Source: Euzebya rosea (GTDB taxonomy: Bacteria > Actinomycetota > Nitriliruptoria > Euzebyales > Euzebyaceae). Taken from it: 64,000 nt of DNA. The stretch's first letter is position 1. Every line of letters begins with the position of its first letter. The notes under the pieces are model-generated. The model saw only the letters and a program-made list of their open reading frames with translations. It did not search any database and had not been told where the DNA came from. Below are positions 1-64,000 of the stretch, piece after piece. The DNA lies in NCBI RefSeq assembly GCF_003073135.1, contig NZ_PGDQ01000004.1, positions 174,363 through 238,362 on the forward strand. Direction: 5' to 3'. Made by a program: the position numbers and the translations under genes.

Positions 1-245
1 TCGTTCTCCACTCGGGCTGCTTCGATCTGCTCCTCGGTCAGGTAGCCGAGCTCGAGTGCCTTGGTCTGGCTGAAGCGTCGGGCCGAGCGTCGCGCGCAGG
101 CGATGGTGCGCCGGTACAGGGCGGTGCCCTTCTTCTGGAAGCGCCGTCGGAGCACGCGCTTTGCGTCCTCGAACTCCTTCACGCGCGCGGGCAGCTGCTC
201 GCGGTGGAACCGTTCGAAGATGTCTGCGGCTTCAGCGTCGGTCAT
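1..245 (-). CDS. Hypothetical protein, C-terminus beyond window edge
   Basis: Leftward gene cut by the window edge; about 81 residues are visible, starting ATG at 245. A GGAGG ribosome site (250-254) lies four bases upstream. The peptide begins MTDAEAADIFERFHREQ and is helical and highly charged, with a basic stretch (KRVLRRRFQKKG). It has no motif I recognise. It follows the accessory block on the same strand but is separated from it by a rightward gene. The frame is open to base 1 and its composition looks coding, so I think it is real; function unknown. Confidence 0.55.
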   Translation of the reverse strand, partial: MTDAEAADIFERFHREQLPARVKEFEDAKRVLRRRFQKKGTALYRRTIACARRSARRFSQTKALELGYLTEEQIEAARVEN

Positions 246-455
246 GGCCCCTCCGGGGGAAGACGAGGGGATGGGCTACCCAACCGAGTATGCGGGAGGC
301 ATACGACATCACGATGTCGCTGCTGCCGCAGGGGTGGTGCCGGTGGGCCTGGGCGGTCGAGTGGCCACACTGACAATCTGCACTCTGCCGCGGTCGGACA
401 CGGGCTGCAACAATTCGGGTTCCAGCCCTGTTGGTATCCGTCGAGCAGGAATAGC

Positions 456-791
456 GTGCGTCGCATGAAGTCGACGGTGCGTCTGCACCTTCAGGTGGTT
501 CGCTTTCCGGGCGGCGACCGGGGCCCGACGCTGCTGTGTGATTTGCTGGTTGACGGGTTCCCTCGCGAGACGGCCTTCTGCGTTTCTGTCTCCCGTGAGC
601 CGGTCGGGTTCGGCCACAGTCTTCATGGGTTGCTGTCCGGAACGAACCCCACGTTCCGTTTTCCCCAGGACTGGCACCCCTCCGACGCCCTGAAGGCTGG
701 CCGCTATACCGTCCGCGGCACCGTCCATGCCCCGCACGGCGTGCTGGAGTCCAGCCAGTCCATCCTGATCGATGAGTCAGACCTTGACTGA
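456..791 (+). CDS. Hypothetical protein, about 111 aa
   Basis: Short rightward gene. I chose GTG at 456 because AGGA stands five bases before it; ATG at 465 (MKSTVRLHLQVV) is the alternative. The product looks like a beta-rich small domain: alternating hydrophobic strands, a GFGHSLHGLL segment and an acidic C-terminus (ILIDESDLD). There is no signal peptide or membrane segment. It is convergent with the cysteine-rich gene ending at 816. I do not recognise the family; the balanced composition, unlike the Arg/Pro-rich shadow frames, is the reason to call it. Confidence 0.5.
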   Translation: MRRMKSTVRLHLQVVRFPGGDRGPTLLCDLLVDGFPRETAFCVSVSREPVGFGHSLHGLLSGTNPTFRFPQDWHPSDALKAGRYTVRGTVHAPHGVLESSQSILIDESDLD

Positions 792-815
792 TCCGGACTG
801 GAGGAAGGCGGGAAC

Positions 816-1037
816 TCAGCGGTCATCGCTGAGAAATCGTCGGCGTTGCAGCTCGATCAGGTCCATCGGGCGTGGCCGTCCTTCGTGGGTGCGTTCGTAC
901 TCGCGGCAGGTGTCGCAGACCTGCCCGACGCGCACCTCCTTGACGTCGCAGTGTGTGCACCACATGTCTACCGCGCACCGGCCGTAGAACGACTCGCCGT
1001 CCGCCGGACGGGTGCATCCGCGGGTCCTGCAGGTCAT
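816..1037 (-). CDS. Small cysteine-rich (zinc-binding-like) protein
   Basis: Protein of 73 residues with seven cysteines, including CTHCDVKEVRVGQVCDTC, which looks like a treble-clef or ribbon zinc site made of two CxxC knuckles. The C-terminus is basic and helical (DLIELQRRRFLSDDR). The ATG overlaps the recombinase stop by four bases (ATGA, 1034-1037), so it is the last gene of the leftward coupled operon. Small zinc proteins of this kind are common in phage and integrative elements. A role as DNA-binding or recombinase accessory protein is inference from position only. Confidence 0.6.
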   Translation of the reverse strand: MTCRTRGCTRPADGESFYGRCAVDMWCTHCDVKEVRVGQVCDTCREYERTHEGRPRPMDLIELQRRRFLSDDR

Positions 1038-1732
1038 CCGTCATCTCCGCGTCGGGCGAACTCCTCGGCCCGGGCCCGGGCCCGGTCGTTGAGACGGGCG
1101 GTCTTGACCGCGCTCGCAACGCTGGACTTGCCCCAACGTGCGGCGCGGCCGGCGGTGGGGATGCCATCGGCGTTGAGCGCGTCGGCGATCGCCTGGTAGG
1201 ACCGGCCGGCGCCGCGCAGCCCCACGATGCGGGCGAGGACGTCATCTGGGATGGCCGATGGGCGACCCAGCCGGTGACCCTCGGCGGCCTTGCGTGCCAG
1301 GGCCGTGATTGTGCGGTCGGCGATCTGTCGACGTTCCCACTGGGCAAGCGCGGCCATGATCGTGGCGAGCAGCTCGCCGGCGGGTGTGGAGGTGTCGATG
1401 CCGACGTCGAGGGCGACCAGATGCCAGCCCTGTCTACGGGACTGCTCCATCAGTCCCGCGAAGTCAACGACCGAGCGGGTCAGCCGGTCGAGCTTGCACA
1501 CCACCAGCGTCCCGGTGCCGGCGGCCTCCAACTCCGTCAGGGCCTCGGCGATCGCCGGACGCTTGAGCGTCTTTCCCGAATGGCCCTGGTCGACCCGGAT
1601 CTGAAGGTCATCGATGCCGCGGCTGACAGCCCACGCGTGCAGACGGTCGCGCTGCGCGTCGATCGAGATCTCCTGCTCGTCCGTGGACACACGGGCATAC
1701 CCCAATCGTGGACGAGGGGGGGCGTCCAACAT
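1034..1732 (-). CDS. Serine recombinase (resolvase/invertase family)
   Basis: Protein of 232 aa with the resolvase N-terminal catalytic domain. YARVSTDEQ carries the nucleophilic serine (about residue 16), followed by DQGHSGKTLKRPA, VCKLDRLTRS and the long E helix around ATIMAALAQWERRQIADRT. The C-terminal part (GRPSAIPDDVLARIV...SYQAIADALNADGIPT...WGKSSVASAV) is the usual helix-turn-helix DNA-binding domain. The length matches small resolvases/invertases, not the 450-600 aa large integrases. ATG at 1732 directly follows the TAG of the preceding gene, so the two are translationally coupled. It could resolve, invert or mobilise the surrounding element; I found no partner sites. Confidence 0.92.
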   Translation of the reverse strand: MLDAPPRPRLGYARVSTDEQEISIDAQRDRLHAWAVSRGIDDLQIRVDQGHSGKTLKRPAIAEALTELEAAGTGTLVVCKLDRLTRSVVDFAGLMEQSRRQGWHLVALDVGIDTSTPAGELLATIMAALAQWERRQIADRTITALARKAAEGHRLGRPSAIPDDVLARIVGLRGAGRSYQAIADALNADGIPTAGRAARWGKSSVASAVKTARLNDRARARAEEFARRGDDG

Positions 1733-1981
1733 CTACCCGTCCACGATCGCTGTGAGGATGATGTAGCCGCCTTCTCGCGGGCCGCTGGAAGCTCGCAGAC
1801 GCTCGTCCAGCCACTCGTCGATCAGCTGTGGATCCGCGCCGATCTCTCGAAGCCGGGCGACCTCGGAATTGCACACCGCGATCCACTCTCGGCGGGTCCC
1901 GACACGGGCGTCGATGTGCACCGTCGGGCTGTCGTCCACGAAAGGTGCGTCCGGGGTACGGGATCCGGTCGAATCACGCAC
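1733..1981 (-). CDS. Hypothetical protein, 82 aa
   Basis: GTG at 1981 overlaps the end of the MerR-like gene (stop 1974-1976), and its TAG abuts the recombinase ATG, so it sits inside the coupled operon. A weak AGAGG lies about nine bases upstream. The product has a helical middle (REWIAVCNSEVARLREIGADPQLIDEWLDERLRAS, read in part) and a beta C-terminus ending YIILTAIVDG. No catalytic motif is visible. The frame stays open further upstream, but that part is Trp/Ser/Pro-rich shadow sequence, which is why I start at the GTG. Function unknown. Confidence 0.55.
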   Translation of the reverse strand: MRDSTGSRTPDAPFVDDSPTVHIDARVGTRREWIAVCNSEVARLREIGADPQLIDEWLDERLRASSGPREGGYIILTAIVDG

Positions 1982-2342
1982 GCTGCAGCGCCTCTGGAGA
2001 TACCGCACGACCGTCCACGAAGTAGGCCAGGACCGGCAGGTGCTGCAGCGCCGCCACGGTGGCCGCCACGACGTCGTCATCGACGAGGCGGGCCAGCCCG
2101 TCGGGCGGATGGGCGGCGACGGCAAGCGTCACGCCCAGGTCGCGCAGCTGGGCGACCCTGCACAGGCCGGCGACATCGGCGGGGGAGACCAGCCGACGGG
2201 ACCCCGATCCCTCTGCGGGGACGGTGAGGGTGATCAGGCCGGTCGTGGCCCAGTGGTCCAGCTGCCGGTAGGTGACGCCGGCCAGGCCGGCCGCTGCACG
2301 CGCCGCGTACAGCGGCACCGGCTCCCGGTCAGGTTCGTTCAT
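1974..2342 (-). CDS. MerR-like helix-turn-helix regulator
   Basis: Protein of 122 aa beginning MNEPDREPVPLYAARAAA. Residues 10-60 form a MerR-type winged helix: an AAGLAGVTYRQLDHWATTG helix-turn-helix, then LITLTVPAEGSGSRRLVSPADV as the wing. The remainder is helical and ends without an effector domain. ATG at 2342 overlaps the stop of the upstream gene (ATGA), and AAGGA lies about nine bases before it. The family normally regulates promoters with long spacers. Here it probably controls the accessory block, an inference from neighbourhood. An excisionase-like role is possible because of the adjacent recombinase. Confidence 0.75.
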   Translation of the reverse strand: MNEPDREPVPLYAARAAAGLAGVTYRQLDHWATTGLITLTVPAEGSGSRRLVSPADVAGLCRVAQLRDLGVTLAVAAHPPDGLARLVDDDVVAATVAALQHLPVLAYFVDGRAVSPEALQRA

Positions 2343-2524
2343 GACGGGTCGTCCTTCGATGGGTGGGGCTGCGGCCTGGGGAAGGGAGGTCGCAACCCGA
2401 TGACGGGGCCGCCGGCACGTTCGGCCGGCGTGGGGAAGTAGCCCAGATGGGCCCACTCCAGGAACTCGGGAGACACCAGCCGGTGATGCCGGGCGATGCG
2501 GACGGCCTTCTGGTAGTTCCGCAT
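2339..2524 (-). CDS. Hypothetical protein, probably the 3' part of a frameshifted gene
   Basis: Frame encoding MRNYQKAVRIARHH followed by VSPEFLEWAHLGYFPTP, clearly protein-like, and ending in an ATGA overlap with the MerR-like gene. ATG 2524 has no ribosome site. In another frame, GTG at 2592 has a perfect AGGAGG six bases upstream and a GTGA overlap with the sigma gene, and it encodes MTRQQVLDVVNRHRAAAGW before turning into shadow-like sequence. Joining the two by restoring one base near 2524-2535 gives one gene of about 84 codons spanning 2339-2592. A one-base deletion or a sequencing error is the likeliest explanation. Confidence 0.5.
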   Translation of the reverse strand: MRNYQKAVRIARHHRLVSPEFLEWAHLGYFPTPAERAGGPVIGLRPPFPRPQPHPSKDDPS

Positions 2525-2588
2525 GCCCAGCGGAGCCAGCCGGCGGCGGCACGGTGGCGGTTGACGACGTCGAGCACCTGCTGGCGGG

Positions 2589-3050
2589 TCACGCGAGCCT
2601 CCTGAGCCGGGCGCGGACGTGGGAGCGGATCTGGCTGCCACGGGAGGGCGTGATGCCGTGACGTCGGCTGGCTTCGTCCAGCGTCTCGTCGCGCCAGACG
2701 GCCAACAGCAGGTCACGCTCGCGTGACGTCAGGCCGGCCAGGCTGTCGGCCAGCTCGCCGGCGTCCTCGTCGGCCACGACCTGCTGCTCCGGGCCCGCCC
2801 CCGTCGACACGACGTCGCGGGTGAGCTCGACGGCCTGGAGGCGCCGTGGGTCGTCGGGCTGTCGTCCGGTGATGGATCGGCTGACGTCGATGATCCGGCG
2901 TCGGCCGATGGTCACCTGCAGTGCGACATCGGTGGCGCCGCTGCGCCAGATGGCCACGGCGGCCTCCTGCGCCAGGTCCTCCGGGTCGACCCCCGGCAGC
3001 CGACGGGCCATCCGGTGGGCGAGCGCCCACACCGCGCCGGGCAGCATCAC
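2589..3050 (-). CDS. Sigma-70-like factor, short form
   Basis: Protein of 153 aa with two recognisable parts. Residues 1-65 resemble sigma region 2 (GVDPEDLAQEAAVAIW, then RRIIDVSRSITG). Residues 100-150 resemble region 4 (LTSRERDLLLAVWRDETLDEASRRHGI read in part, then SRGSQIRSHVRARLRRLA, a helix-turn-helix). Region 3 and a long region 1 are absent, as in ECF-like or phage-type sigma factors. Starts GTG 3050 or ATG 3047; the latter overlaps the upstream stop (TGATG). It lies mid-operon between unknown genes, so it may transcribe element genes. The promoter recognised cannot be told from the window. Confidence 0.75.
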   Translation of the reverse strand: MMLPGAVWALAHRMARRLPGVDPEDLAQEAAVAIWRSGATDVALQVTIGRRRIIDVSRSITGRQPDDPRRLQAVELTRDVVSTGAGPEQQVVADEDAGELADSLAGLTSRERDLLLAVWRDETLDEASRRHGITPSRGSQIRSHVRARLRRLA

Positions 3051-3244
3051 GGGTCACCCGCCGTCAGGTACTGCATCTCGCGGACACGATGGGCGATCCA
3101 TACCTCTCGTCGATGGCGGATGGAGACCAGGTCGCAGACCTCCTTGCACTCGCCGCGGTCGTGGGCGCGCAGGTGCAGGGTGTGCACGGCGATGCGCTTG
3201 TCGATCTCCACGATCCGCGCGCGGATCTGCCGTCCGACGTTCAT
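3047..3244 (-). CDS. Hypothetical small charged protein, 65 aa
   Basis: Begins MNVGRQIRARIVEIDKR at ATG 3244, whose ATGA overlaps the stop of the upstream gene, and ends in a TGATG overlap with the sigma gene. It is almost entirely helical and rich in Arg, His and Glu, with two cysteines close together (GECKEVC). No family is recognised. The tight coupling on both sides supports it as a real gene despite its size. It could be a DNA-binding or sigma-modulating peptide, but nothing in the sequence proves that. Confidence 0.55.
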   Translation of the reverse strand: MNVGRQIRARIVEIDKRIAVHTLHLRAHDRGECKEVCDLVSIRHRREVWIAHRVREMQYLTAGDP

Positions 3245-3807
3245 CGCTGACCACCCCGACGTGCAGGCCGTGTCGGCGATCGTCTCGTGCCGCGGCCGCC
3301 GGTCGGCGGGTGGGGGGCGGCCCGCAGCAGCCGGGCATGGGCGAGGCCCGCCTGGGTGCAGGCCTCGCCGAGCTGGGCGAGCACGTCGCGGGTCACTTCC
3401 GGATCGGCGATCGCCGGTCGCAGGTCCACCAGCTCGCGCAGGCACCAGCGTGCCGTGCGGACCAGCGCCGCAGGAGACCGTTCGACTCCGGCGACGTCGT
3501 CGAGGAGGACCTTGGCCTTCGCCCACCGCCACCGCTCGCCGGCGGCGCAGGCGATCAGGGCCACCTCGCATCGTTGCAGGTGTCCCGTTGCCATCCGGTA
3601 GTTGTCCAGCGCGCCGGACTCGCCGACGGCCAGCGACGGGCTGGCCGTCGGCTGGGTCTTGCTGGACGGCTCGGCCGACGTGCCCCGGTAGGGCCACCAG
3701 GCGTTCTCGTGTGCCCGACCGGCAAGGCCGTCGGCGATCTCCGCGAGAAGACGCAGCGCATCGGCGACCCTGACGTCCAGGACGACGTCGGGCCCCGGCA
3801 CGGTCAA
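3241..3807 (-). CDS. Hypothetical helical protein, 188 aa
   Basis: The coding composition is convincing: RVADALRLLAEIADGLAGR, WRWAKAKVLLDDVAGVERS and VTRDVLAQLGEACTQAGLA indicate an all-helical fold with an Arg/Pro-rich tail. The longest start is TTG at 3807, overlapping the stop of the preceding gene (TTGA); GTG at 3801 is the alternative. There is no signal peptide and no catalytic motif. Conserved Trp/Cys positions in the middle resemble those of the upstream 184-aa protein, so the two may be related helical-bundle proteins. Function unknown. Confidence 0.55.
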   Translation of the reverse strand: MTVPGPDVVLDVRVADALRLLAEIADGLAGRAHENAWWPYRGTSAEPSSKTQPTASPSLAVGESGALDNYRMATGHLQRCEVALIACAAGERWRWAKAKVLLDDVAGVERSPAALVRTARWCLRELVDLRPAIADPEVTRDVLAQLGEACTQAGLAHARLLRAAPHPPTGGRGTRRSPTRPARRGGQR

Positions 3808-4358
3808 CCGGCCCGGTCGATGGCCTGCCGCCGCGCGGCCGCGGTCAACGCCGCGCTGGACCCCGCCGGCAGGTTCTCCCAGCCCGACGCTGCCGGACGG
3901 GGTGGCAGACGACGTCGTCCACCCGACGCGTGGTACGCACGGTTCATCAGTAGGTAGGTGCGGACCAGCCGGGTCAGGATCTCCTGCATGACGGGGGCGG
4001 CGCGGCGCAGGTCATGACGGCGGCTGCGGGCCACCACCGTGCGCAGCCCCTCACAGATCCGCTCCAGGCCGAGGCGGACCCCATCACCCTTGGGATAGCG
4101 GCCGCCAGCACCGAACCGCTTGTAGGCGCCGTCCCACGAGCCGATCAGCTCCGCCAGCAACCGATCGACGGTGAGCAGATCATCACACACCCGCATCCAC
4201 CGCTCACGGCCCCCCGGCGACGTGTCGTGGGAGGCCCAGATGGCCAACCGACCCATCTCGCACTGCGTCCCGAAGGCAGAAGCGCGGTCGAGGCGATCGA
4301 CCAGCCGACTGAGGTCGTCTCTGCTGATCGGCGTGGTCTCGACATCCGTCGGGGCCAC
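3804..4358 (-). CDS. Hypothetical helical protein, first gene of accessory operon
   Basis: Protein of 184 aa, start GTG 4358 with GGGAG six bases upstream. Predicted helices include ISRDDLSRLVDRLDRASAF, WMRVCDDLLTVDRLLAELIG and PVMQEILTRLVRTYLLMN. There are no membrane segments or known motif, and the C-terminus is low-complexity Arg/Ala/Gly. A TAGTCT hexamer at 4396-4401 (minus strand) would put transcription about 30 bases before the GTG, making this the operon's lead gene. Its stop overlaps the next start. Family not recognised. Confidence 0.6.
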   Translation of the reverse strand: MAPTDVETTPISRDDLSRLVDRLDRASAFGTQCEMGRLAIWASHDTSPGGRERWMRVCDDLLTVDRLLAELIGSWDGAYKRFGAGGRYPKGDGVRLGLERICEGLRTVVARSRRHDLRRAAPVMQEILTRLVRTYLLMNRAYHASGGRRRLPPRPAASGWENLPAGSSAALTAAARRQAIDRAG

Positions 4359-4395
4359 GCCAGCTCCCTAACTCACCGGGCTCCGCACACCAGAC

Positions 4396-4401
4396 AGACT
4401 A
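4396..4401 (-). promoter_or_regulatory. Candidate -10 box of the accessory operon
   Basis: TAGTCT on the minus strand, about 37 bases before the GTG of the first operon gene. It fits the TAnnnT pattern seen at many other starts here, but no good -35 stands 16-18 bases upstream. Moderate to weak evidence. Confidence 0.35.
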
Positions 4402-4476
4402 CACGTCCGTAACTCCCGGGACGTCGAATCCGGGGCGACTCGCCGGGCAGGCGGCGGCGGAGACAGGGGCAAGCCA

Positions 4477-4506
4477 ACGGCCTCCTCGATCAGTCGAGGA
4501 GGCCGT
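4477..4506 (-). terminator. Perfect 13-bp hairpin downstream of glnA
   Basis: The arms ACGGCCTCCTCGA and TCGAGGAGGCCGT pair without mismatch around a TCAG loop. It lies 79 bases past the glnA stop and before the accessory operon, so it most likely ends glnA transcription. The following minus-strand sequence (TTGGCTTGCC) is only mildly T-rich. It also marks the boundary between the conserved chromosome and the accessory block. Confidence 0.75.
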
Positions 4507-4584
4507 GGCCGAGGTGATTCTGAGGTTGGCTCTCCAGTTGGCTCCCGTGGGCCGGTCACCAACGCGCTGACCAGCCAATTCTCC

Positions 4585-6003
4585 TCAAATGTCGTAGTAC
4601 AGCTCGAACTCGTGCGGGGTGGGGCGCAGCCGGTTCGGGGTGACCTCGGCCCGCATCTTGAAGTCGATGTGGGTCTCGATGAGGTCCTCGGTGAAGACGC
4701 CGCCCTCGAGCAGGAACTCGTGGTCGTCCTCCAGCGCAGCCAGGGCCTGGTCGAGGCTGGCGGGCACCGACGGCAGGTCCGCAAGGGCCTCCGGGCCGAG
4801 CTCGTAGATGTCCTTGTCCACCGGGTCCGGCGGCTCGATCTTGTTCTTGACCCCGTCGAGGCCAGCCATCAGCAGCGCCGAGAACGCCAGGTAGGGGTTG
4901 CACGACGGGTCGGGCACGCGGAACTCCACGCGCTTGGCCTTCGGGCTCTTGGAGATCAGCGGGATGCGGCAGGCCGCCGAACGGTTCCGCTGGCTGTACA
5001 CGAGGTTGATCGGGGCCTCGTAGCCGGGGACCAGCCGCTTGTAGCTGTTGGTCGTCGGGTTGGTGAAGGCCAGCACCGCCGGGGCGTGGTGCAGCAGGCC
5101 GCCGATGTAGTGGCGGGCCATCTCCGACAGGCCGGCGTAGCCGGTCTCGTCGTAGAACAGCGGCTCCCCGTCCTTCCAGAGCGACATGTGGGTGTGCATG
5201 CCCGAGCCGTTGTCCATGAAGATCGGCTTGGGCATGAACGTCGCGGTCTTGCCGTTGCGCAGGGCCACGTTCTTGACGATGTACTTGAACAGCATGACCT
5301 GGTCGGCGCACTGCGCGAGCGGCGCGAACCGGAAGTCGATCTCGGCCTGCCCGGCGGTGCCCACCTCGTGGTGCTGCAGCTCGACCTCGATGCCGGCCCG
5401 CTCCAGCTCCACGACCATCTCCGAGCGGAGGTCGGTCATGTGGTCCATCGGGGGCAGCGGGAAGTAACCCTGCTTGTGGCGGATCTTGTGGCCCAGGTTC
5501 GGGCCCTCGTCCTTGCCGGTGTTCCACGCGGCCTCGACGGAGTCGATGGCGTAGAACGATCCCTTGGGTTCGGAGATGAAGCGGATGTCGTCGAAGACGA
5601 AGAACTCCGCCTCGGGGCCGACGTAGCAGGTGTCGGCGATCCCGGTCGACTGCAGGTAGGCCTCGGCCTTCTGCGCGATGTAGCGGGGGTCACGGCTGTA
5701 GCTCTCGCCGGTGAGCGGGTCGCGCACGAAGCAGTTGAGGATCAGCGTGGGGTGCTGGCGGAAGGTGTCGACGACCGCCGTGCTGGGGTCGGGCACCAGC
5801 AGCATGTCGGATTCCTGGATCTCCTGGAATCCGCGGACCGAGGAGCCGTCGAAGCCGAGGCCGTCCTCGAACACCTCGCGGGTTACCTGGTGCGCCGGCG
5901 TCGTGTAGTGCTGCATCAGACCGGGCAGGTCGATGAAGCGGAAGTCGACGAACTGGATGCCCTCGTCGTTGATCTTGTTCAGGACGTCTTCTGGACTACC
6001 CAA
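4585..6003 (-). CDS. glnA: Glutamine synthetase type I
   Basis: 472 aa, the usual length for GSI. Makes glutamine from glutamate, ammonia and ATP in the cytoplasm. The N-terminal beta-grasp is at [21 protein letters not shown] carries metal-binding Glu residues, [13 protein letters not shown] follows, [10 protein letters not shown] (265-274) is the ATP/His signature, and NRSAACRIP is the glutamate-binding stretch. Tyr400 in [10 protein letters not shown] is at the adenylylation site, so GlnE-type control is plausible. The start is TTG at 6003 (MGSPEDVL), with GGAG seven bases upstream; GSPEDVL matches the family N-terminus, so no later start is better. Stands alone, ended by the hairpin at 4477-4506. 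Confidence 0.97.
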
Positions 6004-6197
6004 CGGTGGTCTCCCTTGCTCGGTCAGCTCTGGGTGGGGGGTGGTGCTCGCTCAACACGCGTTGACACCCCGAGCGGCGAACCTATCGAACCCGGGGTCA
6101 CGGTCGCATGACCTGTTCGTTTCTACCGTGTTACGCGCGTCCGTTGCGACTCGACGGCAACGGGCGGGTGGCACTTACCCGACGCCCGGGACACGGA

Positions 6198-6223
6198 AAC
6201 GCCCCGGCCGGAGCCGGGGCGTT
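6198..6223 (-). terminator. 11-bp hairpin after the DUF6458 gene
   Basis: AACGCCCCGGC and GCCGGGGCGTT pair perfectly around CGGA, 28 bases past the stop of the small membrane-protein gene, and are followed on that strand by GTTTCC. A good intrinsic-type terminator. The remaining 6004-6197 holds the upstream region of glnA, where I see no clear promoter. Confidence 0.7.
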
Positions 6224-6250
6224 GGGGAGTTCTGGGGGATACCGGGTCGG

Positions 6251-6499
6251 TCAGACGCGGTGCTCGGTGTGGACGACCTGACCACCATCGGCGGTGCGGT
6301 GGACCTCCTGGAGGGTCTCCCGGCGACGGCTGGGACGGTTGCTGGCCCACATCGCCAGGCCGATCAGCCCACCTATCACGCCGGCGGCCATGAGGATCTG
6401 GCCGATGACGACCAGGTCGAGCCCGGCGACGTCGACCTCGACGCCGAACGCCAGGATCGCACCGATGACGAACAGGACGATTGCGCTTCCGATGGCCAT
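6251..6499 (-). CDS. DUF6458 family two-TM membrane protein
   Basis: 82 aa. Two hydrophobic helices (residues 2-20, AIGSAIVLFVIGAILAFGV; and about 28-50, LVVIGQILMAAGVIGGLIGL) are separated by a short VDVAGLDL turn and followed by a charged cytoplasmic tail rich in Arg and His. This arrangement, including the IG..L...GAIL..AV pattern, matches the actinobacterial DUF6458 family, whose function is not established. The start is secure: GGAGG eight bases before ATG 6499. Own terminator at 6198-6223. Confidence 0.8.
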   Translation of the reverse strand: MAIGSAIVLFVIGAILAFGVEVDVAGLDLVVIGQILMAAGVIGGLIGLAMWASNRPSRRRETLQEVHRTADGGQVVHTEHRV

Positions 6500-6590
6500 G
6501 ACACTTGCCTCCTTGCCGGGCCGATGCCCGGGACGGTGATATGGAGGAAGGCATGCCCCGCGTGACGTACTTCAACCCCGTCCGGCGGAA

Positions 6591-7757
6591 CTAGTCGCCC
6601 GGCGCCGGGGGAACGGGGTCCTCCGGCGGTGAGGTGTCCACGGGGTGGGCGGCCGCGGGTTCCATGGCGGCAGCGGGCACACCGGCCGCCGGCACGTCCT
6701 GCTTGATCCAGATCGTGCGCTGGGGGAACGGGATCTCGATGCCGGCGTCGTCGAAGGCCGTCTTCAGGCGACGACGGAACTCGCGGTTGACCTTCCACTG
6801 CGAGGCCGGACGGGTCTTCATGACAAGGCGCAGGACGACCTCGTTGGGGCCGAACTGCTGGACACCCCACAGCTCCGGCTCCTCGAGGATCTCCGAGGCC
6901 CATTCGTCGTCGACGGCCATGCCGTGGGCGACCTCGGTGAGCACCGCCGAGGCGTGGTCCAGGTCGGTGTCGTAGGAGACACCGATGTCCAGCAACGACC
7001 GAGACCACAGCTGCGACATGTTGCCGACCCGGCTGATCTCGCCGTTGGGGACGTGCCACACGGTGCCCTCGACGTCGCGCAGGCGCGTGACGCGCAGGCT
7101 GATGGCCTCCACGACACCGGTTGCCTCACCGACGTTGACGACGTCGCCGATGCCGTACTGGTCCTCCAGCAGCATGAAGGTGCCGGAGAGGAAGTCCTTG
7201 ACCAGCGACTGGGCACCGAAGCCCAGCGCCACGCCGACCACACCGGCACCGGCGACGAGCGGCCCGATGTTGATGTCCAGCTGCCCGAGGATGATGAAGA
7301 CCGCGATCATCCAGACCACGAAGGCCACGATCGATCCGACCACGCCGCCGATGGTGTCGGCCCGCTGTCGCGACCGTTCCTCGGTGACCTTGCGTTCCTC
7401 CACGGTCAGGCCATCGACCATCCCCGGGGCGCGCTTGGCGATGCGCCCGATGGCCTCCTGGCTCTCGTTGGCCGTGCGTCGCACCGCCCCGGCGATCAAC
7501 CGCCGAGCCACCCGCGCGGTGATGGCGGCCGCGATCAGGATCAGGAGGATCGACAGGAGCACGGGGATGACTTGGCCGAGCAGGTTCGCGAGCGTGTCGT
7601 TCCCCGTTGCGTCGAGGACCCACTTGCAGATCACGTTGTCCTCACCACAACGGAAGTTGTCCGCGACCGTCTCGAGGTCGACCGGTGTGGGGGTGGGCGA
7701 TGGCGTCTGGGCCAGCCACGGGAAGAACAGGGCAGGGATGGGGGAAAGGAAGCTCAT
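6591..7757 (-). CDS. Small-conductance mechanosensitive channel, MscS family
   Basis: 388 aa. Releases ions and osmolytes when membrane tension rises. An N-terminal hydrophobic segment and periplasmic loop with two cysteines precede TM helices at about 60-80 and 140-165. The pore-lining helix 3 reads LVAGAGVVGVALGFGAQSL, with the Gly/Ala packing of MscS, and is followed by VKDFLSG. The beta domain (FMLLEDQYGIGDVV, VTRLRDVEGTVWHVPNG, IPFPQRTIWI) is complete. The tail is Pro/Ala-rich and probably disordered. ATG 7757 has only a weak ribosome site. Confident at family level. Confidence 0.93.
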   Translation of the reverse strand: MSFLSPIPALFFPWLAQTPSPTPTPVDLETVADNFRCGEDNVICKWVLDATGNDTLANLLGQVIPVLLSILLILIAAAITARVARRLIAGAVRRTANESQEAIGRIAKRAPGMVDGLTVEERKVTEERSRQRADTIGGVVGSIVAFVVWMIAVFIILGQLDINIGPLVAGAGVVGVALGFGAQSLVKDFLSGTFMLLEDQYGIGDVVNVGEATGVVEAISLRVTRLRDVEGTVWHVPNGEISRVGNMSQLWSRSLLDIGVSYDTDLDHASAVLTEVAHGMAVDDEWASEILEEPELWGVQQFGPNEVVLRLVMKTRPASQWKVNREFRRRLKTAFDDAGIEIPFPQRTIWIKQDVPAAGVPAAAMEPAAAHPVDTSPPEDPVPPAPGD

Positions 7758-7931
7758 CTCGTTCCGACTCTTGCACGCTGGGTGGCCCGCAAACGTCAGG
7801 ACCCGTCCGATCGTGACATTCCCTGCCGATCAGCAGGCATCCTGCGCGCCGACCGGGACGGCTCCGCCTTCGCGGCCCCGACCTTTCGTATCCTGCGCCC
7901 CAATCCAGCTTCCTTCCCCAGGGGGATCCCC

Positions 7932-10160
7932 GTGCGTCTCGTGACCCGTCCACTCGTCCTTCTGCTCGCGTTGCTGCTCGGCATCCCGTTCGCCGCCGCA
8001 CAGGAAGGAGGAGGAGAGGCGCCAGAGGACGCCGGGGACATCGTGATCGCCGGCCCCGACGGGGTACAGGCTGCCGCCCAGCTGAGCCAGGCAACCTCCA
8101 GCGAGGCGACGACCCGGGTGATGCTGGCCTCCGACGCGACCTTCGCCGACGCGCTCGCGTCGGCGATCCTCCAGCAGGACGGCCCCCTCCTGCTCGTCCC
8201 GCCGACCCTGCCCCTCCCGGGTGAGGTCATCGGCGAGCTCGAACGCCTCGCGCCCGCCGAGGTGACCCTGCTCGGCGGCGAGTCGGCCATCGGCCAGGAC
8301 GTGGAGGAGGAGCTGCAGCGCATCGGCTTCGCGACCAACCGCATCGCCGGCGCAACCCGATTCGAGACCGCCACGGCGATCGCCCGCACCCGCCCCAACG
8401 CCGTGACGGCGCTGCTGGTCCGCGCGTTCGACGCCGCCGGTGGTGACGGCACCGGCGCCTGGGCCGACAGCGTCGCCGCCGGCGCCCTGTCAACCCAGCT
8501 CGGCCTCCCCATCCTCCTGACCGCCAGCGACGAGCTCAGCGGCCCGACCGCGGACTACCTGAACAGCAGCGGCATCCAGACGGTGATCATCATCGGCGGG
8601 ACCAGCGCGGTGTCCACGGGCATCGAGCAGCAGCTGCGGGCGGCGGACTTCATCGTCAGCCGTGCCGCCGGGGAAACCCGGTTCGAGACCGCGCTCGACA
8701 TCGCTCGCGTCCGCCGCCTGGCCCCCAGCCGAGCCGTGCTGATCGACGGCGTCGGCGAGGACGGCTGGCAGGGTGGGCTGGCCGCGGCCCGCCACGCCGC
8801 GCTCGAGGGCGCCCCGATCCTTCCCGTGACCGACGAGGCGATCCCCGCCACGATCCAGGCCTACCTCGACCAGGTCCAGCCGTCCACGCTGACGTGCGTG
8901 GAGGTGCAGCTGGACCTCTGCCGCGGCGGTGGCGAGGGGGAGGGCGGCGGTTCGGCCGTCGTCACCTTCAACCCCCCGACCGGCTCGGCGATCCGTGCCG
9001 GTGAGCCGATCGTCGTCGGCGTCGACGACCCCGAACGTTCCCTGGACGGGACCGTGTCGGTGTCCTCCAACTGCACGGTCGTCGGTTTCCCGAGCCCCCC
9101 GCAGTTCGTGACCGAGGGCAGCGTGAACTTCGGCCTGACGGTGGCCCCGGAGGAACCGGGCGGCGATCAGCCCCGACCCAGCGGCGCCGTGCCGGTGCAG
9201 CCGAGCGCCGGGAACCCCCAGCCCCAGCCCGGTGCGACGGCCCAGCCCGTCGAGGAGAACGAGCCGACGCCGGTGGACTACCCGCTGTCCTGCGAGGTCA
9301 CGACGACCCTCGGGACCGCCGATGGCGGCGAGCAGGTCGACCGCAGCGTCTACACCGTCGTCGACCTCCGGCCGCGGATCCGCGTGTCCTCCTTCCCCCT
9401 CGTGGAAGGTGCCACCGTCGCCTTCACCGATGTCACCGGTGGCCCCGTCGACACGTGGTCGTGGGACTTCGCCGACGGGGGGACCAGCAGCGAGCAGCAT
9501 CCCGACCACGTCTTCGACGACATGGGGTGCTACCCCGTCGAGCTCGGGGTGACGTCCTCGCTGCAGCACTGGTTCGACGGCTCGAGGTTCGCCGAGACCG
9601 AGACGCGCCTGATCGGCATCGCACCCGCCGACGCCGACCTGGCCCACGTCGAGATGTACGTCGTCGAGGGCTTCGTCCCCGTCCCCGGTGCAGTGGTGCG
9701 CATGTTCGACCTCGACGGCAACGAGGTGGCCTCGGCCACCGCCGGCAGCGATGCCGTGGCGGTCTTCAACGACGGTGGTGCCTCGAGCCTCTCCGGCGTC
9801 GACTACGGGACGTACGTCTTCACCGTCGACGGTGAGGACGGGGTGACCGTGCAGACCGTGGCGCCCGGCCAGACGGTGTGTCCGGGCATCCAGATCGGCG
9901 AGATCGGCGACCTGACCGTCAACGCCCAGACCGACTCCGCCGACCCGGCCCCGATCCCCGGCGCCACCGTCGAGATCACGCGGGACGGCTTCACCTTCGG
10001 TGGCACGACCGACGACAACGGCAGCTTCACCCTGACCGACCTGCCGGTCGGCACCTACACCGTCGAGGTGCGCGCCCAGGGCTTCGTGACCGAGACCCTG
10101 ACCGCCCTCGTCGAAGCCGACGCAAGCACGACGCTCGAGGTGGCGATGACCCGCAACTGA
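7932..10160 (+). CDS. Secreted cell-wall-binding repeat protein with PKD and carboxypeptidase-regulatory-like domains
   Basis: 742 aa from GTG 7932, preceded by AGGGGGAT. A signal peptide (RLVTRPLVLLLALLLG...AAAQ) is followed by three cell-wall-binding type-2 units between residues about 30 and 300, marked by FADALASAILQ, LLGGESAIGQDVEEEL, RIAGATRFETATAIA, IIGGTSAVSTGIEQQL and RAAGETRFETALDIAR. Next come an acidic/Pro linker, a PKD domain (VDTWSWDFADGGTSSEQHP) and two CarboxypepD_reg-like beta sandwiches near the C-terminus (GATVEITRDG..., LPVGTYTVEVRAQGF). Predicted to sit on or outside the wall; substrate unknown. A TATCCT hexamer near 7889 may be its -10. Confidence 0.85.
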   Translation: MRLVTRPLVLLLALLLGIPFAAAQEGGGEAPEDAGDIVIAGPDGVQAAAQLSQATSSEATTRVMLASDATFADALASAILQQDGPLLLVPPTLPLPGEVIGELERLAPAEVTLLGGESAIGQDVEEELQRIGFATNRIAGATRFETATAIARTRPNAVTALLVRAFDAAGGDGTGAWADSVAAGALSTQLGLPILLTASDELSGPTADYLNSSGIQTVIIIGGTSAVSTGIEQQLRAADFIVSRAAGETRFETALDIARVRRLAPSRAVLIDGVGEDGWQGGLAAARHAALEGAPILPVTDEAIPATIQAYLDQVQPSTLTCVEVQLDLCRGGGEGEGGGSAVVTFNPPTGSAIRAGEPIVVGVDDPERSLDGTVSVSSNCTVVGFPSPPQFVTEGSVNFGLTVAPEEPGGDQPRPSGAVPVQPSAGNPQPQPGATAQPVEENEPTPVDYPLSCEVTTTLGTADGGEQVDRSVYTVVDLRPRIRVSSFPLVEGATVAFTDVTGGPVDTWSWDFADGGTSSEQHPDHVFDDMGCYPVELGVTSSLQHWFDGSRFAETETRLIGIAPADADLAHVEMYVVEGFVPVPGAVVRMFDLDGNEVASATAGSDAVAVFNDGGASSLSGVDYGTYVFTVDGEDGVTVQTVAPGQTVCPGIQIGEIGDLTVNAQTDSADPAPIPGATVEITRDGFTFGGTTDDNGSFTLTDLPVGTYTVEVRAQGFVTETLTALVEADASTTLEVAMTRN

Positions 10161-10186
10161 CCGGCACGGACTGCCCGGTCAGCGTT

Positions 10187-10209
10187 GCCCGGGCAGGCGT
10201 TGCCCGGGC
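10187..10209. terminator. Convergent hairpin between the wall protein and lipA
   Basis: GCCCGGGCA and TGCCCGGGC form a perfect 9-bp stem with a GGCGT loop. It lies in the 57-base gap between two converging genes, so it can act in both directions; no strong T-run on either side. It arises from a direct repeat of GCGTTGCCCGGGC. Confidence 0.55.
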
Positions 10210-10217
10210 GGTGGGCG

Positions 10218-11179
10218 TCAGGCGGTCGGACGGCTCCAGGCGCCGGCGTTGATCGCCTGGTCGCCGGCCATGAAGCTGGACCGCACCAGCGGGCCCGCCT
10301 CGACGTGGTCGAAGCCGAGCTCGCGGCCGTACTCGCGGTAGCGGTCGTACTCGTCGGGGGCGGCGTAGCGCTGCAGGGCGAGGTGCTTGTGGGTGGGCTG
10401 CAGGTACTGGCCGATGGTCAGGATCTGGCAGCCGGCGTCGGCGAGGTCACGCATGGCCTCGCGAACCTCCTCCTCCGTCTCACCCATGCCGAGGATGAGG
10501 TTGGACTTGCGGGCGATCTCCGGGGCCCAGTCACGGGTCCTGCGCAGGACGTCCAGCGACCCCTCGTAGGTGAACGCGGGGCGGGTGTGGCGGAAGACCC
10601 GGCGCACCGTCTCCAGGTTGTGGGCCAGGACCTCCGGACGGGCGGAGATGACCTCGCGGAGCGCCGCCTCGTCTCCCCGGAAGTCCGGGATCAGCAGCTC
10701 GACGCCGCACCCGGGCACCTGCTGGTGGATCTGGCGGGCGGTCTCGGCGTACAGCCACGCACCGCCGTCGGGCAGGTCGTCGCGGGCCACGCCGGTGACG
10801 ACCGCGAAGTGCAGCCCCATCTCGGCGACGGTCTCGGCCACCCGGCGGGGTTCGTCGCGGTCGTAGCCCTTGGGCTTGCCCGTCGCGATCTGGCAGAAGC
10901 CGCAGCGGCGGGTGCAGTCCTCACCACCGATGAGGAACGACGCCTCGCGCTGCTCCCAGCACTGGTGGATGTTGGGGCAGGCCGCTTCCTCGCAGACGGT
11001 GTTCAGGGACGCGCCCCGCATCGTCTTCTTCAGCTCCCGGTAGTTGGGGCCGGCGAGGGGGATGTGGCGCTTCATCCACTCGGGCTTGCGCTGGGCCACG
11101 GACGGCGCGCCGACGATCGTCAGCCGTCGCGCATCGGCCGGGATGGATGTGGCGGACTGGGGCGAGGTGTCGATGGTGC

Positions 11180-11183
<4 letters not shown>
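10218..11183 (-). CDS. lipA: Lipoyl synthase
   Basis: 321 aa. A radical-SAM enzyme that inserts two sulfurs into the octanoyl group on lipoyl domains. Both Fe-S sites are present: the auxiliary cluster cysteines C64, C69 and C75 ([12 protein letters not shown]) and the SAM cluster C90, C94, C97 (CTRRCGFC). The C-terminal [10 protein letters not shown] motif supplies the conserved serine ligand. Starts with GTG 11183, which overlaps the lipB stop (GTGA), so lipB-lipA form one operon. Its targets include the E2 protein encoded at 13021-14760 and the glycine-cleavage H protein, not in the window. Confidence 0.97.
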
Positions 11184-11887
<704 letters not shown>

Positions 11888-12066
11888 GATGCCCGGGTCC
11901 GCAACCGCCCCGGATCCCGCAGGAACACGCGGCCCTTGGTCAATCGGAGGCATCGCCGGATGGTCCGGGATGACTACGTACGCTGCGCGGCGGATGCGTC
12001 GGATCCCCCGAAAGCTCAACCCTGCGGCGGATGGTTGGATGCGTGGCACGGCCGCACGGTTGTTCC

Positions 12067-12906
12067 ATGCCCACGACGAGCCCCGCGCCGACCGCCGCCC
12101 ACGACGAGCTGATCACGACCTACCTGCCCCTCGTCGGGTACGCGGTCAACAGCCTGGCGTCCCGGATTCCCCGGCACGTGCCGCGCGAGGACCTGATGTC
12201 GGCCGGCATGCTGGGGCTGACCCAGGCGGCGCAGGCCTACGACGCCTCGACCGGTGTGCCCTTCGACCGCTTCGCCCGCGTCCGCATCAAGGGTGCCCTG
12301 CTGGACGAGCTGCGCTCCCGGGACTGGGCGTCCCGTTCCGTGCGTCGCAACGCCCGACGGATGCAGGCTGCCAAGGACGTCGTCATCGCCCGCGAGGGTC
12401 GTGCGCCGAGCCTGGAGGAGACCGCCGCGGAGATGGGCGTCAGCATGGACGAGGCACGCCGCCTGGTCGACGACGTGCATCGCGGGACCGTCCTCAACTA
12501 CGAGTCGTTGACCGTCGACGGCGTCGACGAGGTCCTGCCGGCCCACGAGGCCACCCCTGAGCACCAGGTGCTCGACCGCGAGCGCCAGGCGATCCTCCTC
12601 GACGCGATCGCCGAGCTGCCGGACCGCCTCCAGACCGTCATCAACGCCTACTTCTTCGAGGAGCGGCCCATGGCCGACATCGCCGACGATCTGGGCGTGA
12701 CGGAGTCGCGGATCAGCCAGATGCGTGGCGAGGCCTTCGAGATGATCCGGGTCGCCATGACCATGACGCTGGACAGCACCCCCGCCCCGGAGGAGGACCG
12801 CCCCAACGGTCGCGCCGCCCGCCGTCGCGCCGGCTACTACGCCGCGGTCGCCACCGCCTCGACCGTCGGCCAGCGGCTGGACCGCGTGCCGGCCATGGCC
12901 GCCTAG
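12067..12906 (+). CDS. Sigma factor, FliA/WhiG type
   Basis: 279 aa. Region 2 starts at LITTYLPLVGYAVNSLASRIP and continues EDLMSAGMLGLTQAAQAYD, PFDRFARVRIKGALLDELR and DWASRSVRRNARR, the SIG-FliA pattern. Region 3 is GRAPSLEETAAEMGVSMDEA. Region 4 is LPDRLQTVINAYFFEERPM...DDLGVTESRISQMRGEA. A C-terminal tail of about 40 residues is atypical. The family directs flagellar/chemotaxis (FliA) or developmental (WhiG) genes; a chemoreceptor at 29.7 kb makes a motility role attractive but unproven. ATG 12067 was chosen because the family N-terminus begins near there; no clear ribosome site. Confidence 0.88.
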   Translation: MPTTSPAPTAAHDELITTYLPLVGYAVNSLASRIPRHVPREDLMSAGMLGLTQAAQAYDASTGVPFDRFARVRIKGALLDELRSRDWASRSVRRNARRMQAAKDVVIAREGRAPSLEETAAEMGVSMDEARRLVDDVHRGTVLNYESLTVDGVDEVLPAHEATPEHQVLDRERQAILLDAIAELPDRLQTVINAYFFEERPMADIADDLGVTESRISQMRGEAFEMIRVAMTMTLDSTPAPEEDRPNGRAARRRAGYYAAVATASTVGQRLDRVPAMAA

Positions 12907-12952
12907 ACCCACCCACCCGCGGCCCACTGGGCCGGGACCAGACCCCCCGACG

Positions 12953-12984
12953 CGACGCCGCCCCCTGCGAGGGGGGCGGCGTCG
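12953..12984 (+). terminator. 13-bp hairpin after the sigma gene
   Basis: CGACGCCGCCCCC and GGGGGCGGCGTCG pair perfectly around a six-base loop, 47 bases past the sigma stop and just ahead of the end of the converging E2 gene. Very stable; serves either strand. Confidence 0.7.
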
Positions 12985-13020
12985 TGATGTGTGCGGCGTG
13001 GTGGTCGGAGGGCGCCCGAG

Positions 13021-14760
13021 CTACCCGCCGATCTCCTGCGTCCAGTCGGTCTCCTCGAGGACCCGCTTGACGTCGGTGACGAAGCGTGCGGCGTCGGCAC
13101 CGTCGAGCAGGCGGTGGTCGTAGGTCAGCGACATGTACATCATCTGCCGGATGCCGATGGACTCGGTGCCGTCGGGACCGGTGACGACGGCCGGGCGCTT
13201 GGCGATGGCGCCGACACCCAGGATCGCGACCTCGGGGTAGTTCAGGATCGGTGTGTCGATCAGCACCCCACGGCTGCCCGTGTTGGTCAGCGTGAACGTG
13301 CCGCCCTCGATGTCGGCGAAGTCGATCCGCTTGCCGTTCTCGCCACGCGCCTTCTGCGCCGCCTCGTTGATGCCGCGGGCGAGGCCGGCCACGGTGAGGG
13401 AGTCGGCACCCTTGACGTTGGGGACCAGCAGGCCCTTGGGGGTGTCCACGGCGATGCCGAGGTTCACGTAGTCCCGCAGGTACAGCTTGCCGTTGTCCCA
13501 GTCGGCGTAGGCGTTGACCATCGGGTGGTCACGGACGGCGATGATGGCCGCGCGGGCAACCATGGCGAACGGCGACAGCGACACGCCCTCGCGGGCCCTG
13601 AAGCCGTCCTTCGCCTTGGCACGGGCGTTCATCAGCGCGGTGACGTCGGCTTCCTGGACCGTGGTCAGCTGCGCTGCCTTGGCCTGGGACTCCAGCATCT
13701 TCTCCGCGATCCGCTGGCGGATGCGCGACAGGTCCTCGACGCGCTCGCGTTCGCCGGCGGCCCGAGCGGGCTGGGTCGGGGCGGGGGCGGGCTTGGACGC
13801 CGGGGCGCTGGGCGCGGGCTCGGGGGCGCTGGCCGCCGGTGCGGGGCTGCTCGCCGCCTGGGGTGCCGATCCGCCGCCGGAGCCGATGGCCGCCTCCACG
13901 TCCTCGCGGGTCACGCGGCCGCCCTGGCCGGAACCGCTGAGGGAGGACAGGTCGACGTCGTTGTCGGCGGCGAGGCGACGCACCAGCGGCGAGGCGAGCG
14001 TGTCCGGACCGGCGGGTGTGCCGCTGTTGCTGGACGGGGCGGCCGCAGCCGGCTCGCTGGAGGAGGACTCGGTGCTGGCCGGCGCGGACTGCGCGGGCTC
14101 AGCGGACGCGCTGCTGCCGCCGCCGCTGCCACCCAGGCGGGCCACGACGGTGCCGACGTCCACGGTCTCGTCGACGTCCACCAGGATCTCGGTGATGGTG
14201 CCGGCCGCAGGGGAGGGGACCTCGGTGTCGATCTTGTCGCTGGACAGCTCGAACAGCGGCTGGTCGACCTCGACGGTGTCGCCGACGGACACGAGCCAGC
14301 CGGTGATGGTGCCCTCGGTCACGGACTCGCCGAGCTCGGGCAGGATGACGTCGGTCGCCGGGCCGGCGTCGCTGGCGGCGTCGGACGCACGGGCGCCTGC
14401 GTCGCCCTCCGCGACGGGCTCCGGCTCCTGTGCGGGGGCCTCGGCCTCGGGCTCCGGTTCGGGTTCGGCCTGCGCGGCCGGCGCGTCGTCCCCAGAACCT
14501 GCGCCGCCGCCTGCGGCTTCGCTCTCCTCACCGATGCGGGCCACGACCGTGCCGACCTCGACGGTTTCGTCGACCTCGACCAGGATCTCGGTCACGGTGC
14601 CCGCCGTGGGGGAGGGGACCTCGGTGTCGATCTTGTCGCTGGACAGCTCGAACAGCGGCTGGTCCGCCTCGACGGTGTCGCCGACCGACACCAGCCACGC
14701 CGTGATCGTGCCTTCGGTGACGGACTCTCCGAGCTGCGGCAGCTCGACATCAGTGGCCAT
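13021..14760 (-). CDS. sucB: 2-oxoacid dehydrogenase E2 (dihydrolipoyl acyltransferase, SucB-like)
   Basis: 579 aa. Two lipoyl domains (1-77 and about 137-212), each with the lipoyl lysine in LFELSSDKIDTEVPSP, are joined by Ala/Pro/Glu linkers. A peripheral-subunit-binding domain follows (SPLVRRLAADNDVDLSSL...GQGGRVTREDV), then the catalytic domain ending with the DHRLLDGADAARFV active-site histidine. The double-lipoyl layout and GESVTEGT start are typical of actinobacterial SucB; a branched-chain E2 is the alternative. ATG 14760 has GAGAGG upstream and a CATACT -10-like box near 14800. No E1 is next to it; lpd lies 70 bases upstream on the same strand. Confidence 0.9.
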   Translation of the reverse strand: MATDVELPQLGESVTEGTITAWLVSVGDTVEADQPLFELSSDKIDTEVPSPTAGTVTEILVEVDETVEVGTVVARIGEESEAAGGGAGSGDDAPAAQAEPEPEPEAEAPAQEPEPVAEGDAGARASDAASDAGPATDVILPELGESVTEGTITGWLVSVGDTVEVDQPLFELSSDKIDTEVPSPAAGTITEILVDVDETVDVGTVVARLGGSGGGSSASAEPAQSAPASTESSSSEPAAAAPSSNSGTPAGPDTLASPLVRRLAADNDVDLSSLSGSGQGGRVTREDVEAAIGSGGGSAPQAASSPAPAASAPEPAPSAPASKPAPAPTQPARAAGERERVEDLSRIRQRIAEKMLESQAKAAQLTTVQEADVTALMNARAKAKDGFRAREGVSLSPFAMVARAAIIAVRDHPMVNAYADWDNGKLYLRDYVNLGIAVDTPKGLLVPNVKGADSLTVAGLARGINEAAQKARGENGKRIDFADIEGGTFTLTNTGSRGVLIDTPILNYPEVAILGVGAIAKRPAVVTGPDGTESIGIRQMMYMSLTYDHRLLDGADAARFVTDVKRVLEETDWTQEIGG

Positions 14761-14830
14761 CGTGTGTGCCTCTCAGTTCTTCGGTGGGGATGTGCTGGAG
14801 TATGGGGTGTGGCGTGGAGACGTGGGTGGC

Positions 14831-16231
14831 TCAGCCGTGAAGGGCCCGGCCGGCGAGCGCCATGTGGGCTTCGCCAACGGCCTCCGACAGCGTGGGGTGC
14901 GGGTGGATGAACTCGGCGACGTCGGTCGGCAGGGCCTCCCAGTTGTAGATCATCTGCCCCTCGGCGATCAGGTCGGTGGCGTGGGGGCCGACGATGTGGA
15001 CGCCGAGCACCTTCCCGCCACCCTTGGCGGCGAGCACCTTCACGTGTCCGGAGCCACCCTGCATCATCGCGCGCGCGTTGTGGCTGAAGGGGAACTTCTT
15101 GGCGTCGAACTCGATGCCCTCCTCCTTCAGCTCCTGCTCGGTGTAGCCGACCGCGCCGATCTCGGGCGTGCAGTAGTAGACCTTGGGCACGCCGCGATAG
15201 TCGATGGGCGTGACCGGTTCGCCGGCGACCTGGTTGGCGACGAGCATCCCCTCCATGAAGCTGGCGTGGGCCAGGCCCAGGGTCGGGATGACGTCACCGA
15301 TGGCGTACACGACGCCACCGTCACCGAAGGTCACGCCGGTCCGGCAGTACTCGTCGACGGTGATGAACCCACGGTCGAGGGTGACGCCGGTCGCCTCGAT
15401 GTTCATGCCGTCGGTCACGGGGCCACGGCCGATGGCGAGCATCAGCAGGTCACCCTCGACGGTCTTGCCGGACTTGGTGGTCACCGTCACGGTGCCGTCG
15501 CCCTTCTCGACCTTCTCCACGAACTCGCCGGTCATCGCCGTGATGCCGTTCTTCTTCAGCTCGCGCTTGAGGGTCTTCTGGGTGTCGATGTCCTCCAGCG
15601 GCACGACGGCGTCCATCGCCTCGATGATGGTCACCTCGTCGGCGCCGTAGCCGTTCCAGACGGTGGCGAACTCCACGCCGACCGCCGAGGCCCCGAGGAC
15701 GATCGGACGCGAGGGGACGCGCTCCATGTACATCGCCTCGTCGGAGGTGATGACCAGCTCGCCGTCGACCTCGGCGAAGGGGAGGGTCTTGGGACGCGAT
15801 CCCGTGGCCAGGACGAAGGCCTTGGTGGCCTCGACGTCCACCGATCCGCCGTCGGTCTCCACGCTGATCGTGTTGGGGCCGGTCAGGGTGCCGTGCCCGT
15901 TGAAGGTGGTGACGCCACGCCCCTTGAGGGTGGCCTGCAGCCCCTTCCAGTTGGCGTCGACGATGCCGTTCTTGTAGCCGATGACCTTGTCGATGTCGAC
16001 GCCGTCGAAGGCGGACTTCACACCCAGGTCCGGGCCGTGCTTGGCGTGCTCGGCGACCTCCGCGGCATGCAGGAACGCCTTGGTCGGGATGCAGCCCCAG
16101 TGCAGGCACGTCCCGCCGACCTTGGCCTTCTCCACCAGGGCAACCGACAGGCCCAGGCCCGCCGCCCGCAGGGCGCAGGAGTAGCCGCCGGTGCCGCCGC
16201 CGAGGACGACTACGTCAAACGTTTCAGCCAT
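14831..16231 (-). CDS. lpd: Dihydrolipoyl dehydrogenase (E3)
   Basis: 466 aa FAD flavoprotein reoxidising dihydrolipoamide with NAD. The N-terminal FAD site is VVLGGGTGGYSCALRAAGLG. The redox disulfide is GGTCLHWGCIPTKAF. The NAD fold is RPIVLGASAVGVEFATVWNGYG, the second FAD contact is GVVYAIGDVIPTLGLAHASF, and the C-terminal His-Glu dyad is IHPHPTLSEAVGEAH. All catalytic residues are intact. ATG 16231 faces the divergent gcvT start 106 bases away. It probably serves the E2 encoded just downstream and the glycine cleavage system, whose T protein is the divergent neighbour. Confidence 0.96.
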   Translation of the reverse strand: MAETFDVVVLGGGTGGYSCALRAAGLGLSVALVEKAKVGGTCLHWGCIPTKAFLHAAEVAEHAKHGPDLGVKSAFDGVDIDKVIGYKNGIVDANWKGLQATLKGRGVTTFNGHGTLTGPNTISVETDGGSVDVEATKAFVLATGSRPKTLPFAEVDGELVITSDEAMYMERVPSRPIVLGASAVGVEFATVWNGYGADEVTIIEAMDAVVPLEDIDTQKTLKRELKKNGITAMTGEFVEKVEKGDGTVTVTTKSGKTVEGDLLMLAIGRGPVTDGMNIEATGVTLDRGFITVDEYCRTGVTFGDGGVVYAIGDVIPTLGLAHASFMEGMLVANQVAGEPVTPIDYRGVPKVYYCTPEIGAVGYTEQELKEEGIEFDAKKFPFSHNARAMMQGGSGHVKVLAAKGGGKVLGVHIVGPHATDLIAEGQMIYNWEALPTDVAEFIHPHPTLSEAVGEAHMALAGRALHG

Positions 16232-16323
16232 GAGAGGAACCGCTCACTTCGTGGGAGATGCAGACAGGAGGTCGACCGCGACCCGCGCGGTCGGGGCGGA
16301 TCGTAGCGGTCGTCGGCCAGCGG

Positions 16324-16329
16324 TACAGT
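16324..16329 (+). promoter_or_regulatory. -10 box for leaderless gcvT mRNA
   Basis: TACAGT ends eight bases before ATG 16338, and no Shine-Dalgarno sequence intervenes. Transcription starting about 7-8 bases past the hexamer would begin at the start codon itself. Confidence 0.6.
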
Positions 16330-16337
16330 CCCGCCTG

Positions 16338-17456
16338 ATGACGACCGATACCCCCACCGACGTCCAGACCCCCCTGCGCCGCTCGCCGCTGCACGACCGC
16401 CATGTCGCCGCCGGCGCACGCATGGCGGAGTTCGCCGGCTGGGAGATGCCGATCGACTACGGCTCGGTGGTCGCCGAGCACGAGGCCGTTCGGGGGGCGG
16501 GCGGCATGTTCGACCTGACCCACCTCGGCACGGTGGCCGTCACCGGTCCCGGTGCCGAGCAGGTGATCCAGCGGTCCTTCACCAACGACGTGACGGCCCT
16601 GGAACCCGGCCGGTCCCACTACACCCTCTGCCTCGATGCGGACGCGGGGATCATCGACGACCTGCTGGTGTACCGCCTCGAGGACTGGTTCCTCGTCGTC
16701 CCCAACGCCGCCAACACCGCCGCCGTGACCGCCCGCCTGCTGGACCAGTCGAGGGTCCACGACGACGACGTCACGATCACGGTCGCCTCGTTGGCCTGTG
16801 TCGCGGTCCAGGGGCCGAACGCCGTGGCCATGCTGGCGGCCGCCATGCCGGCCGCGTTCGGTGAAGGGGCCCCCGCCCCCGGCGACCTGGCCTACCTGGA
16901 CTGCGTGTCCCTCGGTGAGGCGCAGGTCCTGTCGCGGTCCGGTTACACCGGCGAGGTCGGCTTCGAGGTGTTCTGCACCGGTGACCGGGCTGGGCTGCTG
17001 TGGGACGCGCTGGCCAACGGCGGGGTCACCCCCGCCGGGCTCGGCTGCCGTGACACCCTTCGCCTGGAGATGGGGTACCCCCTGCACGGCAACGACATCT
17101 CCACCGACCACACCCCCGTCGAGGCCCGGCTGAACTGGGCGGTCAAGCCCGGGACGGGCTTCGTCGGCGAGGACGCCTACGTGGCCGCCAAGGCGGCCGG
17201 TGCGACGCAGCGCCTGATGGGGTTGGTCGCCGAAGGACGTCGTCCCCCTCGCGCCGGTGACGCTGTGATGCTGGACGGCCAGCAGGTCGGCACCATGACC
17301 TCCGGCAGCTTCTCGCCAGTGAAGAAGGTCGGCATCGGCATGGCCTACCTCGACATCGACCTCGAACCCGGCACCGCGGTGGAGGTCGACGTGCGCGGCC
17401 GACCGGTTGCCGCCGAGGTCGTCCGGCCCCCGTTCGTGGAGGCACGCACCAAGTGA
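16338..17456 (+). CDS. gcvT: Glycine cleavage system T protein (aminomethyltransferase)
   Basis: 372 aa. Transfers the methylene group from the lipoyl-bound aminomethyl of H protein to tetrahydrofolate. Family landmarks: SPLHDRHVAAGARMAEFAGWEMP, MFDLTHLGTVAVTGP, LCLDADAGIIDDLLVYRL, SRSGYTGEVGFEVFC, GLGCRDTLRLEMGYPLHGNDI and the C-terminal RPPRAGDAVM...SGSFSP. The Asp of the catalytic site is in NDVTAL. ATG 16338 is chosen for homology and for the leaderless -10 at 16324. The GTG of the next gene overlaps its TGA. Confidence 0.95.
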   Translation: MTTDTPTDVQTPLRRSPLHDRHVAAGARMAEFAGWEMPIDYGSVVAEHEAVRGAGGMFDLTHLGTVAVTGPGAEQVIQRSFTNDVTALEPGRSHYTLCLDADAGIIDDLLVYRLEDWFLVVPNAANTAAVTARLLDQSRVHDDDVTITVASLACVAVQGPNAVAMLAAAMPAAFGEGAPAPGDLAYLDCVSLGEAQVLSRSGYTGEVGFEVFCTGDRAGLLWDALANGGVTPAGLGCRDTLRLEMGYPLHGNDISTDHTPVEARLNWAVKPGTGFVGEDAYVAAKAAGATQRLMGLVAEGRRPPRAGDAVMLDGQQVGTMTSGSFSPVKKVGIGMAYLDIDLEPGTAVEVDVRGRPVAAEVVRPPFVEARTK

Positions 17457-18463
17457 GCGCCCTTCCCGACGGCGAGGCCGTCCGCATCGGCGGGGCCGAC
17501 GTCCCGCCCGGCGCCCGGGTGGACATCCGCCTGAGCGTCAGCGAGAGCTACACGGGCGATCGGCTGTCCATCCCGATCACGGTGATCAACGGCGAGCACC
17601 CCGGCCCGTCGATGTTCGTCACCGCGGCGGTGCACGGCGACGAGCTGAACGGCATCGGCGTGGTCCGTGAGCTGATGACGACGCTGGAACCCAACGAGAT
17701 CAACGGGGTCCTGATCCTCGTGCCGGTCGTCAACGTGCTGGGCCTGCCGCTGCACTCCCGGTACCTGCCGGACCGTCGCGACCTGAACCGGGCCTTCCCC
17801 GGGTCCTCGGAGGGATCGATGGCCTCGCGGCTGGCCAACACCATCACCACCCAGGTGCTGGACGTCTGCGACATCGGGGTCGACCTGCACACCGCCGCGA
17901 CCGGCCGGGCGAACCTGCCGCAGATCCGGGCCAACTTCGACACCGCGGAGTCCCTGGAGTACGCCCGGGCGTTCGCCCCGCCCATCCTCGTCGACGCGCC
18001 GCACCGGGTCGGGTCGCTGCGCTGGGCCGGCGCCGAACGCGGGGTCCCCGTCCTGACCTACGAGGCCGGCGAGGCGCTGCGCTTCGAGGAGTCCGCCATC
18101 GGCATCGGCGTGGCCGGTGTGCGCCGGCTGATGGCCCACCTCGGCATGCTGACATGGGACGAGGCGGACTCCGACGGCACGCCGCTGGAAGCCGACGAGA
18201 CCCACTGGGTCCGTGCCGACCGCGGGGGCATCATGAACCTCGAGGTGGGTCTGGGTGACTCGGTGTCGGTGGGCCAGCCCCTGTGGACGGTGTCCTCGCC
18301 CTTCGGTCGGGACCGCAAGCCGATGGAGTCGCCGTGGGAAGGTGTCGTCATCGGCGCCAGCACCATCCCGCTGGTCAACCCCGGTGACGCCGTGGTGCAC
18401 ATCGCCGTGCCGGGCGGCGAGGGCGAGTTCGACGAGGACGTCGACGTCGAGTCGTTCCTGTAG
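17453..18463 (+). CDS. Succinylglutamate desuccinylase/aspartoacylase family hydrolase
   Basis: 336 aa zinc amidohydrolase-like (M14-related) protein. Zinc ligands fit the HxxE of AAVHGDELNG and the later His of DLHTAATG; DRRDLNRAFPGS carries the substrate-binding Arg/Asn pair. The C-terminal third (HWVRADRGGIMNLEVGLGD..., VHIAVPGGEG) is a small beta-barrel seen in this family. GTG 17453 overlaps the gcvT stop (GTGA), so it is co-transcribed. The true substrate is unknown; members deacylate N-acyl amino acids or related amides. Linkage to gcvT is probably only positional. Confidence 0.85.
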   Translation: MSALPDGEAVRIGGADVPPGARVDIRLSVSESYTGDRLSIPITVINGEHPGPSMFVTAAVHGDELNGIGVVRELMTTLEPNEINGVLILVPVVNVLGLPLHSRYLPDRRDLNRAFPGSSEGSMASRLANTITTQVLDVCDIGVDLHTAATGRANLPQIRANFDTAESLEYARAFAPPILVDAPHRVGSLRWAGAERGVPVLTYEAGEALRFEESAIGIGVAGVRRLMAHLGMLTWDEADSDGTPLEADETHWVRADRGGIMNLEVGLGDSVSVGQPLWTVSSPFGRDRKPMESPWEGVVIGASTIPLVNPGDAVVHIAVPGGEGEFDEDVDVESFL

Positions 18464-18788
18464 GCGTTCCCCGCAACCCTTCGGGCTCCCCGCGGTCGCC
18501 CGGTCCGCGGTCCCCGAGGTTTTTCTTCGTCGTCGGCGTATCAGCGGCGCCGTCCACCCCTCTCCACTGTCGGACGCCACGACGGGCAGACCCCGGTGGC
18601 GTCGTCGGTCCCGCTGGAGCTGAGGGGGTCCAGCGGGGCCGCCCCCGAACCGACACCGCCGCACGCCGAACGGAGCCCCGATGCCCACCCTGGAGGCCGC
18701 ACGGCCCGCGCTGCGGGTCACGGTCCCCGTCACGCGCGAGGCGTCGCCCTGCGCGGAGCGGGGGCGCCGGTGCCCTACATTGCGCGGG
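18464..18788. other. Gene-free interval before ECF sigma gene, with one hairpin
   Basis: About 325 bases without a convincing gene. It holds a TTTTT run near 18520 after a short CCGCGG palindrome (possible terminator of the gcvT operon), a hairpin at 18610-18637 (CCCGCTGGA/TCCAGCGGG, ten-base loop) and the -10 box of the sigma gene. The open frame through 18681-18788 is Arg/Pro/Cys-rich and looks like shadow sequence. Confidence 0.5.
18776..18781 (+). promoter_or_regulatory. -10 box for leaderless ECF sigma mRNA
   Basis: TACATT ends seven bases before GTG 18789, with no Shine-Dalgarno between. This supports GTG 18789 over the longer frame from 18681. Confidence 0.55.
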
Positions 18789-19346
18789 GTGGATCCTGCC
18801 CGTTCCGACGACCCGGTCGTGCTGCTCGAACGTGCCCGCGCCGGTGACCAGCCCGCGTGGGACCGCTTGGTGGACACCTACGCCGGGCTCGTGTGGTCGG
18901 TCCTGCGCTCCTACCGGCTGGGGGCGGCGTCCAACGACGACGTCTTCCAGACCGTGTGGCTGCGCCTGGTCGAGCACGTCGACCGCATCGCCCAGCCCGA
19001 ACGGCTGGCCGGGTGGCTGGCGACGACCACGCGCAACGAGGCGCTGCGCGTCCTCCGGATGCAGCAGCGGACTCGTCCGAGCGACATCGTCGGGCAGGAC
19101 GCCGACCGCACCGAGCTGCAGCCGCTGGAGGTGCTCGTGGAGTCCGACACCCACCGCGAGGTGCTGGCAGCGTTCGCCCAGCTGTCGGAGGACTGCCAGC
19201 GACTGCTCCGGCTGCTGACCACCGATCCGCCGCTGGAGTACGCCGAGGTTGCGGAGATGGTGGGCCGTCCGATCGGCTCGCTCGGGCCCACACGGGCGCG
19301 ATGCCTGGCCAAGCTGCGGACGTTCCTGGGAGGTGACGAGGCATGA
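18789..19346 (+). CDS. ECF-type RNA polymerase sigma factor
   Basis: 185 aa from GTG 18789. Region 2 is RARAGDQPAWDRLVDTYAGLVWSVL (read in part) with NDDVFQTVWLRLVEHVDRI, then PERLAGWLATTTRNEALRVLR. Region 4 is LSEDCQRLLRLLTTDPPLEY...EMVGRPIGSLGPTRARCLAKL, a helix-turn-helix. No extra C-terminal domain. The stop overlaps the ATG of the next gene, which is probably a regulator or target-linked partner. No zinc-finger anti-sigma is visible, so how the factor is held inactive is unclear. Confidence 0.9.
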   Translation: MDPARSDDPVVLLERARAGDQPAWDRLVDTYAGLVWSVLRSYRLGAASNDDVFQTVWLRLVEHVDRIAQPERLAGWLATTTRNEALRVLRMQQRTRPSDIVGQDADRTELQPLEVLVESDTHREVLAAFAQLSEDCQRLLRLLTTDPPLEYAEVAEMVGRPIGSLGPTRARCLAKLRTFLGGDEA

Positions 19347-19813
19347 AGGACCTGACCGACGAGCAGCTGCTCGCCGTGCTCGGCGACGCCCTGCGCATGG
19401 CCGAACCCGTCCCCGAGGCGGTGCGGGACATGGCCCGCGGCGCCCTGACCTGGCGAACCGTCGACGCCGAGCTCGCGGCGATCACCAGCGACTCCGCCGT
19501 CGAGGGGCTCGTCGGGGTCCGCGGGACCGCCGTCGCGAGGACCGTCCTGTTCACCGCCGGGGAGGTGGAGGTCGAGCTGACCGTGGCGTCCACCACGACC
19601 GACGCGGGGGGACGCAGCCGGCTCGCGCTGGCGGGTCAGGTCGTCCCCGAGGCCCCCGCCGTCCGGGTGCGCATCCAGCACCGCGAGGGAGAGACCCTCG
19701 TGACCTCCGACGACTTCGGTGCCTTCGAGGCCACCGATGTTCCCCGAGGGCCCGCCCGCTTGCTGCTGGACCTGCCCGACGGCCCCGTCGTCACCGAGGC
19801 CGTGACGCTCTAG
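19343..19813 (+). CDS. Hypothetical protein coupled to the ECF sigma factor
   Basis: 156 aa; ATG 19343 overlaps the sigma stop (ATGA). The N-terminal third is helical (DLTDEQLLAVLGDALRMAE, EAVRDMARGALTWRTVDAELA). The rest is beta-rich (ARTVLFTAGEVEVELTVAS, RVRIQHREGETLVTSDDFGAF). No transmembrane helix, so it is not a classical membrane anti-sigma factor. Many actinobacterial ECF genes are followed by a small soluble protein with this helix-then-strand layout; its role is not established. A cytoplasmic modulator of the sigma factor is a reasonable inference. Confidence 0.75.
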   Translation: MKDLTDEQLLAVLGDALRMAEPVPEAVRDMARGALTWRTVDAELAAITSDSAVEGLVGVRGTAVARTVLFTAGEVEVELTVASTTTDAGGRSRLALAGQVVPEAPAVRVRIQHREGETLVTSDDFGAFEATDVPRGPARLLLDLPDGPVVTEAVTL

Positions 19814-19843
19814 GCGGGTTCGCGCCGGCCCGGGACGGCCCTC

Positions 19844-21031
19844 CTAGTCCCGGTCGCTCCTGCCCGGCAGCGACAGCATGCGGTCCAGCGCAACCTTCGC
19901 CCAGTGGCGCGTGTCGGGGTCGACGCGGATCTCGTTGACCACACGACCCATGACCAGCTCCTCCAGCGTCCAGACGAGGTGGGGCAGGTCGATGCGGTTC
20001 ATGGTCGCGCAGAAGCACACGTTGTCGTTGAGGAACATGATGTCCTGCTCGGGGTGCTCCTGGGCCAGGCGGCCGACAAGGTTCAGCTCCGTGCCGATCG
20101 CCCAGGCCGTCCCGGGCTCGGCGTTGCGGACCGCCTCGATGATGTAGCTGGTCGATCCGACCTCGTCGGCCTGCGTGACGACCTCGTAGCGGCACTCGGG
20201 GTGGACCAGCAGCTTGACGTCGGGGTTCTTCGCCCGGGCCAGCGCCACGTGCGCCGGCGTGAACGTGCCGTGGACCGAGCAGTGGCCCTTCCACAGCACC
20301 ACCTTCGCGTCGCGCAGCTGCTCGGCGGTCAGGCCGCCCAGCGGCTGGTGCGGGTTGTAGACGACGCAGTCGTCCAGCGAGAGGCCCATGTCCAGCACCG
20401 CGGTGTTGCGGCCGAGGTGCTCGTCGGGGAGGAACAGGATCTGCTCGCCCTGCTCGAAGGCCCATTCCATCGCCCGCTCGGCGTTGGACGACGTGCACAC
20501 CACCCCGCCGTTGCGGCCGGTGAAGCTCTTGATGGCCGCGGTCGAGTTCATGTAGGTCATCGGCACGGTGTGACCCGGGCCGACGCCAGCCGCCCGGAGG
20601 TCCTCCCATGCCCGTTCGACCTGCGCGATGTCAGCCATGTCGGCCATCGAGCAGCCGGCGGCCAGGTCCGGCAGGATCACCCGCGTCGACTCGTCGGTCA
20701 GGATGTCGGCGGTCTCGGCCATGAAGTGCACACCGCAGAAGACGATGGTGTCCGCCCCGTTGGCCGCCGCCTCCTGGGCCAGCTTGAAGGAGTCGCCCCG
20801 CGCATCGGCGAACTCGATGACCTCGTCGCGCTGGTAGTGGTGGCCGAGCACGAACACCGAGTCACCGAGGGCGTCCTTGGCGGCGCGAGCGCGTGCGACG
20901 AGCGAGGGGTCGGACGCGTCGGGTACCTCGCCCGGGCACACGGTCCCGCGTTCGGACGTCGGGTCGGCGCCCCGCCCGAGGATCAGCAGCTGGGTGCGGT
21001 CGGCGGCGGAGGCCAGGGAGCTCGTCGGCAT
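19844..21031 (-). CDS. nadA: Quinolinate synthase
   Basis: 395 aa. Condenses iminoaspartate and dihydroxyacetone phosphate to quinolinate in de novo NAD synthesis. [4Fe-4S] ligands fit the cysteines in IVFCGVHFMAE, HPECRYEV and NVCFCATMNRI. Other landmarks are VFVLGHHYQRDEVIEFAD, GDSFKLAQEAA, MTYMNSTAAIK, VVCTSSNAE, LFLPDEHLGRNTA and GTELNLVGRLA. The N-terminus carries about 40 extra residues before the core. nadB/nadC are not adjacent. A palindrome at 21087-21107 in the upstream region may be the operator of an NAD-responsive repressor. Confidence 0.96.
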   Translation of the reverse strand: MPTSSLASAADRTQLLILGRGADPTSERGTVCPGEVPDASDPSLVARARAAKDALGDSVFVLGHHYQRDEVIEFADARGDSFKLAQEAAANGADTIVFCGVHFMAETADILTDESTRVILPDLAAGCSMADMADIAQVERAWEDLRAAGVGPGHTVPMTYMNSTAAIKSFTGRNGGVVCTSSNAERAMEWAFEQGEQILFLPDEHLGRNTAVLDMGLSLDDCVVYNPHQPLGGLTAEQLRDAKVVLWKGHCSVHGTFTPAHVALARAKNPDVKLLVHPECRYEVVTQADEVGSTSYIIEAVRNAEPGTAWAIGTELNLVGRLAQEHPEQDIMFLNDNVCFCATMNRIDLPHLVWTLEELVMGRVVNEIRVDPDTRHWAKVALDRMLSLPGRSDRD

Positions 21032-21086
21032 GGCGGTCGGTCCTGTCCGTCCCTCGTGCGGTGCTGGTCGGGCCCCGAGGAGGTAC

Positions 21087-21107
21087 TTAGTGTCAAACGT
21101 ACACTTA
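21087..21107. promoter_or_regulatory. Palindromic operator candidate upstream of nadA
   Basis: TTAGTGT - seven bases - ACACTTA, arms complementary at six of seven positions, 56 bases before the nadA start. On the minus strand a TTGACA hexamer overlaps it, so a bound protein could block the nadA promoter. NAD-pathway repressors such as NrtR use palindromes of this general size; assignment to NrtR is inference. Confidence 0.45.
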
Positions 21108-21160
21108 CTGTGCGGAGGCCGAGGATACCAGCGGGGGAGGGGGCGGACAGCGCCACCCGC

Positions 21161-21166
21161 TACGCT
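21161..21166 (+). promoter_or_regulatory. -10 box for leaderless glycerate kinase mRNA
   Basis: TACGCT ends eight bases before ATG 21175; no ribosome site lies between. Confidence 0.5.
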
Positions 21167-21174
21167 GCGCGGCC

Positions 21175-22260
21175 ATGCGTGTCCTCATCGCCCCGGACTC
21201 CTTCTCCGGCACGCTCACCGCCCTGCGGGCCGCCGAGGCCATCGCCGAGGGATGGCGTCGTGCCCGTCCCGACGACGAGGTCGTGCTGGTGCCGATGTCC
21301 GACGGCGGCGAGGGGCTCGTCGACGTCGTCGGCCACGCCCAGCCGGCCGCCACCTGGCACGCGGTCGAGGTCGCCGACGCCCGCGGGCTGGCCACGGACG
21401 CGGGGTGGCTGGAGCTGCCCGACGGGACGGCCGTGGTCGAGACGGCCCGGGCCTGCGGGCTCCACACGCTGCCCGCCGACGCTCGGGACCCGCTGCGGGC
21501 GACCACGTACGGGGTCGGCCAGCTGCTGGCGGATGTCGCAGGGCGGGGATGCCGTCGGGTGATCATCGGGCTCGGCGGGTCGGCGACGGTGGACTGCGGC
21601 GCGGGGATGGTCTCGGCCCTGACCGGACACGCGCTGCGCCGGGCCGACGGCAACGGCGTGAAGGTCGGCGGACGCTGGGTCAGGGAAGCCACGACGCTGC
21701 GCCCGCATGCCCCCCTCGACCTGGGTGACGTGGTGATCGCCAGCGACGTGACCAACCCGCTGCTGGGCCCCGAGGGCGCCGCCGCGGTGTTCGGACCGCA
21801 GAAGGGCGCCGACCCCGACGGTGTCGTCGAGCTGGAGCAGTCGCTCGCGGCCTGCGCCGACGTGCTGGAACGCGACCTGCCGGGTGGCCCCTGGAGGGAC
21901 CGGCCCGGGGCCGGGGCGGCCGGCGGGCTGGGGTTCGCGCTGATGGCGCTGACGGGGGCGACCCCGCGGTCGGGCGCCGAGGTCGTCGCCGAGCTGGTCG
22001 GCCTGGACGTGCAGCGCGCCGACGTGGTGGTGACCGGCGAGGGCAGCATCGACGCCCAGACCTCCAGCGGGAAGGCCCCGGCCGTCGTCGCAGCGGCAGC
22101 CAGGGCGGCGGGCGCGATGACGGTCGGCATCGGCGGCCGGGTGCACCCGGCGGGGACGTCGGGGTTCGACCGGATCGGTGAGCTGGGGGAGGACGGGTTG
22201 ACCCGGCCCGCGCATCGCCTGGCCGAGGTGGCTGCCGAGGTCGCCGCCTCGCTCGACTAG
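21175..22260 (+). CDS. Glycerate kinase
   Basis: 361 aa, GlxK/GarK (type I) glycerate kinase, which phosphorylates D-glycerate. MRVLIAPDSFSGTLTALRAA is the family N-terminus, followed by VPMSDGGEGLVDVV, GLGGSATVDCGAGMV, VASDVTNPLLGPEGAA-type (IASDVTNPLLGPEGA), FGPQKGAD, GAAGGLGFALMAL and VVTGEGSIDAQTSSGKAP. All are intact and the length is normal. It stands alone between divergent nadA and a convergent gene; the glyoxylate-pathway partners are not in the window. Confidence 0.95.
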   Translation: MRVLIAPDSFSGTLTALRAAEAIAEGWRRARPDDEVVLVPMSDGGEGLVDVVGHAQPAATWHAVEVADARGLATDAGWLELPDGTAVVETARACGLHTLPADARDPLRATTYGVGQLLADVAGRGCRRVIIGLGGSATVDCGAGMVSALTGHALRRADGNGVKVGGRWVREATTLRPHAPLDLGDVVIASDVTNPLLGPEGAAAVFGPQKGADPDGVVELEQSLAACADVLERDLPGGPWRDRPGAGAAGGLGFALMALTGATPRSGAEVVAELVGLDVQRADVVVTGEGSIDAQTSSGKAPAVVAAAARAAGAMTVGIGGRVHPAGTSGFDRIGELGEDGLTRPAHRLAEVAAEVAASLD

Positions 22261-22309
22261 CTGGCTGGTCCTTCGCGTCCGGGAACCGGGAGGCCGGCGT
22301 TCGGGCGGG

Positions 22310-23632
22310 TCAGGACTCCAGCATGCGGCCGGCGGCGACCCGCCAGGCGTCGCGGACCGAGTCGAGCTCCGGGGTGGCGGCGAAGCCGACCCCGACGGGG
22401 CTGCCGTCGGCTCGGCGGATCGGCCCGAGGCGTTCGCGGACCGCCGCGGCGATCTGCTCGGCCGTGGACAGGCTCGCGCCACGGAGCAGCAGGCCGAACT
22501 CGGCCACGCCGACGCGGGCCACGAGGTCGGTGTCGGTGGCCTGTCGCTGCAGGACGGCGCCGACGATCTGCAGCAGCCGGTCGGGTGCCTCGACGTTGCC
22601 GAGCCCGACCGCCACGACGGCGCCGGAGTCGGTTGCATCCAGCGCGTCGGCCCACGCGCGGTGGTCCGGCAGGCCCGTGACCGGGTCGCGACGGAGCAGC
22701 CAGCGCACCCGCTCGACGTGGCGGTCAAGGGTCGAGGAGGTGTCGGCGGCGGCAAGGGCGACCGAGGCGGTCTCGGCCAGCAGCGTGCCGACGTCGAGGT
22801 CCAGGCTGGTGAACCCACGCGGCCGGCCCGACGCGTGGGCGGCCAGCAGGAAACCCTCGGAGGTCAGCGGCATGATCATGGCGCTGCGCAGCCCGTCCTC
22901 GGGTGACAGGGGCGGCGGCAGCGGGGCGTCGCGGACGTCCTGGATGACCAGCACCTCCTGCGGGAGCGCGCTGACGACGAGGTCTGCTGCCGCGCGCAGG
23001 CCGCCGGGGTCGTTGGGTGCCCAGCCGGGCCGGGCCACGGCCAGGTCCGCGCCGGGTTCGGGCAGCAGCAGCACGAAGTCGGCTTCGAGCACGTCGGCGG
23101 CCTGCTGCACCAGGTGGTGGGCGGTGCGGCTGCGGTCACCGACGGGCTGCAGCAGCTCGCGAAGACGGGTGTAGACGTCCAGCTCGTGGCTGAGGTCACG
23201 GGTCGGTTCGGTGCCGGCCAGCGCCGCGGCGGCCTCCTCGGCGGCGGCCGTCAGCGTCGCCTCGTCGACGGCGGACAACCAGTCGTGGCCGCCGCCGATC
23301 ACGACGACCAGGCCCTCGACGGGCACCAGCGCGGCGCTCGAGGCGTAGTACGGGCCGACGATGCGGACGGGTTCGTCCTGCTGGATCCGCAGCGTCTGGC
23401 CCTCGGTGGCCGCGACGAAGCGTGGTTCGTCGCGCTCCTCGACCGCGACCGTGCCGGCCCACGTCTCGCCGAGGCCGACGCCGCCGATGAGCAGGTGGGA
23501 CCGCCCGTGGGTGTGGGCGAACACGAGCACGTCGTTTGCGCCCAACCGGGCCGCGGCGACCGCCGCCGCGGACGTGTCGGTGGCCCGCTGGCCGTCGGAA
23601 GGTCTGGTGTCGGACGAGATGAAGGTCTCCAT
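22310..23632 (-). CDS. GAF-like protein with degenerate GGDEF domain
   Basis: 440 aa. The N-terminal 150 residues are beta-rich and unassigned. A GAF-like sensor segment covers about 165-300 (DVYTRLRELLQPVGDRSR, AMIMPLTSEGFLLAAHASG). The C-terminal 130 residues follow the GGDEF fold (LRRDPVTGLPDHRAWADALD, LLQIVGAVLQRQ, DLVARVGVAEFGLLLRG). The active-site motif is GVAEF, lacking the second Gly and the Asp, so diguanylate cyclase activity is unlikely; a regulatory or nucleotide-binding role is more plausible. ATG 23632 has GAGG five bases upstream. A TAGACT box around 23678 may be its -10. Confidence 0.75.
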   Translation of the reverse strand: METFISSDTRPSDGQRATDTSAAAVAAARLGANDVLVFAHTHGRSHLLIGGVGLGETWAGTVAVEERDEPRFVAATEGQTLRIQQDEPVRIVGPYYASSAALVPVEGLVVVIGGGHDWLSAVDEATLTAAAEEAAAALAGTEPTRDLSHELDVYTRLRELLQPVGDRSRTAHHLVQQAADVLEADFVLLLPEPGADLAVARPGWAPNDPGGLRAAADLVVSALPQEVLVIQDVRDAPLPPPLSPEDGLRSAMIMPLTSEGFLLAAHASGRPRGFTSLDLDVGTLLAETASVALAAADTSSTLDRHVERVRWLLRRDPVTGLPDHRAWADALDATDSGAVVAVGLGNVEAPDRLLQIVGAVLQRQATDTDLVARVGVAEFGLLLRGASLSTAEQIAAAVRERLGPIRRADGSPVGVGFAATPELDSVRDAWRVAAGRMLES

Positions 23633-23757
23633 CGCTACCTCGTCGGCGCTGCAACGCCGTCCATTAGCGGCCGTAGTCTATTCGTGATCGGCGCGTGCCG
23701 ATTGAGGCAGCGCCGAGCGAGCGGCCTGTCGGGAACCATCGACGAAGGGGCAGGGGA

Positions 23758-24234
23758 GTGCAGGAGACGAAGCCAGCGACCGCACGGGTCATCGCCGCCG
23801 CCGCGGCAGAGGGGCTCGACATCGCGGTCACGACGTTCCCGGAGGGCACCCGAACCGCGGCTGATGCGGCCGCGGCGATCGGGTGCGACGTGGCCGCCAT
23901 CGTCAAGAGCATCGTCATGCACGACGACGTCGGCCCGCTGCTCGTCCTCGTGTCCGGCCGGCACCGCGTGGACGCCGGGAAGGTCGAGGCCGAGCTCGGC
24001 GGCGGCGTCGTCCGTCGGGCGACGGCCGACGAGGCCCGCGCCGCCACGGGCTACGCGATCGGTGGGACCGCGCCCTTCGGCCACCCGGCCCCCCTTCGCA
24101 TGCTCCTCGACCGTGACCTGCTGCAGTTCGAGGAGGTGTGGGCGGCCGCGGGGACACCCGACACGGTGTTCCCGCTCACCCCCCAGCAGCTGATGGCCGC
24201 CACCGGGGTCGAACCCGCCGACGTGGCCGAATGA
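23758..24234 (+). CDS. YbaK/EbsC (aminoacyl-tRNA deacylase-like) family protein
   Basis: 158 aa from GTG 23758, with AGGGG upstream. The YbaK fold is evident: EGTRTAADAAAAIGCDVAAIVKSIVMHDD, with the conserved lysine that contacts tRNA/substrate; LLVLVSGRHRVDAGKVEAEL; RRATADEARAATGYAIGGTAPFGHP; and MLLDRDLLQFEEVWAAAGTPD. The family hydrolyses mischarged tRNAs (Cys-tRNAPro, Ala-tRNAPro). This group, lacking a synthetase fusion, is a free-standing editing factor; the specific substrate cannot be read. TAGTCT near 23676 may be its -10. Confidence 0.88.
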   Translation: MQETKPATARVIAAAAAEGLDIAVTTFPEGTRTAADAAAAIGCDVAAIVKSIVMHDDVGPLLVLVSGRHRVDAGKVEAELGGGVVRRATADEARAATGYAIGGTAPFGHPAPLRMLLDRDLLQFEEVWAAAGTPDTVFPLTPQQLMAATGVEPADVAE

Positions 24235-24286
24235 GGCGCGGCTGCCTGTGCATCGGGCGACACGAGGCATACACTCGGGGACACCT

Positions 24287-24658
24287 ATGAGCGACGTCAC
24301 CACTGCCCCTGCCGCATCCGAGACCGTCGACGGTCCGGTGTCCCTGACCGACTCGGCGGCCGAGAAGGTCCGTGAGCTGATGGCTCGCGAGGAAGACACC
24401 GACGCCATCTCCCTTCGCATCGCGGTCCAGCCCGGTGGCTGCGCCGGCATGCGCTACGCCCTCTACTTCGACGACCGCCAGCTCGACAACGACGTGCTGG
24501 TCGACGTCAAGGGTGTCCCGATCCGCGTGGACAAGATGTCCAGCCCGTACCTGCGTGGCACGACCATCGACTGGGTCGACAGCCTCCAGGGTGCTGGGTT
24601 CTCCATCGACAACCCCAACGCCCAGTCCTCCTGCGCCTGCGGCGACTCCTTCCAGTAG
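24287..24658 (+). CDS. erpA: Iron-sulfur cluster insertion protein, A-type carrier (ErpA/HesB family)
   Basis: 123 aa. VSLTDSAAEKVRELMARE is the family N-terminus. The three cluster-binding cysteines are in GGCAGMRYALYFDD and SSCACGDSFQ at the C-terminus. Carries and delivers [2Fe-2S]/[4Fe-4S] clusters to apo-enzymes; in this window LipA, NadA and KorB are likely clients. A short Ala/Thr-rich N-terminal extension precedes the domain. ATG 24287 is preceded by GGGGACACCT and, eleven bases upstream, by TACACT, which may be the -10. A strong terminator follows at 24681. Confidence 0.93.
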   Translation: MSDVTTAPAASETVDGPVSLTDSAAEKVRELMAREEDTDAISLRIAVQPGGCAGMRYALYFDDRQLDNDVLVDVKGVPIRVDKMSSPYLRGTTIDWVDSLQGAGFSIDNPNAQSSCACGDSFQ

Positions 24659-24680
24659 GGGTTCGCGCGACGCGAGACCG

Positions 24681-24704
24681 ACGGCGGCCTTCGGGCCGCC
24701 GTTT
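24681..24704 (+). terminator. Terminator of erpA
   Basis: ACGGCGGCC - TTCG - GGCCGCCGT followed by TTT: a 9-bp stem with a tetraloop, 23 bases after the stop. Confidence 0.75.
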
Positions 24705-24769
24705 CGCGTTGCCGGCTGGTCCTCGATTCGCTCGTCGGGTTCCGGTCCGGTAGCCGAGGTCGGTGGGTG

Positions 24770-24975
24770 CTCGGGGTGTGGAGGCGGCCTCCCGTGGGGT
24801 CGTGCATCGCACACGGGGTCGGGGTCCGTGTGCCCCGGGCGCCCTGGGGTGGGGGCCAACGCACACGTCGCGCGGGGGTGTGTGCGATGGGCCGCCTTGG
24901 GGGTGGTGCAACGCACCCACGGTGGGGCGAAGGCCGCCGTGGTTGGTGCAGCGGGGCGTGGTCGGCCGGGTGGAA
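24770..24975. repeat. Degenerate GC-rich hairpin repeats in a gene-free interval
   Basis: The 24659-24982 interval carries no convincing gene. It holds at least two related units: one near 24783 with GTGGGGTCGTGCATCGCAC, one near 24890 with GGGGGTGGTGCAACGCACC. A third, weaker one lies between them with CAACGCACAC...GTGTGTGCG. Each folds into a local hairpin (GTGC-atc-GCAC, GGTGC-aac-GCACC, CGCACAC/TGTGTGCG). Open frames through it are long only because of the composition. Confidence 0.4.
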
Positions 24976-24982
24976 CAGGCGG

Positions 24983-25222
24983 TCAGCGCACACGCATGAC
25001 CAGGTAGGCGCGGTGGTCGCCCTCGTCGGTGACCTCCCGCAGCTCCTGACCACGCATCCGACACCACGCTGGGATGTCGACGTCGGCGCCGAGGTCATCC
25101 GACAGCACCCGCACCCCCTCGCCGACCTCGACGGCGGTCATCGCCTTCGCCAGGTCGATCACGGGGAGGGGACAGGGGCGACCGCGCGAGTCGACGATGG
25201 TGACGGCTGACACGACGGCCAC
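24983..25222 (-). CDS. TusA-family sulfur carrier protein
   Basis: 79 aa from GTG 25222 (GTG 25213 is equally possible). IVDSRGRPCPLPVIDLAKAM carries the persulfide-forming cysteine of the CPxP motif. The rest, VEVGEGVRVLSDDLGADVDIPAWCRMRGQELREV (read in part), is the beta-alpha-beta TusA fold. Accepts sulfur from a cysteine desulfurase and passes it on for tRNA thiolation or cofactor synthesis. The start is next to the stop of the nifS-like gene on the same strand, so the desulfurase is the obvious donor. Confidence 0.88.
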   Translation of the reverse strand: MAVVSAVTIVDSRGRPCPLPVIDLAKAMTAVEVGEGVRVLSDDLGADVDIPAWCRMRGQELREVTDEGDHRAYLVMRVR

Positions 25223-25223
25223 G

Positions 25224-26438
25224 CTAGCGGGACCCGGCTGGCCAGCCGAGCCCACCGGGTTCGATGCCCAGTCTGGCCCGCTGCTCGCTGACGACGCGGG
25301 CGAGGTCCTCCACGAACGCGTCGGCGTGGTCGGTGCCGAAGCGGTGGTCGAAGGAGACCCGGACGTGGCCGTGCGTCAGGGCGCCCATGGCCACGAGGAC
25401 GTGGGACGGCTCGCCGCTGGTCGTGGCGCACGACGACCCGCTGTGCACGGCCCATCCCGCGGCGTCGAGCGCGGTGACCAGCGCCTGCCCCTCCACGTAC
25501 AGCGCGGAGCAGGCCACGAGGTGGGAGAGGGTGTCGTCGTCGGGACCGTGGACCTCCAGGTCGGGCACGGAATCGGCCAGGCGTCGACGGAGGTGTCGTC
25601 GCACGGCGTCGGCGCGGCTGACCTCGCCGCCGGCCTCGCCCGCGGGGTTGCGCGGACGGAGGGTGGCCAGCACCTCCGCCATCGCGGCGATCCCCGGCAG
25701 GTTCTGCAGGCCCGCACGCCGGCGACGTTCGCGTTCGTCGCCGGTCAGGATCCCCTGCACGCGCGCCCGAGGGGAGGTGAGCAGGGCGCCCACGCCGCGT
25801 CCCCCACCGAACTTGGCAGCGCTGACCGACAGGTAGTCGACGTCGAGGCGCTCCAGCGAGACGGGCAGGCGACCGGCGGTCTGCGCTGCGTCGACATGCA
25901 GCAGCGCGTCGGCCTCGCGGCACAGGCGCACCACGTCGGCGAGGGGCTGCACCGTGCCGACCTCGTGGTTGGCGTGCTGCACGTTGACCAAAACCGCGCC
26001 GTCGCCGAGCACCTCCTCCAGCTCGTCCAGCCGGATGCGTCCGTCGGCATCGACGCCGACCCGGATGTGCTCGTGGCTTCCCGTCGCGGCCACCGCGTCG
26101 GCGGCGGACAGGACCGCGGAGTGCTCGACCGCACACGACACGATGCGCCGGGGCCGTGTGGCGTCGGCGGCGGCGGTGCCACGGATCGCCAGGTGGATCG
26201 CCTCGGTCGCGCCGCTCGTGAACGTCACCGCGTCGGGCCGCCCGCCGAGCTCCTCGGCCACCGCCCCGCGGGCGCGCTCGAGCAGGTCGCTGGCGTCACG
26301 GCCGGCTCGGTGCAGCCTGGTCGGATCGGCGGGGAACCCCTCCGCCACCTGCGTCAGGGCGACCAGTGCACGGGGATGCCAGGGCGCTGCGGAGGCGATG
26401 TCGAGGTGTGGGCGCGGACCTGCCGGTGGAGGGGACAT
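25224..26438 (-). CDS. Cysteine desulfurase, NifS/IscS family
   Basis: 404 aa from ATG 26438. PLP enzyme removing sulfur from cysteine as a persulfide. VTFTSGATEAIHLAI binds PLP phosphate, CAVEHSAVL follows, VNVQHANHEVGTVQPL and LLHVDAAQTAGRLP hold the cofactor Asp, and the Schiff-base lysine is in YLSVSAAKFGGGRGVG. The catalytic cysteine loop is HSGSSCATTSGEPSHVL, near the C-terminus with a short tail, as in NifS-like group I enzymes. Normal length. The longer frame upstream to 26522 is basic and without ribosome site. Pairs with the TusA gene downstream. Confidence 0.93.
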   Translation of the reverse strand: MSPPPAGPRPHLDIASAAPWHPRALVALTQVAEGFPADPTRLHRAGRDASDLLERARGAVAEELGGRPDAVTFTSGATEAIHLAIRGTAAADATRPRRIVSCAVEHSAVLSAADAVAATGSHEHIRVGVDADGRIRLDELEEVLGDGAVLVNVQHANHEVGTVQPLADVVRLCREADALLHVDAAQTAGRLPVSLERLDVDYLSVSAAKFGGGRGVGALLTSPRARVQGILTGDERERRRRAGLQNLPGIAAMAEVLATLRPRNPAGEAGGEVSRADAVRRHLRRRLADSVPDLEVHGPDDDTLSHLVACSALYVEGQALVTALDAAGWAVHSGSSCATTSGEPSHVLVAMGALTHGHVRVSFDHRFGTDHADAFVEDLARVVSEQRARLGIEPGGLGWPAGSR

Positions 26439-26635
26439 GACCGGAAGGCTCGCACGACCAGCGCGGACCGGCCGCACCTGTCGAATCGTCCTCCTTCGGC
26501 CGCACCTTCGCCAGAGCCCCACCGGTGACAGGGATGCGGACTAGGATGCCCGCCACAGAGGGCGGTCGAGGAGCCGAAACGACCACCCGCGTCCCCCCGA
26601 AGGGACGTCGCCACGACGCTGGAGGCATCACGCCG

Positions 26636-28522
26636 GTGACAGACACGAAGGACGTCGAGCACGCGACCGAGAAGCCAGTCGAACGACTTGGCACGGTCAC
26701 GATCCGCTTCGCGGGGGACTCCGGTGATGGCATGCAGCTCACCGGGACGCGGTTCACATCCGCAACAGCGGACGCCCACAACGACCTGGCCACGCTGCCG
26801 GACTTCCCGGCGGAGATCCGGGCCCCAGCAGGATCGTTGCCCGGCGTGTCCGGCTTCCAGCTGCACTTCGCCGACCACGACATCCTGACCCCCGGCGACG
26901 CGCCGGACGTCCTCGTCGCGATGAACCCCGCGGCGCTGAAGACCAACCTCAAGGACCTCGTGTCGGGCGGCACGCTGATCGTCAACACCGACGCGTTCAC
27001 GCGCGGCAACCTCAAGAAGGCCGGCTACGACGAGAACCCGCTCGACGGCACCTCCCTCGAGGGCTACCGGGTGTTCCAGGTCCCCATCACCACCATGACG
27101 GTGGGGGCGCTGGAGGACTTCGACATCTCCAAGAAGGACAAGCAGCGCTCGAAGAACATGTTCGCGCTCGGGCTGATGTCGTTCATGTTCTCGCGTCCGA
27201 CCCAGGGCACCGAGGAGTGGCTGCGGAGCAAGTTCGCCAAGGCCCCCGACGTGGCCGAGGCCAACATCAAGGCGTTCCGGTCGGGTTGGGCGTTCGGCGA
27301 GACGACCGAGGTGTTCAGCCACCGCTACGAGGTCGCGCCGGCCAAGCTGCCCGCCGGCACGTACCGGCAGATCACCGGCAACACCGCGTTGTCCTACGGC
27401 CTGATCGCCGCTGGCACCCAGTCGGGCCTGCCGTTCTTCCTCGGTGGCTACCCGATCACGCCGGCGTCGGATGTGCTCCACGAGCTGTCCCGCCACAAGC
27501 ACTTCAACGTCAAGACGGTGCAGGCCGAGGACGAGATCGCCGGCATCGGTGCCTCCCTCGGGGCCGCCTTCGCCGGGTCGCTGGCGGCCACGGTCACCTC
27601 GGGACCGGGCATCGCGCTGAAGGCCGAGACGATCGGCCTGGCGCTGTCGGTCGAGCTGCCCCTCATCGTCATCAACGTCCAGCGCGGTGGACCGTCCACC
27701 GGGCTGCCGACCAAGACCGAGCAGTCCGACCTGCTGCAGGCCATGTACGGCCGCAACGGTGACTCCTCGGTGCCGATCGTGGCGGCGGCAACTCCCGGCG
27801 ACTGCTTCTACGCCGCGATCGAGGCGGCGCGGCTGGCGCTGAAGTACCGGACCCCCGTCTTCCTGCTCTCCGACGGCTACCTCGCCAACGGCGCCGAACC
27901 GTGGCGCATCCCCGACGTGGCGTCCCTGCCCGACCTGCGGCCGTTCGTCGACTTCGCCAGCGGGCCCAACGCGGGGGAGGAGTTCTGGCCGTTCAAGCGG
28001 GACGAGGGCACGCTCGCCCGGCCCTGGGCCATCCCCGGCACCCCCGGACTGGAGCACCGCATCGGCGGCCTCGAGAAGGCCGACGGCCTGGGCAACATCT
28101 CCTACGACCCCGACAACCACCATCGGATGACGGTGCTGCGGCAGCAGAAGATCGCCGGCATCGCCGCGGACATCCCGCAGCTGGAGGTCGACGGCGACGT
28201 CGACGCCGAGGTCCTCGTGGCCGGCTGGGGCTCGACGTACGGCCCCATCCGTCAGGCGGTCCGCAAGGTCCGGCGAGACGGGCGACGGGTCGCCCGGGTG
28301 CACTTCCGGCACCTCAACCCCTTCCCGGCAAACACCGCGGAGGTGCTCGGCCGCTACAAGCGGATCGTGGTGCCCGAGATGAACACCGGACAGCTGTCCA
28401 TGCTGCTCCGGGCGCAGTACCTGGTGGACGCCCGCGGCTACAACCGCGTGCGCGGCCTGCCGTTCACCACCCAGGAGCTGCAAGCCGAGCTGGAAGCCCA
28501 CATCGACGAGGTGACCGAGTGA
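26636..28522 (+). CDS. korA: 2-oxoacid:ferredoxin oxidoreductase subunit alpha
   Basis: 628 aa, the gamma-alpha fused type. Residues 20-200 are the gamma domain (TIRFAGDSGDGMQLTG, FPAEIRAPAG, PGVSGFQLHF). Residues about 240-600 are the pyrimidine-binding alpha domain (GNTALSYGLIAAGTQ, FFLGGYPITPASDVLHEL, QAEDEIAGIGASLGAAFAG, VQRGGPSTGLPTKTEQSDL), ending with AQYLVDARGYNRVRGLP. With KorB it decarboxylates 2-oxoglutarate to succinyl-CoA, passing electrons to ferredoxin. GTG 26636 is chosen with GGAGG ten bases upstream. TAGGAT near 26543 may be the -10. Overlaps a short ORF that precedes korB. Confidence 0.93.
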   Translation: MTDTKDVEHATEKPVERLGTVTIRFAGDSGDGMQLTGTRFTSATADAHNDLATLPDFPAEIRAPAGSLPGVSGFQLHFADHDILTPGDAPDVLVAMNPAALKTNLKDLVSGGTLIVNTDAFTRGNLKKAGYDENPLDGTSLEGYRVFQVPITTMTVGALEDFDISKKDKQRSKNMFALGLMSFMFSRPTQGTEEWLRSKFAKAPDVAEANIKAFRSGWAFGETTEVFSHRYEVAPAKLPAGTYRQITGNTALSYGLIAAGTQSGLPFFLGGYPITPASDVLHELSRHKHFNVKTVQAEDEIAGIGASLGAAFAGSLAATVTSGPGIALKAETIGLALSVELPLIVINVQRGGPSTGLPTKTEQSDLLQAMYGRNGDSSVPIVAAATPGDCFYAAIEAARLALKYRTPVFLLSDGYLANGAEPWRIPDVASLPDLRPFVDFASGPNAGEEFWPFKRDEGTLARPWAIPGTPGLEHRIGGLEKADGLGNISYDPDNHHRMTVLRQQKIAGIAADIPQLEVDGDVDAEVLVAGWGSTYGPIRQAVRKVRRDGRRVARVHFRHLNPFPANTAEVLGRYKRIVVPEMNTGQLSMLLRAQYLVDARGYNRVRGLPFTTQELQAELEAHIDEVTE

Positions 28523-28613
28523 CCACGAGCACAATGAACGAGCTGCCGCAGTACTCCAGGAAGGCTCTGTCCCCCGCTCCGCTCGGGCCGTTCTCTGCCA
28601 CGGAGGCCACACG

Positions 28614-28617
<4 letters not shown>
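28519..28617 (+). CDS. Short ORF between korA and korB resembling the KorB N-terminus
   Basis: GTG 28519 overlaps the korA stop, and its TGA (28615-28617) overlaps the korB ATG. The 32-residue product starts MTTSTMNELPQYSRKA, while KorB starts MTTAELPQYSKKD, so the first part looks like a duplicated korB leader followed by unrelated Pro/Ala sequence. It may simply be translated through to couple korA to korB. No ribosome site of its own is obvious. Expression is uncertain. Confidence 0.35.
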
Positions 28618-29633
<1,016 letters not shown>

Positions 29634-29653
29634 GCAGGCGTTCCTCGCAGGGT

Positions 29654-29680
29654 CGGCCCGGATCGCAGGTCCGGGTCGGC
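29654..29680 (+). terminator. Weak hairpin after korB
   Basis: CCCGGA and TCCGGG pair, with further wobble pairs outside, around a seven-base loop about 20 bases past the korB stop. No T-run. The convergent gene ends at 29724. Confidence 0.35.
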
Positions 29681-29723
29681 CTCCGCGTTGTCGGTCGACC
29701 TGCTCGTCGGCACGCCTCGTCGG

Positions 29724-31271
29724 TCAGGACGACAGCAGTCGGCGGATGTCCTCGTCGGTCACGACGCCGGGGACTGACGACGCCGTGTCCTCGTGTGCGT
29801 CCACCGCGCCGTCGTGGTCCTCGTCGGGCCCGTGCAGGCCGTCACCGCCGGCGGCCGAGGCATCGGGTCGGGGTTGACGGTCTCCACCCAGGGCGTTGGC
29901 GACTCCCTCCAGCCGGGCCGCCGCCGCGCCTGCCTCGGCTGCGCGGGCCGAGGTGCGGACGCTGGTCGCGGCGAGCTCCTCGATGCTGGTGGAGATGGCG
30001 GTGGTCGCCCGTGACGCGTTGCCCATCGACTGGCTGATCGCCTCGGTGGCGGCGGTCTGCTCCTCCACCGTTGCGGCGATGGCGGTGGACAGCCCGGCCA
30101 GGTGGCTGATCACGTCCTGGATGCGGGTGATGCTCGTGGCCGCGGCGTCGCTGTCGGCCTGGATCGCGGTGATGCTTGCCCCGATCTCCCTCGTGGCGGC
30201 TGCGGTCTTCTGCGACAGGTCCTTGACCTCGTTGGCGACCACGACGAACCCGCGGCCCGCCTCACCGGCCCGGGCAGCCTCGATGGTGGCGTTGAGGGCC
30301 AGCATGTTGGTCTGCCCGGCGATGGCGGTGATGGTGTCGAGCACGGTGCCGATGCGAGTGCTGGAGTTGTCGAGGCGGGCGACCGATTCGGTGGTCTCCT
30401 CGGCCGTGGCCACCGCGGACTCGGCGGCGGCGAGGGCATCCTGGGCACGACGGGCGACGTCGTGGATGGATCCGTTCAGCTGCTCGATGGCGACGGCGAC
30501 GGACCGCACGCTGGCGTCCACGTCGTGGGAAGCGGCGTTGGCAGCCGCAGCGCGGTCGGTGACCTGGGCAGCCTCGGTCCCCATCAGGTGGCTCAGGTCG
30601 ACCAGCTCGGTGGAGGACGCGCCGAGCGCCGCGACGCTGCCGTCGACCTGGCGGGCAACGTTCTTGCTGAGCAGCCAGCCGCCGATCACGGCGAGCACGC
30701 CGGCGACGAGGGTGCCCAGGGTGATGGCCCGGGCCCTCGCAGCGGCAGCGTCGAACTGGGCATCCGCCTCGGCGACGGCAGCGGTGGTGGCCTCGGTGAC
30801 GGCGGCCAGCGCCTCCTCGAACTCCAGGCGCTGCGCCAGCGGGTTGATGAACGCCATCATCTGGGCGCTGAACGGGTCACGGGTGTAGAGGTCGAACTCC
30901 TCCTCGAGGCTGTCGGTCCACGCGACGAACGCCTCGTTGACGGGCGTCAGCAGCCCGACGGCGTCGGGGTTGACCCCGGCAGCGGCATCGAGGTGGTCAC
31001 GGACGGCCGGGAGATGCTCCACCCGGACCTCCTCGACGAACCGCGAGTTGCCGGCCAGCAGGTAGCCCCGCTCGGCGGTCGCGGCACGGCTGGCGTCCAG
31101 CGCCGCACCCTCGACATGGGTCAGGATCGCGAACTGCTCGTCGACGAACTCGCGATGCAGGGTGCTCAGCGACCGGACCTGCACGAGGGACAGGGTGGAG
31201 GCGACGACCATGACGATGGCGAGCAGGCCCACGCCGATCAGGACCTTGTGGCGAACGCTGAACCCTGGCAT
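29724..31271 (-). CDS. Methyl-accepting chemotaxis protein
   Basis: 515 aa from ATG 31271, with AAAGAGG upstream. A first membrane helix ([21 protein letters not shown], read in part, residues 8-28) precedes an extracytoplasmic four-helix sensor of about 150 residues (CHASE3/4HB-like), then a second helix ([19 protein letters not shown]). The cytoplasmic domain ends in the MCP hairpin with the tip [12 protein letters not shown] and [20 protein letters not shown] before it. No obvious HAMP; the linker after TM2 is short. The C-terminus is acidic and lacks an NWETF pentapeptide. Signals to CheA, not in this window. Confidence 0.93.
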
Positions 31272-31383
31272 GCGACCTCTTTCGTGACCGTGGTGATGAC
31301 GGCTGCGTCCCCGGACTGATCGGCGAGGGTGCCGGGGATGTGAGCTGCGGTTCGGCGGCAGCGGAAGGGCGTGGCATGATCGC

Positions 31384-31950
31384 GTGGCGATGAAGATCCT
31401 CATGGTGGCCGACCACGCGTCGGTGGCAGCCCAGGTCCGTACGGCCGTGGAGGGCTGGGATGCCTCAACGGTGTTCCAGGTCTCGACGCCCCAGCGGGCG
31501 ATCGCCCTGCTCGACGAGGGCGAGTCCTACGACGTCGTCGTCGCTGACAACGACACCCACCCCACCGGTGGGCTGGCGCTGACCCGGGAGGTGAAGGCCC
31601 GCGGGCAGATGGGACAGGACATGCCGCCCGTCGTGCTGCTGATCGCCCGTGCCCAGGACAAGTGGCTGGCCAACTGGGCGCAGGCCGACGCCTACGTGCA
31701 GAAGCCCGCCGACCCCTTCGACCTGCGCGAGACCCTGCAGGCCGTCGTCGCCGGTGACCCGATCCCCGCCCTCCCCGGCGTGGGTGGTGAGCCCAAGCCG
31801 TCGTTGCTGGACCCAGCTCCCGAGCGCGAGCTCGCGGTCCAGACCGGTGTGGCCGGCCGCTCCGACGAGGGTCCGGCAGACGAGCTGCCCGAGGGTGCCA
31901 CCGGTGACGCCGCCGTTGCGGCGGGCCCCGGCGCCGCCACCGGTCTGTAG
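31384..31950 (+). CDS. Response-regulator receiver-like protein
   Basis: 188 aa. GTG 31384 or ATG 31390 ([16 protein letters not shown]). Residues 4-120 follow the CheY fold: the acidic pair is weak (VADH), the phospho-acceptor region reads [13 protein letters not shown] and the conserved lysine is in [15 protein letters not shown]. The early acidic pocket is incomplete, so phosphorylation is uncertain. A disordered Pro/Glu/Ala tail of about 70 residues follows with no output domain. Divergent from the chemoreceptor gene, hence possibly part of the same signalling; it is followed within six bases by trpD, which may be transcribed with it. Confidence 0.75.
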
Positions 31951-31955
31951 CCCCC

Positions 31956-32987
31956 GTGCGCGACGAGGTCCGGTTCCCCGACGTCCTCTCGGCCCTGCTG
32001 GCCGGCAACGACCTCGACGACGCCACCACGTCGTCGGTCATGGAACAGATCATGGACGGCAACGCCACGCCGGCCCAGGTCGCCGGCCTGCTGATGGCGT
32101 TGCGCATGAAGGGCGAGACCGGTGAGGAGATCGCTGGCCTCGTGCGGTCCATGCGGGCCTACGCGCTGCCCGTGAGGGTCGACGGCCCGCTGGTCGACAC
32201 GTGCGGAACCGGTGGGGACCGGGCCGGGACGTTCAACGTGTCCACGGTCTCGGCCATCGTCGTGGCCGGCGCAGGGGCGCGGGTCGCCAAGCACGGCAAC
32301 CGCGCGGCCAGCGGCAAGTGCGGCTCCGCTGACCTGCTCGAGGCGTGGGGTGTCGTCATCGACCTGCCGCCGGAGGGTGTGGAGGCGTGCATCGAGGAGG
32401 TCGGGATCGGCTTCTGCTTCGCCCCGAAGTTCCACCCGGCGATGCGCCACGTGGCCCCGGCGCGACGTGAGCTGGGCGTGCCGACGGTGTTCAACTTCCT
32501 CGGGCCGTTGAGCAACCCGGCGGGTGCCTCGCACCAGTCGATCGGCGTGTCGGACAAGGCGATGGCGCCCAGGATGGCCGACGTGCTGGCCCGCTTGGGA
32601 TCCAGCCACGCGCTGGTCTTCCACGGCCACGACGGACTGGACGAGCTCACGACGACGGGCCCCTCGACGATCTGGGAGATCCGCGAGGGTGAGGTCGAGC
32701 AGTACCAGTTCGACCCGGCCGACCACGGGATACCCCGCGCCACGCTGGAGGACCTGCGCGGCGGCGAGGTCGACGTCAACCTGAGGATCGCCAACGAGAT
32801 CCTCGACGGCGTGGAGGGTGCGCCGCGCGACATCGTCGTCGTCGGTGCGGCAGCGGCCCTGCGCGCAGCCGACCGCGCCGACACCTGGGACGCCGCCATC
32901 GCCGCGGCCAAGGAGTCAATCGACTCCGGCGCCGCCAAGCGCATCCGCGACAGCTGGGTCAAGCTCTCGCAGTCCCTCGCCACCTGA
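31956..32987 (+). CDS. trpD: Anthranilate phosphoribosyltransferase
   Basis: 343 aa. Adds phosphoribosyl to anthranilate, second step of tryptophan synthesis. Signature LVDTCGTGGDRAGTFNVST binds PRPP, VAKHGNRAASGKCGSADLLEAWG includes the second conserved loop (Cys in place of the usual Ser), CFAPKFHPAMRHVAPARREL and TVFNFLGPLSNPA bind anthranilate, and HGHDGLDELTTTGPS is the metal/substrate site. GTG 31956 starts six bases after the preceding stop without a clear ribosome site, suggesting coupling. Other trp genes are not nearby. Confidence 0.96.
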   Translation: MRDEVRFPDVLSALLAGNDLDDATTSSVMEQIMDGNATPAQVAGLLMALRMKGETGEEIAGLVRSMRAYALPVRVDGPLVDTCGTGGDRAGTFNVSTVSAIVVAGAGARVAKHGNRAASGKCGSADLLEAWGVVIDLPPEGVEACIEEVGIGFCFAPKFHPAMRHVAPARRELGVPTVFNFLGPLSNPAGASHQSIGVSDKAMAPRMADVLARLGSSHALVFHGHDGLDELTTTGPSTIWEIREGEVEQYQFDPADHGIPRATLEDLRGGEVDVNLRIANEILDGVEGAPRDIVVVGAAAALRAADRADTWDAAIAAAKESIDSGAAKRIRDSWVKLSQSLAT

Positions 32988-33041
32988 CCCCCACCGGGGC
33001 CGCCGCGCGGCGGTCGCTGGTTGCTGCGTCCCGCGGGCCGC

Positions 33042-33240
33042 GGTTGGCGCGATCGGGGCCTTCGTCGTCCCCGGACGATGATCGGCACGATCGGGTGGGC
33101 CGGTCTGCGCCTTGGTTGGCGCGATCGGGGCCTTCGTCGTCCCCGGACGATGATCGGCACGATTGGGTGGGCCGGTCTGCGCCTTGGTTGGCGCGATCGG
33201 GGCCTGCGTCGTCCCTGCACGATGATCGGCACGATCGTGA
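33042..33240 (+). repeat. Tandem 72-bp repeats, left array (two full copies plus a partial)
   Basis: Units start at 33042, 33114 and 33186, each beginning GGTTGGCGCGATCGGGGCCT. The first two differ at a single base over 72 bases. The third matches for about 52 bases, with a few changes (CTGCGTCGTCCCTGCACG), then diverges. Inverted copies lie on the other side of the DUF559 gene (34217-34350). The rest of the 32988-33321 gap holds nothing recognisable. Confidence 0.9.
33190..33237 (+). repeat. Left arm of a perfect 48-bp inverted repeat
   Basis: Starts GGCGCGATCGGGGCCTGCGT and ends GATCGGCACGATCG; exact reverse complement of 34298-34345. Part of the third left repeat unit, so the copies closest to the gene on each side are identical while more distant ones differ. 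Confidence 0.9.
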
Positions 33241-33321
33241 TGTGTTCGCCGCCGAACCCGAGGGAGGCGGCTGTGGACAAGTCGCTGGACTGACTGCCGG
33301 GGTCAGCTCGACCCTTGGGGC

Positions 33322-34209
33322 ATGCACCACCTCCACGGAGTCGCGACGCTCGCCCAGCTGGCCGCGGCTGGCATCACCAAGGACCGCCTGATCCGGATGC
33401 CGGAGTACGAGCGCTTGGCCAAGGGCCACTACGCGCTCCCCGGTGCCCGACGTGACTTCTGGTTCCATGCGGCGCTCGCCCAGTCAGTCGCCGGTGAGGA
33501 CTCCCGGCTGACCTCTGACTGCGCCCTTCACGCGTATCGGGTGCTCAAGGATCCGCCGGCCCGGCTCCGGGTTGTGGTCCCGGAGGGAAAGGGCAGCCGC
33601 AAGCGGAGGGGGTTCGACGTCCGCCGTTCCAGCCACCTCCCCGAGGGAGTCGTGGTACGGCACGGCGTCCGGTTGGTACCCGTCGCATACGCCATCACCG
33701 ACTACGCCCGAGACGCCTCGGACCGTGGGGTGGCCTTCGCGATCAGCCAAGCGCTCGCACTCCGCCTGACGACCCTCAACGAGATCGGCGCCTTGGTGCA
33801 GGAACGAGGCCAGTTCCCCGGCTCCGCCCGCATGCGCCGCGTCCTGGCCGACTTCGCTGATGCTGAGTCCCACTCTCGCCGGGAACGGTCGTTGCGTCGC
33901 GAGCTCCTGCGCCTGGGCGTCCCGATCGTCGACGGAAGCCATGACATCCGGGACGAACACGGCAGGACGGTCGCCCAAGCAGACGTGGCGATCCCCCTCG
34001 TCCGGCTCAACGCCGAGATCGACGGACCGCACCACTTCGACCCCGCTCAGCAGGACCGGGATCGTCGACGCGACCGCACCCTGAAGGCCCTCGACTGGGA
34101 CGTCGTCCGCTACCTCTACTACGAGATCGACGAGGACGTCGAACGGGTCGCCCGGGAGATTGCCGACCTCTACCACCGGCGTCTTCGGGCCCTCGAGAAG
34201 GCCGCCTGA
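33322..34209 (+). CDS. DUF559 domain protein (Vsr-like nuclease fold, AbiEi-type N-terminus)
   Basis: 295 aa from ATG 33322, no ribosome site. Residues 1-40 (VATLAQLAAAGITKDRLIRM, then LAKGHYALPG) resemble the winged-helix antitoxin-like N-terminus found in AbiEi/DUF559 proteins. Residues about 185-290 form the DUF559 domain: VDGSHDIRDEHGRTVAQADVAI, NAEIDGPHHFDPAQQDRDRRRD (Glu-x-Asp-...-His as in Vsr endonucleases) and LDWDVVRYLYYEI. Catalytic nuclease activity is plausible, not shown. The gene sits alone between inverted repeat arrays, suggesting it is or was part of a mobile or selfish unit. Composition does not stand out from its surroundings. Confidence 0.8.
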   Translation: MHHLHGVATLAQLAAAGITKDRLIRMPEYERLAKGHYALPGARRDFWFHAALAQSVAGEDSRLTSDCALHAYRVLKDPPARLRVVVPEGKGSRKRRGFDVRRSSHLPEGVVVRHGVRLVPVAYAITDYARDASDRGVAFAISQALALRLTTLNEIGALVQERGQFPGSARMRRVLADFADAESHSRRERSLRRELLRLGVPIVDGSHDIRDEHGRTVAQADVAIPLVRLNAEIDGPHHFDPAQQDRDRRRDRTLKALDWDVVRYLYYEIDEDVERVAREIADLYHRRLRALEKAA

Positions 34210-34216
34210 CATCCAT

Positions 34217-34350
34217 GGGGGAGGACGATCGCGCCTGTCGTCGGCCATGGACGATGGAGGCCCCGATCGCGCCGGCCGGGGCGCGGACCGGCCCACCCGA
34301 TCGTGCCGATCATCGTGCAGGGACGACGCAGGCCCCGATCGCGCCGACCG
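34217..34350 (-). repeat. Inverted copies of the 72-bp repeat, right array
   Basis: One well-preserved unit in inverted orientation (about 34278-34350) and a degenerate partial one (34217-34277, recognisable by GGCCCCGATCGCGCCGGCC) follow the DUF559 gene. The inner part of the good unit is identical to the inner left unit. Confidence 0.85.
34298..34345 (-). repeat. Right arm of the 48-bp inverted repeat
   Basis: Begins CGATCGTGCCGATCATCGTG and ends CCCCGATCGCGCC; perfectly complementary to 33190-33237 across about 1.06 kb holding only the DUF559 gene. Confidence 0.9.
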
Positions 34351-34444
34351 GGGCCCGGACTACCCCTGACGCGACGCCGCTGCCCACGTCGCCGGGAGGG
34401 CTCCCGTTCAGCGGGGCCCCGGGGGTCCACTGCCGGGGGAGGGG

Positions 34445-34738
34445 CTACAGGCCCTCTGCGTCCTCGAAGCCGATGCCCCAGAGGCGGTCGAGGTCTTCCG
34501 AGGCGTAGGCGCGGAAGGCGATCATCGTGTGGGTGGCGGTGACGCCCTCGACCTTGGCGATCTCGCCCGTCACGACGTCGGCGATCTCCTCGTGGGACCG
34601 CACCCGCACCATGACCACCAGCTCCCAGTCGCCGGTGACGGAGTAGACCTCGCTGACCCGCTCGATGTTGGCGAGGGCGGTCGCCGTCTCCGGGATCAGG
34701 TGGACGTCGACATGCAGCAACACGATGGCGGTGATCAC
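34445..34738 (-). CDS. Lrp/AsnC ligand-binding (RAM) domain protein
   Basis: 97 aa consisting only of the RAM effector domain: ITAIVLLHVDVHLIPETATALANIERVSEVYSVTGDWELVVMVRV (read in part), IADVVTGEIAKVEGVTATHTMIAF. No DNA-binding helix-turn-helix, so it belongs to the stand-alone Lrp-like group that oligomerises and binds amino acids. GTG 34738 lies seven bases after a TATCGT -10. The C-terminus extends about 20 residues beyond the domain. It neighbours a peptide transporter; a regulatory link is inference. Confidence 0.88.
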   Translation of the reverse strand: MITAIVLLHVDVHLIPETATALANIERVSEVYSVTGDWELVVMVRVRSHEEIADVVTGEIAKVEGVTATHTMIAFRAYASEDLDRLWGIGFEDAEGL

Positions 34739-34745
34739 GACCTGT

Positions 34746-34751
34746 ACGATA
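34746..34751 (-). promoter_or_regulatory. -10 box for leaderless Lrp-like mRNA
   Basis: TATCGT (minus strand) ends seven bases before GTG 34738, with no Shine-Dalgarno between. Confidence 0.6.
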
Positions 34752-34876
34752 CCGGCCCGTAGGTACCGCCTGCAGTCCGGCCCACGGTGAATCGCCTGCG
34801 CGCTTGACTCCTGGGGGTAGTCTGCTCTCTTGTGCTACTACGGTCGTAGGACCGATCCTTCTGAAAGGAACACTAG

Positions 34877-36670
34877 ATGACCACGTCCAACCTGCGAAGG
34901 CTGCTTGCCGCCCTCGCCCTGAGCGCGCTGGTACTTGCCGGCTGCTCCAGCTCCGACGAGGGTGACACCGCCGAGGACACCACCGAGGACACGGGCGCCG
35001 AGGCGACCGACGAGGAGGCCACCGACGAGGAGGCCACCGACGAGGAAGAGCCCTCCGACGAGGAGGCCACCGACGAGGAAGAGCCCTCCGACGAGGGTGA
35101 CGAGGCTGCCTCCGGCGACCGCGTCTCCACCTACATCGGCCAGCCCGAGAGCCTGACCACCACCAACAACACCGAGTCCGAGGGCAACGCCGTCCTCTCG
35201 GCGCTCTACACGATGCTCATCGACTACGACTCGGAGAACAACTACGAGCCGGTCATGGCGAACGCCGAGTCGATCGAGACCGAGGACAACCAGACCTACG
35301 TCGTCACCCTCAAGGACGGCTGGACCTTCCACGACGGCACCCCCGTCACCGCTGAGTCCTACGTCAACGCCTGGAACTACGCGGCCTACGGCCCCAACGC
35401 CCAGTCCGTCTCCGGTTTCTTCCTGCCGATCGCCGGCTACGAGGACCTGCAGTGCGGCACGACCACCGACGCCGACGGCGAAGAGGTCTCCGACTGTGAC
35501 GCGTCGCCGCCCGCCGCCGAGGCCATGTCCGGCCTGACCGTGGACTCCGACACGCAGTTCACCATCACGCTGACCGAGGCCGAGCCGTTCTTCGTCACCC
35601 GTCTGGGTTACCCGGCCTACGCGCCGCTGCCCGAGGCCTTCTACGACGACCCCGCCGCCTTCGACCGCGCCCCCATCGGCAACGGTCCCTTCATGATGGC
35701 CGGTGAGTGGGAGGACGACGTCGTCATCAACACCGACGCGTTCCCGGACTACCAGGGCGAGCCCGCCCAGATCCCCGGCATCGAGTTCCGCATCTACGCC
35801 GACGTCAACACCGCCGTGACCGACCTGGTCGCCGGCAACCTCGACATCGTCGACGCCGTGCCGCCGGAACAGTGGGAGAGCACCATCAGCCAGGTCCCGA
35901 ACAGCGACCTGTCCCCGTCCTCCTCCATCAACTACATCGGCTTCCCGAACTACGCCCCGCCGTTCGACGACGCGACGCTCCGCGCCGCGCTGTCCATGGC
36001 GATCGACCGTGAGGCCATCACCGAGGGCATCTTCGGCGGTCTGCGTCAGCCGGCCAACAACATCCTCGCGCCGGTGATCCCGGGCTACGAGGACGTCGTC
36101 TGCGACGAGTGGACCTTCAACCCGGAGCTTGCTGCCGAGAAGTTCGAGGAGTTCGGTGGCGTCGACGCCCTGGGCGACTCGATCGAGATCTGGTTCAACG
36201 AGGGTGGCGGCCACGACCTGTGGATGGACGCCGTCATCACCCAGTGGGAGCAGAACCTGGGCATCCCCGCGTCCAGCGTGAACTTCCAGCAGCTGCCGTT
36301 CGCGGAGTACCTGGAGCTCGCTGACACCCAGCAGTTCACCGGTCCGTTCCGCCTCGGCTGGGGCATGGACTACCCGCACCCGCAGAACTACCTGCAGATC
36401 CTGCTGGAGCTCACCGCTCCCGAGGGCGGCAACAACGCCACCTTCTGGACCAACGACGAGTACTCCAGCCTGATCGCCGAGGCGCTGGCCGTCCCGGACG
36501 TCGAGGAGTCCCTCCCGACGTGGCAGGAGGCCAACGCGGTCGCCTGTTCCGAGGCCCCTGTTGCCCCGATGTTCTACGGGCAGAACAGCTACGCCTGGAA
36601 CGACGGTGTCAGCGGCGTGTCCGTCGACGCCTTCTCCAACCTGGACTACACGGCCCTGACCCTGGGCTAG
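34877..36670 (+). CDS. Peptide ABC transporter substrate-binding lipoprotein
   Basis: 597 aa, SBP_bac_5 (DppA/OppA) family. The lipobox is ALVLAGCSSS (lipidated cysteine at about residue 24). A very acidic linker built of ATDEE/EPSDE repeats occupies residues 30-78. The binding domain has YVVTLKDGWTFHDGTPVTAESYVNAW (read in part), APIGNGPFMM, VDAVPPEQW, RAALSMAIDREAI, AEKFEEFGG and FRLGWGMDYPHPQNYL. AAAGGAAC lies seven bases before ATG 34877. It heads the dpp-type operon, but a strong hairpin separates it from the permeases. Confidence 0.95.
   Translation: MTTSNLRRLLAALALSALVLAGCSSSDEGDTAEDTTEDTGAEATDEEATDEEATDEEEPSDEEATDEEEPSDEGDEAASGDRVSTYIGQPESLTTTNNTESEGNAVLSALYTMLIDYDSENNYEPVMANAESIETEDNQTYVVTLKDGWTFHDGTPVTAESYVNAWNYAAYGPNAQSVSGFFLPIAGYEDLQCGTTTDADGEEVSDCDASPPAAEAMSGLTVDSDTQFTITLTEAEPFFVTRLGYPAYAPLPEAFYDDPAAFDRAPIGNGPFMMAGEWEDDVVINTDAFPDYQGEPAQIPGIEFRIYADVNTAVTDLVAGNLDIVDAVPPEQWESTISQVPNSDLSPSSSINYIGFPNYAPPFDDATLRAALSMAIDREAITEGIFGGLRQPANNILAPVIPGYEDVVCDEWTFNPELAAEKFEEFGGVDALGDSIEIWFNEGGGHDLWMDAVITQWEQNLGIPASSVNFQQLPFAEYLELADTQQFTGPFRLGWGMDYPHPQNYLQILLELTAPEGGNNATFWTNDEYSSLIAEALAVPDVEESLPTWQEANAVACSEAPVAPMFYGQNSYAWNDGVSGVSVDAFSNLDYTALTLG
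35030..35095 (+). repeat. 33-bp tandem repeat encoding the acidic linker
   Basis: Two 33-base units starting at 35030 and 35063 (GAGGCCACCGACGAGGAAGA...) encode the repeated ATDEEEPSDEE; shorter GAGGCCACCGACGAG copies precede them. Likely to vary in copy number by slippage without breaking the frame. Confidence 0.8.
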
Positions 36671-36686
36671 TCCTGCAGTGCTGAGC

Positions 36687-36726
36687 ACGGCCCCGGTGTG
36701 CGCGTACGCGCGTGCACCGGGGCCGT
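36687..36726 (+). terminator. Large hairpin between the binding-protein gene and the permease genes
   Basis: ACGGCCCCGGTG and CACCGGGGCCGT pair perfectly (12 bp); the inner 16 bases (TGCGCGTACGCGCGTG) extend the stem. No T-run follows. Placed between binding protein and permease genes it can act as a partial terminator or 3' stabiliser, giving more binding protein than transporter. Confidence 0.6.
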
Positions 36727-36812
36727 CTCTCGTAGGGTGGTGCGAATCACCTGCCGACGTACCTCGCCGTGGGTACGTTTTGTCGGTCCGAATCAATGTG
36801 GAAGGTTGATAC

Positions 36813-37769
36813 GTGGGTCGTTACATGATCCGGCGGATCCTTCAGTTCATACCCGTGCTGCTCGGCGCGACGTTCCTGATCTTCGCCTCCGTCTTCTCCC
36901 TCGCGGGTGACCCGATCCGCGCACTCTCCGGTGACAGACCGGTGCCACAGAGCGTCGTGGACCAGCTCCGCGACGAGTTCAACCTCAACGACCCGCTGCT
37001 GGTCCAGTACGGCAAGTACATGGGCGTCATCGCCCAGGACGACAGCGGTGAGCGCGAGGGACTCCTGACGGGCGACTTCGGGACCACGTTCCGCGGCCGG
37101 CCGGTCTCGGAGATCATGAAGGACAAGCTCCCCGTCTCGATCAGGCTGGGTCTGAGCGCCTTCGTGATCGAAGCGATCATCGGCGTCATCGCCGGTGTGC
37201 TCGCCGCGCTCCGCAAGGACGGCTTCATCGACACCCTGGTGAAGGTGTCGACGGTGGCCGTGATCTCGATCCCCATCTTCGTCCTCGCGTTGTACGCCCA
37301 GTACGGGTTCGCCGTGAACCTCGGCCTCCTGCCCGTCGCGGGTATCCAGGCAGGCTGGCAGAGCTACGTCATGCCGGCGTTCGTGCTCGCCTCGGTCTCG
37401 TTGGCCTACGTCTCGCGCCTGACCCGGACGAGCGTGATCGAGAACCTGCGAGCCGACTACGTGCGGACCGCCAAGTCCAAGGGCATGAACAACCGCCGGG
37501 TCGTGGGCATCCACACCCTGCGCAACTCGATGATCCCGGTGCTGACCTACCTGGGCATCGACCTCGGTGCGCTGCTGAGCGGCGCCATCATCACCGAGAC
37601 CGTCTTCAACCTGCCTGGCATCGGCCGCGAGGTGTTCAACGCGGTCAAGAGCCAGGACGGCGCCGTCGTCGTGGGGATCGTCACCTTCCTGATCCTCGTC
37701 TACATGGCCGCCAACCTCCTCGTCGACTTCCTCTACGCCGTCCTCGACCCCCGGATCCGTTATGAGTAG
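36813..37769 (+). CDS. Peptide ABC transporter permease, DppB type
   Basis: 318 aa, six TM helices. RYMIRRILQFIPVLLGATFLIF is TM1, with the long extracytoplasmic loop PVPQSVVDQLRDEFNLNDPLLVQYGKYM (read in part) typical of DppB. The EAA loop facing the ATPases is ADYVRTAKSKGMNNRRVVGIHTLRNSM (read in part). VFNLPGIGREVFNAVKSQD is the conserved C-terminal region. GTG 36813 has GGAAGG seven bases upstream. Its stop overlaps the ATG of the second permease by eight bases. Confidence 0.94.
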   Translation: MGRYMIRRILQFIPVLLGATFLIFASVFSLAGDPIRALSGDRPVPQSVVDQLRDEFNLNDPLLVQYGKYMGVIAQDDSGEREGLLTGDFGTTFRGRPVSEIMKDKLPVSIRLGLSAFVIEAIIGVIAGVLAALRKDGFIDTLVKVSTVAVISIPIFVLALYAQYGFAVNLGLLPVAGIQAGWQSYVMPAFVLASVSLAYVSRLTRTSVIENLRADYVRTAKSKGMNNRRVVGIHTLRNSMIPVLTYLGIDLGALLSGAIITETVFNLPGIGREVFNAVKSQDGAVVVGIVTFLILVYMAANLLVDFLYAVLDPRIRYE

Positions 37770-38787
37770 CAGCGCCCCCTCCGAGACCTACGAGCGCGTC
37801 CCGCTGGAGGTCGGCAAGTCCAGGGCCGGGACGGACACCGAGGGGGTCGGACGCGAGGCCTCCCTGTGGAAGGACGCCGGACGCCAGCTCGTCCGCAACC
37901 CCGCCTTCGTCATCGCGTCGATCCTCATCCTGATCTACGTCTTCATGGCGTTGTTCCCGCAGGTCATCGCCCCCAACGGGGTGACCCGTGAGCTGTGCAA
38001 CACCCGCCTCGGCGCGCAGCCACCGTCCTCGGAGTTCATCTTCGGCCTCGACGACAAGGGTTGCCCGTACTTCGAGCGGGTCATCTACGGGGTGCGACCG
38101 TCGATGCTGATCGGCCCCTCGGTCACCGTGTTCGCGTTCTCGATCGCGCTGATCTTCGGCACCCTCGCCGGCTACTACGGCGGCATCATCGACACGATCA
38201 TCGCCCGCCTGACCGACATCATCCTGGCCCTGCCGCTGATCCTCGGTGCGCTGGTCCTGATCACCGCCTTCCGCAACGCCTCGCCCGACGACCCCGAGGT
38301 GTCGCCGGTCATCCGGTTCCTGGCCGGGATCTTCCAGACCGTCGACGGGTTCGTGAACGTCAACGGCATCGGCATCGTCGTGTTCGTCCTCGTGATCCTC
38401 GGCTGGCCGTCGATGCTCCGGCTCGCACGCTCGTCGGTCATCGCCAACAAGAACAGCGACTACGTCGAGGCCGCACGGGCGCTCGGCGCCTCCGACCTGC
38501 GGATCATGACCCGCCACATCGTCCCGAACTCCCTCGCCCCGATCCTGGTGTACGCCACGATCACCATCGGCGCGGTCATCGTGGGTGAGGCGGCCCTGTC
38601 CTTCCTGGGTGTCGGCCTGCAGACGCCGGCCATCTCGTGGGGACTGCAGCTGTCCACCGCCCAGAACCGCATCCAGCAGGACCCGCACCTGATGTTGTTC
38701 CCCGGCGCCTTCCTGGCCGTCCTGGTCTTCAGCTTCATCCTGCTCGGCGACGCCCTCCGCGACGCACTGGACCCGAAGCTGCGATGA
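37762..38787 (+). CDS. Peptide ABC transporter permease, DppC type
   Basis: 341 aa. A 40-residue cytoplasmic N-terminus (WKDAGRQLVRNPAFV leads into TM1) precedes six helices. The EAA loop is SDYVEAARALGASDLRIMTRHIVPNS (read in part), followed by TITIGAVIVGEAALSFLGVGLQ and AISWGLQLSTAQNRI. There is an unusual cysteine-bearing periplasmic insertion (NTRLGAQPPSSEFIFG, DKGCPYFERVIYG) after TM1. Starts inside the end of the upstream permease gene, so the two are coupled. Confidence 0.94.
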   Translation: MSSSAPSETYERVPLEVGKSRAGTDTEGVGREASLWKDAGRQLVRNPAFVIASILILIYVFMALFPQVIAPNGVTRELCNTRLGAQPPSSEFIFGLDDKGCPYFERVIYGVRPSMLIGPSVTVFAFSIALIFGTLAGYYGGIIDTIIARLTDIILALPLILGALVLITAFRNASPDDPEVSPVIRFLAGIFQTVDGFVNVNGIGIVVFVLVILGWPSMLRLARSSVIANKNSDYVEAARALGASDLRIMTRHIVPNSLAPILVYATITIGAVIVGEAALSFLGVGLQTPAISWGLQLSTAQNRIQQDPHLMLFPGAFLAVLVFSFILLGDALRDALDPKLR

Positions 38788-38830
38788 CCGCCCGGAACCA
38801 CGCCCCGCACACCCCGACAGGAGTGTCCCG

Positions 38831-39886
38831 ATGACCGAGAACACCGACAACGTTCCCGCGACCGGCGGCGCGACCGCTGTGGCGACCGCCAAGGAGGTCC
38901 TGCTCGAGGTCAGGGACCTCAACGTCGAGTTCCGCACCGACCGCGGCGTCGTCAACGCCGTCAACGGCGTGAACTACCAGGTCCGTGCCGGCGAGACCGT
39001 GGCGATCCTGGGTGAGTCCGGGTCGGGCAAGTCCGTCTCCGCCCAGGCGATCATGGGCATCATCGACAGTCCCCCGGGCTTCATCACCTCCGGCGAGATC
39101 CTCTACCGGGGAGAGGACCTGCTGACCATGGAGGAGGAGCACCGACGCGCCATCCGCGGGGCGAAGATCTCCATGGTCTTCCAGGACGCCCTCAGCTCGC
39201 TCAACCCGGTGTTCACCATCGGGTGGCAGCTCAGCGAGATGTTCCGCATCCACCAGGGCGCGAGCCGGGCGGAGGCCAAGGAACGCAGCATCGACCTGCT
39301 CGAGCGGGTCGGCATCCCGTCCCCGGAGAAGCGCGTCGACGCGTTCCCGCACGAGTTCTCCGGCGGCATGCGCCAGCGAGCCATGATCGCCATGGCGATC
39401 GCGCTGGACCCCGAGGTGCTCATCGCCGACGAGCCGACCACCGCCCTCGACGTCACGGTGCAGGCCCAGATCATGGAGCTGCTGGCCGGCCTGCAGGAGC
39501 AGTACGGCATGTCGATGGTCCTGATCACCCACGACCTCGGCGTCGTCGCGGAGGTTGCCGACCGCGTCAACGTCATGTACGCCGGCCGCATCGTCGAGCA
39601 CGGCTCGGGCCTCGAGGTCTTCACCAACCCGGCCCACCCCTACACCGTGGGCCTCATGGAGTCGATCCCGCGCGCCGACCTGAAGGGCACCCAGCTGACG
39701 CCGATCGTGGGGTCCCCCCCAGACCTCGCGCACCTGCCGAGCGGCTGCTCGTTCCACCCCCGGTGCCGGTTCCGCCGCACCAACTGCTTCGACGTCGAGC
39801 CGCCCGTCGTCGAGGTCCCCGGTGACAACCGGTACGCCGCCTGCCACTACACCGATGAGGTCCTCGAAGCCGATGTCCGTGTCTGA
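38831..39886 (+). CDS. Peptide ABC transporter ATP-binding protein, DppD type
   Basis: 351 aa. Walker A ILGESGSGKSVSAQ, Q-loop SMVFQDALSSLNPVF, signature FSGGMRQRAMIAMAIAL, Walker B VLIADEPTTALDVTVQ, H-loop VLITHDLGVVAEVADRV. The OligoHPY C-terminal domain (NPAHPYTVGLMESIPR, SGCSFHPRCRFRRTNCF) may carry a 4Fe-4S-like cysteine set. ATG 38831 follows a short gap with AGGAGTGTCCCG. Energises the two permeases together with the next gene. Confidence 0.96.
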   Translation: MTENTDNVPATGGATAVATAKEVLLEVRDLNVEFRTDRGVVNAVNGVNYQVRAGETVAILGESGSGKSVSAQAIMGIIDSPPGFITSGEILYRGEDLLTMEEEHRRAIRGAKISMVFQDALSSLNPVFTIGWQLSEMFRIHQGASRAEAKERSIDLLERVGIPSPEKRVDAFPHEFSGGMRQRAMIAMAIALDPEVLIADEPTTALDVTVQAQIMELLAGLQEQYGMSMVLITHDLGVVAEVADRVNVMYAGRIVEHGSGLEVFTNPAHPYTVGLMESIPRADLKGTQLTPIVGSPPDLAHLPSGCSFHPRCRFRRTNCFDVEPPVVEVPGDNRYAACHYTDEVLEADVRV

Positions 39887-40925
39887 AGCCACACAGTCCG
39901 CACCGGGACCGTCCTACGACAGCACGCCGCTGCTTCGTGTCGAGGGCCTGGTCAAGCACTTCCCGATCAAGCAGGGGATCGTGTTCAAGCGCACGATCGG
40001 CCACGTCCAGGCCGTCGACGGGGTGTCCTTCGACCTCTATCCCGGCGAGACCCTCGGCCTGGTCGGCGAGTCCGGCTCGGGCAAGTCGACCGTCGCCCGC
40101 ACCCTCCTGCGCCTCCACGAGCCCACCGCCGGCAAGGCGATGTACGAGGGCGAGGACCTGTTCCAGATGTCCACCGGCGACATGCGAAAGCGTCGTCGTG
40201 ACATCCAGATGATCTTCCAGGACCCCTATGCGTCGCTGAACCCGCGCATGACCGTCCGCGACATCGTGACCGAGGGCTGGAAGATCCACACCGGCCTGGT
40301 CGCCAAGAAGGACTGGGAGCAGCGCGCCGGCGACCTGCTGGAGCGGGTGGGGCTCAACCCCGACCACATCAACCGGTATCCCCATCAGTTCTCCGGCGGC
40401 CAGCGGCAGCGCATCGGTGTGGCCCGGGCCCTGGCGCTCGAGCCCAAGATCATCGTGGCCGACGAGCCCGTCTCGGCGCTCGACGTGTCGGTGCAGGCCC
40501 AGGTCATCAACCTGCTCGAGGAGATCCAGGACGAGTTCAACCTGTCCTACATCTTCATCGCCCACGATCTGTCGGTGGTCCGCCACATCGCCGACCGCGT
40601 GGCGGTCATGTACCTCGGGCGGGTCGTGGAGATCGGCACCGAGGACGAGATCTACGAGCGTCCCACCCATCCCTACACCCAGGCGTTGCTGTCGGCCACG
40701 CCGATCGCCGACCCGGTGCTCGCCCGCGAGCGTCCCGAACGGATCCTGCTGCAGGGTGACCTGCCGTCACCGTCGGACCCGCCGTCCGGCTGTCGGTTCC
40801 GGACGCGCTGCTGGAAGGTCCGGGACGAGTGCGCCAACGAGGACCCGGCGCTGGTCGACCGGTTCGGCCACGGCCACCCATCGGCCTGCCTGTTCGCCGA
40901 GGAGCAGAAGGTCCTGCACAAGTAG
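39873..40925 (+). CDS. Peptide ABC transporter ATP-binding protein, DppF type
   Basis: 350 aa from ATG 39873, overlapping the dppD-type stop; ATG 39855 is the alternative. Walker A LVGESGSGKSTVART, Q-loop QMIFQDPYASLNPR, signature FSGGQRQRIGVARALAL, Walker B IIVADEPVSALDVSVQ, H-loop IFIAHDLSVVRHIADRV. The C-terminal THPYTQALLSATPIADP and GCRFRTRCWKVRDEC are typical of OppF/DppF. Last gene of the transporter operon, convergent with the UvrC-like nuclease gene 37 bases away. Confidence 0.96.
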   Translation: MSVSEATQSAPGPSYDSTPLLRVEGLVKHFPIKQGIVFKRTIGHVQAVDGVSFDLYPGETLGLVGESGSGKSTVARTLLRLHEPTAGKAMYEGEDLFQMSTGDMRKRRRDIQMIFQDPYASLNPRMTVRDIVTEGWKIHTGLVAKKDWEQRAGDLLERVGLNPDHINRYPHQFSGGQRQRIGVARALALEPKIIVADEPVSALDVSVQAQVINLLEEIQDEFNLSYIFIAHDLSVVRHIADRVAVMYLGRVVEIGTEDEIYERPTHPYTQALLSATPIADPVLARERPERILLQGDLPSPSDPPSGCRFRTRCWKVRDECANEDPALVDRFGHGHPSACLFAEEQKVLHK

Positions 40926-40962
40926 GTCCTCCGCTCGAGGCCACTCGGGGGTGCCCCGTCCG

Positions 40963-42702
40963 TCAGCCGGTCGGGGTCCCCGCACCTGCCGGCGTTCGGG
41001 TCCGTCGCTTGTCGGCGAGCGCTGCTTCCGGCCGGCCCGCGCGACGGCGACGTGCAGCCAGTGCGACGGCCTCGGCCTCGAGCGTCGCCCCGCTGGCGAC
41101 CGGCCAGCCGTACGGCGCATCGCTGTGCTCGAGGCGGGCGCCCGGGCCGTGCACCCACGAGCCGATGATCGCCACCTCCTCCGGTGGTGGGACCTCGCTG
41201 GGGGAGGGGCGACCGGCCAGGTCGGCCACTGCACGGTCGACGTCCTCGGGTGCGACGACGACGGTGCCGAGCAGCCAGCCGGCCCGTGCGACGAGGACTT
41301 CCCGACGCGACGGCATCCGGGCTGGCCGTGACACCGCGAGGGTGCCGGCGGCGCGCAGGGCCTGGTCCCGGCGTGTGCGGGTGACCCACGACACGATGGC
41401 GTCCATGCGGTCGCGGTAGTCCGCGGCCTCCTCGTACCGCGCCTGCTCCGCACGTGCGGACATGCGTTCCCGCAGGACCCGGATCGCCGGTTCGACGTCG
41501 CCGGACAGGACCTGCTCGGCGGCGCTGGCGGCCTCGGCATAGCCATCCACGTCGACCCGGCCGATGCAGGGGGCCGCACACCGGCCCATCTCGGCCAGCG
41601 CACAGGCCGCGAAGCGGGTGTCAGCGGCCATCTTCGTGGTGCAGCGACGGATGGGGATGGCGTCGTGGATGGCATCGACGACGAGGTCGGCGACCCGACG
41701 GGAGGGGAGGGGGCCGAGCACCACCGCACCGTCGGACCCGGGGGAGCGGACGATCGACAGGCGGGGGTAGGCCTCGCGTGTGACCTTGACCCAGACGGGT
41801 GTGCGGACCTTCTTGCCGCGCTTGTTGAACCGGGGACGGTGCTCGCGGATCTCCCGCGCCTCGCGGACCTCGGCCTCGACCGCTGTTGGCGTCACGGTGT
41901 GGTCGACGCGCTTGGCCTCCTTCACGAGCTCGGCGATGCGTCGTCGCCGGTCGGTGCCGAAGTACTGTCGGACCCGGGCGCGGAGGTCGGTGGCCTTGCC
42001 GACGTAGAGGATCTCCCCGGAGGCCGAGACGAAGCGGTAGATCCCAGGTGTGGTCGGCAGGTCGTCGGCCATCTTCCGGCGGGACGTGAACACCGGCATG
42101 TTGCGGACCTTGCTGAACTCCACGAGGTCGTCCATCGTCACCACGCCGTAGCTGCCGGCCCGCTCCAGCAGGCCGTGAAGGACGTCGACGGTTGCGCGGG
42201 CGTCGGCCAGGGCGCGGTGCACCGGCACGGTGGAGGAGCGGAAGTGCACCGCGAGGGAGGACAGCTTGTGGTTGCGGGTCTCGTCGCCGACCAGCCGGCG
42301 GGCCAGCTGTGCGGTGCAGACCACCGGGTGGTCCAGCCGTGGGTAGTCGAGGCGTTCCAGCGCGGCGTTGAGGAAGCCCACGTCGAACCGGGCGTTGTGG
42401 GCGACCAGCGTGCAGCCGCGGGCGAACTCCACGAACGACGGCAGCACGGCCGAGACGGGTGGCCGTCCGCTGACCGAGGCATCGGAGATGCCCGTCAGCG
42501 CCGTGATGGCCCGGGGGACCGAGACACCCGGGTCGACCAGGGTCGACAGCTCGCCGAGCAGCTCGCCCTGTCGCACCTTCACCGCGCCGATCTCGGTGAT
42601 CCGATCGCGCTCCGGCGACCCGCCGGTTGTCTCCAGGTCGACGACGACGAACGTCGTGTCGACCAGCCGCTGGCCGAGGTCGCTGAGAGAGGGCTGGAAC
42701 AT
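40963..42702 (-). CDS. DEDD exonuclease fused to UvrC-like GIY-YIG domain
   Basis: 579 aa from ATG 42702 (the frame stays open to GTG 42747). Residues 1-165 are a DnaQ-type 3'-5' exonuclease: VVVDLETTGG (Exo I, DxE), TLVAHNARFDVGFLNAAL (Exo II), HRALADARATVDV (Exo III). Residues about 195-280 are a GIY-YIG nuclease (TTPGIYRFVSASGEILYVGKATDLRARVRQY, read in part), then UvrC-like DNA-binding helices and a UvrB/UvrC motif (RAEQARYEEAADYRDRMD). This is the Cho-like group of DEDD/UvrC fusions. Two LexA boxes overlap the promoter and start, so damage induction is strongly suggested. Confidence 0.92.
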   Translation of the reverse strand: MFQPSLSDLGQRLVDTTFVVVDLETTGGSPERDRITEIGAVKVRQGELLGELSTLVDPGVSVPRAITALTGISDASVSGRPPVSAVLPSFVEFARGCTLVAHNARFDVGFLNAALERLDYPRLDHPVVCTAQLARRLVGDETRNHKLSSLAVHFRSSTVPVHRALADARATVDVLHGLLERAGSYGVVTMDDLVEFSKVRNMPVFTSRRKMADDLPTTPGIYRFVSASGEILYVGKATDLRARVRQYFGTDRRRRIAELVKEAKRVDHTVTPTAVEAEVREAREIREHRPRFNKRGKKVRTPVWVKVTREAYPRLSIVRSPGSDGAVVLGPLPSRRVADLVVDAIHDAIPIRRCTTKMAADTRFAACALAEMGRCAAPCIGRVDVDGYAEAASAAEQVLSGDVEPAIRVLRERMSARAEQARYEEAADYRDRMDAIVSWVTRTRRDQALRAAGTLAVSRPARMPSRREVLVARAGWLLGTVVVAPEDVDRAVADLAGRPSPSEVPPPEEVAIIGSWVHGPGARLEHSDAPYGWPVASGATLEAEAVALAARRRRAGRPEAALADKRRTRTPAGAGTPTG

Positions 42703-42709
42703 CTGTTCG
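42696..42709. promoter_or_regulatory. LexA box 2 (one mismatch), over the nuclease start codon
   Basis: GGAAC-ATCT-GTTCG on the plus strand, one base off the CGAAC-N4-GTTCG consensus of actinobacterial SOS boxes. It spans the ATG at 42702. Its centre is 22 bases from box 1, two helical turns, allowing two LexA dimers on one face. Confidence 0.7.
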
Positions 42710-42738
42710 ATGGTCGACGAACGAGTGTTCGATGTCAA
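42710..42738 (-). promoter_or_regulatory. SOS promoter of the nuclease gene
   Basis: Minus strand TTGACA (42733-42738), 17-base spacer, GACCAT (42710-42715), then seven bases to ATG 42702. This predicts a leaderless message and favours ATG 42702 over GTG 42747, which lies upstream of the -35. Confidence 0.6.
42718..42731. promoter_or_regulatory. LexA box 1 (perfect)
   Basis: CGAAC-GAGT-GTTCG exactly fits the LexA consensus used in Mycobacterium and relatives. It lies between the -35 and -10 of the nuclease promoter, so repressor binding would exclude polymerase. Confidence 0.85.
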
Positions 42739-42880
42739 CACCGTCACGCCATTACGGATGTCGGAGCGGAACGCGGTCGTGCGTCGCCGGCAACGGGGGA
42801 GGAGTTCCGGCGCTCGGGAAGGAATCGGGGCCTGTCACGTCGAACCCTCGGGCCAACCCCGACTACCCAGGAGAACCCAC

Positions 42881-44410
42881 TTGCGTCTCACCGCCCTGTC
42901 CCTCGCTGCCCTGCTCGTCCTGGGCATGCTCTCCGCAGTGCCGGCGTCGGCTGCGGCCGGCAGCAACATCGAGCACCGCGCCAACCTGCGGTTCCCGGAC
43001 CTGACCTCCAAGGCCCAGGGCACCGATTCCGACTTCATCGAGATGGACATCGATCCCGACCCGGCCGTGGAGACCATCCGCACCATCGGTGTGTTCGGGT
43101 CGATCTACGGCGGCGCCCGGGTCATGGACGTCACCGACGGCCTGCCCGTCGAGCTCGGCTACTACCCGTGCGCGGTCGGCCAGGGCGACGTCCAAGTATT
43201 CCAGCGCGGCGAACGCGACGCCGACGGCAACATCATCGACCTCGGCGCGGCGAACACCTACTTCACGTTCACCGACGACGGCTACAGCAGTCGGGGCGGG
43301 ATCTGCCAGACCGAGGGCAACGCCAACGGCTGGTTCTCCACGACCAAGCAGGGCACCTTCATCGTCGACATCACCAACCCGCGGACGCCGACGACGATCA
43401 ACTTCGTCCCGTTCCCGCGTGGCTCGCACAACATGACGGTGCACCCGTCGACGAACTACCTCTACAACTCCAACTCCGAGCTGATCACGAACGCCGCGAA
43501 CGCCGGCATCGAGTACTGGGACATCACCGACCTCGCGAACCCGGTCAACCTGGGCATCCTGCCGCTGCCGGTCCGTCCGGGGCTGGGCACCGACAGCCAT
43601 GACCTGACCTTCAACGACGAGGGCACCCGCGCGTACTCCGCTGCCCTGTCCCAGACGGTCATCATCAACACCGAGGATCCGGCCAACCCCGAGATCATCA
43701 GCAGCTTCATGGACCCGGCCATCAACGTCGAGCACCAGGCCAACCAGGTCACCCTGACCGACCCGATCCTGGGCGAGCGCGACTTCCTCATCATCGAGGA
43801 CGAGTTCGGCGGCGCGGCCGGTGCCGAGCAGACCTGCCCGTCCGGCGGCACGCACGTCTACGACATCACCGGCGACCTCGAGCGGACCCCCGTGAAGGTC
43901 GGCTCCTGGTACATCGACGACATCACGACCAACGCCACGGTCCTGGGCCGCTGCACGGCGCACGTCTTCGACATCCACGAGGACGCAGCGATCATGACGA
44001 TGTCGTTCTACAACGCGGGAGTCCGCGTGATCGACCTCTCCGGCCTCGTCGGCGTGGCGCTCGGCGGCAACGGCGTGGGGATGCGCGAGATCGGCTTCCA
44101 CCGCTTCGAGAGCGGCGACGCGGGCGGCAAGTCCGACTCCTGGTCGGTCAAGGCCGTCGAGGTCACCGAGTCCGAGGACGGCACGATCTCGGCGTGGCTG
44201 TACTCCAACGACGTGAACCGCGGCTTGGACACCTACTACTTCGAGGGCACCCGTGCGGGCCTGCCGTCGGCCAACGACGCCTGGTTCTCCGGCACCAGCT
44301 GGCTCGCGGCCAACGGTCCCGTGCAGCCGGCGGTCGGGTACACCCCGTTCTGCCTGCTCGGTGACCGTGACAGCAACGAGACCGCCCCGCTGGTGGGTCG
44401 TCTCATCTAG
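42881..44410 (+). CDS. Secreted LVIVD-repeat (beta-propeller) protein
   Basis: 509 aa. The start is TTG 42881, with AGGAG seven bases upstream; no ATG/GTG fits the signal peptide (RLTALSLAALLVLGMLSAVPASA). The mature chain has repeated blades with VFGSIYGGARVMDVTDGLP, GTFIVDITNPRTPTTINFV, GIEYWDITDLANPVNLGIL, TVIINTEDPANPEIISSF and HVYDITGDLERTPVKVGSW, the LVIVD pattern of a 7-bladed-type propeller. Several cysteines and Asp-rich loops suggest an extracellular, possibly calcium-stabilised protein. Function unknown. The upstream gap 42748-42880 shares the LexA region with the divergent nuclease gene but shows no promoter of its own that I can defend. Confidence 0.82.
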   Translation: MRLTALSLAALLVLGMLSAVPASAAAGSNIEHRANLRFPDLTSKAQGTDSDFIEMDIDPDPAVETIRTIGVFGSIYGGARVMDVTDGLPVELGYYPCAVGQGDVQVFQRGERDADGNIIDLGAANTYFTFTDDGYSSRGGICQTEGNANGWFSTTKQGTFIVDITNPRTPTTINFVPFPRGSHNMTVHPSTNYLYNSNSELITNAANAGIEYWDITDLANPVNLGILPLPVRPGLGTDSHDLTFNDEGTRAYSAALSQTVIINTEDPANPEIISSFMDPAINVEHQANQVTLTDPILGERDFLIIEDEFGGAAGAEQTCPSGGTHVYDITGDLERTPVKVGSWYIDDITTNATVLGRCTAHVFDIHEDAAIMTMSFYNAGVRVIDLSGLVGVALGGNGVGMREIGFHRFESGDAGGKSDSWSVKAVEVTESEDGTISAWLYSNDVNRGLDTYYFEGTRAGLPSANDAWFSGTSWLAANGPVQPAVGYTPFCLLGDRDSNETAPLVGRLI

Positions 44411-44431
44411 GGACCCGGCACGAACGACGAA

Positions 44432-44457
44432 GGGCCAGCGGCGCGAGCCGCTGGCCC
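44432..44457. terminator. Convergent 11-bp hairpin
   Basis: GGGCCAGCGGC - GCGA - GCCGCTGGCCC, perfect, between the LVIVD gene and the converging aldo/keto reductase gene; works for either strand. Confidence 0.75.
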
Positions 44458-44470
44458 CCGGTTCGTTCGA

Positions 44471-45394
44471 TCAGGCCCGGTCGAGCAGGGCCATCTCCTC
44501 GGCGGTCAGCTCGAGGTCGGCCACGGCCAGCAGGTCGGGCAGCTGCTCGACGGTACGGGCCGACGCGATGGGGGAGGCGACGGTGGGTCGCTGCGCGAGC
44601 CAGGCAAGGGCGACGGTGGCCAGCGACGCCGACCGGGACTCGGCGACGGAGTCCATGGCGGCCAGCATCCGCTCCCCCCGGGCGTCGGCGTACTTCTCCA
44701 CCCGTGAGACCCGGGCCGACCCCGCCGCATCGCCGTCGCGATGCTTGCCGGTCAGGAATCCGCTGGCCAACGAGAAGTAGGGGAACGTGGCCAGCCCGAG
44801 GTCCTGCGTGGCCGGGATGACCGACGTCTCGACGTCACGTTCCAGCAGGTTGTAGTGCGGCTGGTGGGCCACGTAGCGGGGCAGGCCCTCCTCCTCCGCG
44901 ACCTCGATCGACTCGCGCAGGCGCGCCGCACTGAAGTTCGACGCGGCGACGTGGCGGACCTTGCCGGCCGCCACGAGCTCCCCGAACGCACCGAGGGTCT
45001 CGGCGACGGGGGTGTCGGCGTCGTCGGCGTGGGCGTAGTACAGGTCGATGTGGTCGACGCCGAGTCGCTGGAGCGACGCATCGGCCGCCTGCCGGATCGT
45101 GTCCGGCCGCAGGTCGTCGAGCCCGGCCTTCATGCCGACCTTCGTGGCCACCACCATGTCGTCACGGTTGCCCCGGGCGGCCATCCAACGGCCGATGATC
45201 ACCTCGGACTCGCCGCCCTCGTTGCCGTCCACCCATGCGGAGTACACGTCGGCGGTGTCCACGAAGTTGCCCCCGGCAGCGGCGTAGGCGTCGAGCACGC
45301 GGAAGGACTCGCGTTCGTCGGCGCCCCAGCCGAAGACGTTGCCGCCGAGGCAGAGCGGGTGGACGGTCAGGTCGGTGGTGCCGATGCGCTTCAT
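44471..45394 (-). CDS. Aldo/keto reductase
   Basis: 307 aa from ATG 45394 (MKRIGTTDLTVHPLCLGGNVFGWG). NADPH-dependent (beta/alpha)8 oxidoreductase. The catalytic tetrad fits NFVDTADVYSAW (Asp, Tyr), VVATKVGMK (Lys) and DLYYAHADD (His). C-terminal NADPH contacts are in SPIASARTVEQL. FSLASGFLTGKHR is typical of the YajO/AKR12-like subgroup acting on carbonyl compounds. The start has no ribosome site; TAGTCC lies seven bases upstream, nearly a -10 for a leaderless mRNA. Substrate unknown. Confidence 0.92.
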   Translation of the reverse strand: MKRIGTTDLTVHPLCLGGNVFGWGADERESFRVLDAYAAAGGNFVDTADVYSAWVDGNEGGESEVIIGRWMAARGNRDDMVVATKVGMKAGLDDLRPDTIRQAADASLQRLGVDHIDLYYAHADDADTPVAETLGAFGELVAAGKVRHVAASNFSAARLRESIEVAEEEGLPRYVAHQPHYNLLERDVETSVIPATQDLGLATFPYFSLASGFLTGKHRDGDAAGSARVSRVEKYADARGERMLAAMDSVAESRSASLATVALAWLAQRPTVASPIASARTVEQLPDLLAVADLELTAEEMALLDRA

Positions 45395-45440
45395 GCACGA
45401 AGGACTACCCGGCCACCCCGATCGTCGCAATTCGAATCAT

Positions 45441-45501
45441 TCCGCGCGTGCCGCCATGTTCATTCCGCGCGTGCCGCGCCATCCCTACTCCGCGCGTGCC
45501 G
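45441..45501 (+). repeat. Three direct copies of TCCGCGCGTGCCG
   Basis: Copies at 45441, 45464 and 45489, spaced 23 and 25 bases. The third runs into the 3' end of the flavoprotein gene and encodes its Arg/Ala tail. Spacing near two helical turns could suit protein binding, but slippage-derived duplication is as likely. Confidence 0.6.
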
Positions 45502-46918
45502 CGCGAGCCTCCCTGCCGCGGTACTCGAAGAAGAACTGCGCAGCCGTCTCTCGGATCGCCAGCGACCACGACGGGTAGGCGTGGGTCATCTGGGCCAGGC
45601 GGCCCGTGATCACCTTCTGCTTCACCGCCAGGGCGACCTCGTGGATCATCTCGCCCGCAGGCGGCGCGACGATGGTCGCGCCGACCAGGTTGCCGCCGGC
45701 CAGGCCCCGCACGAGGGTGTGGGGGCCGGCGACGAGCTTGACGAAGCCGGCCGTCTCGCCGGTGACCTTCGCGCGGTCGGTCTCGGCGATCGGCATGCAC
45801 GCCACCCGGGCGTGGTCGCCGTACTCGGCGAAGGCCTGCGCCTCCGACAGCCCCACCCGACCGATCTCCGGCTCGGTGTAGGTGACCCACGGGACCACCC
45901 GGTCGTCATAGGACATCGGGATCAGCCCCAGCGCGTTGTTCACGGCCAGCTGGCCCTGGTCGTAGCCCACGTGGGTGAACTGCAGCCCGCCGGTGATGTC
46001 GCCCACGGCGAACACGTCGTCGGCCGTCGTGCGCATCTTCTCGTCGACCTTCACGAACCCCCGGTCGGTCAGCTCCACCCCGGCCCTCTCGACCGCCAGG
46101 CCGTCGGTCACCGGTTGACGGCCCGTCGCGACCAGCACCTCGTCGGCGGCCACGACCCGCCCGTCCTCGGTGGTGATCGTCACGGCGTCCGGTCCCCGGA
46201 CGACCGAGGCCACGAACGACCCCAGCTCGAACGCCACACCCTCACCGGCCAGCACCTCCTGGATGACCGCGGAGGCTTCCGGCTCCTCCTTGGTGGCCAC
46301 GCGCGACTCGCCCTCGACGACGGTGACCTGCGTGCCCAGGCGCTGGAACGCCTGCCCCAGCTCCAGGCCGATCGGCCCACCGCCAAGGATGGCGAGCCGC
46401 TTCGGCTGCGTGGTCAGCTCGAAGACGGTGTCGTTGGTCAGCGGCCGGGCATCGGCAAGGCCGTCGACGGGCGGCAGCGCGGCCGTCGTCCCGGTCGCCA
46501 GCACGATCGCCTTCGACGCACGCACGGCCGTCCCGTCGACCGACAGCCGGCCGGGGCCGGTGAAGGAGGCCTCGCCGGTCAGCACCTCGATGCCCTGGCT
46601 GCGCAGCGTCGGTTCGTCCTCGTCGGTCGACACGTGGGCCCGCCGGTCGTGCACCGCGCCGATCACCCGATCCCACGGCACGTCCCCCTCGAACCCCAGG
46701 TCCCGTGCGGCCTTGACCTTCTTGGCCTCCGTGATCAGCGCCTTGGACGGCACGCAACCCGTCCAGGTGCAGTCGCCGCCCAGCCGATGCCGCTCCACCA
46801 GGATCACCGAGTGCCCCTTCCTGGCCGCAGTCCACGCCGCGGCCAGGCCGGCCGCGCCGGCACCCACCACCACGAAGTCGGCCTCGCGAGAGGAGGAGGT
46901 GGTCGATGGAGGTGTCAT
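45485..46918 (-). CDS. MerA-like FAD/NAD(P) disulfide oxidoreductase
   Basis: 477 aa. FAD site VVVGAGAAGLAAAWTAARKG, redox pair GGDCTWTGCVPSKALI, NAD(P) fold LAILGGGPIGLELGQAFQRLG and second FAD contact VFAVGDITGGLQFTHVGYDQG. At the C-terminus the His-Glu dyad of lipoamide dehydrogenase is absent: the region reads THAYPSWSLAIRE, with Tyr at the histidine position as in mercuric reductases and related proteins. No N-terminal HMA domain and no C-terminal vicinal cysteines, so true Hg(II) reduction is doubtful. Divergent from the DUF309 gene. Substrate unknown. Confidence 0.87.
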   Translation of the reverse strand: MTPPSTTSSSREADFVVVGAGAAGLAAAWTAARKGHSVILVERHRLGGDCTWTGCVPSKALITEAKKVKAARDLGFEGDVPWDRVIGAVHDRRAHVSTDEDEPTLRSQGIEVLTGEASFTGPGRLSVDGTAVRASKAIVLATGTTAALPPVDGLADARPLTNDTVFELTTQPKRLAILGGGPIGLELGQAFQRLGTQVTVVEGESRVATKEEPEASAVIQEVLAGEGVAFELGSFVASVVRGPDAVTITTEDGRVVAADEVLVATGRQPVTDGLAVERAGVELTDRGFVKVDEKMRTTADDVFAVGDITGGLQFTHVGYDQGQLAVNNALGLIPMSYDDRVVPWVTYTEPEIGRVGLSEAQAFAEYGDHARVACMPIAETDRAKVTGETAGFVKLVAGPHTLVRGLAGGNLVGATIVAPPAGEMIHEVALAVKQKVITGRLAQMTHAYPSWSLAIRETAAQFFFEYRGREARAARAE

Positions 46919-46962
46919 GGTGGTCCCAACTGGCTAGAACAAGGAGTGGTGCTGCCCGTATA

Positions 46963-46983
46963 CCCCGACCGGCCCGGTCGGGG
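46963..46983 (+). other. Hairpin in the leader of the DUF309 gene
   Basis: CCCCGACCG - GCC - CGGTCGGGG, a perfect 9-bp stem directly after GTATAC and 22 bases before the DUF309 start. Possible mRNA stabiliser or operator; no known riboswitch shape. Confidence 0.4.
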
Positions 46984-47005
46984 AACCCCGGCACCGGAGG
47001 ACTGC

Positions 47006-47521
47006 ATGACCGACAACCCCACCGCATCCACCACCGTTCCCGACCGCGACCGCAACGCCGAGGGTCGGCCCGAGAACGCACGTCCCAGGGACCGCTTCGG
47101 CGCGCCCCTCCCCCGGGACGCACGCAACGAGCTGGTGGACCGCGTCGAGCCCGAGGACGTCTGCACCAGCGTCGAGCAGGCCCACGACACCGCCGCCGAC
47201 CTGTTCGACCAGCGCCGGTTCTTCGAGGCCCACGAGTTCTTCGAGTGGGCGTGGAAGGGCCCCGTCACCCCCGACGAGGAACGGACGTTCTACAAGGGGA
47301 TGGCACAGCTGGCGGTCGGCTACACCCACACCCAGCGCGGCAACGCCAGGGGGGCCGCCTCGCTGCTGCAACGGGGGATCGACCACGTCGCGCCGTTCGC
47401 CCCCACCCACGCCGGCGTCGACGTCGAACGGGCGATCGAGGACGCTCGTCGGTTCGCCGCGCTCGTGAAGGCCGAGGGCCCGTCCGCGGACCTGGCGTTC
47501 CCGTCGTTCCCGCGCGCATGA
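47006..47521 (+). CDS. DUF309 domain protein
   Basis: 171 aa; ATG 47006 has CCGGAGG five bases upstream. The first 55 residues are charged and probably disordered. Residues about 60-125 carry the DUF309 signature: AADLFDQRRFFEAHEFFEWAWKG (read in part), ERTFYKGMAQLAVGYTH, GNARGAASLLQRGI. It forms a helical bundle with conserved His/Glu that may bind metal; cellular role not established. No other conserved partner is visible around it. Confidence 0.85.
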   Translation: MTDNPTASTTVPDRDRNAEGRPENARPRDRFGAPLPRDARNELVDRVEPEDVCTSVEQAHDTAADLFDQRRFFEAHEFFEWAWKGPVTPDEERTFYKGMAQLAVGYTHTQRGNARGAASLLQRGIDHVAPFAPTHAGVDVERAIEDARRFAALVKAEGPSADLAFPSFPRA

Positions 47522-47563
47522 ACGAGCCCGGTGGTCCCGGCGCAGAGTAGTCTCGGGACCACC

Positions 47564-48010
47564 ATGGCTGATCCCGCTCGCCCGATCCGTGTCCTGCTGG
47601 TCGAGGACTCACCGTCCGACGTGGCGTTGACCCAGGTGGTGTTCGGGCAGGCGAAGACCGACATCGACCTGGACGTCGCCAACGACGGGGTCGAGGCGCT
47701 GGAGTACCTGGAGCGGTGCGGCGACGCGGTCGCCTCGATGCCCGATCTCATCCTCCTCGACCTCAACATGCCGCGGATGGGGGGCCACGAGGTGCTCGAC
47801 CGGCTGAAGGCGCACGAGCTGTGGCGACGGATCCCCGTCATCGTGCTCACCACCTCCAGGGCCGAGGCCGACATCCTCGGGGTCTACGACCGGCACGCGA
47901 ACTCCTACATCGCCAAGCCAGTGGACCTTCCCGAGTTCATCGAGGTCGTCAGCCGCATCGAGAGCTACTGGTTGTCGGTCGTCCAGCTGCCCACGCGAAC
48001 CGGCTCGTGA
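47564..48010 (+). CDS. Single-domain response regulator
   Basis: 148 aa. IRVLLVEDSPSDVALTQVVF holds the acidic pair. The phospho-acceptor Asp is in LILLDLNMPRMGGHEVL, the switch Thr in VIVLTTSRAEADI, and the Lys in SYIAKPVDLPEFIEVV. No output domain; this is the Rcp1-like group that receives phosphate from hybrid or phytochrome-type kinases. ATG 47564 is ten bases after TAGTCT, possibly a -10. Its stop overlaps the GTG of the receiver-kinase gene, so the two act together. Confidence 0.92.
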   Translation: MADPARPIRVLLVEDSPSDVALTQVVFGQAKTDIDLDVANDGVEALEYLERCGDAVASMPDLILLDLNMPRMGGHEVLDRLKAHELWRRIPVIVLTTSRAEADILGVYDRHANSYIAKPVDLPEFIEVVSRIESYWLSVVQLPTRTGS

Positions 48011-49095
48011 GCCGCGTCGTCCGGCGCCTGCTCCTCGTCGAGGACTCGCCGAGTGATGCCGCCCTGATCACGTCCCTGGTCGAGGAACGCAGCGCCTGGG
48101 ACGTCGTGCACGTCAGCAGCAACACCGCGGCGGCCGCCGAGCTGGAGAACGGGTCGTTCGACGCCGTCCTGCTGGACCTGGGGCTTCCCGACGGCGAGGG
48201 ACTGGCCTCCGTCCGCAGCATGCGCGACTCCTTCGACGTGCCGATCATCGTGCTGACCGCACGTCCCGAGGCGACGTGGGGCACCGAGGTCCTCCGTAGC
48301 GGAGCCCAGGACTTCATCTCCAAGGACGAGGTCGATGCGGCAGGCCTCGAACGGGCGCTGCGGTACGCCGTCCAGCGTCACGCCCAGGTCCAGCAGCTCG
48401 GACGCGCCCAGCAACGCCTGCAGCGCTACGCCCGCGCCGTCGCCCACGACGTCCGTACCCCGATCGCAACGATCCGTGGGTTCGCGGAGATGATCCTGGT
48501 GGAGGAGCAGACGCGCGGCGCCGGCGGCAGCCGGACAGAGGACTACGCCGGCCGGATCGTGTCGCAGTCCAAGCGGCTGCTGGACATGGCCGCCGACCTG
48601 CTGGAGGACGCCACCGACGACACCGAGGCCGTCGTCGACATGACCGCCGGCGCGCGCTGGGTCGAGGAGCTGCTGGGCAGCAGGATGGATGCGCTCGGTG
48701 CGCAGATGACCATCACTCGGCTGCCACGCCTCCACGGCAAGCGGACGGTGCTGCGCCAGGTCCTGCTGAACCTCAGCGCCAACGTGCTGGACCACGCCAA
48801 GGGCACCGACCTGGAGATGCGCTGGTCGTCGATGCGTCGAAGCGACGGGGGCTGGGACGTGATCCTGGAGGACAACGGCGACGACGTGCCGGACGCCCTC
48901 ATCTCCCTCGGCCAGCCACTGCCCGTGCTTCCCGTGGAGGCCAGCGCCTCCGGGCACGGGCTCGGCCTGCGCGTCGCTGCGGCAGGCATGGCAGAACACG
49001 GCGGGGCCGTCTGGCTGTCCCGCGGACGCTCCGGCGGGCTGCGCGCGACGTTGGAGTTCCCGCGCTCGGCGTCGACCGACCCGAAACCCCTCTGA
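48007..49095 (+). CDS. Receiver-histidine kinase hybrid
   Basis: 362 aa, GTG 48007 overlapping the upstream stop (GTGA). Residues 5-125 are a receiver (LLLVEDSPSDAALI, LLDLGLPDGEGL, IIVLTAR, DFISKDEVDAAGL). Residues 140-205 are a HisKA helix (YARAVAHDVRTPIATIRGFAEM, read in part, with the His). Residues 245-355 are an HATPase with N-box LLNLSANVLDHAKG, G1 LEDNGDDVPDAL and G2 GHGLGLRVAAAGMAEHGG. No transmembrane segment. The N-terminal receiver makes it a kinase that is itself switched by phosphorylation, presumably in relay with the preceding regulator. Confidence 0.9.
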   Translation: MSRVVRRLLLVEDSPSDAALITSLVEERSAWDVVHVSSNTAAAAELENGSFDAVLLDLGLPDGEGLASVRSMRDSFDVPIIVLTARPEATWGTEVLRSGAQDFISKDEVDAAGLERALRYAVQRHAQVQQLGRAQQRLQRYARAVAHDVRTPIATIRGFAEMILVEEQTRGAGGSRTEDYAGRIVSQSKRLLDMAADLLEDATDDTEAVVDMTAGARWVEELLGSRMDALGAQMTITRLPRLHGKRTVLRQVLLNLSANVLDHAKGTDLEMRWSSMRRSDGGWDVILEDNGDDVPDALISLGQPLPVLPVEASASGHGLGLRVAAAGMAEHGGAVWLSRGRSGGLRATLEFPRSASTDPKPL

Positions 49096-49119
49096 CCCCG
49101 CGCGTTCCCAGCGACCTGC

Positions 49120-50523
49120 TCAGGTGGCCTGGCTCCACCAGTCCAGCGCCCGTTGCCGTGCGTCGGAGTGGTCCACGATCGGTGCCGGGTAGTCCTCACC
49201 GATGATCACGCCGAGGTCCTCCTGCTCCTCCTCCGACAGCGTCCACGGTTCGTGGATCCTGTCGTCGGGCAGATCGGCCAGCTCGGGCACCCAGCGCCTG
49301 ACGTAGGCGCCGTCGGGGTCGAAGCGCTTGCCCTGGGTGGTCGGGTTGAAGATGCGGATGAACTGCTGGGCGTCGGTGCCGGTCCCTGCGGCCCACTGCC
49401 AGCCCCCGTTGTTGCTGCAGGTGTCGCCGTCCACGAGGTTGGCCATGAAGTGGGCCTCGCCGCGGCGCCAGTCCACCAGCAGGTCCTTGCACAGGAACGA
49501 CGCGACGATCATCCGCGCACGGTTGTGCATCCAGCCCATCGCGGCGAGCTGTCGCATGCCGGCGTCGACGATGGGGAATCCGGTCTGTCCCTCCGCCCAG
49601 GCCTCGAACGCGTCGTCGTCGTCGTGCCACGGGAGGTCGCGGTACTCCTTCCTGAACGCACCGCTGGCGGTGTCGGGCCACTCGGCCATGACGTGCAGGT
49701 AGAAGTCCCGCCACGCCAGCTCCGTGGCGTAGGTGTCCTGGCCCGGGTTCCGGCGGTCCAGCCGCGTCCACGCCTCGCGGGCCGACAGGCAGCCCATGTG
49801 GAGGTCGGCACACAGCCTGGACGTACCGGGCACCCCGAGCACGTCGCGCCGGTCGTCGTAGTGATCGACCGGACCGTCGAGCCACGCCTCCAGGCGATCC
49901 CTGGCAGGTCCCTCGCCGCCGTCCGGCCAGGCCTCCTCCGGACCGGTGACGTCCAGCTGGTCGACCCTGGTGGGAGCCACGGCGTCGACCTCGCCGACGC
50001 CGTCCGGTGCCCTCGGCAGGGTCGAGGGTGGGGCCAGCGGCTCGCCGTGGTCCCTGGCCTTCCAGGTGCGGTGGAAGGGCGTGAACACCTTGTAGACGCT
50101 GTCGGACCCCGTGCGCACCGACCCGGGAGGCGCGATCGACACGCCGTCGTGGCGTTCCAGCGTCCGGCCGGCGTCGGCCAGCGCCTGCTCGACCGCATCG
50201 TCGCGGGCGACGGCGAACGGGGTGTGGTCGGCGGTCACGTGCACGACGTCGGCGTCGAGGTCCGCTGCGAGCGCCGGCACCACCTCGCGAGGGTCGCCGA
50301 GGACGACCAGCAGCCGTCCACCGAGGTCACCCAGCCGGTTGTCGAGGTCGAGCAGCGCCTGCCGCAGGTACCGCTTCCGTGCCGGCGACACCCGGTCGTG
50401 GTCCAGCAGGTGTGGATCGAGGACGAACACGCACGCCAAGCGGTCGGCATCGGCGGCGGCCACCAGCGCCGGCAGGTCGTGGGTCCGCAGGTCCCGCCGG
50501 AACCACATCAGCTCGGTTGTCAC
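49120..50523 (-). CDS. phr: Deoxyribodipyrimidine photolyase (class I, cryptochrome family)
   Basis: 467 aa from GTG 50523, with GAGAGG upstream. Repairs UV cyclobutane dimers using light and FADH. ELMWFRRDLRTHDLPAL is the alpha/beta antenna domain start. The FAD domain has ELAWRDFYLHVM, GFPIVDAGMRQLAAMGWMHNRARM (read in part), FLCKDLLVDWRRGE and NNGGWQWAAGTGTDAQQFIRIFNP (read in part); these include the Trp electron-transfer residues and the Asn contacting FAD. Fits CPD photolyases better than plant cryptochromes; a 6-4 specificity is not excluded. Confidence 0.93.
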   Translation of the reverse strand: MTTELMWFRRDLRTHDLPALVAAADADRLACVFVLDPHLLDHDRVSPARKRYLRQALLDLDNRLGDLGGRLLVVLGDPREVVPALAADLDADVVHVTADHTPFAVARDDAVEQALADAGRTLERHDGVSIAPPGSVRTGSDSVYKVFTPFHRTWKARDHGEPLAPPSTLPRAPDGVGEVDAVAPTRVDQLDVTGPEEAWPDGGEGPARDRLEAWLDGPVDHYDDRRDVLGVPGTSRLCADLHMGCLSAREAWTRLDRRNPGQDTYATELAWRDFYLHVMAEWPDTASGAFRKEYRDLPWHDDDDAFEAWAEGQTGFPIVDAGMRQLAAMGWMHNRARMIVASFLCKDLLVDWRRGEAHFMANLVDGDTCSNNGGWQWAAGTGTDAQQFIRIFNPTTQGKRFDPDGAYVRRWVPELADLPDDRIHEPWTLSEEEQEDLGVIIGEDYPAPIVDHSDARQRALDWWSQAT

Positions 50524-50556
50524 AGGTGTCCTCTCCGCCGGTACGCTCGTCCGGCA

Positions 50557-50862
50557 GTGACCGACACATCTACCCAGCCCGAGGCGGTGCACACGCCGAT
50601 GAGCGAACGAACCGACGACCCTTCAGCGGTCGGACTCAAGCCCGGAACACGCTACAAGTGCGAGGGATGCGGCAACCTGACCCGGTTCGACGTGACCGTC
50701 ACCGAACACGCGACCCGGTTCTGGCATGCCGAGCTCTCGGGCGAGGGTCGCATCGAGTCCGCCGCCGACGCCCGCATCGACATCGAGTCGGTCAGCTGTC
50801 GTTGGTGCGGCTCCGCGGACCGGGTCGTGGTCGAGAAGGCCCCGATCGGCGATCCCGCCTGA
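50557..50862 (+). CDS. Zinc-ribbon-like small protein
   Basis: 101 aa from GTG 50557 (ATG 50599 is the alternative). Two CxxC knuckles, YKCEGCGNLTRFDV and SCRWCGSADRV, frame a beta-rich middle (FWHAELSGEGRIESAADARI, read in part), as in rubredoxin-like zinc ribbons. The N-terminus is polar and disordered. It is divergent from the photolyase gene, sharing a 33-base upstream region; TACGCT ends nine bases before the GTG. Function unknown; a nucleic-acid-binding role is only a guess. Confidence 0.75.
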   Translation: MTDTSTQPEAVHTPMSERTDDPSAVGLKPGTRYKCEGCGNLTRFDVTVTEHATRFWHAELSGEGRIESAADARIDIESVSCRWCGSADRVVVEKAPIGDPA

Positions 50863-50931
50863 CGGCAACCCTGCGGACGGTGGTCAAGGGTGACGGACCG
50901 CCACCTGTCGCGTCAGTAGGGTAGGGCCACG

Positions 50932-51807
50932 ATGCAGGCCCTGGACCTCGTCGGCTGCACCGCCGACATGACCCACCTCGTGTTCGTCGACCCGTCCACC
51001 GGCGAACGGTTCAGGGCGCGGCTGACCACCGAGCTGATCACCACGCTCGTGGAGATGCTGGAGTCCAGCGACGACGACCGGCTGCGGCTGCTCAGGGGGG
51101 TCACCAACGCCGCGACGCACGACGTGGCCGTGGCGCCCGTCGATGCCGACGCGCCCTCTCCGGCTGCGGCCCTCGTGTCGCTCGGCACGCTGACCGTCGG
51201 GCAGGCGCCTCGCGCGAAGCTGGACGGCTCGGCCTCGCGGCTGTCGCCGTCGGAGATCCAGCGCCTGCTGCGTGCCGGCAAGGCACCGGAGTCCGTGGCC
51301 GAGCAAGCAGGGGTGTCGCTGGACTGGGTCCTGCGCTGGTTCCAGCCCATCGCCGCCGAACAACGCAAGGTCATCACGTCGGTCCTCGGCGGCCGCCAGG
51401 AACGCGAGGGCTTCGGCCTGTCCGACGACCTCATCGGCGACTCGGTCCGCACCAACCTCCTGGCCCGCGACGTCGAGCCGGACGAGGACGACGTCCAGTG
51501 GTCGGCGTCCCGCCCCGAGGGGCGGCCCTACTGGACGGTCACGCTCCGATTCACCGAGGGCGAACGCGTCCGCCGCGCCACGTGGCGGTACGACATCGGG
51601 ACGGGGCGCGTCAGCCCGCGCGACGACCTCGCGGTCGACCTCGGCTGGACCGCACCGATCACCCATCCCTCGCCCGGCCGGATGCACCACAGCGGCAGCG
51701 ACCCCGCGCCGGCCCCGCAGGACCGCGCGGGCCCACCCCCGCCGCCGGCACCCCGACCCAACCGGTGGGCGCCACCGACCCCGCCGTCCCCGCGACGCCA
51801 GCGCTGA
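50932..51807 (+). CDS. sepH: SepH-like cell division protein (DUF3071)
   Basis: 291 aa. Residues 1-70 match the DUF3071 start (MQALDLVGCTADMTHLVFVD, then RFRARLTTELITTLV). A helix-turn-helix follows at about 100-130: SRLSPSEIQRLLRAGKAPESVAEQAGV (read in part) with LDWVLRWFQPIAAEQ. A later conserved piece is ARPEGRPYWTVTLRF-like (PEGRPYWTVTLRFTEGERVR). The C-terminus is Pro-rich and disordered. SepH in Streptomyces and Mycobacterium stimulates FtsZ assembly. ATG 50932 lies nine bases after TAGGGT, with no clear ribosome site. Confidence 0.88.
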   Translation: MQALDLVGCTADMTHLVFVDPSTGERFRARLTTELITTLVEMLESSDDDRLRLLRGVTNAATHDVAVAPVDADAPSPAAALVSLGTLTVGQAPRAKLDGSASRLSPSEIQRLLRAGKAPESVAEQAGVSLDWVLRWFQPIAAEQRKVITSVLGGRQEREGFGLSDDLIGDSVRTNLLARDVEPDEDDVQWSASRPEGRPYWTVTLRFTEGERVRRATWRYDIGTGRVSPRDDLAVDLGWTAPITHPSPGRMHHSGSDPAPAPQDRAGPPPPPAPRPNRWAPPTPPSPRRQR

Positions 51808-51820
51808 GCTGCACGCCCAC

Positions 51821-53110
51821 GTGACATCCGAGGACGCGACCGTGACGCCATCGGGGAAGCGGTCCCCGCTGACGACGCTGTGGTGGGTGCTCGCTGGACT
51901 GGCCGTGCTCGCCGCGGTGCTCGGCGAGGTCCTCAGGCCGATCGCCGACGCCGTCGGCCGGGCGGACCTCGAGGCCGCCGGAGTGCCGTCCTCCATCCTG
52001 GAGGAGGCCACCGCCTACCGCGCAGGACTGCGGCCGCTCGCGATCGCGAGCCTCCTGCTTCGGGTCGGGGTCGGTCTGGTCGTGCTGCGTCCCGCCGTCC
52101 GTCGTCGCGTCGCGGGACGGCTCAGGCCCCGCAACGACCGGCGTGCCGTGGCCGGGCGGCGTCAGCTCCGCCCGCTCGTCGCTGGCCTGCTCGGTGGCAC
52201 GGTCTGGGTCGTCTCCGACCTGGTCCGGCTGCCGCTGCAGTGGCTGGGGTTGCGCGCGTCCGTCGATGTCGGGCTGAGCACCCAGTCGACGGGGGAGTGG
52301 CTTCGTGACTGGGGCGTGGTGCACGGTCCCTACTGGCTCGGCGTCGTGGCCGTCGTGGCGCTTGTCGCCTGGCTGGTCGAGCGTCGCCCGCGGGACTGGG
52401 TGCCGGTGGCCGGGCTGTCCCTCGGGCTGGCCGGCGTCGTGCTGGTCCTGGTGAGCCCGCTGCTGTTCGAGCCGTTGCTGCTGTCGTTCCGGCCGCTGGA
52501 CGAACCCGAGCTGCGCGCCCACATCGACCGGCTGGCCGACCGGGCGCTCGGCACCGCGCCCGACCGTGTGCTGGTCGCCGACGCCTCCCGACGCACGACC
52601 GCCTCCAACGCCTACGTCTCAGGCCTCGGCGGCACCCGGCGTATCGTGCTGTACGACACCCTGCTGGCCGACGCGCCGGACGAGCAGGTGCTCGCCATCG
52701 TCGCCCACGAGCTGGCCCACGACGCCAACCGCGACCTCGAGCGGACGGCTGCCGTCATCCTGGGCGGCTGTGTCCTGGCCGTGGCTGCGGTCCAGCTGCT
52801 GTTCGGTCGCCGGTTGCGCGACGAGGACGGTCGTGTCCGCCCCGAGATGGCCGTCCCGATCGTGGGCCTCGGACTGGTCCTGGCCGTGGCCTGCACCCCG
52901 CTGGAACGGTGGTCGTCGCGTCGTGCGGAGTCTGCTGCGGACGCCACGGCGCTGACGCTCACCGGTGACCCGGACACCTTCGTCCGGATGATGGTCGGGC
53001 TCGCCGAACGAAACCTCTCCGAGCCCGACCCACCCCCGTGGGCCGTGGCGCTGTGGTTCTCCCATCCGCCGGTGGCCGAACGCATCGCCAGGGGCCTGGA
53101 GGCCGGGTGA
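51821..53110 (+). CDS. M48 family membrane metallopeptidase
   Basis: 429 aa from GTG 51821 (GTG 51842 also possible). Ste24/HtpX-like zinc protease: hydrophobic helices near residues 20-45, 75-95, 130-150, 180-200 and 210-235 precede the catalytic motif VLAIVAHELAHDANRDLER (HExxH), and the third zinc ligand is the Glu of RRAESAADATAL. NAYVSGLGGTRRIVLYDTLL is the typical stretch before the motif. WFSHPPVAERIARG is the conserved end. Probably processes or degrades membrane proteins. Starts 13 bases after sepH on the same strand. Confidence 0.93.
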   Translation: MTSEDATVTPSGKRSPLTTLWWVLAGLAVLAAVLGEVLRPIADAVGRADLEAAGVPSSILEEATAYRAGLRPLAIASLLLRVGVGLVVLRPAVRRRVAGRLRPRNDRRAVAGRRQLRPLVAGLLGGTVWVVSDLVRLPLQWLGLRASVDVGLSTQSTGEWLRDWGVVHGPYWLGVVAVVALVAWLVERRPRDWVPVAGLSLGLAGVVLVLVSPLLFEPLLLSFRPLDEPELRAHIDRLADRALGTAPDRVLVADASRRTTASNAYVSGLGGTRRIVLYDTLLADAPDEQVLAIVAHELAHDANRDLERTAAVILGGCVLAVAAVQLLFGRRLRDEDGRVRPEMAVPIVGLGLVLAVACTPLERWSSRRAESAADATALTLTGDPDTFVRMMVGLAERNLSEPDPPPWAVALWFSHPPVAERIARGLEAG

Positions 53111-53197
53111 CCCCGGGGATGTCACGCCCGCGACTGCCCTGACCTGTCCGGTCGCCGTACCGCATGTGGCGCCGGAACCCCCATCCTCTACGTGCCC

Positions 53198-54358
53198 ATG
53201 TCCTCCTCACCCTCCTCCTCGTCCGCCGATCACCAACGGGCACCACGCAGCCTGTGGGTGACCAACGACTTCCCGCCCCGGTCGGGTGGCATCGAGCAGT
53301 TCGTCGCCAACGTGGTGGCGACCCTCGACCCCGACGGCGTGATGGTGCTGGCCTCGCCGTGGGAGGGGGACGCGGCCCACGACGCCACGTTGCCCTATCG
53401 CGTGCAGCGCATCAGCCGTCGACCACTCCTGCCCACTCCCGGGGTCGTCAGGGCGGTCAACGCCGCCATCGCCGAGCACGGTGCCGAGGTCGTGGTGTTC
53501 GGGTCGGCATGGCCGCTGGCGGAGATGGCCGATCGGCTGGACGCACCCACCGTGGCCATCACCCACGGGCGGGAGGCAGGGATGTGCCGCTTCGGGTTCT
53601 CGACGCTCGTGCGTCGACTCGGGCGCCGCAGCACCGTCACGACCCTGCTGAGCGACTTCACGGCCGAGCGGCTGGAGCCCGTGCTCGCCCCGCTGACGAG
53701 GCTCCACCGGCTTCCCGGTGGGGTCGACACGACGGTCTTCACCCCGGACGGACCGACCATGCGGGACCGGCACGGCCTGGGCGACGCGCCGACGGTGGTC
53801 TGCATCAGCCGCCTGGTGCCTCGCAAGGGTCAGGACACCCTGGTGCGGATCTGGCCGCGGGTGCAGCAGGCCGTGCCGGACGCTCGCTTGCTGCTGGTCG
53901 GCACCGGGCCGATCGGTGACGCCCTCGAGGAGGCTGTCACGGCGGGTGGGCTGGGCGAGTCGGTCACGTTCACCGGCGAGGTCCCGTGGGCGGACCTTCC
54001 TGCCTACTACCGAACCGGCGACGTGTTCGCGATGCCATGCCGGACACGCCTCGCCGGCATGGACGTCGAGGGGCTGGGACTCGTGTTCCTGGAGGCGCAG
54101 GCGTCGGGAGTCCCGGTCGTCGTCGGCGACTCCGGTGGTGCTCCCGAGACGGTCGTGCACGGTCGCACGGGACTCGTCGTCGACGGTGACGCCGACGAGG
54201 AGGTCCTGTCGGCGGTGATCGACCTGCTGGCCGACGAGGAACGACGACGCACGATGGGCCGTGCGGCGGTCGACCACGTCCGGGCGCGATGGGACTGGAC
54301 GGTCATCGGCACCCAGCTGAGGGCCGCGATGGATGATGCTGTCCACAGGCGCGTGTGA
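53198..54358 (+). CDS. Glycosyltransferase family 4 (PimB-like)
   Basis: 386 aa from ATG 53198; GTG 53192 is also open. The GT-B fold starts SLWVTNDFPPRSGGIEQFVAN, the donor domain has VCISRLVPRKGQDTLVRIWPRV (read in part), LLLVGTGPIGDALEE and FTGEVPWADLPAYYRTGDVF, and the EX7E motif lies in DVEGLGLVFLEAQASGVPVV. The N-terminal DFPPRSGGI and MCRFG features resemble PimB, which mannosylates phosphatidylinositol mannoside in actinobacteria. The exact acceptor cannot be decided here. Confidence 0.9.
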   Translation: MSSSPSSSSADHQRAPRSLWVTNDFPPRSGGIEQFVANVVATLDPDGVMVLASPWEGDAAHDATLPYRVQRISRRPLLPTPGVVRAVNAAIAEHGAEVVVFGSAWPLAEMADRLDAPTVAITHGREAGMCRFGFSTLVRRLGRRSTVTTLLSDFTAERLEPVLAPLTRLHRLPGGVDTTVFTPDGPTMRDRHGLGDAPTVVCISRLVPRKGQDTLVRIWPRVQQAVPDARLLLVGTGPIGDALEEAVTAGGLGESVTFTGEVPWADLPAYYRTGDVFAMPCRTRLAGMDVEGLGLVFLEAQASGVPVVVGDSGGAPETVVHGRTGLVVDGDADEEVLSAVIDLLADEERRRTMGRAAVDHVRARWDWTVIGTQLRAAMDDAVHRRV

Positions 54359-54387
54359 TCGCTTCGCGGTCGGCACACAACCCGCAG

Positions 54388-54393
54388 TAGCAT
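54388..54393 (+). promoter_or_regulatory. -10 box for leaderless permease mRNA
   Basis: TAGCAT ends seven bases before GTG 54401; no Shine-Dalgarno between. Confidence 0.55.
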
Positions 54394-54400
54394 CCCGCCG

Positions 54401-55459
54401 GTGAGCACCCCCACCAAGGACTCGCCGGCGGTCCGCGACCCTCGGCCCGGGACCGGGCTGTCGACGACGCGCCGGGTCCCTGCCCTGGAGCTGCTCGCGA
54501 TCGGACTGGTCGGCGCGGTGCTGCTGCGGCCCGCGATGGCGGGCCTGTTCGACGATCCGGCCCTGCAGACCTGGTCCACGATCTTCGTGTCGATCACGAT
54601 CCAGGCGTTGCCGTTCCTCGTCCTCGGCGTGCTCGTGTCCGGGGCGATCGCGGCCTTCGTGCCCGCCTCGACGCTCGTGCGGCTGATGCCGACCAACCCG
54701 CTGTTCGGGGTGCCGATGGCCGGTCTCGCGGGTGCGGCGCTGCCGGGCTGCGAGTGCGGATCCGTGCCGATCGCCGGACGGCTGGCACAGCGCGGCGCGT
54801 CGCCCGCTGCCGCCTTCGCCTTCATGCTGGCCGCGCCGGCCATCAACCCGGTCGTCCTCGCCGCCACGGCCGTTGCCTTCCCCGGCCGCCCCGACATCGT
54901 CGTCGCTCGGTTCGTGGCCTCCTTGATGGCCGCCGTCCTCGTGGGCTGGATCTGGGCGCGGTTCGGCGACGACGACCTGCTGCGCACCGCGTCGGGTGGG
55001 GAGGAGGCCAGCACGCCGTGGACGATGTTCACCACGGTTGCTGCCCACGATTTCCTCCATGCAGGCGGCTGGCTGGTCCTCGGCGGCATGACCGCGGCCA
55101 CGCTGCAGGTCGTCGTCCCCCGCACCGTCCTCGACCTGCTTGCCGGAAACGAGGTCGTCGCGATCCTGGCGCTCGGCACCCTCGCGGTCGTACTGGCCAT
55201 CTGCAGCGAGGCCGACGCGTTCGTGGCCGTCGGCCTGAGCCAGTTCTCCACCACCGCCCGGCTGGCCTTCCTGGTGGTGGGACCCGCCGTGGACGTCAAG
55301 CTCGTCGCGCTGCAGGCGGGAGTGTTCGGCCGACGGTTCACCGCGCGCTTCGCGCCGTTGGCGTTCGTCGTGGCGCTCGGGTCGGCGGTGGTCGTCGGCC
55401 TCGCCGCGGGTGCGATCACCGGCAACATCACCTGGACCGAAGGGATCGTGGTTCGATGA
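54401..55459 (+). CDS. UPF0718/DUF318-type permease
   Basis: 352 aa with about eight TM helices. Family marks: PFLVLGVLVSGAIAAFVPAS, the conserved GAALPGCECGSVPIAGRLAQRG with a CxC pair in the membrane, FMLAAPAINPVVLAATAVAF, and AICSEADAFVAVGL in the second half. Proteins of this family pair with TIGR03943 proteins and are linked to metal or arsenical handling in some species. The next gene here is such a TIGR03943 protein with a His-rich loop, so metal-ion transport is the best guess. Confidence 0.88.
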   Translation: MSTPTKDSPAVRDPRPGTGLSTTRRVPALELLAIGLVGAVLLRPAMAGLFDDPALQTWSTIFVSITIQALPFLVLGVLVSGAIAAFVPASTLVRLMPTNPLFGVPMAGLAGAALPGCECGSVPIAGRLAQRGASPAAAFAFMLAAPAINPVVLAATAVAFPGRPDIVVARFVASLMAAVLVGWIWARFGDDDLLRTASGGEEASTPWTMFTTVAAHDFLHAGGWLVLGGMTAATLQVVVPRTVLDLLAGNEVVAILALGTLAVVLAICSEADAFVAVGLSQFSTTARLAFLVVGPAVDVKLVALQAGVFGRRFTARFAPLAFVVALGSAVVVGLAAGAITGNITWTEGIVVR

Positions 55460-55521
55460 GCAGCCGTTTCGGGATCACCCGAGATGCGATGGCCGTCGAC
55501 GTGACGGGAGCGTGGTCGTGA
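55456..55521 (+). CDS. Possible 21-residue linking peptide
   Basis: ATG 55456 overlaps the permease stop (ATGA), and its own TGA overlaps the ATG of the next gene (TGATG at 55519-55523). The product would be MSSRFGITRDAMAVDVTGAWS. The chain of overlaps suggests ribosomes pass through to couple the two genes; whether the peptide has a role is unknown. Confidence 0.3.
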   Translation: MSSRFGITRDAMAVDVTGAWS

Positions 55522-56270
55522 TGGACCAACGGGCGCAGGGTGCGTTGTTGCTGGCCGTGGGCGGCGTGGCCGTCAGGCTCGGGCTGTCGGGTGCGGCGCT
55601 GGACTACATCAAGCCGTCCTACGTGCCGCTGCTCGTCGTGTCGGGCGTCGTGATCGGCGTGCTCGGTGTGCTGGTGCTGGCCCGCGCCATCCGGGCGCTG
55701 GAGGACCCCGACGGCGACCACCACGAGCACCATGCTGACGACCACGGGCACGGCCACGACCATTCCTCGGCGCCGCGAGTCGCCTGGATGCTCGCCGCCC
55801 CGTTGTTCGCGGTCCTGCTGGTGGCCCCGCCGCCGCTCGGCTCCTTCGCTGCCAACCGACAGTCAGGAGTGGTCCAGCAGCGCACGTCCGTCTGGCCCCC
55901 GCTGCCCGACGCCGTCAACGGGGTCGTGTCCCTGCCCCTCGGCGAGTACGCCGGTCGGGCGCTCTACGATCCGGACCTGTCGCTCGCCGGTGCCACCGTG
56001 CAGCTGACCGGGTTCGTCTCCGAGGTCCTCCCCGACGGGTTCGTGCTGACCCGGTTCGCGCTGTCCTGCTGTGCCGCCGACGGCACCGCCATCAACGTGC
56101 ACGTCCGCAGCGACCAACCCGCCCCACCGGTCGACCAGTGGGTCGAGGTGACCGGCACGTGGGAGAACCGCGACGACCACGTCATCGGCGAGCTCACGAC
56201 CGACCCACCCCTGCTCGCCGCGGAGTCCCTGCGTCCTGTCCCACAACCCGACGAGCCCTACGAGACGTGA
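55521..56270 (+). CDS. TIGR03943 family protein
   Basis: 249 aa from ATG 55521. Two N-terminal TM helices (ALLLAVGGVAVRLGLSG and VPLLVVSGVVIGVLGVLVLA), a His/Asp-rich loop of ten histidines in DGDHHEHHADDHGHGHDHSS, a third TM helix (MLAAPLFAVLLVAPPPLG), then an extracytoplasmic beta domain (VQLTGFVSEVLPDGFVLTRF, SCCAADGTAINVHV). The family partners UPF0718 permeases. The histidine loop points to Zn, Ni or Cu. Regulation by Zur is known for some relatives, but I see no Zur box here. Confidence 0.88.
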   Translation: MDQRAQGALLLAVGGVAVRLGLSGAALDYIKPSYVPLLVVSGVVIGVLGVLVLARAIRALEDPDGDHHEHHADDHGHGHDHSSAPRVAWMLAAPLFAVLLVAPPPLGSFAANRQSGVVQQRTSVWPPLPDAVNGVVSLPLGEYAGRALYDPDLSLAGATVQLTGFVSEVLPDGFVLTRFALSCCAADGTAINVHVRSDQPAPPVDQWVEVTGTWENRDDHVIGELTTDPPLLAAESLRPVPQPDEPYET

Positions 56271-56341
56271 TTCGCGGCCCGGAGTTCGGACGGATCGTCA
56301 CCCTCTGTGTTCGGTTCGTGGACTGAAGGCCACCTCGGTTC

Positions 56342-56347
56342 TATACT
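56342..56347 (+). promoter_or_regulatory. Promoter -10 for leaderless NTF2-like mRNA
   Basis: TATACT, seven bases before ATG 56355; TGGACT (56319-56324), 17 bases upstream, is a fair -35. The clearest leaderless promoter in the window. Confidence 0.7.
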
Positions 56348-56354
56348 CTGCGTC

Positions 56355-56750
56355 ATGAGCGAAACACTCGAGGTCGGCGCGGTCGTCCGCAGGTTCCTGC
56401 AGGCGCGGCGGCGTGGGCCGTTCGAGCTTTGCGAGCTGACGCGGCTCCTCCACGAGGACGCCACCTACGTCGAGGTCATCGACGGCGAACCCCTGACCGT
56501 CAGCGGCGGCAACGGCATCGCCGAGCTGCTGCAGACCGTGTGGGCACGTCGTGGGGACGACGAGACGATGTCGATCGTCCGCTCCGGGGTCACGAGCGAC
56601 ACGACCGCGGTCGGCCACTGGCGGCGCGTCACCGCCGACGGAACCGTCGTCCACGGTCGCGACCGCTACACCGTGGTCGACGGGCTGATCGTGGAGATCG
56701 AGGTGGAGGAGTTCGCCACCGCGGCGGTCCCCACCTACGTGCGGATCTGA
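56355..56750 (+). CDS. SnoaL/NTF2-like fold protein
   Basis: 131 aa from ATG 56355. VGAVVRRFLQARRRGPFELCELTRLLHEDATYVEV (read in part) is the helix-pair and first strand of the NTF2-like cone, then GNGIAELLQTVWARRG, AVGHWRRVTADGTVVHGRDRYTVVDG (read in part) and IVEIEVEEF. This fold serves as enzymes, polyketide cyclases or ligand carriers; no catalytic set can be assigned. Stands alone between the metal-type genes and the converging exporter. Confidence 0.85.
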   Translation: MSETLEVGAVVRRFLQARRRGPFELCELTRLLHEDATYVEVIDGEPLTVSGGNGIAELLQTVWARRGDDETMSIVRSGVTSDTTAVGHWRRVTADGTVVHGRDRYTVVDGLIVEIEVEEFATAAVPTYVRI

Positions 56751-56768
56751 ACCGCTTCCCGAACGGCG

Positions 56769-57596
56769 CTACTCCAGGCGTCGGAACCGGGCGACGCTGA
56801 GCGGCACGAAGACGCACAGCAGCGCGATGCTCCAGGCGAGCGTCATCAGCAGCGGCTCCAGGACAGGACCACCGACGGCCATGCCGCGTGCCGCGTCCGC
56901 CGTGGCGCTGACGGGCGAGTTGCGGGCGACGAACGCCAACCATCCGACGGTCACGGAGTCCGGCGGCACGAAGACGCTGGAGATGAACGACAGCGGGAAC
57001 GCGGTCACGAACGCCGCGGCCTGGGCGGACTCACCGCCCGGGACCATCAGCGCCACCCAGCCGAAGACCCACGACAGGGCGTAGCCGAAGACCGCGACCA
57101 CGAGGAGCGCCCCCAGCGCGCCGAGGGGGCTGGCGAACCGGAATCCGACCAGCATGCCGAACACCGCCATGAGCACGATCACGGCGAGGGATCGGACCAG
57201 GTCGGCGATGGTCCGGCCGATCAGCACGCCCGAGCGCGACATCGGCAGGGACCTGAACCGGTCCACGACCCCGCGCTCGAGGTCCTCGGCCAGGCCGACG
57301 GCGGTCTGCGTCATCCGGAAGATCGTCGACTGCACGAAGATGCCGGGCAGGACGAACGCCAGGTAGGTGTCGAACCCCTCCGGGAGCGAGCCGCGAACGG
57401 CCCCGTCGAAGACGTAGCCGAACAGCAGCACGAACATGACCGGCTGGATCGTGGAGAACACCAGCAGGCGGGGCAGTCGGGTGAAGTGCTTGAGGTTGCG
57501 CTTGCCGATGGTCCAGCCGTCCTGCAGCGCACCGACGAGGCCGCTGCGGGGACGACGGCGTTCCAGCGACGCCGGATCGAGCAGGGTTGAGGTCAT
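56769..57596 (-). CDS. ABC-2 type transporter permease (DrrB-like)
   Basis: 275 aa, six TM helices. TIGKRNLKHFTRLPRLLVFSTIQPVMFVLLFGYVF (read in part) is typical of DrrB; RGVVDRFRSLPMSRSGVLIGR lies in the cytoplasmic loop; ALSWVFGWVALMV, FPLSFISSVFVPPDSV and NSPVSATADAARGMAVG follow. The ATG 57596 overlaps the ATPase stop (ATGA). Together the pair exports hydrophobic drugs or lipids; the substrate is unknown. Confidence 0.92.
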   Translation of the reverse strand: MTSTLLDPASLERRRPRSGLVGALQDGWTIGKRNLKHFTRLPRLLVFSTIQPVMFVLLFGYVFDGAVRGSLPEGFDTYLAFVLPGIFVQSTIFRMTQTAVGLAEDLERGVVDRFRSLPMSRSGVLIGRTIADLVRSLAVIVLMAVFGMLVGFRFASPLGALGALLVVAVFGYALSWVFGWVALMVPGGESAQAAAFVTAFPLSFISSVFVPPDSVTVGWLAFVARNSPVSATADAARGMAVGGPVLEPLLMTLAWSIALLCVFVPLSVARFRRLE

Positions 57597-58657
57597 CGGA
57601 TCGCCTCGTCGGTCGTCGCGGCCCCGGAGGTGGAGGCTGCACCGGAGGTGGGCGCTGCATCCGTCGCGGGGGGCGTCCCGGACGTCGAGGCAGGCGCCGG
57701 GCGGTCGGTCAGCTGCAGGAACACCTCGTCCAGGGACGCCCGCCGGAGCCCGAGGTCGTTGACCGCGACCCCCGCCGACTCCAGGGCCGCGGCGACACGC
57801 TGGACGGTCTCCAGGCCGTGCCCGAGCTCCGTGGGGACCTCGAGGTCGGCGTGCGCCGCCTGCACGCCCCGTGCATCCAGGCCGGCACCCGTGAGGGCCG
57901 CGCAGGCCACGGCGACCCGGTGCGGGTCGGCGAGGAGGACCTCCACGGTCACGCCGCCGGCTGCCGCCTTCAGCTCGTCGCCCGTGCCGTCGGCGATGAT
58001 CCGCCCGTGGTCGATCACCAGGATGCGGTCGGCCAGCTGGTCGGCTTCCTCCAGGTACTGGGTGGTCAGCAGCAGCGTCGTCCCCGCCGACACGAGCTCG
58101 GTGATGACGTCCCACATCTGGTTGCGCGTCCGCGGGTCCAGCCCGGTCGTCGGTTCGTCCAGGAACAGCAGGCTCGGCGGCACGATCAGGCTGGACGCCA
58201 GGTCCAGGCGACGCCGCATGCCGCCGGAGTAGGTCGAGGCGCGACGGTCCGCTGCCTCGAGGAGGTCGAACCGTGTCAGCAGCTCGTCGGCCCGGAGACG
58301 CGCGGACCGGCCGGAGAGGCCGAGCAGGTCGGCGAACATCACCAGGTTCTCGCGTCCGGTCAGCAGGCCGTCGACGGCGGCGTACTGGCCGGTGAGGGAG
58401 ATCCGACGTCGCACCGCATGGGGTTCGTCGACCACGTCGTGGCCGAACACCCGCACGGTGCCGGAGGTGGGGCGCAGCAACGTGGCGAGGATGCGGACGA
58501 GGGTCGTCTTGCCGGCGCCGTTGGGGCCCAGGAGGCCCACGACGCCGCCGGGACGGACGACGAGGTCGACGCCATCCAGCGCGACGGTCTCCCCGAAGGA
58601 ACGGGTGAGCCCCTCGACCTGGATCGCCGGCTGATCGGATTCGGCGGGTTCGGTCAC
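57593..58657 (-). CDS. ABC transporter ATP-binding protein (DrrA-like)
   Basis: 354 aa. Walker A GLLGPNGAGKTTLVRIL, Q-loop SLTGQYAAVDGLLTGREN, signature STYSGGMRRRLDLASSL, Walker B LLFLDEPTTGLDPRTR, H-loop LLLTTQYLEEADQLADRI. DrrA-type C-terminal domain to about residue 320, then a low-complexity Ser/Thr/Ala/Pro tail. GTG 58657 follows a TACGGT -10 by six bases, so a leaderless mRNA is likely for this two-gene operon. Confidence 0.94.
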   Translation of the reverse strand: MTEPAESDQPAIQVEGLTRSFGETVALDGVDLVVRPGGVVGLLGPNGAGKTTLVRILATLLRPTSGTVRVFGHDVVDEPHAVRRRISLTGQYAAVDGLLTGRENLVMFADLLGLSGRSARLRADELLTRFDLLEAADRRASTYSGGMRRRLDLASSLIVPPSLLFLDEPTTGLDPRTRNQMWDVITELVSAGTTLLLTTQYLEEADQLADRILVIDHGRIIADGTGDELKAAAGGVTVEVLLADPHRVAVACAALTGAGLDARGVQAAHADLEVPTELGHGLETVQRVAAALESAGVAVNDLGLRRASLDEVFLQLTDRPAPASTSGTPPATDAAPTSGAASTSGAATTDEAIR

Positions 58658-58663
58658 GCACAG

Positions 58664-58669
58664 ACCGTA
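58664..58669 (-). promoter_or_regulatory. -10 box for leaderless drrAB-type mRNA
   Basis: TACGGT on the minus strand, six bases before GTG 58657. Confidence 0.5.
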
Positions 58670-58750
58670 CCCAGCGGACTCGTCGGCGCAGCCACATCGC
58701 GGGTCGCCGGTGGGGCAGGATGGCAGCCCGACAGGCAGGAGCGACGCTCG

Positions 58751-59569
58751 GTGGAGAACAGGGCAGACGGCACGGCAGCACGGTCGGTGCTGCGGGCGAG
58801 CCGGTGGCGGGTGCAGCGGTTGTTGGGTGCGGGGGTGGGCCCGCTGCTGATCGGCGCGACTCTCGTGGCCGGTGCTGACGGCGGCGTCCGGGAGGCGCTG
58901 GGGCAGCTCGTGAGCGCGGCCGGGGTGATCCTCGCCTACGGCGCCTCGCGGTACTGGTGGTCACTGCGCGGGTTGTCGGACGGGGCGGGGCTCGGGTGGA
59001 CGCTCACCCTCACCACCCTGCCGGCGGGTGAGCTTCCGACGGGCACGGCGCGGGTCAGGCCCCTGCGCCCGTGGCTGCCCGGCCCGCTCGACAACGCTCG
59101 GCCCAGGGTCGTGGTCGCCGAGCGGTACCCCAACCCGCCGTCGTGGTGGCAGGGGCAACGGTTCGGCTTCGGGCCGCTGGCTCGCTGGGCGCGGGCCGGG
59201 GTTCGGGTCGCCGTCCGGTCGTCCCCGGCAGGCGACCGGATCCTCGTCGGTCCGCCGGGGCACGCCGGGGTGGTCCTGCGGCGCATCGCCGACCCACAGC
59301 TGCCCGAGGCGCGCCGTCGCGACCTGATGATCGGGCGGGCGAACCGGATCAGCATCGGCGGCGCGGTCGGCGTCGGCGTCGTCCGGCTGCTCGGGGCGAT
59401 CGGGGTGCCCGACCGGTTGGACGTCCTCGAGGGCGCCGTCTTCCTGGTCGGGACGGTGGCGACCCTTGCGGTGGTCCTGGGCCTTGCCTGGCGGATCGCG
59501 CTGATGGTGCGGGCGCTGCAGGAGGACCGGGCGGTGGTGGATCCGGTCGCCACGACCCTGGCACGCTGA
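58751..59569 (+). CDS. Hypothetical membrane protein, 272 aa
   Basis: GTG 58751 with AGGAG nine bases upstream. TM helices at about 27-46 (GVGPLLIGATLVAGADGG), 52-65 (LVSAAGVILAYGASRYWW), 205-220 and 233-256 (AVFLVGTVATLAVVLGLAWRI). Between them is a charged cytoplasmic domain of about 130 residues with a conserved-looking WWQGQRFGFGPLARWAR and GPPGHAGVVLRRI. No known motif; resembles actinobacterial membrane proteins of unknown function. Divergent from the exporter genes and followed by guaB1. Confidence 0.7.
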   Translation: MENRADGTAARSVLRASRWRVQRLLGAGVGPLLIGATLVAGADGGVREALGQLVSAAGVILAYGASRYWWSLRGLSDGAGLGWTLTLTTLPAGELPTGTARVRPLRPWLPGPLDNARPRVVVAERYPNPPSWWQGQRFGFGPLARWARAGVRVAVRSSPAGDRILVGPPGHAGVVLRRIADPQLPEARRRDLMIGRANRISIGGAVGVGVVRLLGAIGVPDRLDVLEGAVFLVGTVATLAVVLGLAWRIALMVRALQEDRAVVDPVATTLAR

Positions 59570-59628
59570 CCCGGGCGAGGGCTGCCGCTGGTCGGCCCGT
59601 GGCCGTCGGGTCCTGCTCGTCGGGGTGA

Positions 59629-61104
<1,476 letters not shown>

Positions 61105-61106
61105 GG

Positions 61107-61769
61107 ATGGCTGACCTGCCGCTGATCCTGGACCTGGCCGCCGAACACGTGCCGGCCACCCTGCTGCGCCAGCAACGGCTGGCCAGGCTCGTCGGTGGAG
61201 AGGTCGGCGAGCTCGACCTCGAGGCCGGTGTCGCACGGTTCGGGTCGGAGATGCAGTTCGCCGCCCAGCTCGTCGGCGCGACCGACGAGGCCGCCGACAC
61301 CTTCACGTGGGCGTGGGCAGCGAAGGACGGGGCGTTCGACCCCAGCTTGCTGACGGGCGTGACCGCGCTGCGCGACTACGGCCGCGCCAACGACGTGGAG
61401 GAGCTGGCCGAGGCTGTCTGGTCCGTCCTCGACGTCGACCCCTTCCTGCTCGCGGCGATCGCCCGCGGCTGGACGCAGGCGTCGGCCATGTACCGCTTCC
61501 CCTACCTGGACGGGGCCATGTACGCCCTGCTCGGCGACGTGCCGTTGCCGCCGGTCCAGGCCCAGGAGTTCGTGCAGGCCCTGACCACGGGGGTGGCCCT
61601 GGCCCCGATGGACCACCGGGTCGCCACCGTGGCGCTGTGCCGTGACGCCGGCCTGTCGACCACCGGCCTCGACGAGATCGTCGTCGCCACCATCGGCACG
61701 ACCGCGGTGACCGTGGCCTTCACCCGCGATGGCCGCATCGACGGCGTCGACATCACCGGCGTGCGTTAG
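61107..61769 (+). CDS. DUF6882-like hypothetical protein
   Basis: 220 aa, ATG 61107 two bases after the guaB1 stop, so co-transcribed. Contains MQFAAQLVGATDEAADTFTWAWAAKDGAF (read in part; an LGT...WAWA-type segment), LRDYGRANDVEEL, LLAAIARGWTQASAMYRFPYLDGAMYALL (read in part) and a beta C-terminus (IVVATIGTTAVTVAFTRDGRI, read in part). This pattern resembles DUF6882 proteins; no function known. The TAG overlaps the TAA of the converging S9 peptidase (TTAG, 61766-61769). Confidence 0.7.
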   Translation: MADLPLILDLAAEHVPATLLRQQRLARLVGGEVGELDLEAGVARFGSEMQFAAQLVGATDEAADTFTWAWAAKDGAFDPSLLTGVTALRDYGRANDVEELAEAVWSVLDVDPFLLAAIARGWTQASAMYRFPYLDGAMYALLGDVPLPPVQAQEFVQALTTGVALAPMDHRVATVALCRDAGLSTTGLDEIVVATIGTTAVTVAFTRDGRIDGVDITGVR

Positions 61770-63742
61770 GTGCGGGTGCCCGGGTCGAACTCCGGCAGGT
61801 CGATGTCGTCGGCCGGGTCGAAGCCGAGCGCCCGTCCGTAGAAGGCCAGCCGGGCCTCGAGGGAGCGGGTGATGTTGGCGGCCTTGCGGAAGCCGTGCTG
61901 CTCGCCCTCGAACAGGATGTAGGCGTGGGGGATGCCCCGTCGCCGCAGCGCCGCGACGATCAGCTCGGCCTGCGCCGGGGGGACGACCGCGTCCTCGTCG
62001 CCCTGCAGCACGATCATCGGCGTGGCCAGCGATTCGACGTGGGTGATGGGGGAGCGGTCGACGTACACCTGCTCGTCCTGGGGCCACGGGCCGACCATGG
62101 AGTCGAGGTAGCGCGACTCGAACTTGTGGGTGTCGGTCGCCAGGGCACGGAGGTCCGCCACCCCGAAGAGGCTGCCGCCGGCGGCGAAGGTGTCGGTCGT
62201 GCACAGCGCCAGCAGGGTGGTGTACCCACCGGCGCTGCCGCCCTCGATGATCAGCCGGTCGGGGTCGGCGAGGCCGGCCGCGACCAGGTGGCGGGTGGCC
62301 GCGATCGTGTCGGCCACGTCGTGGATCCCCCAGTTGCCGCGCAGCGCATCCCGGTAGGCCCGGCCGTAGCCGATCGACCCGCGGTAGTTCACGTCGACGA
62401 CGGCGAACCCGCGTGACGTCCAGTACTGGGCGGTGCCGTTGATGGTCGTCCGGGCGGCGCTGGTCGGGCCGCCATGGGTCAGCACGACCAGCGGCGGCCG
62501 TTCGTCGTCGGGGCCGACGTGGGTGGCGCTGGTCGGCGGGTAGTACAGGCCGTGGGCCACCGCGTCGTCGGCCGTGGGGAACGTGATGTGCTCGGGGACG
62601 GCCCCGATCCGTGCGGCGGCGTCCTCCCGTTCGGCGCTCAGGCGGGTCGCCGTCCCAGTGGTCGGGTCGACCCGGAAGACGCCCGTGGGCATGGCGGGGC
62701 CGCCGGCGATCATCGCCAGGTCCTTGCCGACGGTCGCCAACGATCCGACCAGCCCGACACCGTCGATGTGGAGGGCGGTGCCGCTCCCGGTCCCGTCGAT
62801 CCGTCGGGCATGGGCGTACCCGTCGGACAGCGTCTGGACGTGGATCGCGCCGTCGGCCACGGTGATCTGACCGATCCCGTGCACCCAGCGGGGTGCGCCG
62901 CTGTCGACGGCCTCCTCCTGCAGCCGTTCGACCGGCCCGTCGGACCAGGCGAAGACGTTCCACCAGCCGTCCGGGTCGTCGCTGAACAGCAGCCGGTCGC
63001 CGTCCCAGCAGGCATCGGCGACCGCGCTGCCGTCCCCGCCGGCCACGTGCACGGCGTCGCCGAGCGCCGGTCCGTCGTCGGCCATCATGTCCGCGACCCA
63101 CAGCTCGGCGGCATCCCACGGCATGTCGGGGTGATCCCACTGCAGCCACGCCACCCGTGTCCCCGCGGCGTTCACGAACGGGCCGCCGACGAAGTCCGGA
63201 CCCGTGACCAGGACCGTGGTCCTACCGGAGGAGATGTCGACGTGGACGATCTCGTTGATGGCCTCCTCGGCCCCGTGGACGTTGACGTTGGACCGGGGCC
63301 GGTCGGGGCCGTGGGTCTCGCGGATGGCCAAGAACGCCTCACCGCCCGGCAGGACGGCCATCCCGGCCCATCGGATCCCGGCGGGGGTCGCCGGCTCGGG
63401 GGTCACGGGGACGGCGTCCCCGTCGGCGATGCGATGGACCCGCTGGTCCTCCCAGCTGCAGGCCAGCACGACGCCGTGGCCTGCACCGAGCGCGCCGCCG
63501 CCGTACTCACCGACCCTCGTCCGGGCGTTGAAGCCCGCGGGGGACAGGACCTCCCGACCGTCCGCGCCCGACCGGACGACCGCGACGCGCCCACCGTCGG
63601 TGGGGTCGCTCTGCAGCCACAGGACGTCCTCGCCGTCGACGGCGAGGTCGTTGTACCCGACGGATGCCGCGGCCAGGTCGGCGGCGGACAGCGGGGACGG
63701 CCAGGTGCCGTACGGGGCGACGGTGCGGTCGGTGTCGGGCAC
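61766..63742 (-). CDS. S9 family prolyl oligopeptidase
   Basis: 658 aa from GTG 63742, AGGAGG eight bases upstream. The N-terminal beta-propeller spans about residues 20-390 (DVLWLQSDPTDGGRVAVV and repeated blades). The alpha/beta hydrolase domain has LVVLTHGGPTSA, VVDVNYRGSIGYGRAYRD, catalytic Ser in IIEGGSAGGYTTL, Asp in VLQGDEDAVVPP and His in FEGEQHGFRK. No signal peptide, so cytoplasmic. Cleaves short peptides, often after proline or as acylaminoacyl peptidase; specificity not readable. Confidence 0.94.
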   Translation of the reverse strand: MPDTDRTVAPYGTWPSPLSAADLAAASVGYNDLAVDGEDVLWLQSDPTDGGRVAVVRSGADGREVLSPAGFNARTRVGEYGGGALGAGHGVVLACSWEDQRVHRIADGDAVPVTPEPATPAGIRWAGMAVLPGGEAFLAIRETHGPDRPRSNVNVHGAEEAINEIVHVDISSGRTTVLVTGPDFVGGPFVNAAGTRVAWLQWDHPDMPWDAAELWVADMMADDGPALGDAVHVAGGDGSAVADACWDGDRLLFSDDPDGWWNVFAWSDGPVERLQEEAVDSGAPRWVHGIGQITVADGAIHVQTLSDGYAHARRIDGTGSGTALHIDGVGLVGSLATVGKDLAMIAGGPAMPTGVFRVDPTTGTATRLSAEREDAAARIGAVPEHITFPTADDAVAHGLYYPPTSATHVGPDDERPPLVVLTHGGPTSAARTTINGTAQYWTSRGFAVVDVNYRGSIGYGRAYRDALRGNWGIHDVADTIAATRHLVAAGLADPDRLIIEGGSAGGYTTLLALCTTDTFAAGGSLFGVADLRALATDTHKFESRYLDSMVGPWPQDEQVYVDRSPITHVESLATPMIVLQGDEDAVVPPAQAELIVAALRRRGIPHAYILFEGEQHGFRKAANITRSLEARLAFYGRALGFDPADDIDLPEFDPGTRT

Positions 63743-63860
63743 GGTGGGTTCCTCCTCGGTCGGGATGACCGAGACCCTAGTCGCCGTGTGGTGGCGACGT
63801 CGCCGACGATGCTCGGTCGAACGGGCCCCGGCCACCTCGCCTGCTGGGTGACTCGCCGCG

Positions 63861-63866
63861 TACCCT
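63861..63866 (+). promoter_or_regulatory. -10 box for leaderless leuS mRNA
   Basis: TACCCT, eight bases before ATG 63875; no Shine-Dalgarno between. Confidence 0.55.
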
Positions 63867-63874
63867 CGGGCACG

Positions 63875-64000
63875 ATGAGCAGCGACACCACCGGCGCCCC
63901 ACGCAGCCATGCCTACGACCCCGCCACCATCGAACCCAGGTGGCAGGCGTACTGGGCCGAGCACGAGACCTTCAAGGCGGTCGAGGACCCCTCCCGCGAG
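63875..64000 (+). CDS. leuS: Leucyl-tRNA synthetase, N-terminal fragment
   Basis: First 42 codons only, cut by the window edge. After a short polar leader, YDPATIEPRWQAYWAEHETF matches the conserved start of bacterial leucyl-tRNA synthetases. ATG 63875 agrees with the -10 at 63861. Charges tRNA-Leu in the cytoplasm; the catalytic HIGH and KMSKS motifs lie outside the window. Confidence 0.85.
   Translation, partial: MSSDTTGAPRSHAYDPATIEPRWQAYWAEHETFKAVEDPSRE

Follow-up and report, generated by a model that had tools for sequence, protein, structure and literature searches.

AbiEi-nuclease fusion genes bracketed by genome-private families of dispersed palindromes in Actinomycetota

Genes encoding a fusion of an AbiEi-type DNA-binding half with an EDxHD/Vsr-type nuclease are often bracketed by a palindrome family that is private to the genome carrying it, with intergenic copies that often lie at the 3' ends of genes. 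The gene described first belongs to a 64,000-nucleotide stretch of the Euzebya rosea genome (here referred to as the window, and its genome as G000). We consider it probable that the gene encodes a solitary nuclease with cognate dispersed palindromes that spread by cut-and-repair, as an analogue of the REP/RAYT system; we infer that the protein recognizes, cuts, and mobilizes these elements.

The trpD/lrp locus and its protein

To the left of the gene lies an array with a 72-bp period (33042-33237; TRF score, 364; 95% matches) consisting of three direct copies 72 bp apart, and to its right lie two inverted copies (34225-34360), confirming the repeats that a first-pass annotation had pointed out around the gene. 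That annotation had ended the right array at 34350 and counted one and a half copies there; the array runs slightly farther, to about 34360, and holds two full copies (Table 1). The left and right arms match inversely at 83% over 136 aligned nucleotides, and the flank-to-flank inverted-repeat score was 165; none of 130 other window pairs exceeded 37. A perfect inverted match of 48 nt pairs the innermost of the left copies with the outer of the right ones (34298-34345), and the innermost right copy has diverged from this pair, which corrects the earlier description of the inner arms as identical. The true unit is a 43-nt imperfect hairpin, and the 72-bp period is this hairpin plus a spacer. Elsewhere in the window, a 15/33-bp tandem repeat (35000-35096) encodes EATDE-type repeats near the N terminus of a lipoprotein-like solute-binding protein.

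Table 1. Features of the nuclease locus, in window coordinates
Feature	Position	Strand	Remark
Palindromic element, left copy 1 (43-nt core)	33050..33092	+	
Palindromic element, left copy 2	33122..33164	+	
Palindromic element, left copy 3 (innermost)	33194..33236	+	33190-33237 identical, over 48 nt, to the inverted outer right copy
CTGTGGACAA motif, between repeats and start codon	33271..33280	+	Contains TCCACAG/CTGTGGA-type motif
Gene for AbiEi-like (residues 1-179) and EDxHD/Vsr-like DUF559 nuclease (residues 183-289) protein	33322..34209	+	295 aa
Palindromic element, right inner copy (diverged)	34227..34269	-	
Palindromic element, right outer copy	34299..34341	-	

All four genomes of the genus that were compared carry the gene at the same trpD/lrp position and always with repeats, in flanking arrays of the same kind, with 72- to 73-bp spacing where measured. 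Repeats and gene belong together, as the first-pass annotation had supposed. What the genus mates show is the opposite of relatives that always lack the repeats, which it had named as an outcome speaking against its reading. A scan of the genome contigs for relatives gave one distant match only. The repeat unit has 47 matches in G000, grouped into about 32 sites, and is present in the genus mates and hardly beyond. In one of these (G003), the orthologue (L071:5202-7368) is split by an IS21-like open reading frame pair with CTCAC at both junctions, and the palindrome arrays persist on both sides of the interrupted gene.

The protein consists of two fused halves, in agreement with the initial reading of a Vsr/DUF559 nuclease with an antitoxin-like N terminus. 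PADLOC AbiEi models match residues 5 to 164 (E value, 6e-14), with a further weak PADLOC match to mREase_II, and Pfam DUF559 matches the C terminus. In the AlphaFold model (mean pLDDT, 91.9), the N-terminal half resembles AbiEi (6y8q; Z score, 13.2) and the C-terminal half resembles the EDxHD homing endonuclease I-Bth0305I (3r3p; Z score, 12.4), with Vsr (1cw0; Z score, 10) as the next best fold for the nuclease domain. Across 23 homologues, S185, D221, E232, D234, H238, and D247 are invariant and E188 is nearly so, and this conservation, which takes in the active-site residues E188, D221, E232, D234, H238, and D247, argues for an active nuclease. The neighbours of the gene are trpD and an Lrp/AsnC-type gene; no DUF1814/AbiEii nucleotidyltransferase toxin lies alongside, and no methylase or defence gene was recognized beside it. 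Phage and plasmid collections gave no match at the sensitivity used, on which ground carriage by a plasmid or phage was rejected. A second nuclease paralogue, 37% identical, lies on contig 5 of G000 (L072); the separate dispersed family that goes with it, ACGATTGT..ACAATCGT, forms arrays with an 82-bp period.

Private palindrome families across the phylum

We gathered homologue loci among relatives and across 246 genomes of the phylum by protein score only and tested their flanks for matching repeats on both sides (score of at least 42, independent of strand). Such repeats were found around 44 of 78 homologues, compared to 1 of 379 matched null window pairs from the same loci, and the sole null positive, in L180, apparently borders a flank array built of that same repeat. 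Many DUF559 genes of this kind are thus framed by repeats, with families that differ between genomes; the first-pass annotation had suggested looking for others framed by the same repeats. About 44% of the homologues have no flank repeat above the threshold; these homologues may have decayed, have repeats on one side only, or fall short of the cutoff. As the null windows are mostly coding, a second control was needed: AbiEi_4 genes with a DUF559 domain are flanked by repeats in four of eight cases, and those without a nuclease domain in none of 18.

Nearly all of the palindrome families are dispersed in their own genomes. When the flank repeats were concatenated and used as queries against sets of 8 and 12 genomes, they matched the source genome only, bar one marginal cross-match (E value, 0.007). 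The number of sites per family ranges from at least 1 (G024 and G074) up to at least 25 or so, and among the sites listed, all families but those of G024 and G074 have further sites in the source genome. For seven of nine families, the sole pair of sites 0.4 to 3 kb apart is the one that brackets the nuclease gene; the exceptions are G202, with one extra pair at that distance, and G124, with none by that count. Repeat similarity tracks protein similarity: each of the five closest repeat pairs belongs to proteins with an identity of at least 60%, and no repeat pair from proteins less than 30% identical reaches a score of 36.

The TCCACAG/CTGTGGA motif occurs upstream of 31 of 79 DUF559 genes, compared to 13 of 925 control windows, and downstream of 1 of 79. 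It stands at a nearly fixed distance from the nuclease genes, for example, at L069, L072, L074, and L172. In the genus of the window, the upstream motif is DnaA-box-like; the full TTRTCCACA is present in only 8 of 79 cases, and we claim no link to DnaA.

Anatomy and turnover of the elements

An alignment of 40 elements from four genomes spans 43 nt with no gaps; the ends are invariant or nearly so, and the middle is variable and evolves fast. The stem is upheld by paired changes: 89.8% of stem cells are paired, and 51 doubly changed cells were counted, compared to 23.9 (standard deviation, 4.2) after shuffling and at most 19 with slid partners. As the elements were gathered by the pattern of their end boxes, this selection imposes the outer helix and much of the constant length, which leaves the inner stem as the informative part. 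Evidence for a hairpin structure comes from covariation; the energies of single-sequence folds are unconvincing (z of about -1). The element matches no known RNA family, and no ordinary T-tailed terminator was found in the window. In the family 1 alignment, read by eye, the feet of the hairpin are CGATCGGGGCC and GGCRCGATC, and CGTC is confined to the variable stem.

In a comparison of G000 with G003 at 11 sites, the boxes are about 0.97 similar throughout, and the interiors of different G000 sites resemble one another more closely (0.72) than do those of one site in the two species (0.62). This is a sign of concerted evolution in G000. There is no such sign in G003, where interior similarity within the genome is 0.50 and two interior types occur. 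The recent homogenization proposed by the first-pass annotation thus has some support genome-wide, from the G000 interiors, and none between the inner arms that it had singled out. Among 14 orthologous sites compared in two genomes of the genus, most are occupied in both, so that turnover is slow, and functional constraint would explain the constant boxes just as well.

The elements are biased toward gene ends. In G109, 14 of 15 elements lie within 11 bp of a stop codon, compared to none of 345 random positions; the bias in G000 is weaker, with 9 of 18 elements within 150 bp, compared to 39 of 387 controls. The dispersed elements of G109 (L197-L211) adjoin stop codons, often at 4 bp or less, and several sit between convergent genes.

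Gain and loss of sites are suggested by comparisons in g61, a different genus of the phylum. Nine relatives cleanly lack an element that in G109 immediately follows a stop codon; one relative has it with an altered interior, and in another its presence is unclear. At a second site, also right after a stop codon (the L200 site; L225-L228), five species have palindromes that are mostly unlike each other, as if the spot had been repeatedly colonized by different palindrome families. Four of those palindromes, picked without regard to DUF559, were then used in a forward search of their own genomes. Three proved to be multicopy families, and all three led to a DUF559 gene with a copy beside it or on both sides (G299, G293, G282, and G281); the fourth had no clear further copy. 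This result, from three families, is strong but not fully blind, as some candidate loci had been fetched, ahead of the test for a gene, on account of copies spaced by about 1 kb.

Proposed cut-and-repair, its rivals, and known systems

AbiEi autoregulators bind inverted-repeat DNA (PMC7319586), and EDxHD enzymes dimerize on targets of nearly 60 bp (PMC3943268), which makes recognition of a two-box palindrome with cutting nearby a natural hypothesis. The AbiEi-type half is predicted to bind the element's inverted boxes, presumably as a dimer, and the EDxHD/Vsr-type half would nick or cut within the hairpin or next to it. The break would be repaired by copying from another element, leading to spread, to multiplication in tandem arrays, and to homogenization, and the enzyme gene would stay put and keep cognate copies around itself, as RAYT genes do with REPs. 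In function, such a system would correspond to REP/RAYT, with an enzyme resembling homing endonucleases in place of a tyrosine transposase. To our knowledge, a pure nuclease has no strand-transfer chemistry, and spread would therefore have to rely on host repair. Points against cut-and-repair include the slow turnover of sites within the genus, the share of homologues (about 44%) with no flank repeat above the threshold, the retention of the repeats around the broken G003 gene, and homogenization that is seen in G000 and not in G003.

The strongest competitor, although an unlikely one in our judgment, is that the protein is a regulator or chromosome organizer whose binding sites, or terminators, are the palindromes, kept by selection, with the nuclease serving some other end. 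Boxes about 97% conserved around drifting interiors, the many sites common to two species, the positions at gene 3' ends in both G109 and G000, and the autoregulatory habit of AbiEi on inverted repeats (PMC7319586) would all suit such a protein. They have to be set against an active site that is invariant or nearly so, the lack of repeats around all 18 AbiEi_4 genes without a nuclease, and the element copies on both sides of the gene, downstream included; moreover, empty sites and differing palindromes at one site in five species suggest gain and loss.

A defence or restriction-like enzyme, with palindromes as self-marking or control sites, seems to us quite improbable. DUF559/MTES_1575 domains are found in defence proteins, and the PADLOC matches to AbiEi and, weakly, to mREase_II point the same way, but the neighbours are trpD and lrp with no recognized methylase or defence gene, the phage and plasmid collections gave no match at the sensitivity used, and the private dispersed repeats would be left unexplained.

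We give next to no credence to the composite mobile element favoured by the first-pass annotation, in which inverted arrays are the ends of a unit that moves the nuclease gene as cargo. The arrays do bracket the gene in inverted orientation, but the gene occupies one fixed locus in four species, no empty trpD/lrp site was seen among the four genomes of the genus, the other element sites of G000 (about 30) are without the nuclease gene, and the whole of G000 has a single pair of sites 0.4 to 3 kb apart. Dispersal of the unit in the manner of a REP, which that annotation had named as telling against its own proposal, is what the 47 matches at about 32 sites amount to. A composite transposon or insertion sequence was rejected, as neither joint movement of the gene and its ends nor empty sites at the locus were found. 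Coincidence, with ordinary dispersed repeats or terminators chancing to lie near the gene, is just as hard to credit: intergenic palindromes are common in these genomes, but flanking in 44 of 78 homologues against 1 of 379 null pairs and 0 of 18 sister genes without the nuclease domain, the single pair of sites that brackets the gene in most families, and the three-for-three forward test all oppose it.

The lifestyle proposed under cut-and-repair is closest to that of REP/BIME elements and their RAYT enzymes (TnpA-REP; REPtron), with short imperfect palindromes in tandem and inverted arrays, many dispersed intergenic copies, and a solitary chromosomal enzyme gene surrounded by cognate copies. 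In neither system does the evidence point to a mobile enzyme gene (for RAYT, PMC8266576). The enzyme here is an AbiEi-EDxHD/Vsr nuclease rather than a Y1 (HUH) tyrosine transposase, and a Y1/RAYT transposase was rejected as the source of the repeats, as PF01797 has no match in G000, compared to matches in 5 of 14 control genomes. The elements also differ from REPs in their length (43 to about 60 nt), in their two inverted terminal boxes, and, by eye in family 1, in having neither GTAG nor CGTC as a tag at the hairpin foot.

The other relatives of the protein share parts of this arrangement. The nuclease fold and the order of the conserved E, D, H, and D residues are those of I-Bth0305I, for which a very long target of the dimer is reported (PMC3943268), whereas here there is no intron or intein, the gene is not copied into targets, the DNA-binding half is AbiEi-type, and the putative targets are many dispersed palindromes. 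The N-terminal fold and the nearby inverted-repeat DNA recall AbiEi antitoxins of type IV toxin-antitoxin systems, which differ in that a nuclease is fused here, there is no toxin partner, and AbiEi_4 genes without a nuclease lack the repeats. Vsr/DUF559 mismatch endonucleases such as Caulobacter VsrA share the C-terminal fold, but in our case no methylase was recognized alongside and an AbiEi-type half is present; dispersed repeats are not mentioned in the passages on VsrA consulted here (PMC12907096). In the open-access papers searched, we found no link of DUF559 or AbiEi fusions with such repeats, in keeping with the earlier suspicion that the context was undescribed, and no description of the arrangement, which resembles REP/RAYT with an unrelated enzyme. 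We set it apart as a new kind because the Y1 transposase, a defining feature of REP/RAYT, is missing; with a lifestyle so REP-like, "variant" would be arguable.

On balance, we lean toward the view that AbiEi-EDxHD nucleases across Actinomycetota make up an extensive class of nuclease-palindrome pairs, in which every nuclease generates and homogenizes a dispersed hairpin family of its own by cut-and-repair. They would constitute a second REP-generating system of independent evolutionary origin and the source of many species-specific intergenic palindromes, including those at gene 3' ends. Genomes such as G000 have dispersed palindromes and no RAYT, and an enzyme family with private, recognizable substrates makes the origin of these palindromes directly testable. 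The pairing also gives a functional lead for AbiEi-DUF559 fusions now annotated as hypothetical or antitoxin proteins, and because each protein is paired with its own repeat family, it offers ready predictions of DNA-binding specificity. If cut-and-repair is true, the REP/RAYT lifestyle of a solitary enzyme with dispersed palindromes would have evolved twice, with unrelated chemistry.

Follow-up and report, generated by a model that had tools for sequence, protein, structure and literature searches.

The window analysed here is a 64-kb stretch of the Euzebya rosea genome (G000), and all positions without a contig name refer to it. On its minus strand lies a gene for a protein that joins a DEDDh exonuclease to a GIY-YIG nuclease (Table 1). 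The protein matched the NCBIfam model NF005907 (PRK07883, DEDD exonuclease domain-containing protein) over residues 2–552 with 605.9 bits, the cut-off being 454. This full-length match and the two Pfam domains bear out the exonuclease–GIY-YIG fusion proposed in an earlier sequence-only reading. The motifs of both domains are intact. In an alignment of orthologues (A1), D22, E24, D107, H162 and D167 of the exonuclease domain, which we take to be the residues of DEDDh catalysis, were invariant. So were Y222, Y233, E281 and N293 of the GIY-YIG domain, presumably its catalytic residues, and profile positions 211–296 of the alignment matched UvrC GIY-YIG chains in the PDB. The UVR motif PF02151 was found in 9/12 members of the alignment, with a best E-value of 0.00032. 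We rejected an identification as UvrC, as the model TIGR00194 reached 154.8 bits against a cut-off of 285 and aligned only over profile positions 5–231 of 574; a separate UvrC-like match is found in the same genome at C4:433492. Nor is the protein a Cho by architecture, because its GIY-YIG domain is fused to a DEDDh exonuclease and does not stand alone; Cho is not known to have an exonuclease domain. The protein has the full-length architecture of the PRK07883 family (NCBIfam NF005903–NF005907), whose mycobacterial member we take to be Rv2191/MSMEG_4259. The neighbouring, divergent gene (42881–44407, plus strand) encodes 509 aa in which Pfam found nothing at E 0.001.

Table 1. Features of the nuclease gene and its upstream region, in window coordinates.
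Feature	Position	Strand	Details
DEDDh exonuclease/GIY-YIG fusion CDS (PRK07883)	40963..42702	-	579 aa; ATG 42702; stop codon included
Exonuclease domain, residues 19-175	42178..42648	-	Pfam PF00929, E 6.9e-32
GIY-YIG domain, residues 220-291	41830..42045	-	Pfam PF01541, E 5.3e-6
UVR (UvrB/UvrC) motif, weak, residues 407-436	41395..41484	-	PF02151, E 0.06
LexA box 1	42718..42731	-	CGAACACTCGTTCG; perfect CGAAC-N4-GTTCG; inside the -35/-10 spacer
LexA box 2	42696..42709	-	CGAACAGATGTTCC; one mismatch; 22 nt from box 1; overlaps the start codon
-35 hexamer TTGACA	42733..42738	-	also in G022; not in G023 or G024
-10 hexamer GACCAT (weak)	42710..42715	-	TAnnnT at this place in 17/19 order orthologues
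Start codon ATG	42700..42702	-	predicted transcription start 42703/42702 (leaderless), from promoter geometry

The promoter region agrees with the sequence-only reading, which had described a perfect palindrome between TTGACA and GACCAT and a second, one-mismatch box over the start codon. The two hexamers are separated by a 17-nt spacer and GACCAT is followed by 7 nt and the ATG. The −10 element is poor, reading GACCAT in E. rosea and AACCAT in its close relative G022, where the other 17 of the 19 orthologues from the order have TAnnnT. That reading had also moved the start of the gene from GTG 42747 to ATG 42702, and the correction held. The start candidates further upstream (TTG at −36, GTG at −39 and GTG at −45, the last being GTG 42747) all coincide with the −35 hexamer or precede it. 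In the 95%-identical orthologue of G022 (L015) the frame is closed by a TGA 15 nt upstream with no alternative start, which excludes GTG 42747 there and thus supports ATG 42702. In G024, with an in-frame stop at −33, the sole start is a GTG in the same place as ATG 42702.

For conservation in the order, we searched 30 genomes, and 19 of them gave an orthologue that aligned from near its N-terminus. A LexA box was found upstream of all 19, perfect in 17 and with one mismatch in two, and the distance from the end of the box to the start codon was 13–16 nt in every case. TAnnnT ends 6–9 nt before the start in all orthologues except those of E. rosea and G022, and no Shine-Dalgarno-like string was seen at −18 to −4 in any of the 19. 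The leaderless geometry predicted for the E. rosea promoter also held. Further upstream, the flanks are only 38–52% identical within the genus (30/79 to 28/54), so the block of promoter, box and start codon is what selection keeps. Judged from these sequences, putative leaderless SOS control is conserved across the order. One locus in the set, L032 (G008 C91:7098–8627), is listed as belonging to the same order and stays counted, but may be a transfer or a contaminating contig, because its nuclease clusters with other lineages on the protein tree.

Palindromes of this kind could arise by chance, in which case the gene would be constitutive. Allowing one mismatch, the window yields six matches where shuffling predicts 3.29. 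One imperfect match by itself is therefore meaningless there, and the four one-mismatch matches besides the boxes at the nuclease promoter occur at about the shuffling rate. Against chance stand the conservation of the box across the order and, as described below, the phylum, its fixed distance from the start codon, and the lack of perfect boxes elsewhere: beyond the 200 nt upstream of the gene, the loci of the order comprise 154,594 strand-bases, and not one perfect box was found in them. From the genome-wide count given below, about 1.4e-4 perfect palindromes are expected per 60 nt. We consider a chance origin extremely improbable.

In the 5.5-Mb genome, the perfect palindrome occurs at 13 sites, while the reversed control pattern yields none, a contrast that speaks against chance where the window by itself could not. 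Five of these sites lie directly upstream of genes, namely the nuclease gene, recA, lexA with a divergent YneA-like ORF, an error-prone (dnaE2-like) polymerase gene and a Rv2578c-family radical SAM gene; the remaining eight are inside long high-GC3 ORFs. The putative nuclease operator, which overlaps the promoter, is thus the same CGAAC-N4-GTTCG as the boxes at lexA, recA, the dnaE2-like gene and the radical SAM gene. The genome has a single lexA (one PF01726 match of 88 bits; TIGR00498, 202 bits). The YneA-like cell-division-suppressor ORF (L004 1540–1956, plus strand, contig C3), whose match is under the curated cut-off, is divergent from lexA over a shared box. The radical SAM gene (L002 1–1485, minus strand, contig C2) is probably leaderless as well, and its best model is intein-containing. 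The box is of the same type as the Streptomyces LexA operator tCGAAC-N4-GNNCGa (PMC9380542). The targets named in the main text of that paper include a radical SAM-like gene, as in E. rosea, and no exonuclease, UvrC, DEDD or GIY-YIG target is mentioned there.

With a probability of about 0.9, we read the nuclease gene as a leaderless, LexA-repressed SOS gene. This is the role that the sequence-only reading had thought likely, and the conservation of the box at orthologues supports it. Points that weigh against it are the weak −10, the imperfect second box and the few orthologues outside Actinomycetes at which no box with one mismatch or fewer was found.

The second box is present in three of the four genus members, 22 nt from box 1 in E. 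rosea and G022 and 21 nt in G023. Its right half coincides with the codons ATG TTC C of a conserved Met-Phe-Gln. In G024 box 1 is kept, but the second box is degraded with its left half lost, and reads CCAGCGGGTGTTCC. These observations, as well as the single box in most orthologues of the order, would fit an arrangement in which box 1 is the sole LexA operator and box 2 is merely coding sequence preceded by a chance CGAAC. We regard this as possible but rather unlikely. The chance of a given CGAAC is 9e-4, and the left half is kept both in G022 and in G023, although the far flank of the latter is only 29/69 and 30/79 identical to those of its relatives. Furthermore, the class acquired tandem boxes in another lineage too: in a second family (f5), a second box is found 15–18 nt away in 10/32 loci, compared to 62/5400 (1.1%) in shuffled flanks. 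Tandem boxes thus seem to arise repeatedly, and their spacing differs. We infer that two LexA dimers may bind jointly at boxes 1 and 2. The side-by-side dimers that had been proposed for this promoter are thus less certain than its other features, with the second box kept in three of the four genus members and half of it also coding.

A different regulator also had to be considered. By its consensus, we take the promoter pattern TGTC[AG]-N11-TAnnnT to be the mycobacterial RecA-NDp/PafBC element. PMC8223512 and PMC6789036 support that RecA-NDp promoters are the route by which PafBC acts and that other Actinobacteria have them as well. PafBC is an activator, whereas LexA is a repressor. E. rosea encodes a PafC homologue (C7:194491–194832), and its genome holds 17 sites of the form TGTCRCACC-N7-TAnnnT (L313–L329), one of them at recA, compared to none for the reversed control. 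For these reasons PafBC control seems to exist in E. rosea. The mycobacterial pattern TGTCRGTG-N8-TAnnnT gave a single match, beside a relaxase-like ORF, probably because the class uses a variant promoter; this variant seems to be TGTCRCACC-N7-TAnnnT in place of the mycobacterial TGTCRGTG. The nuclease gene could then be controlled mainly by the activator, as in Actinomycetes (see below), with the LexA box in a secondary role. The pathway in E. rosea would allow this, and a PafBC-like element precedes some f5 orthologues. However, the nuclease gene is not among the 17 sites, and neither a strict nor a loose PafBC motif was found at any of the 19 orthologues of the order. We therefore rejected PafBC control of the nuclease within the order, and main control by PafBC is in our view highly unlikely; the gene seems to lie outside the predicted PafBC regulon of E. 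rosea. LexA repression remains our reading for this order.

To place the order in a wider context, we surveyed further orthologues. In f5, a box with at most one mismatch was found within 200 nt in 27/32 orthologues (13 perfect) and not in the other five; one genome, G054, was left out as its match begins at a contig end. In several f5 genes the sequence GGTCR-N11-TAnnnC, which has PafBC spacing, stands right before the LexA boxes, and a loose pattern found such an element in 14/32. This position and spacing are suggestive of dual LexA and PafBC-type control in the family.

The phylum survey covered 396 genomes, of which 116 gave matches over the family cut-off, and 87 further loci were drawn: 51 non-Actinomycetes, 26 Actinomycetes-like and 10 below the cut-off. 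A LexA box precedes 48 of the 51 above-cut-off loci from families other than the Actinomycetes-like ones and is perfect at 45; three loci have none with at most one mismatch, and one has a PafBC-type motif. The 26 Actinomycetes-like loci (f29, f34, f38, f56, f58, f73) show the opposite: 25 carry a PafBC-type motif and one carries a LexA box. The sequence-only reading had named boxes missing upstream of orthologues as an observation that would speak against it; the boxes are present in the whole order, in most of f5 and at nearly all other non-Actinomycetes loci. The 10 homologues below the cut-off (f15, f18, f22, f30) have neither a LexA box with at most one mismatch nor a PafBC motif. The only locus with both elements among the 26 is L202 (G317), where a perfect LexA box overlaps the PafBC-type motif.

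A separate set of 80 named loci was fetched. We counted 70 of them, with at least 40 nt of upstream sequence and neither Nitriliruptorales-like nor Acidimicrobiia-like. Left out were L044, L045, L053, L061, L078 and L108, which resemble f3/f5 genomes, three Acidimicrobiia-like loci, and L113, which has 15 nt upstream. The 70 Actinomycetes loci contained 64 TGTC[AG]-N11-TAnnnT promoters, compared to 0.04 expected from shuffles and 0.21 from the density outside (a control that used all 80 loci). No perfect LexA box was found in these 70, and five have one with one mismatch. Perfect boxes were seen in 3/3 of the Acidimicrobiia-like loci, one of which is labelled Acidobacteria. The upstream DNA of L045 and L108, class MAGs labelled Nitriliruptorales/Nitriliruptoraceae, is the same as that of the G027 and G065 loci.

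On a tree of 110 proteins, a subsample that includes neither all named nor all f29 loci, the LexA and PafBC labels need one change. A 99-row tree under a mixture model (61 LexA, 27 PafBC, 10 neither, one both) again gave one LexA/PafBC change. This count omits the rows with neither or both, and branch support is from SH-aLRT only. The promoter types thus point to an apparent single ancient swap of the damage regulator. We think it probable that the nuclease is damage-controlled throughout the phylum and that a single exchange of its regulator took place where the Actinomycetes branch off, with PafBC activation inside this group and LexA repression in the class of E. rosea and many other lineages. 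Both elements occur together in f5 and in G317, as expected of intermediates in a regulator exchange, and L202 is possibly such an intermediate. The tree is unrooted, and LexA control may be the ancestral state.

We suggest the following sequence of events. In undamaged cells, LexA would sit on box 1 in the promoter spacer, shutting out RNA polymerase, and probably also on box 2, over the transcription start and the start codon. Upon damage, RecA filaments on single-stranded DNA would trigger LexA self-cleavage, and the promoter would open to give an mRNA starting at or beside the ATG. The product would combine a 3′–5′ DEDDh exonuclease with a UvrC/Cho-type GIY-YIG nuclease. Its most likely task under damage is to make or process an incision directed at lesions, working beside the UvrC that the genome encodes separately, with the exonuclease possibly trimming the cut strand. 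This role as an alternative damage-induced incision or processing nuclease is likely by analogy with Cho: E. coli cho is LexA-regulated and uvrC is not (PMC3820734). The likeness lies in a LexA-controlled GIY-YIG module related to the N-terminal half of UvrC, whereas the E. rosea protein differs in being fused to an exonuclease and in carrying a weak UVR motif.

The idea of an SOS gene of this kind has a precedent, because PMC8565304 predicts by comparative genomics that a GIY-YIG exonuclease of Bacteroidetes is under LexA control. It has the same domain combination, and tandem motifs are also mentioned there. It differs in belonging to another phylum with unrelated LexA motifs, and the two are likened by domain combination rather than by established orthology. 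Among the PRK07883 members of Actinomycetes that we examined, the promoter is of the PafBC type, where the E. rosea gene has a LexA box; judged by their motif, the mycobacterial PafBC/RecA-NDp promoters would give the same gene family damage-induced control. In a study of a mycobacterial nuclease, MSMEG_4259 is tabulated beside recA and ruvC among the altered genes (PMC9416677). Our searches of open-licence PMC papers found no report of an SOS GIY-YIG exonuclease for Actinobacteria or of a LexA/PafBC exchange, no regulation study of Rv2191/MSMEG_4259 and no mention of PRK07883. With these results, an uncharacterised exonuclease–endonuclease fusion joins the likely SOS core of the deep actinobacterial lineages, and its promoter is defined exactly enough to be tested. 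Should the regulator swap be true, the gene would offer a clean case for asking how a RecA/LexA repressor gives way to the ssDNA-sensing activator PafBC at an unchanged output gene.

Finally, the same elements were looked for at two other repair genes. All nine uvrC upstreams tested lack both a LexA box and a PafBC-type motif. Of 30 recA loci fetched from the class, 28 were tested; L311 and L312, whose matches begin only at profile position 66, were left out. In 27/28 there is a LexA box with no more than one mismatch, and 17/28 also have a PafBC-type motif. At E. rosea recA (L305, C3:122570–122660), a perfect LexA box lies at −159 and the PafBC-type site TGTCACACC-N7-TACCGT at −90. E. rosea (C15:97189–98148) and G022 (C1:4270994–4271953) each have a second recA-like gene that exceeds the TIGR02012 cut-off, and the one in E. 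rosea is preceded at about 250 nt by a PafBC-type site on the opposite strand (C15:96923–96944).
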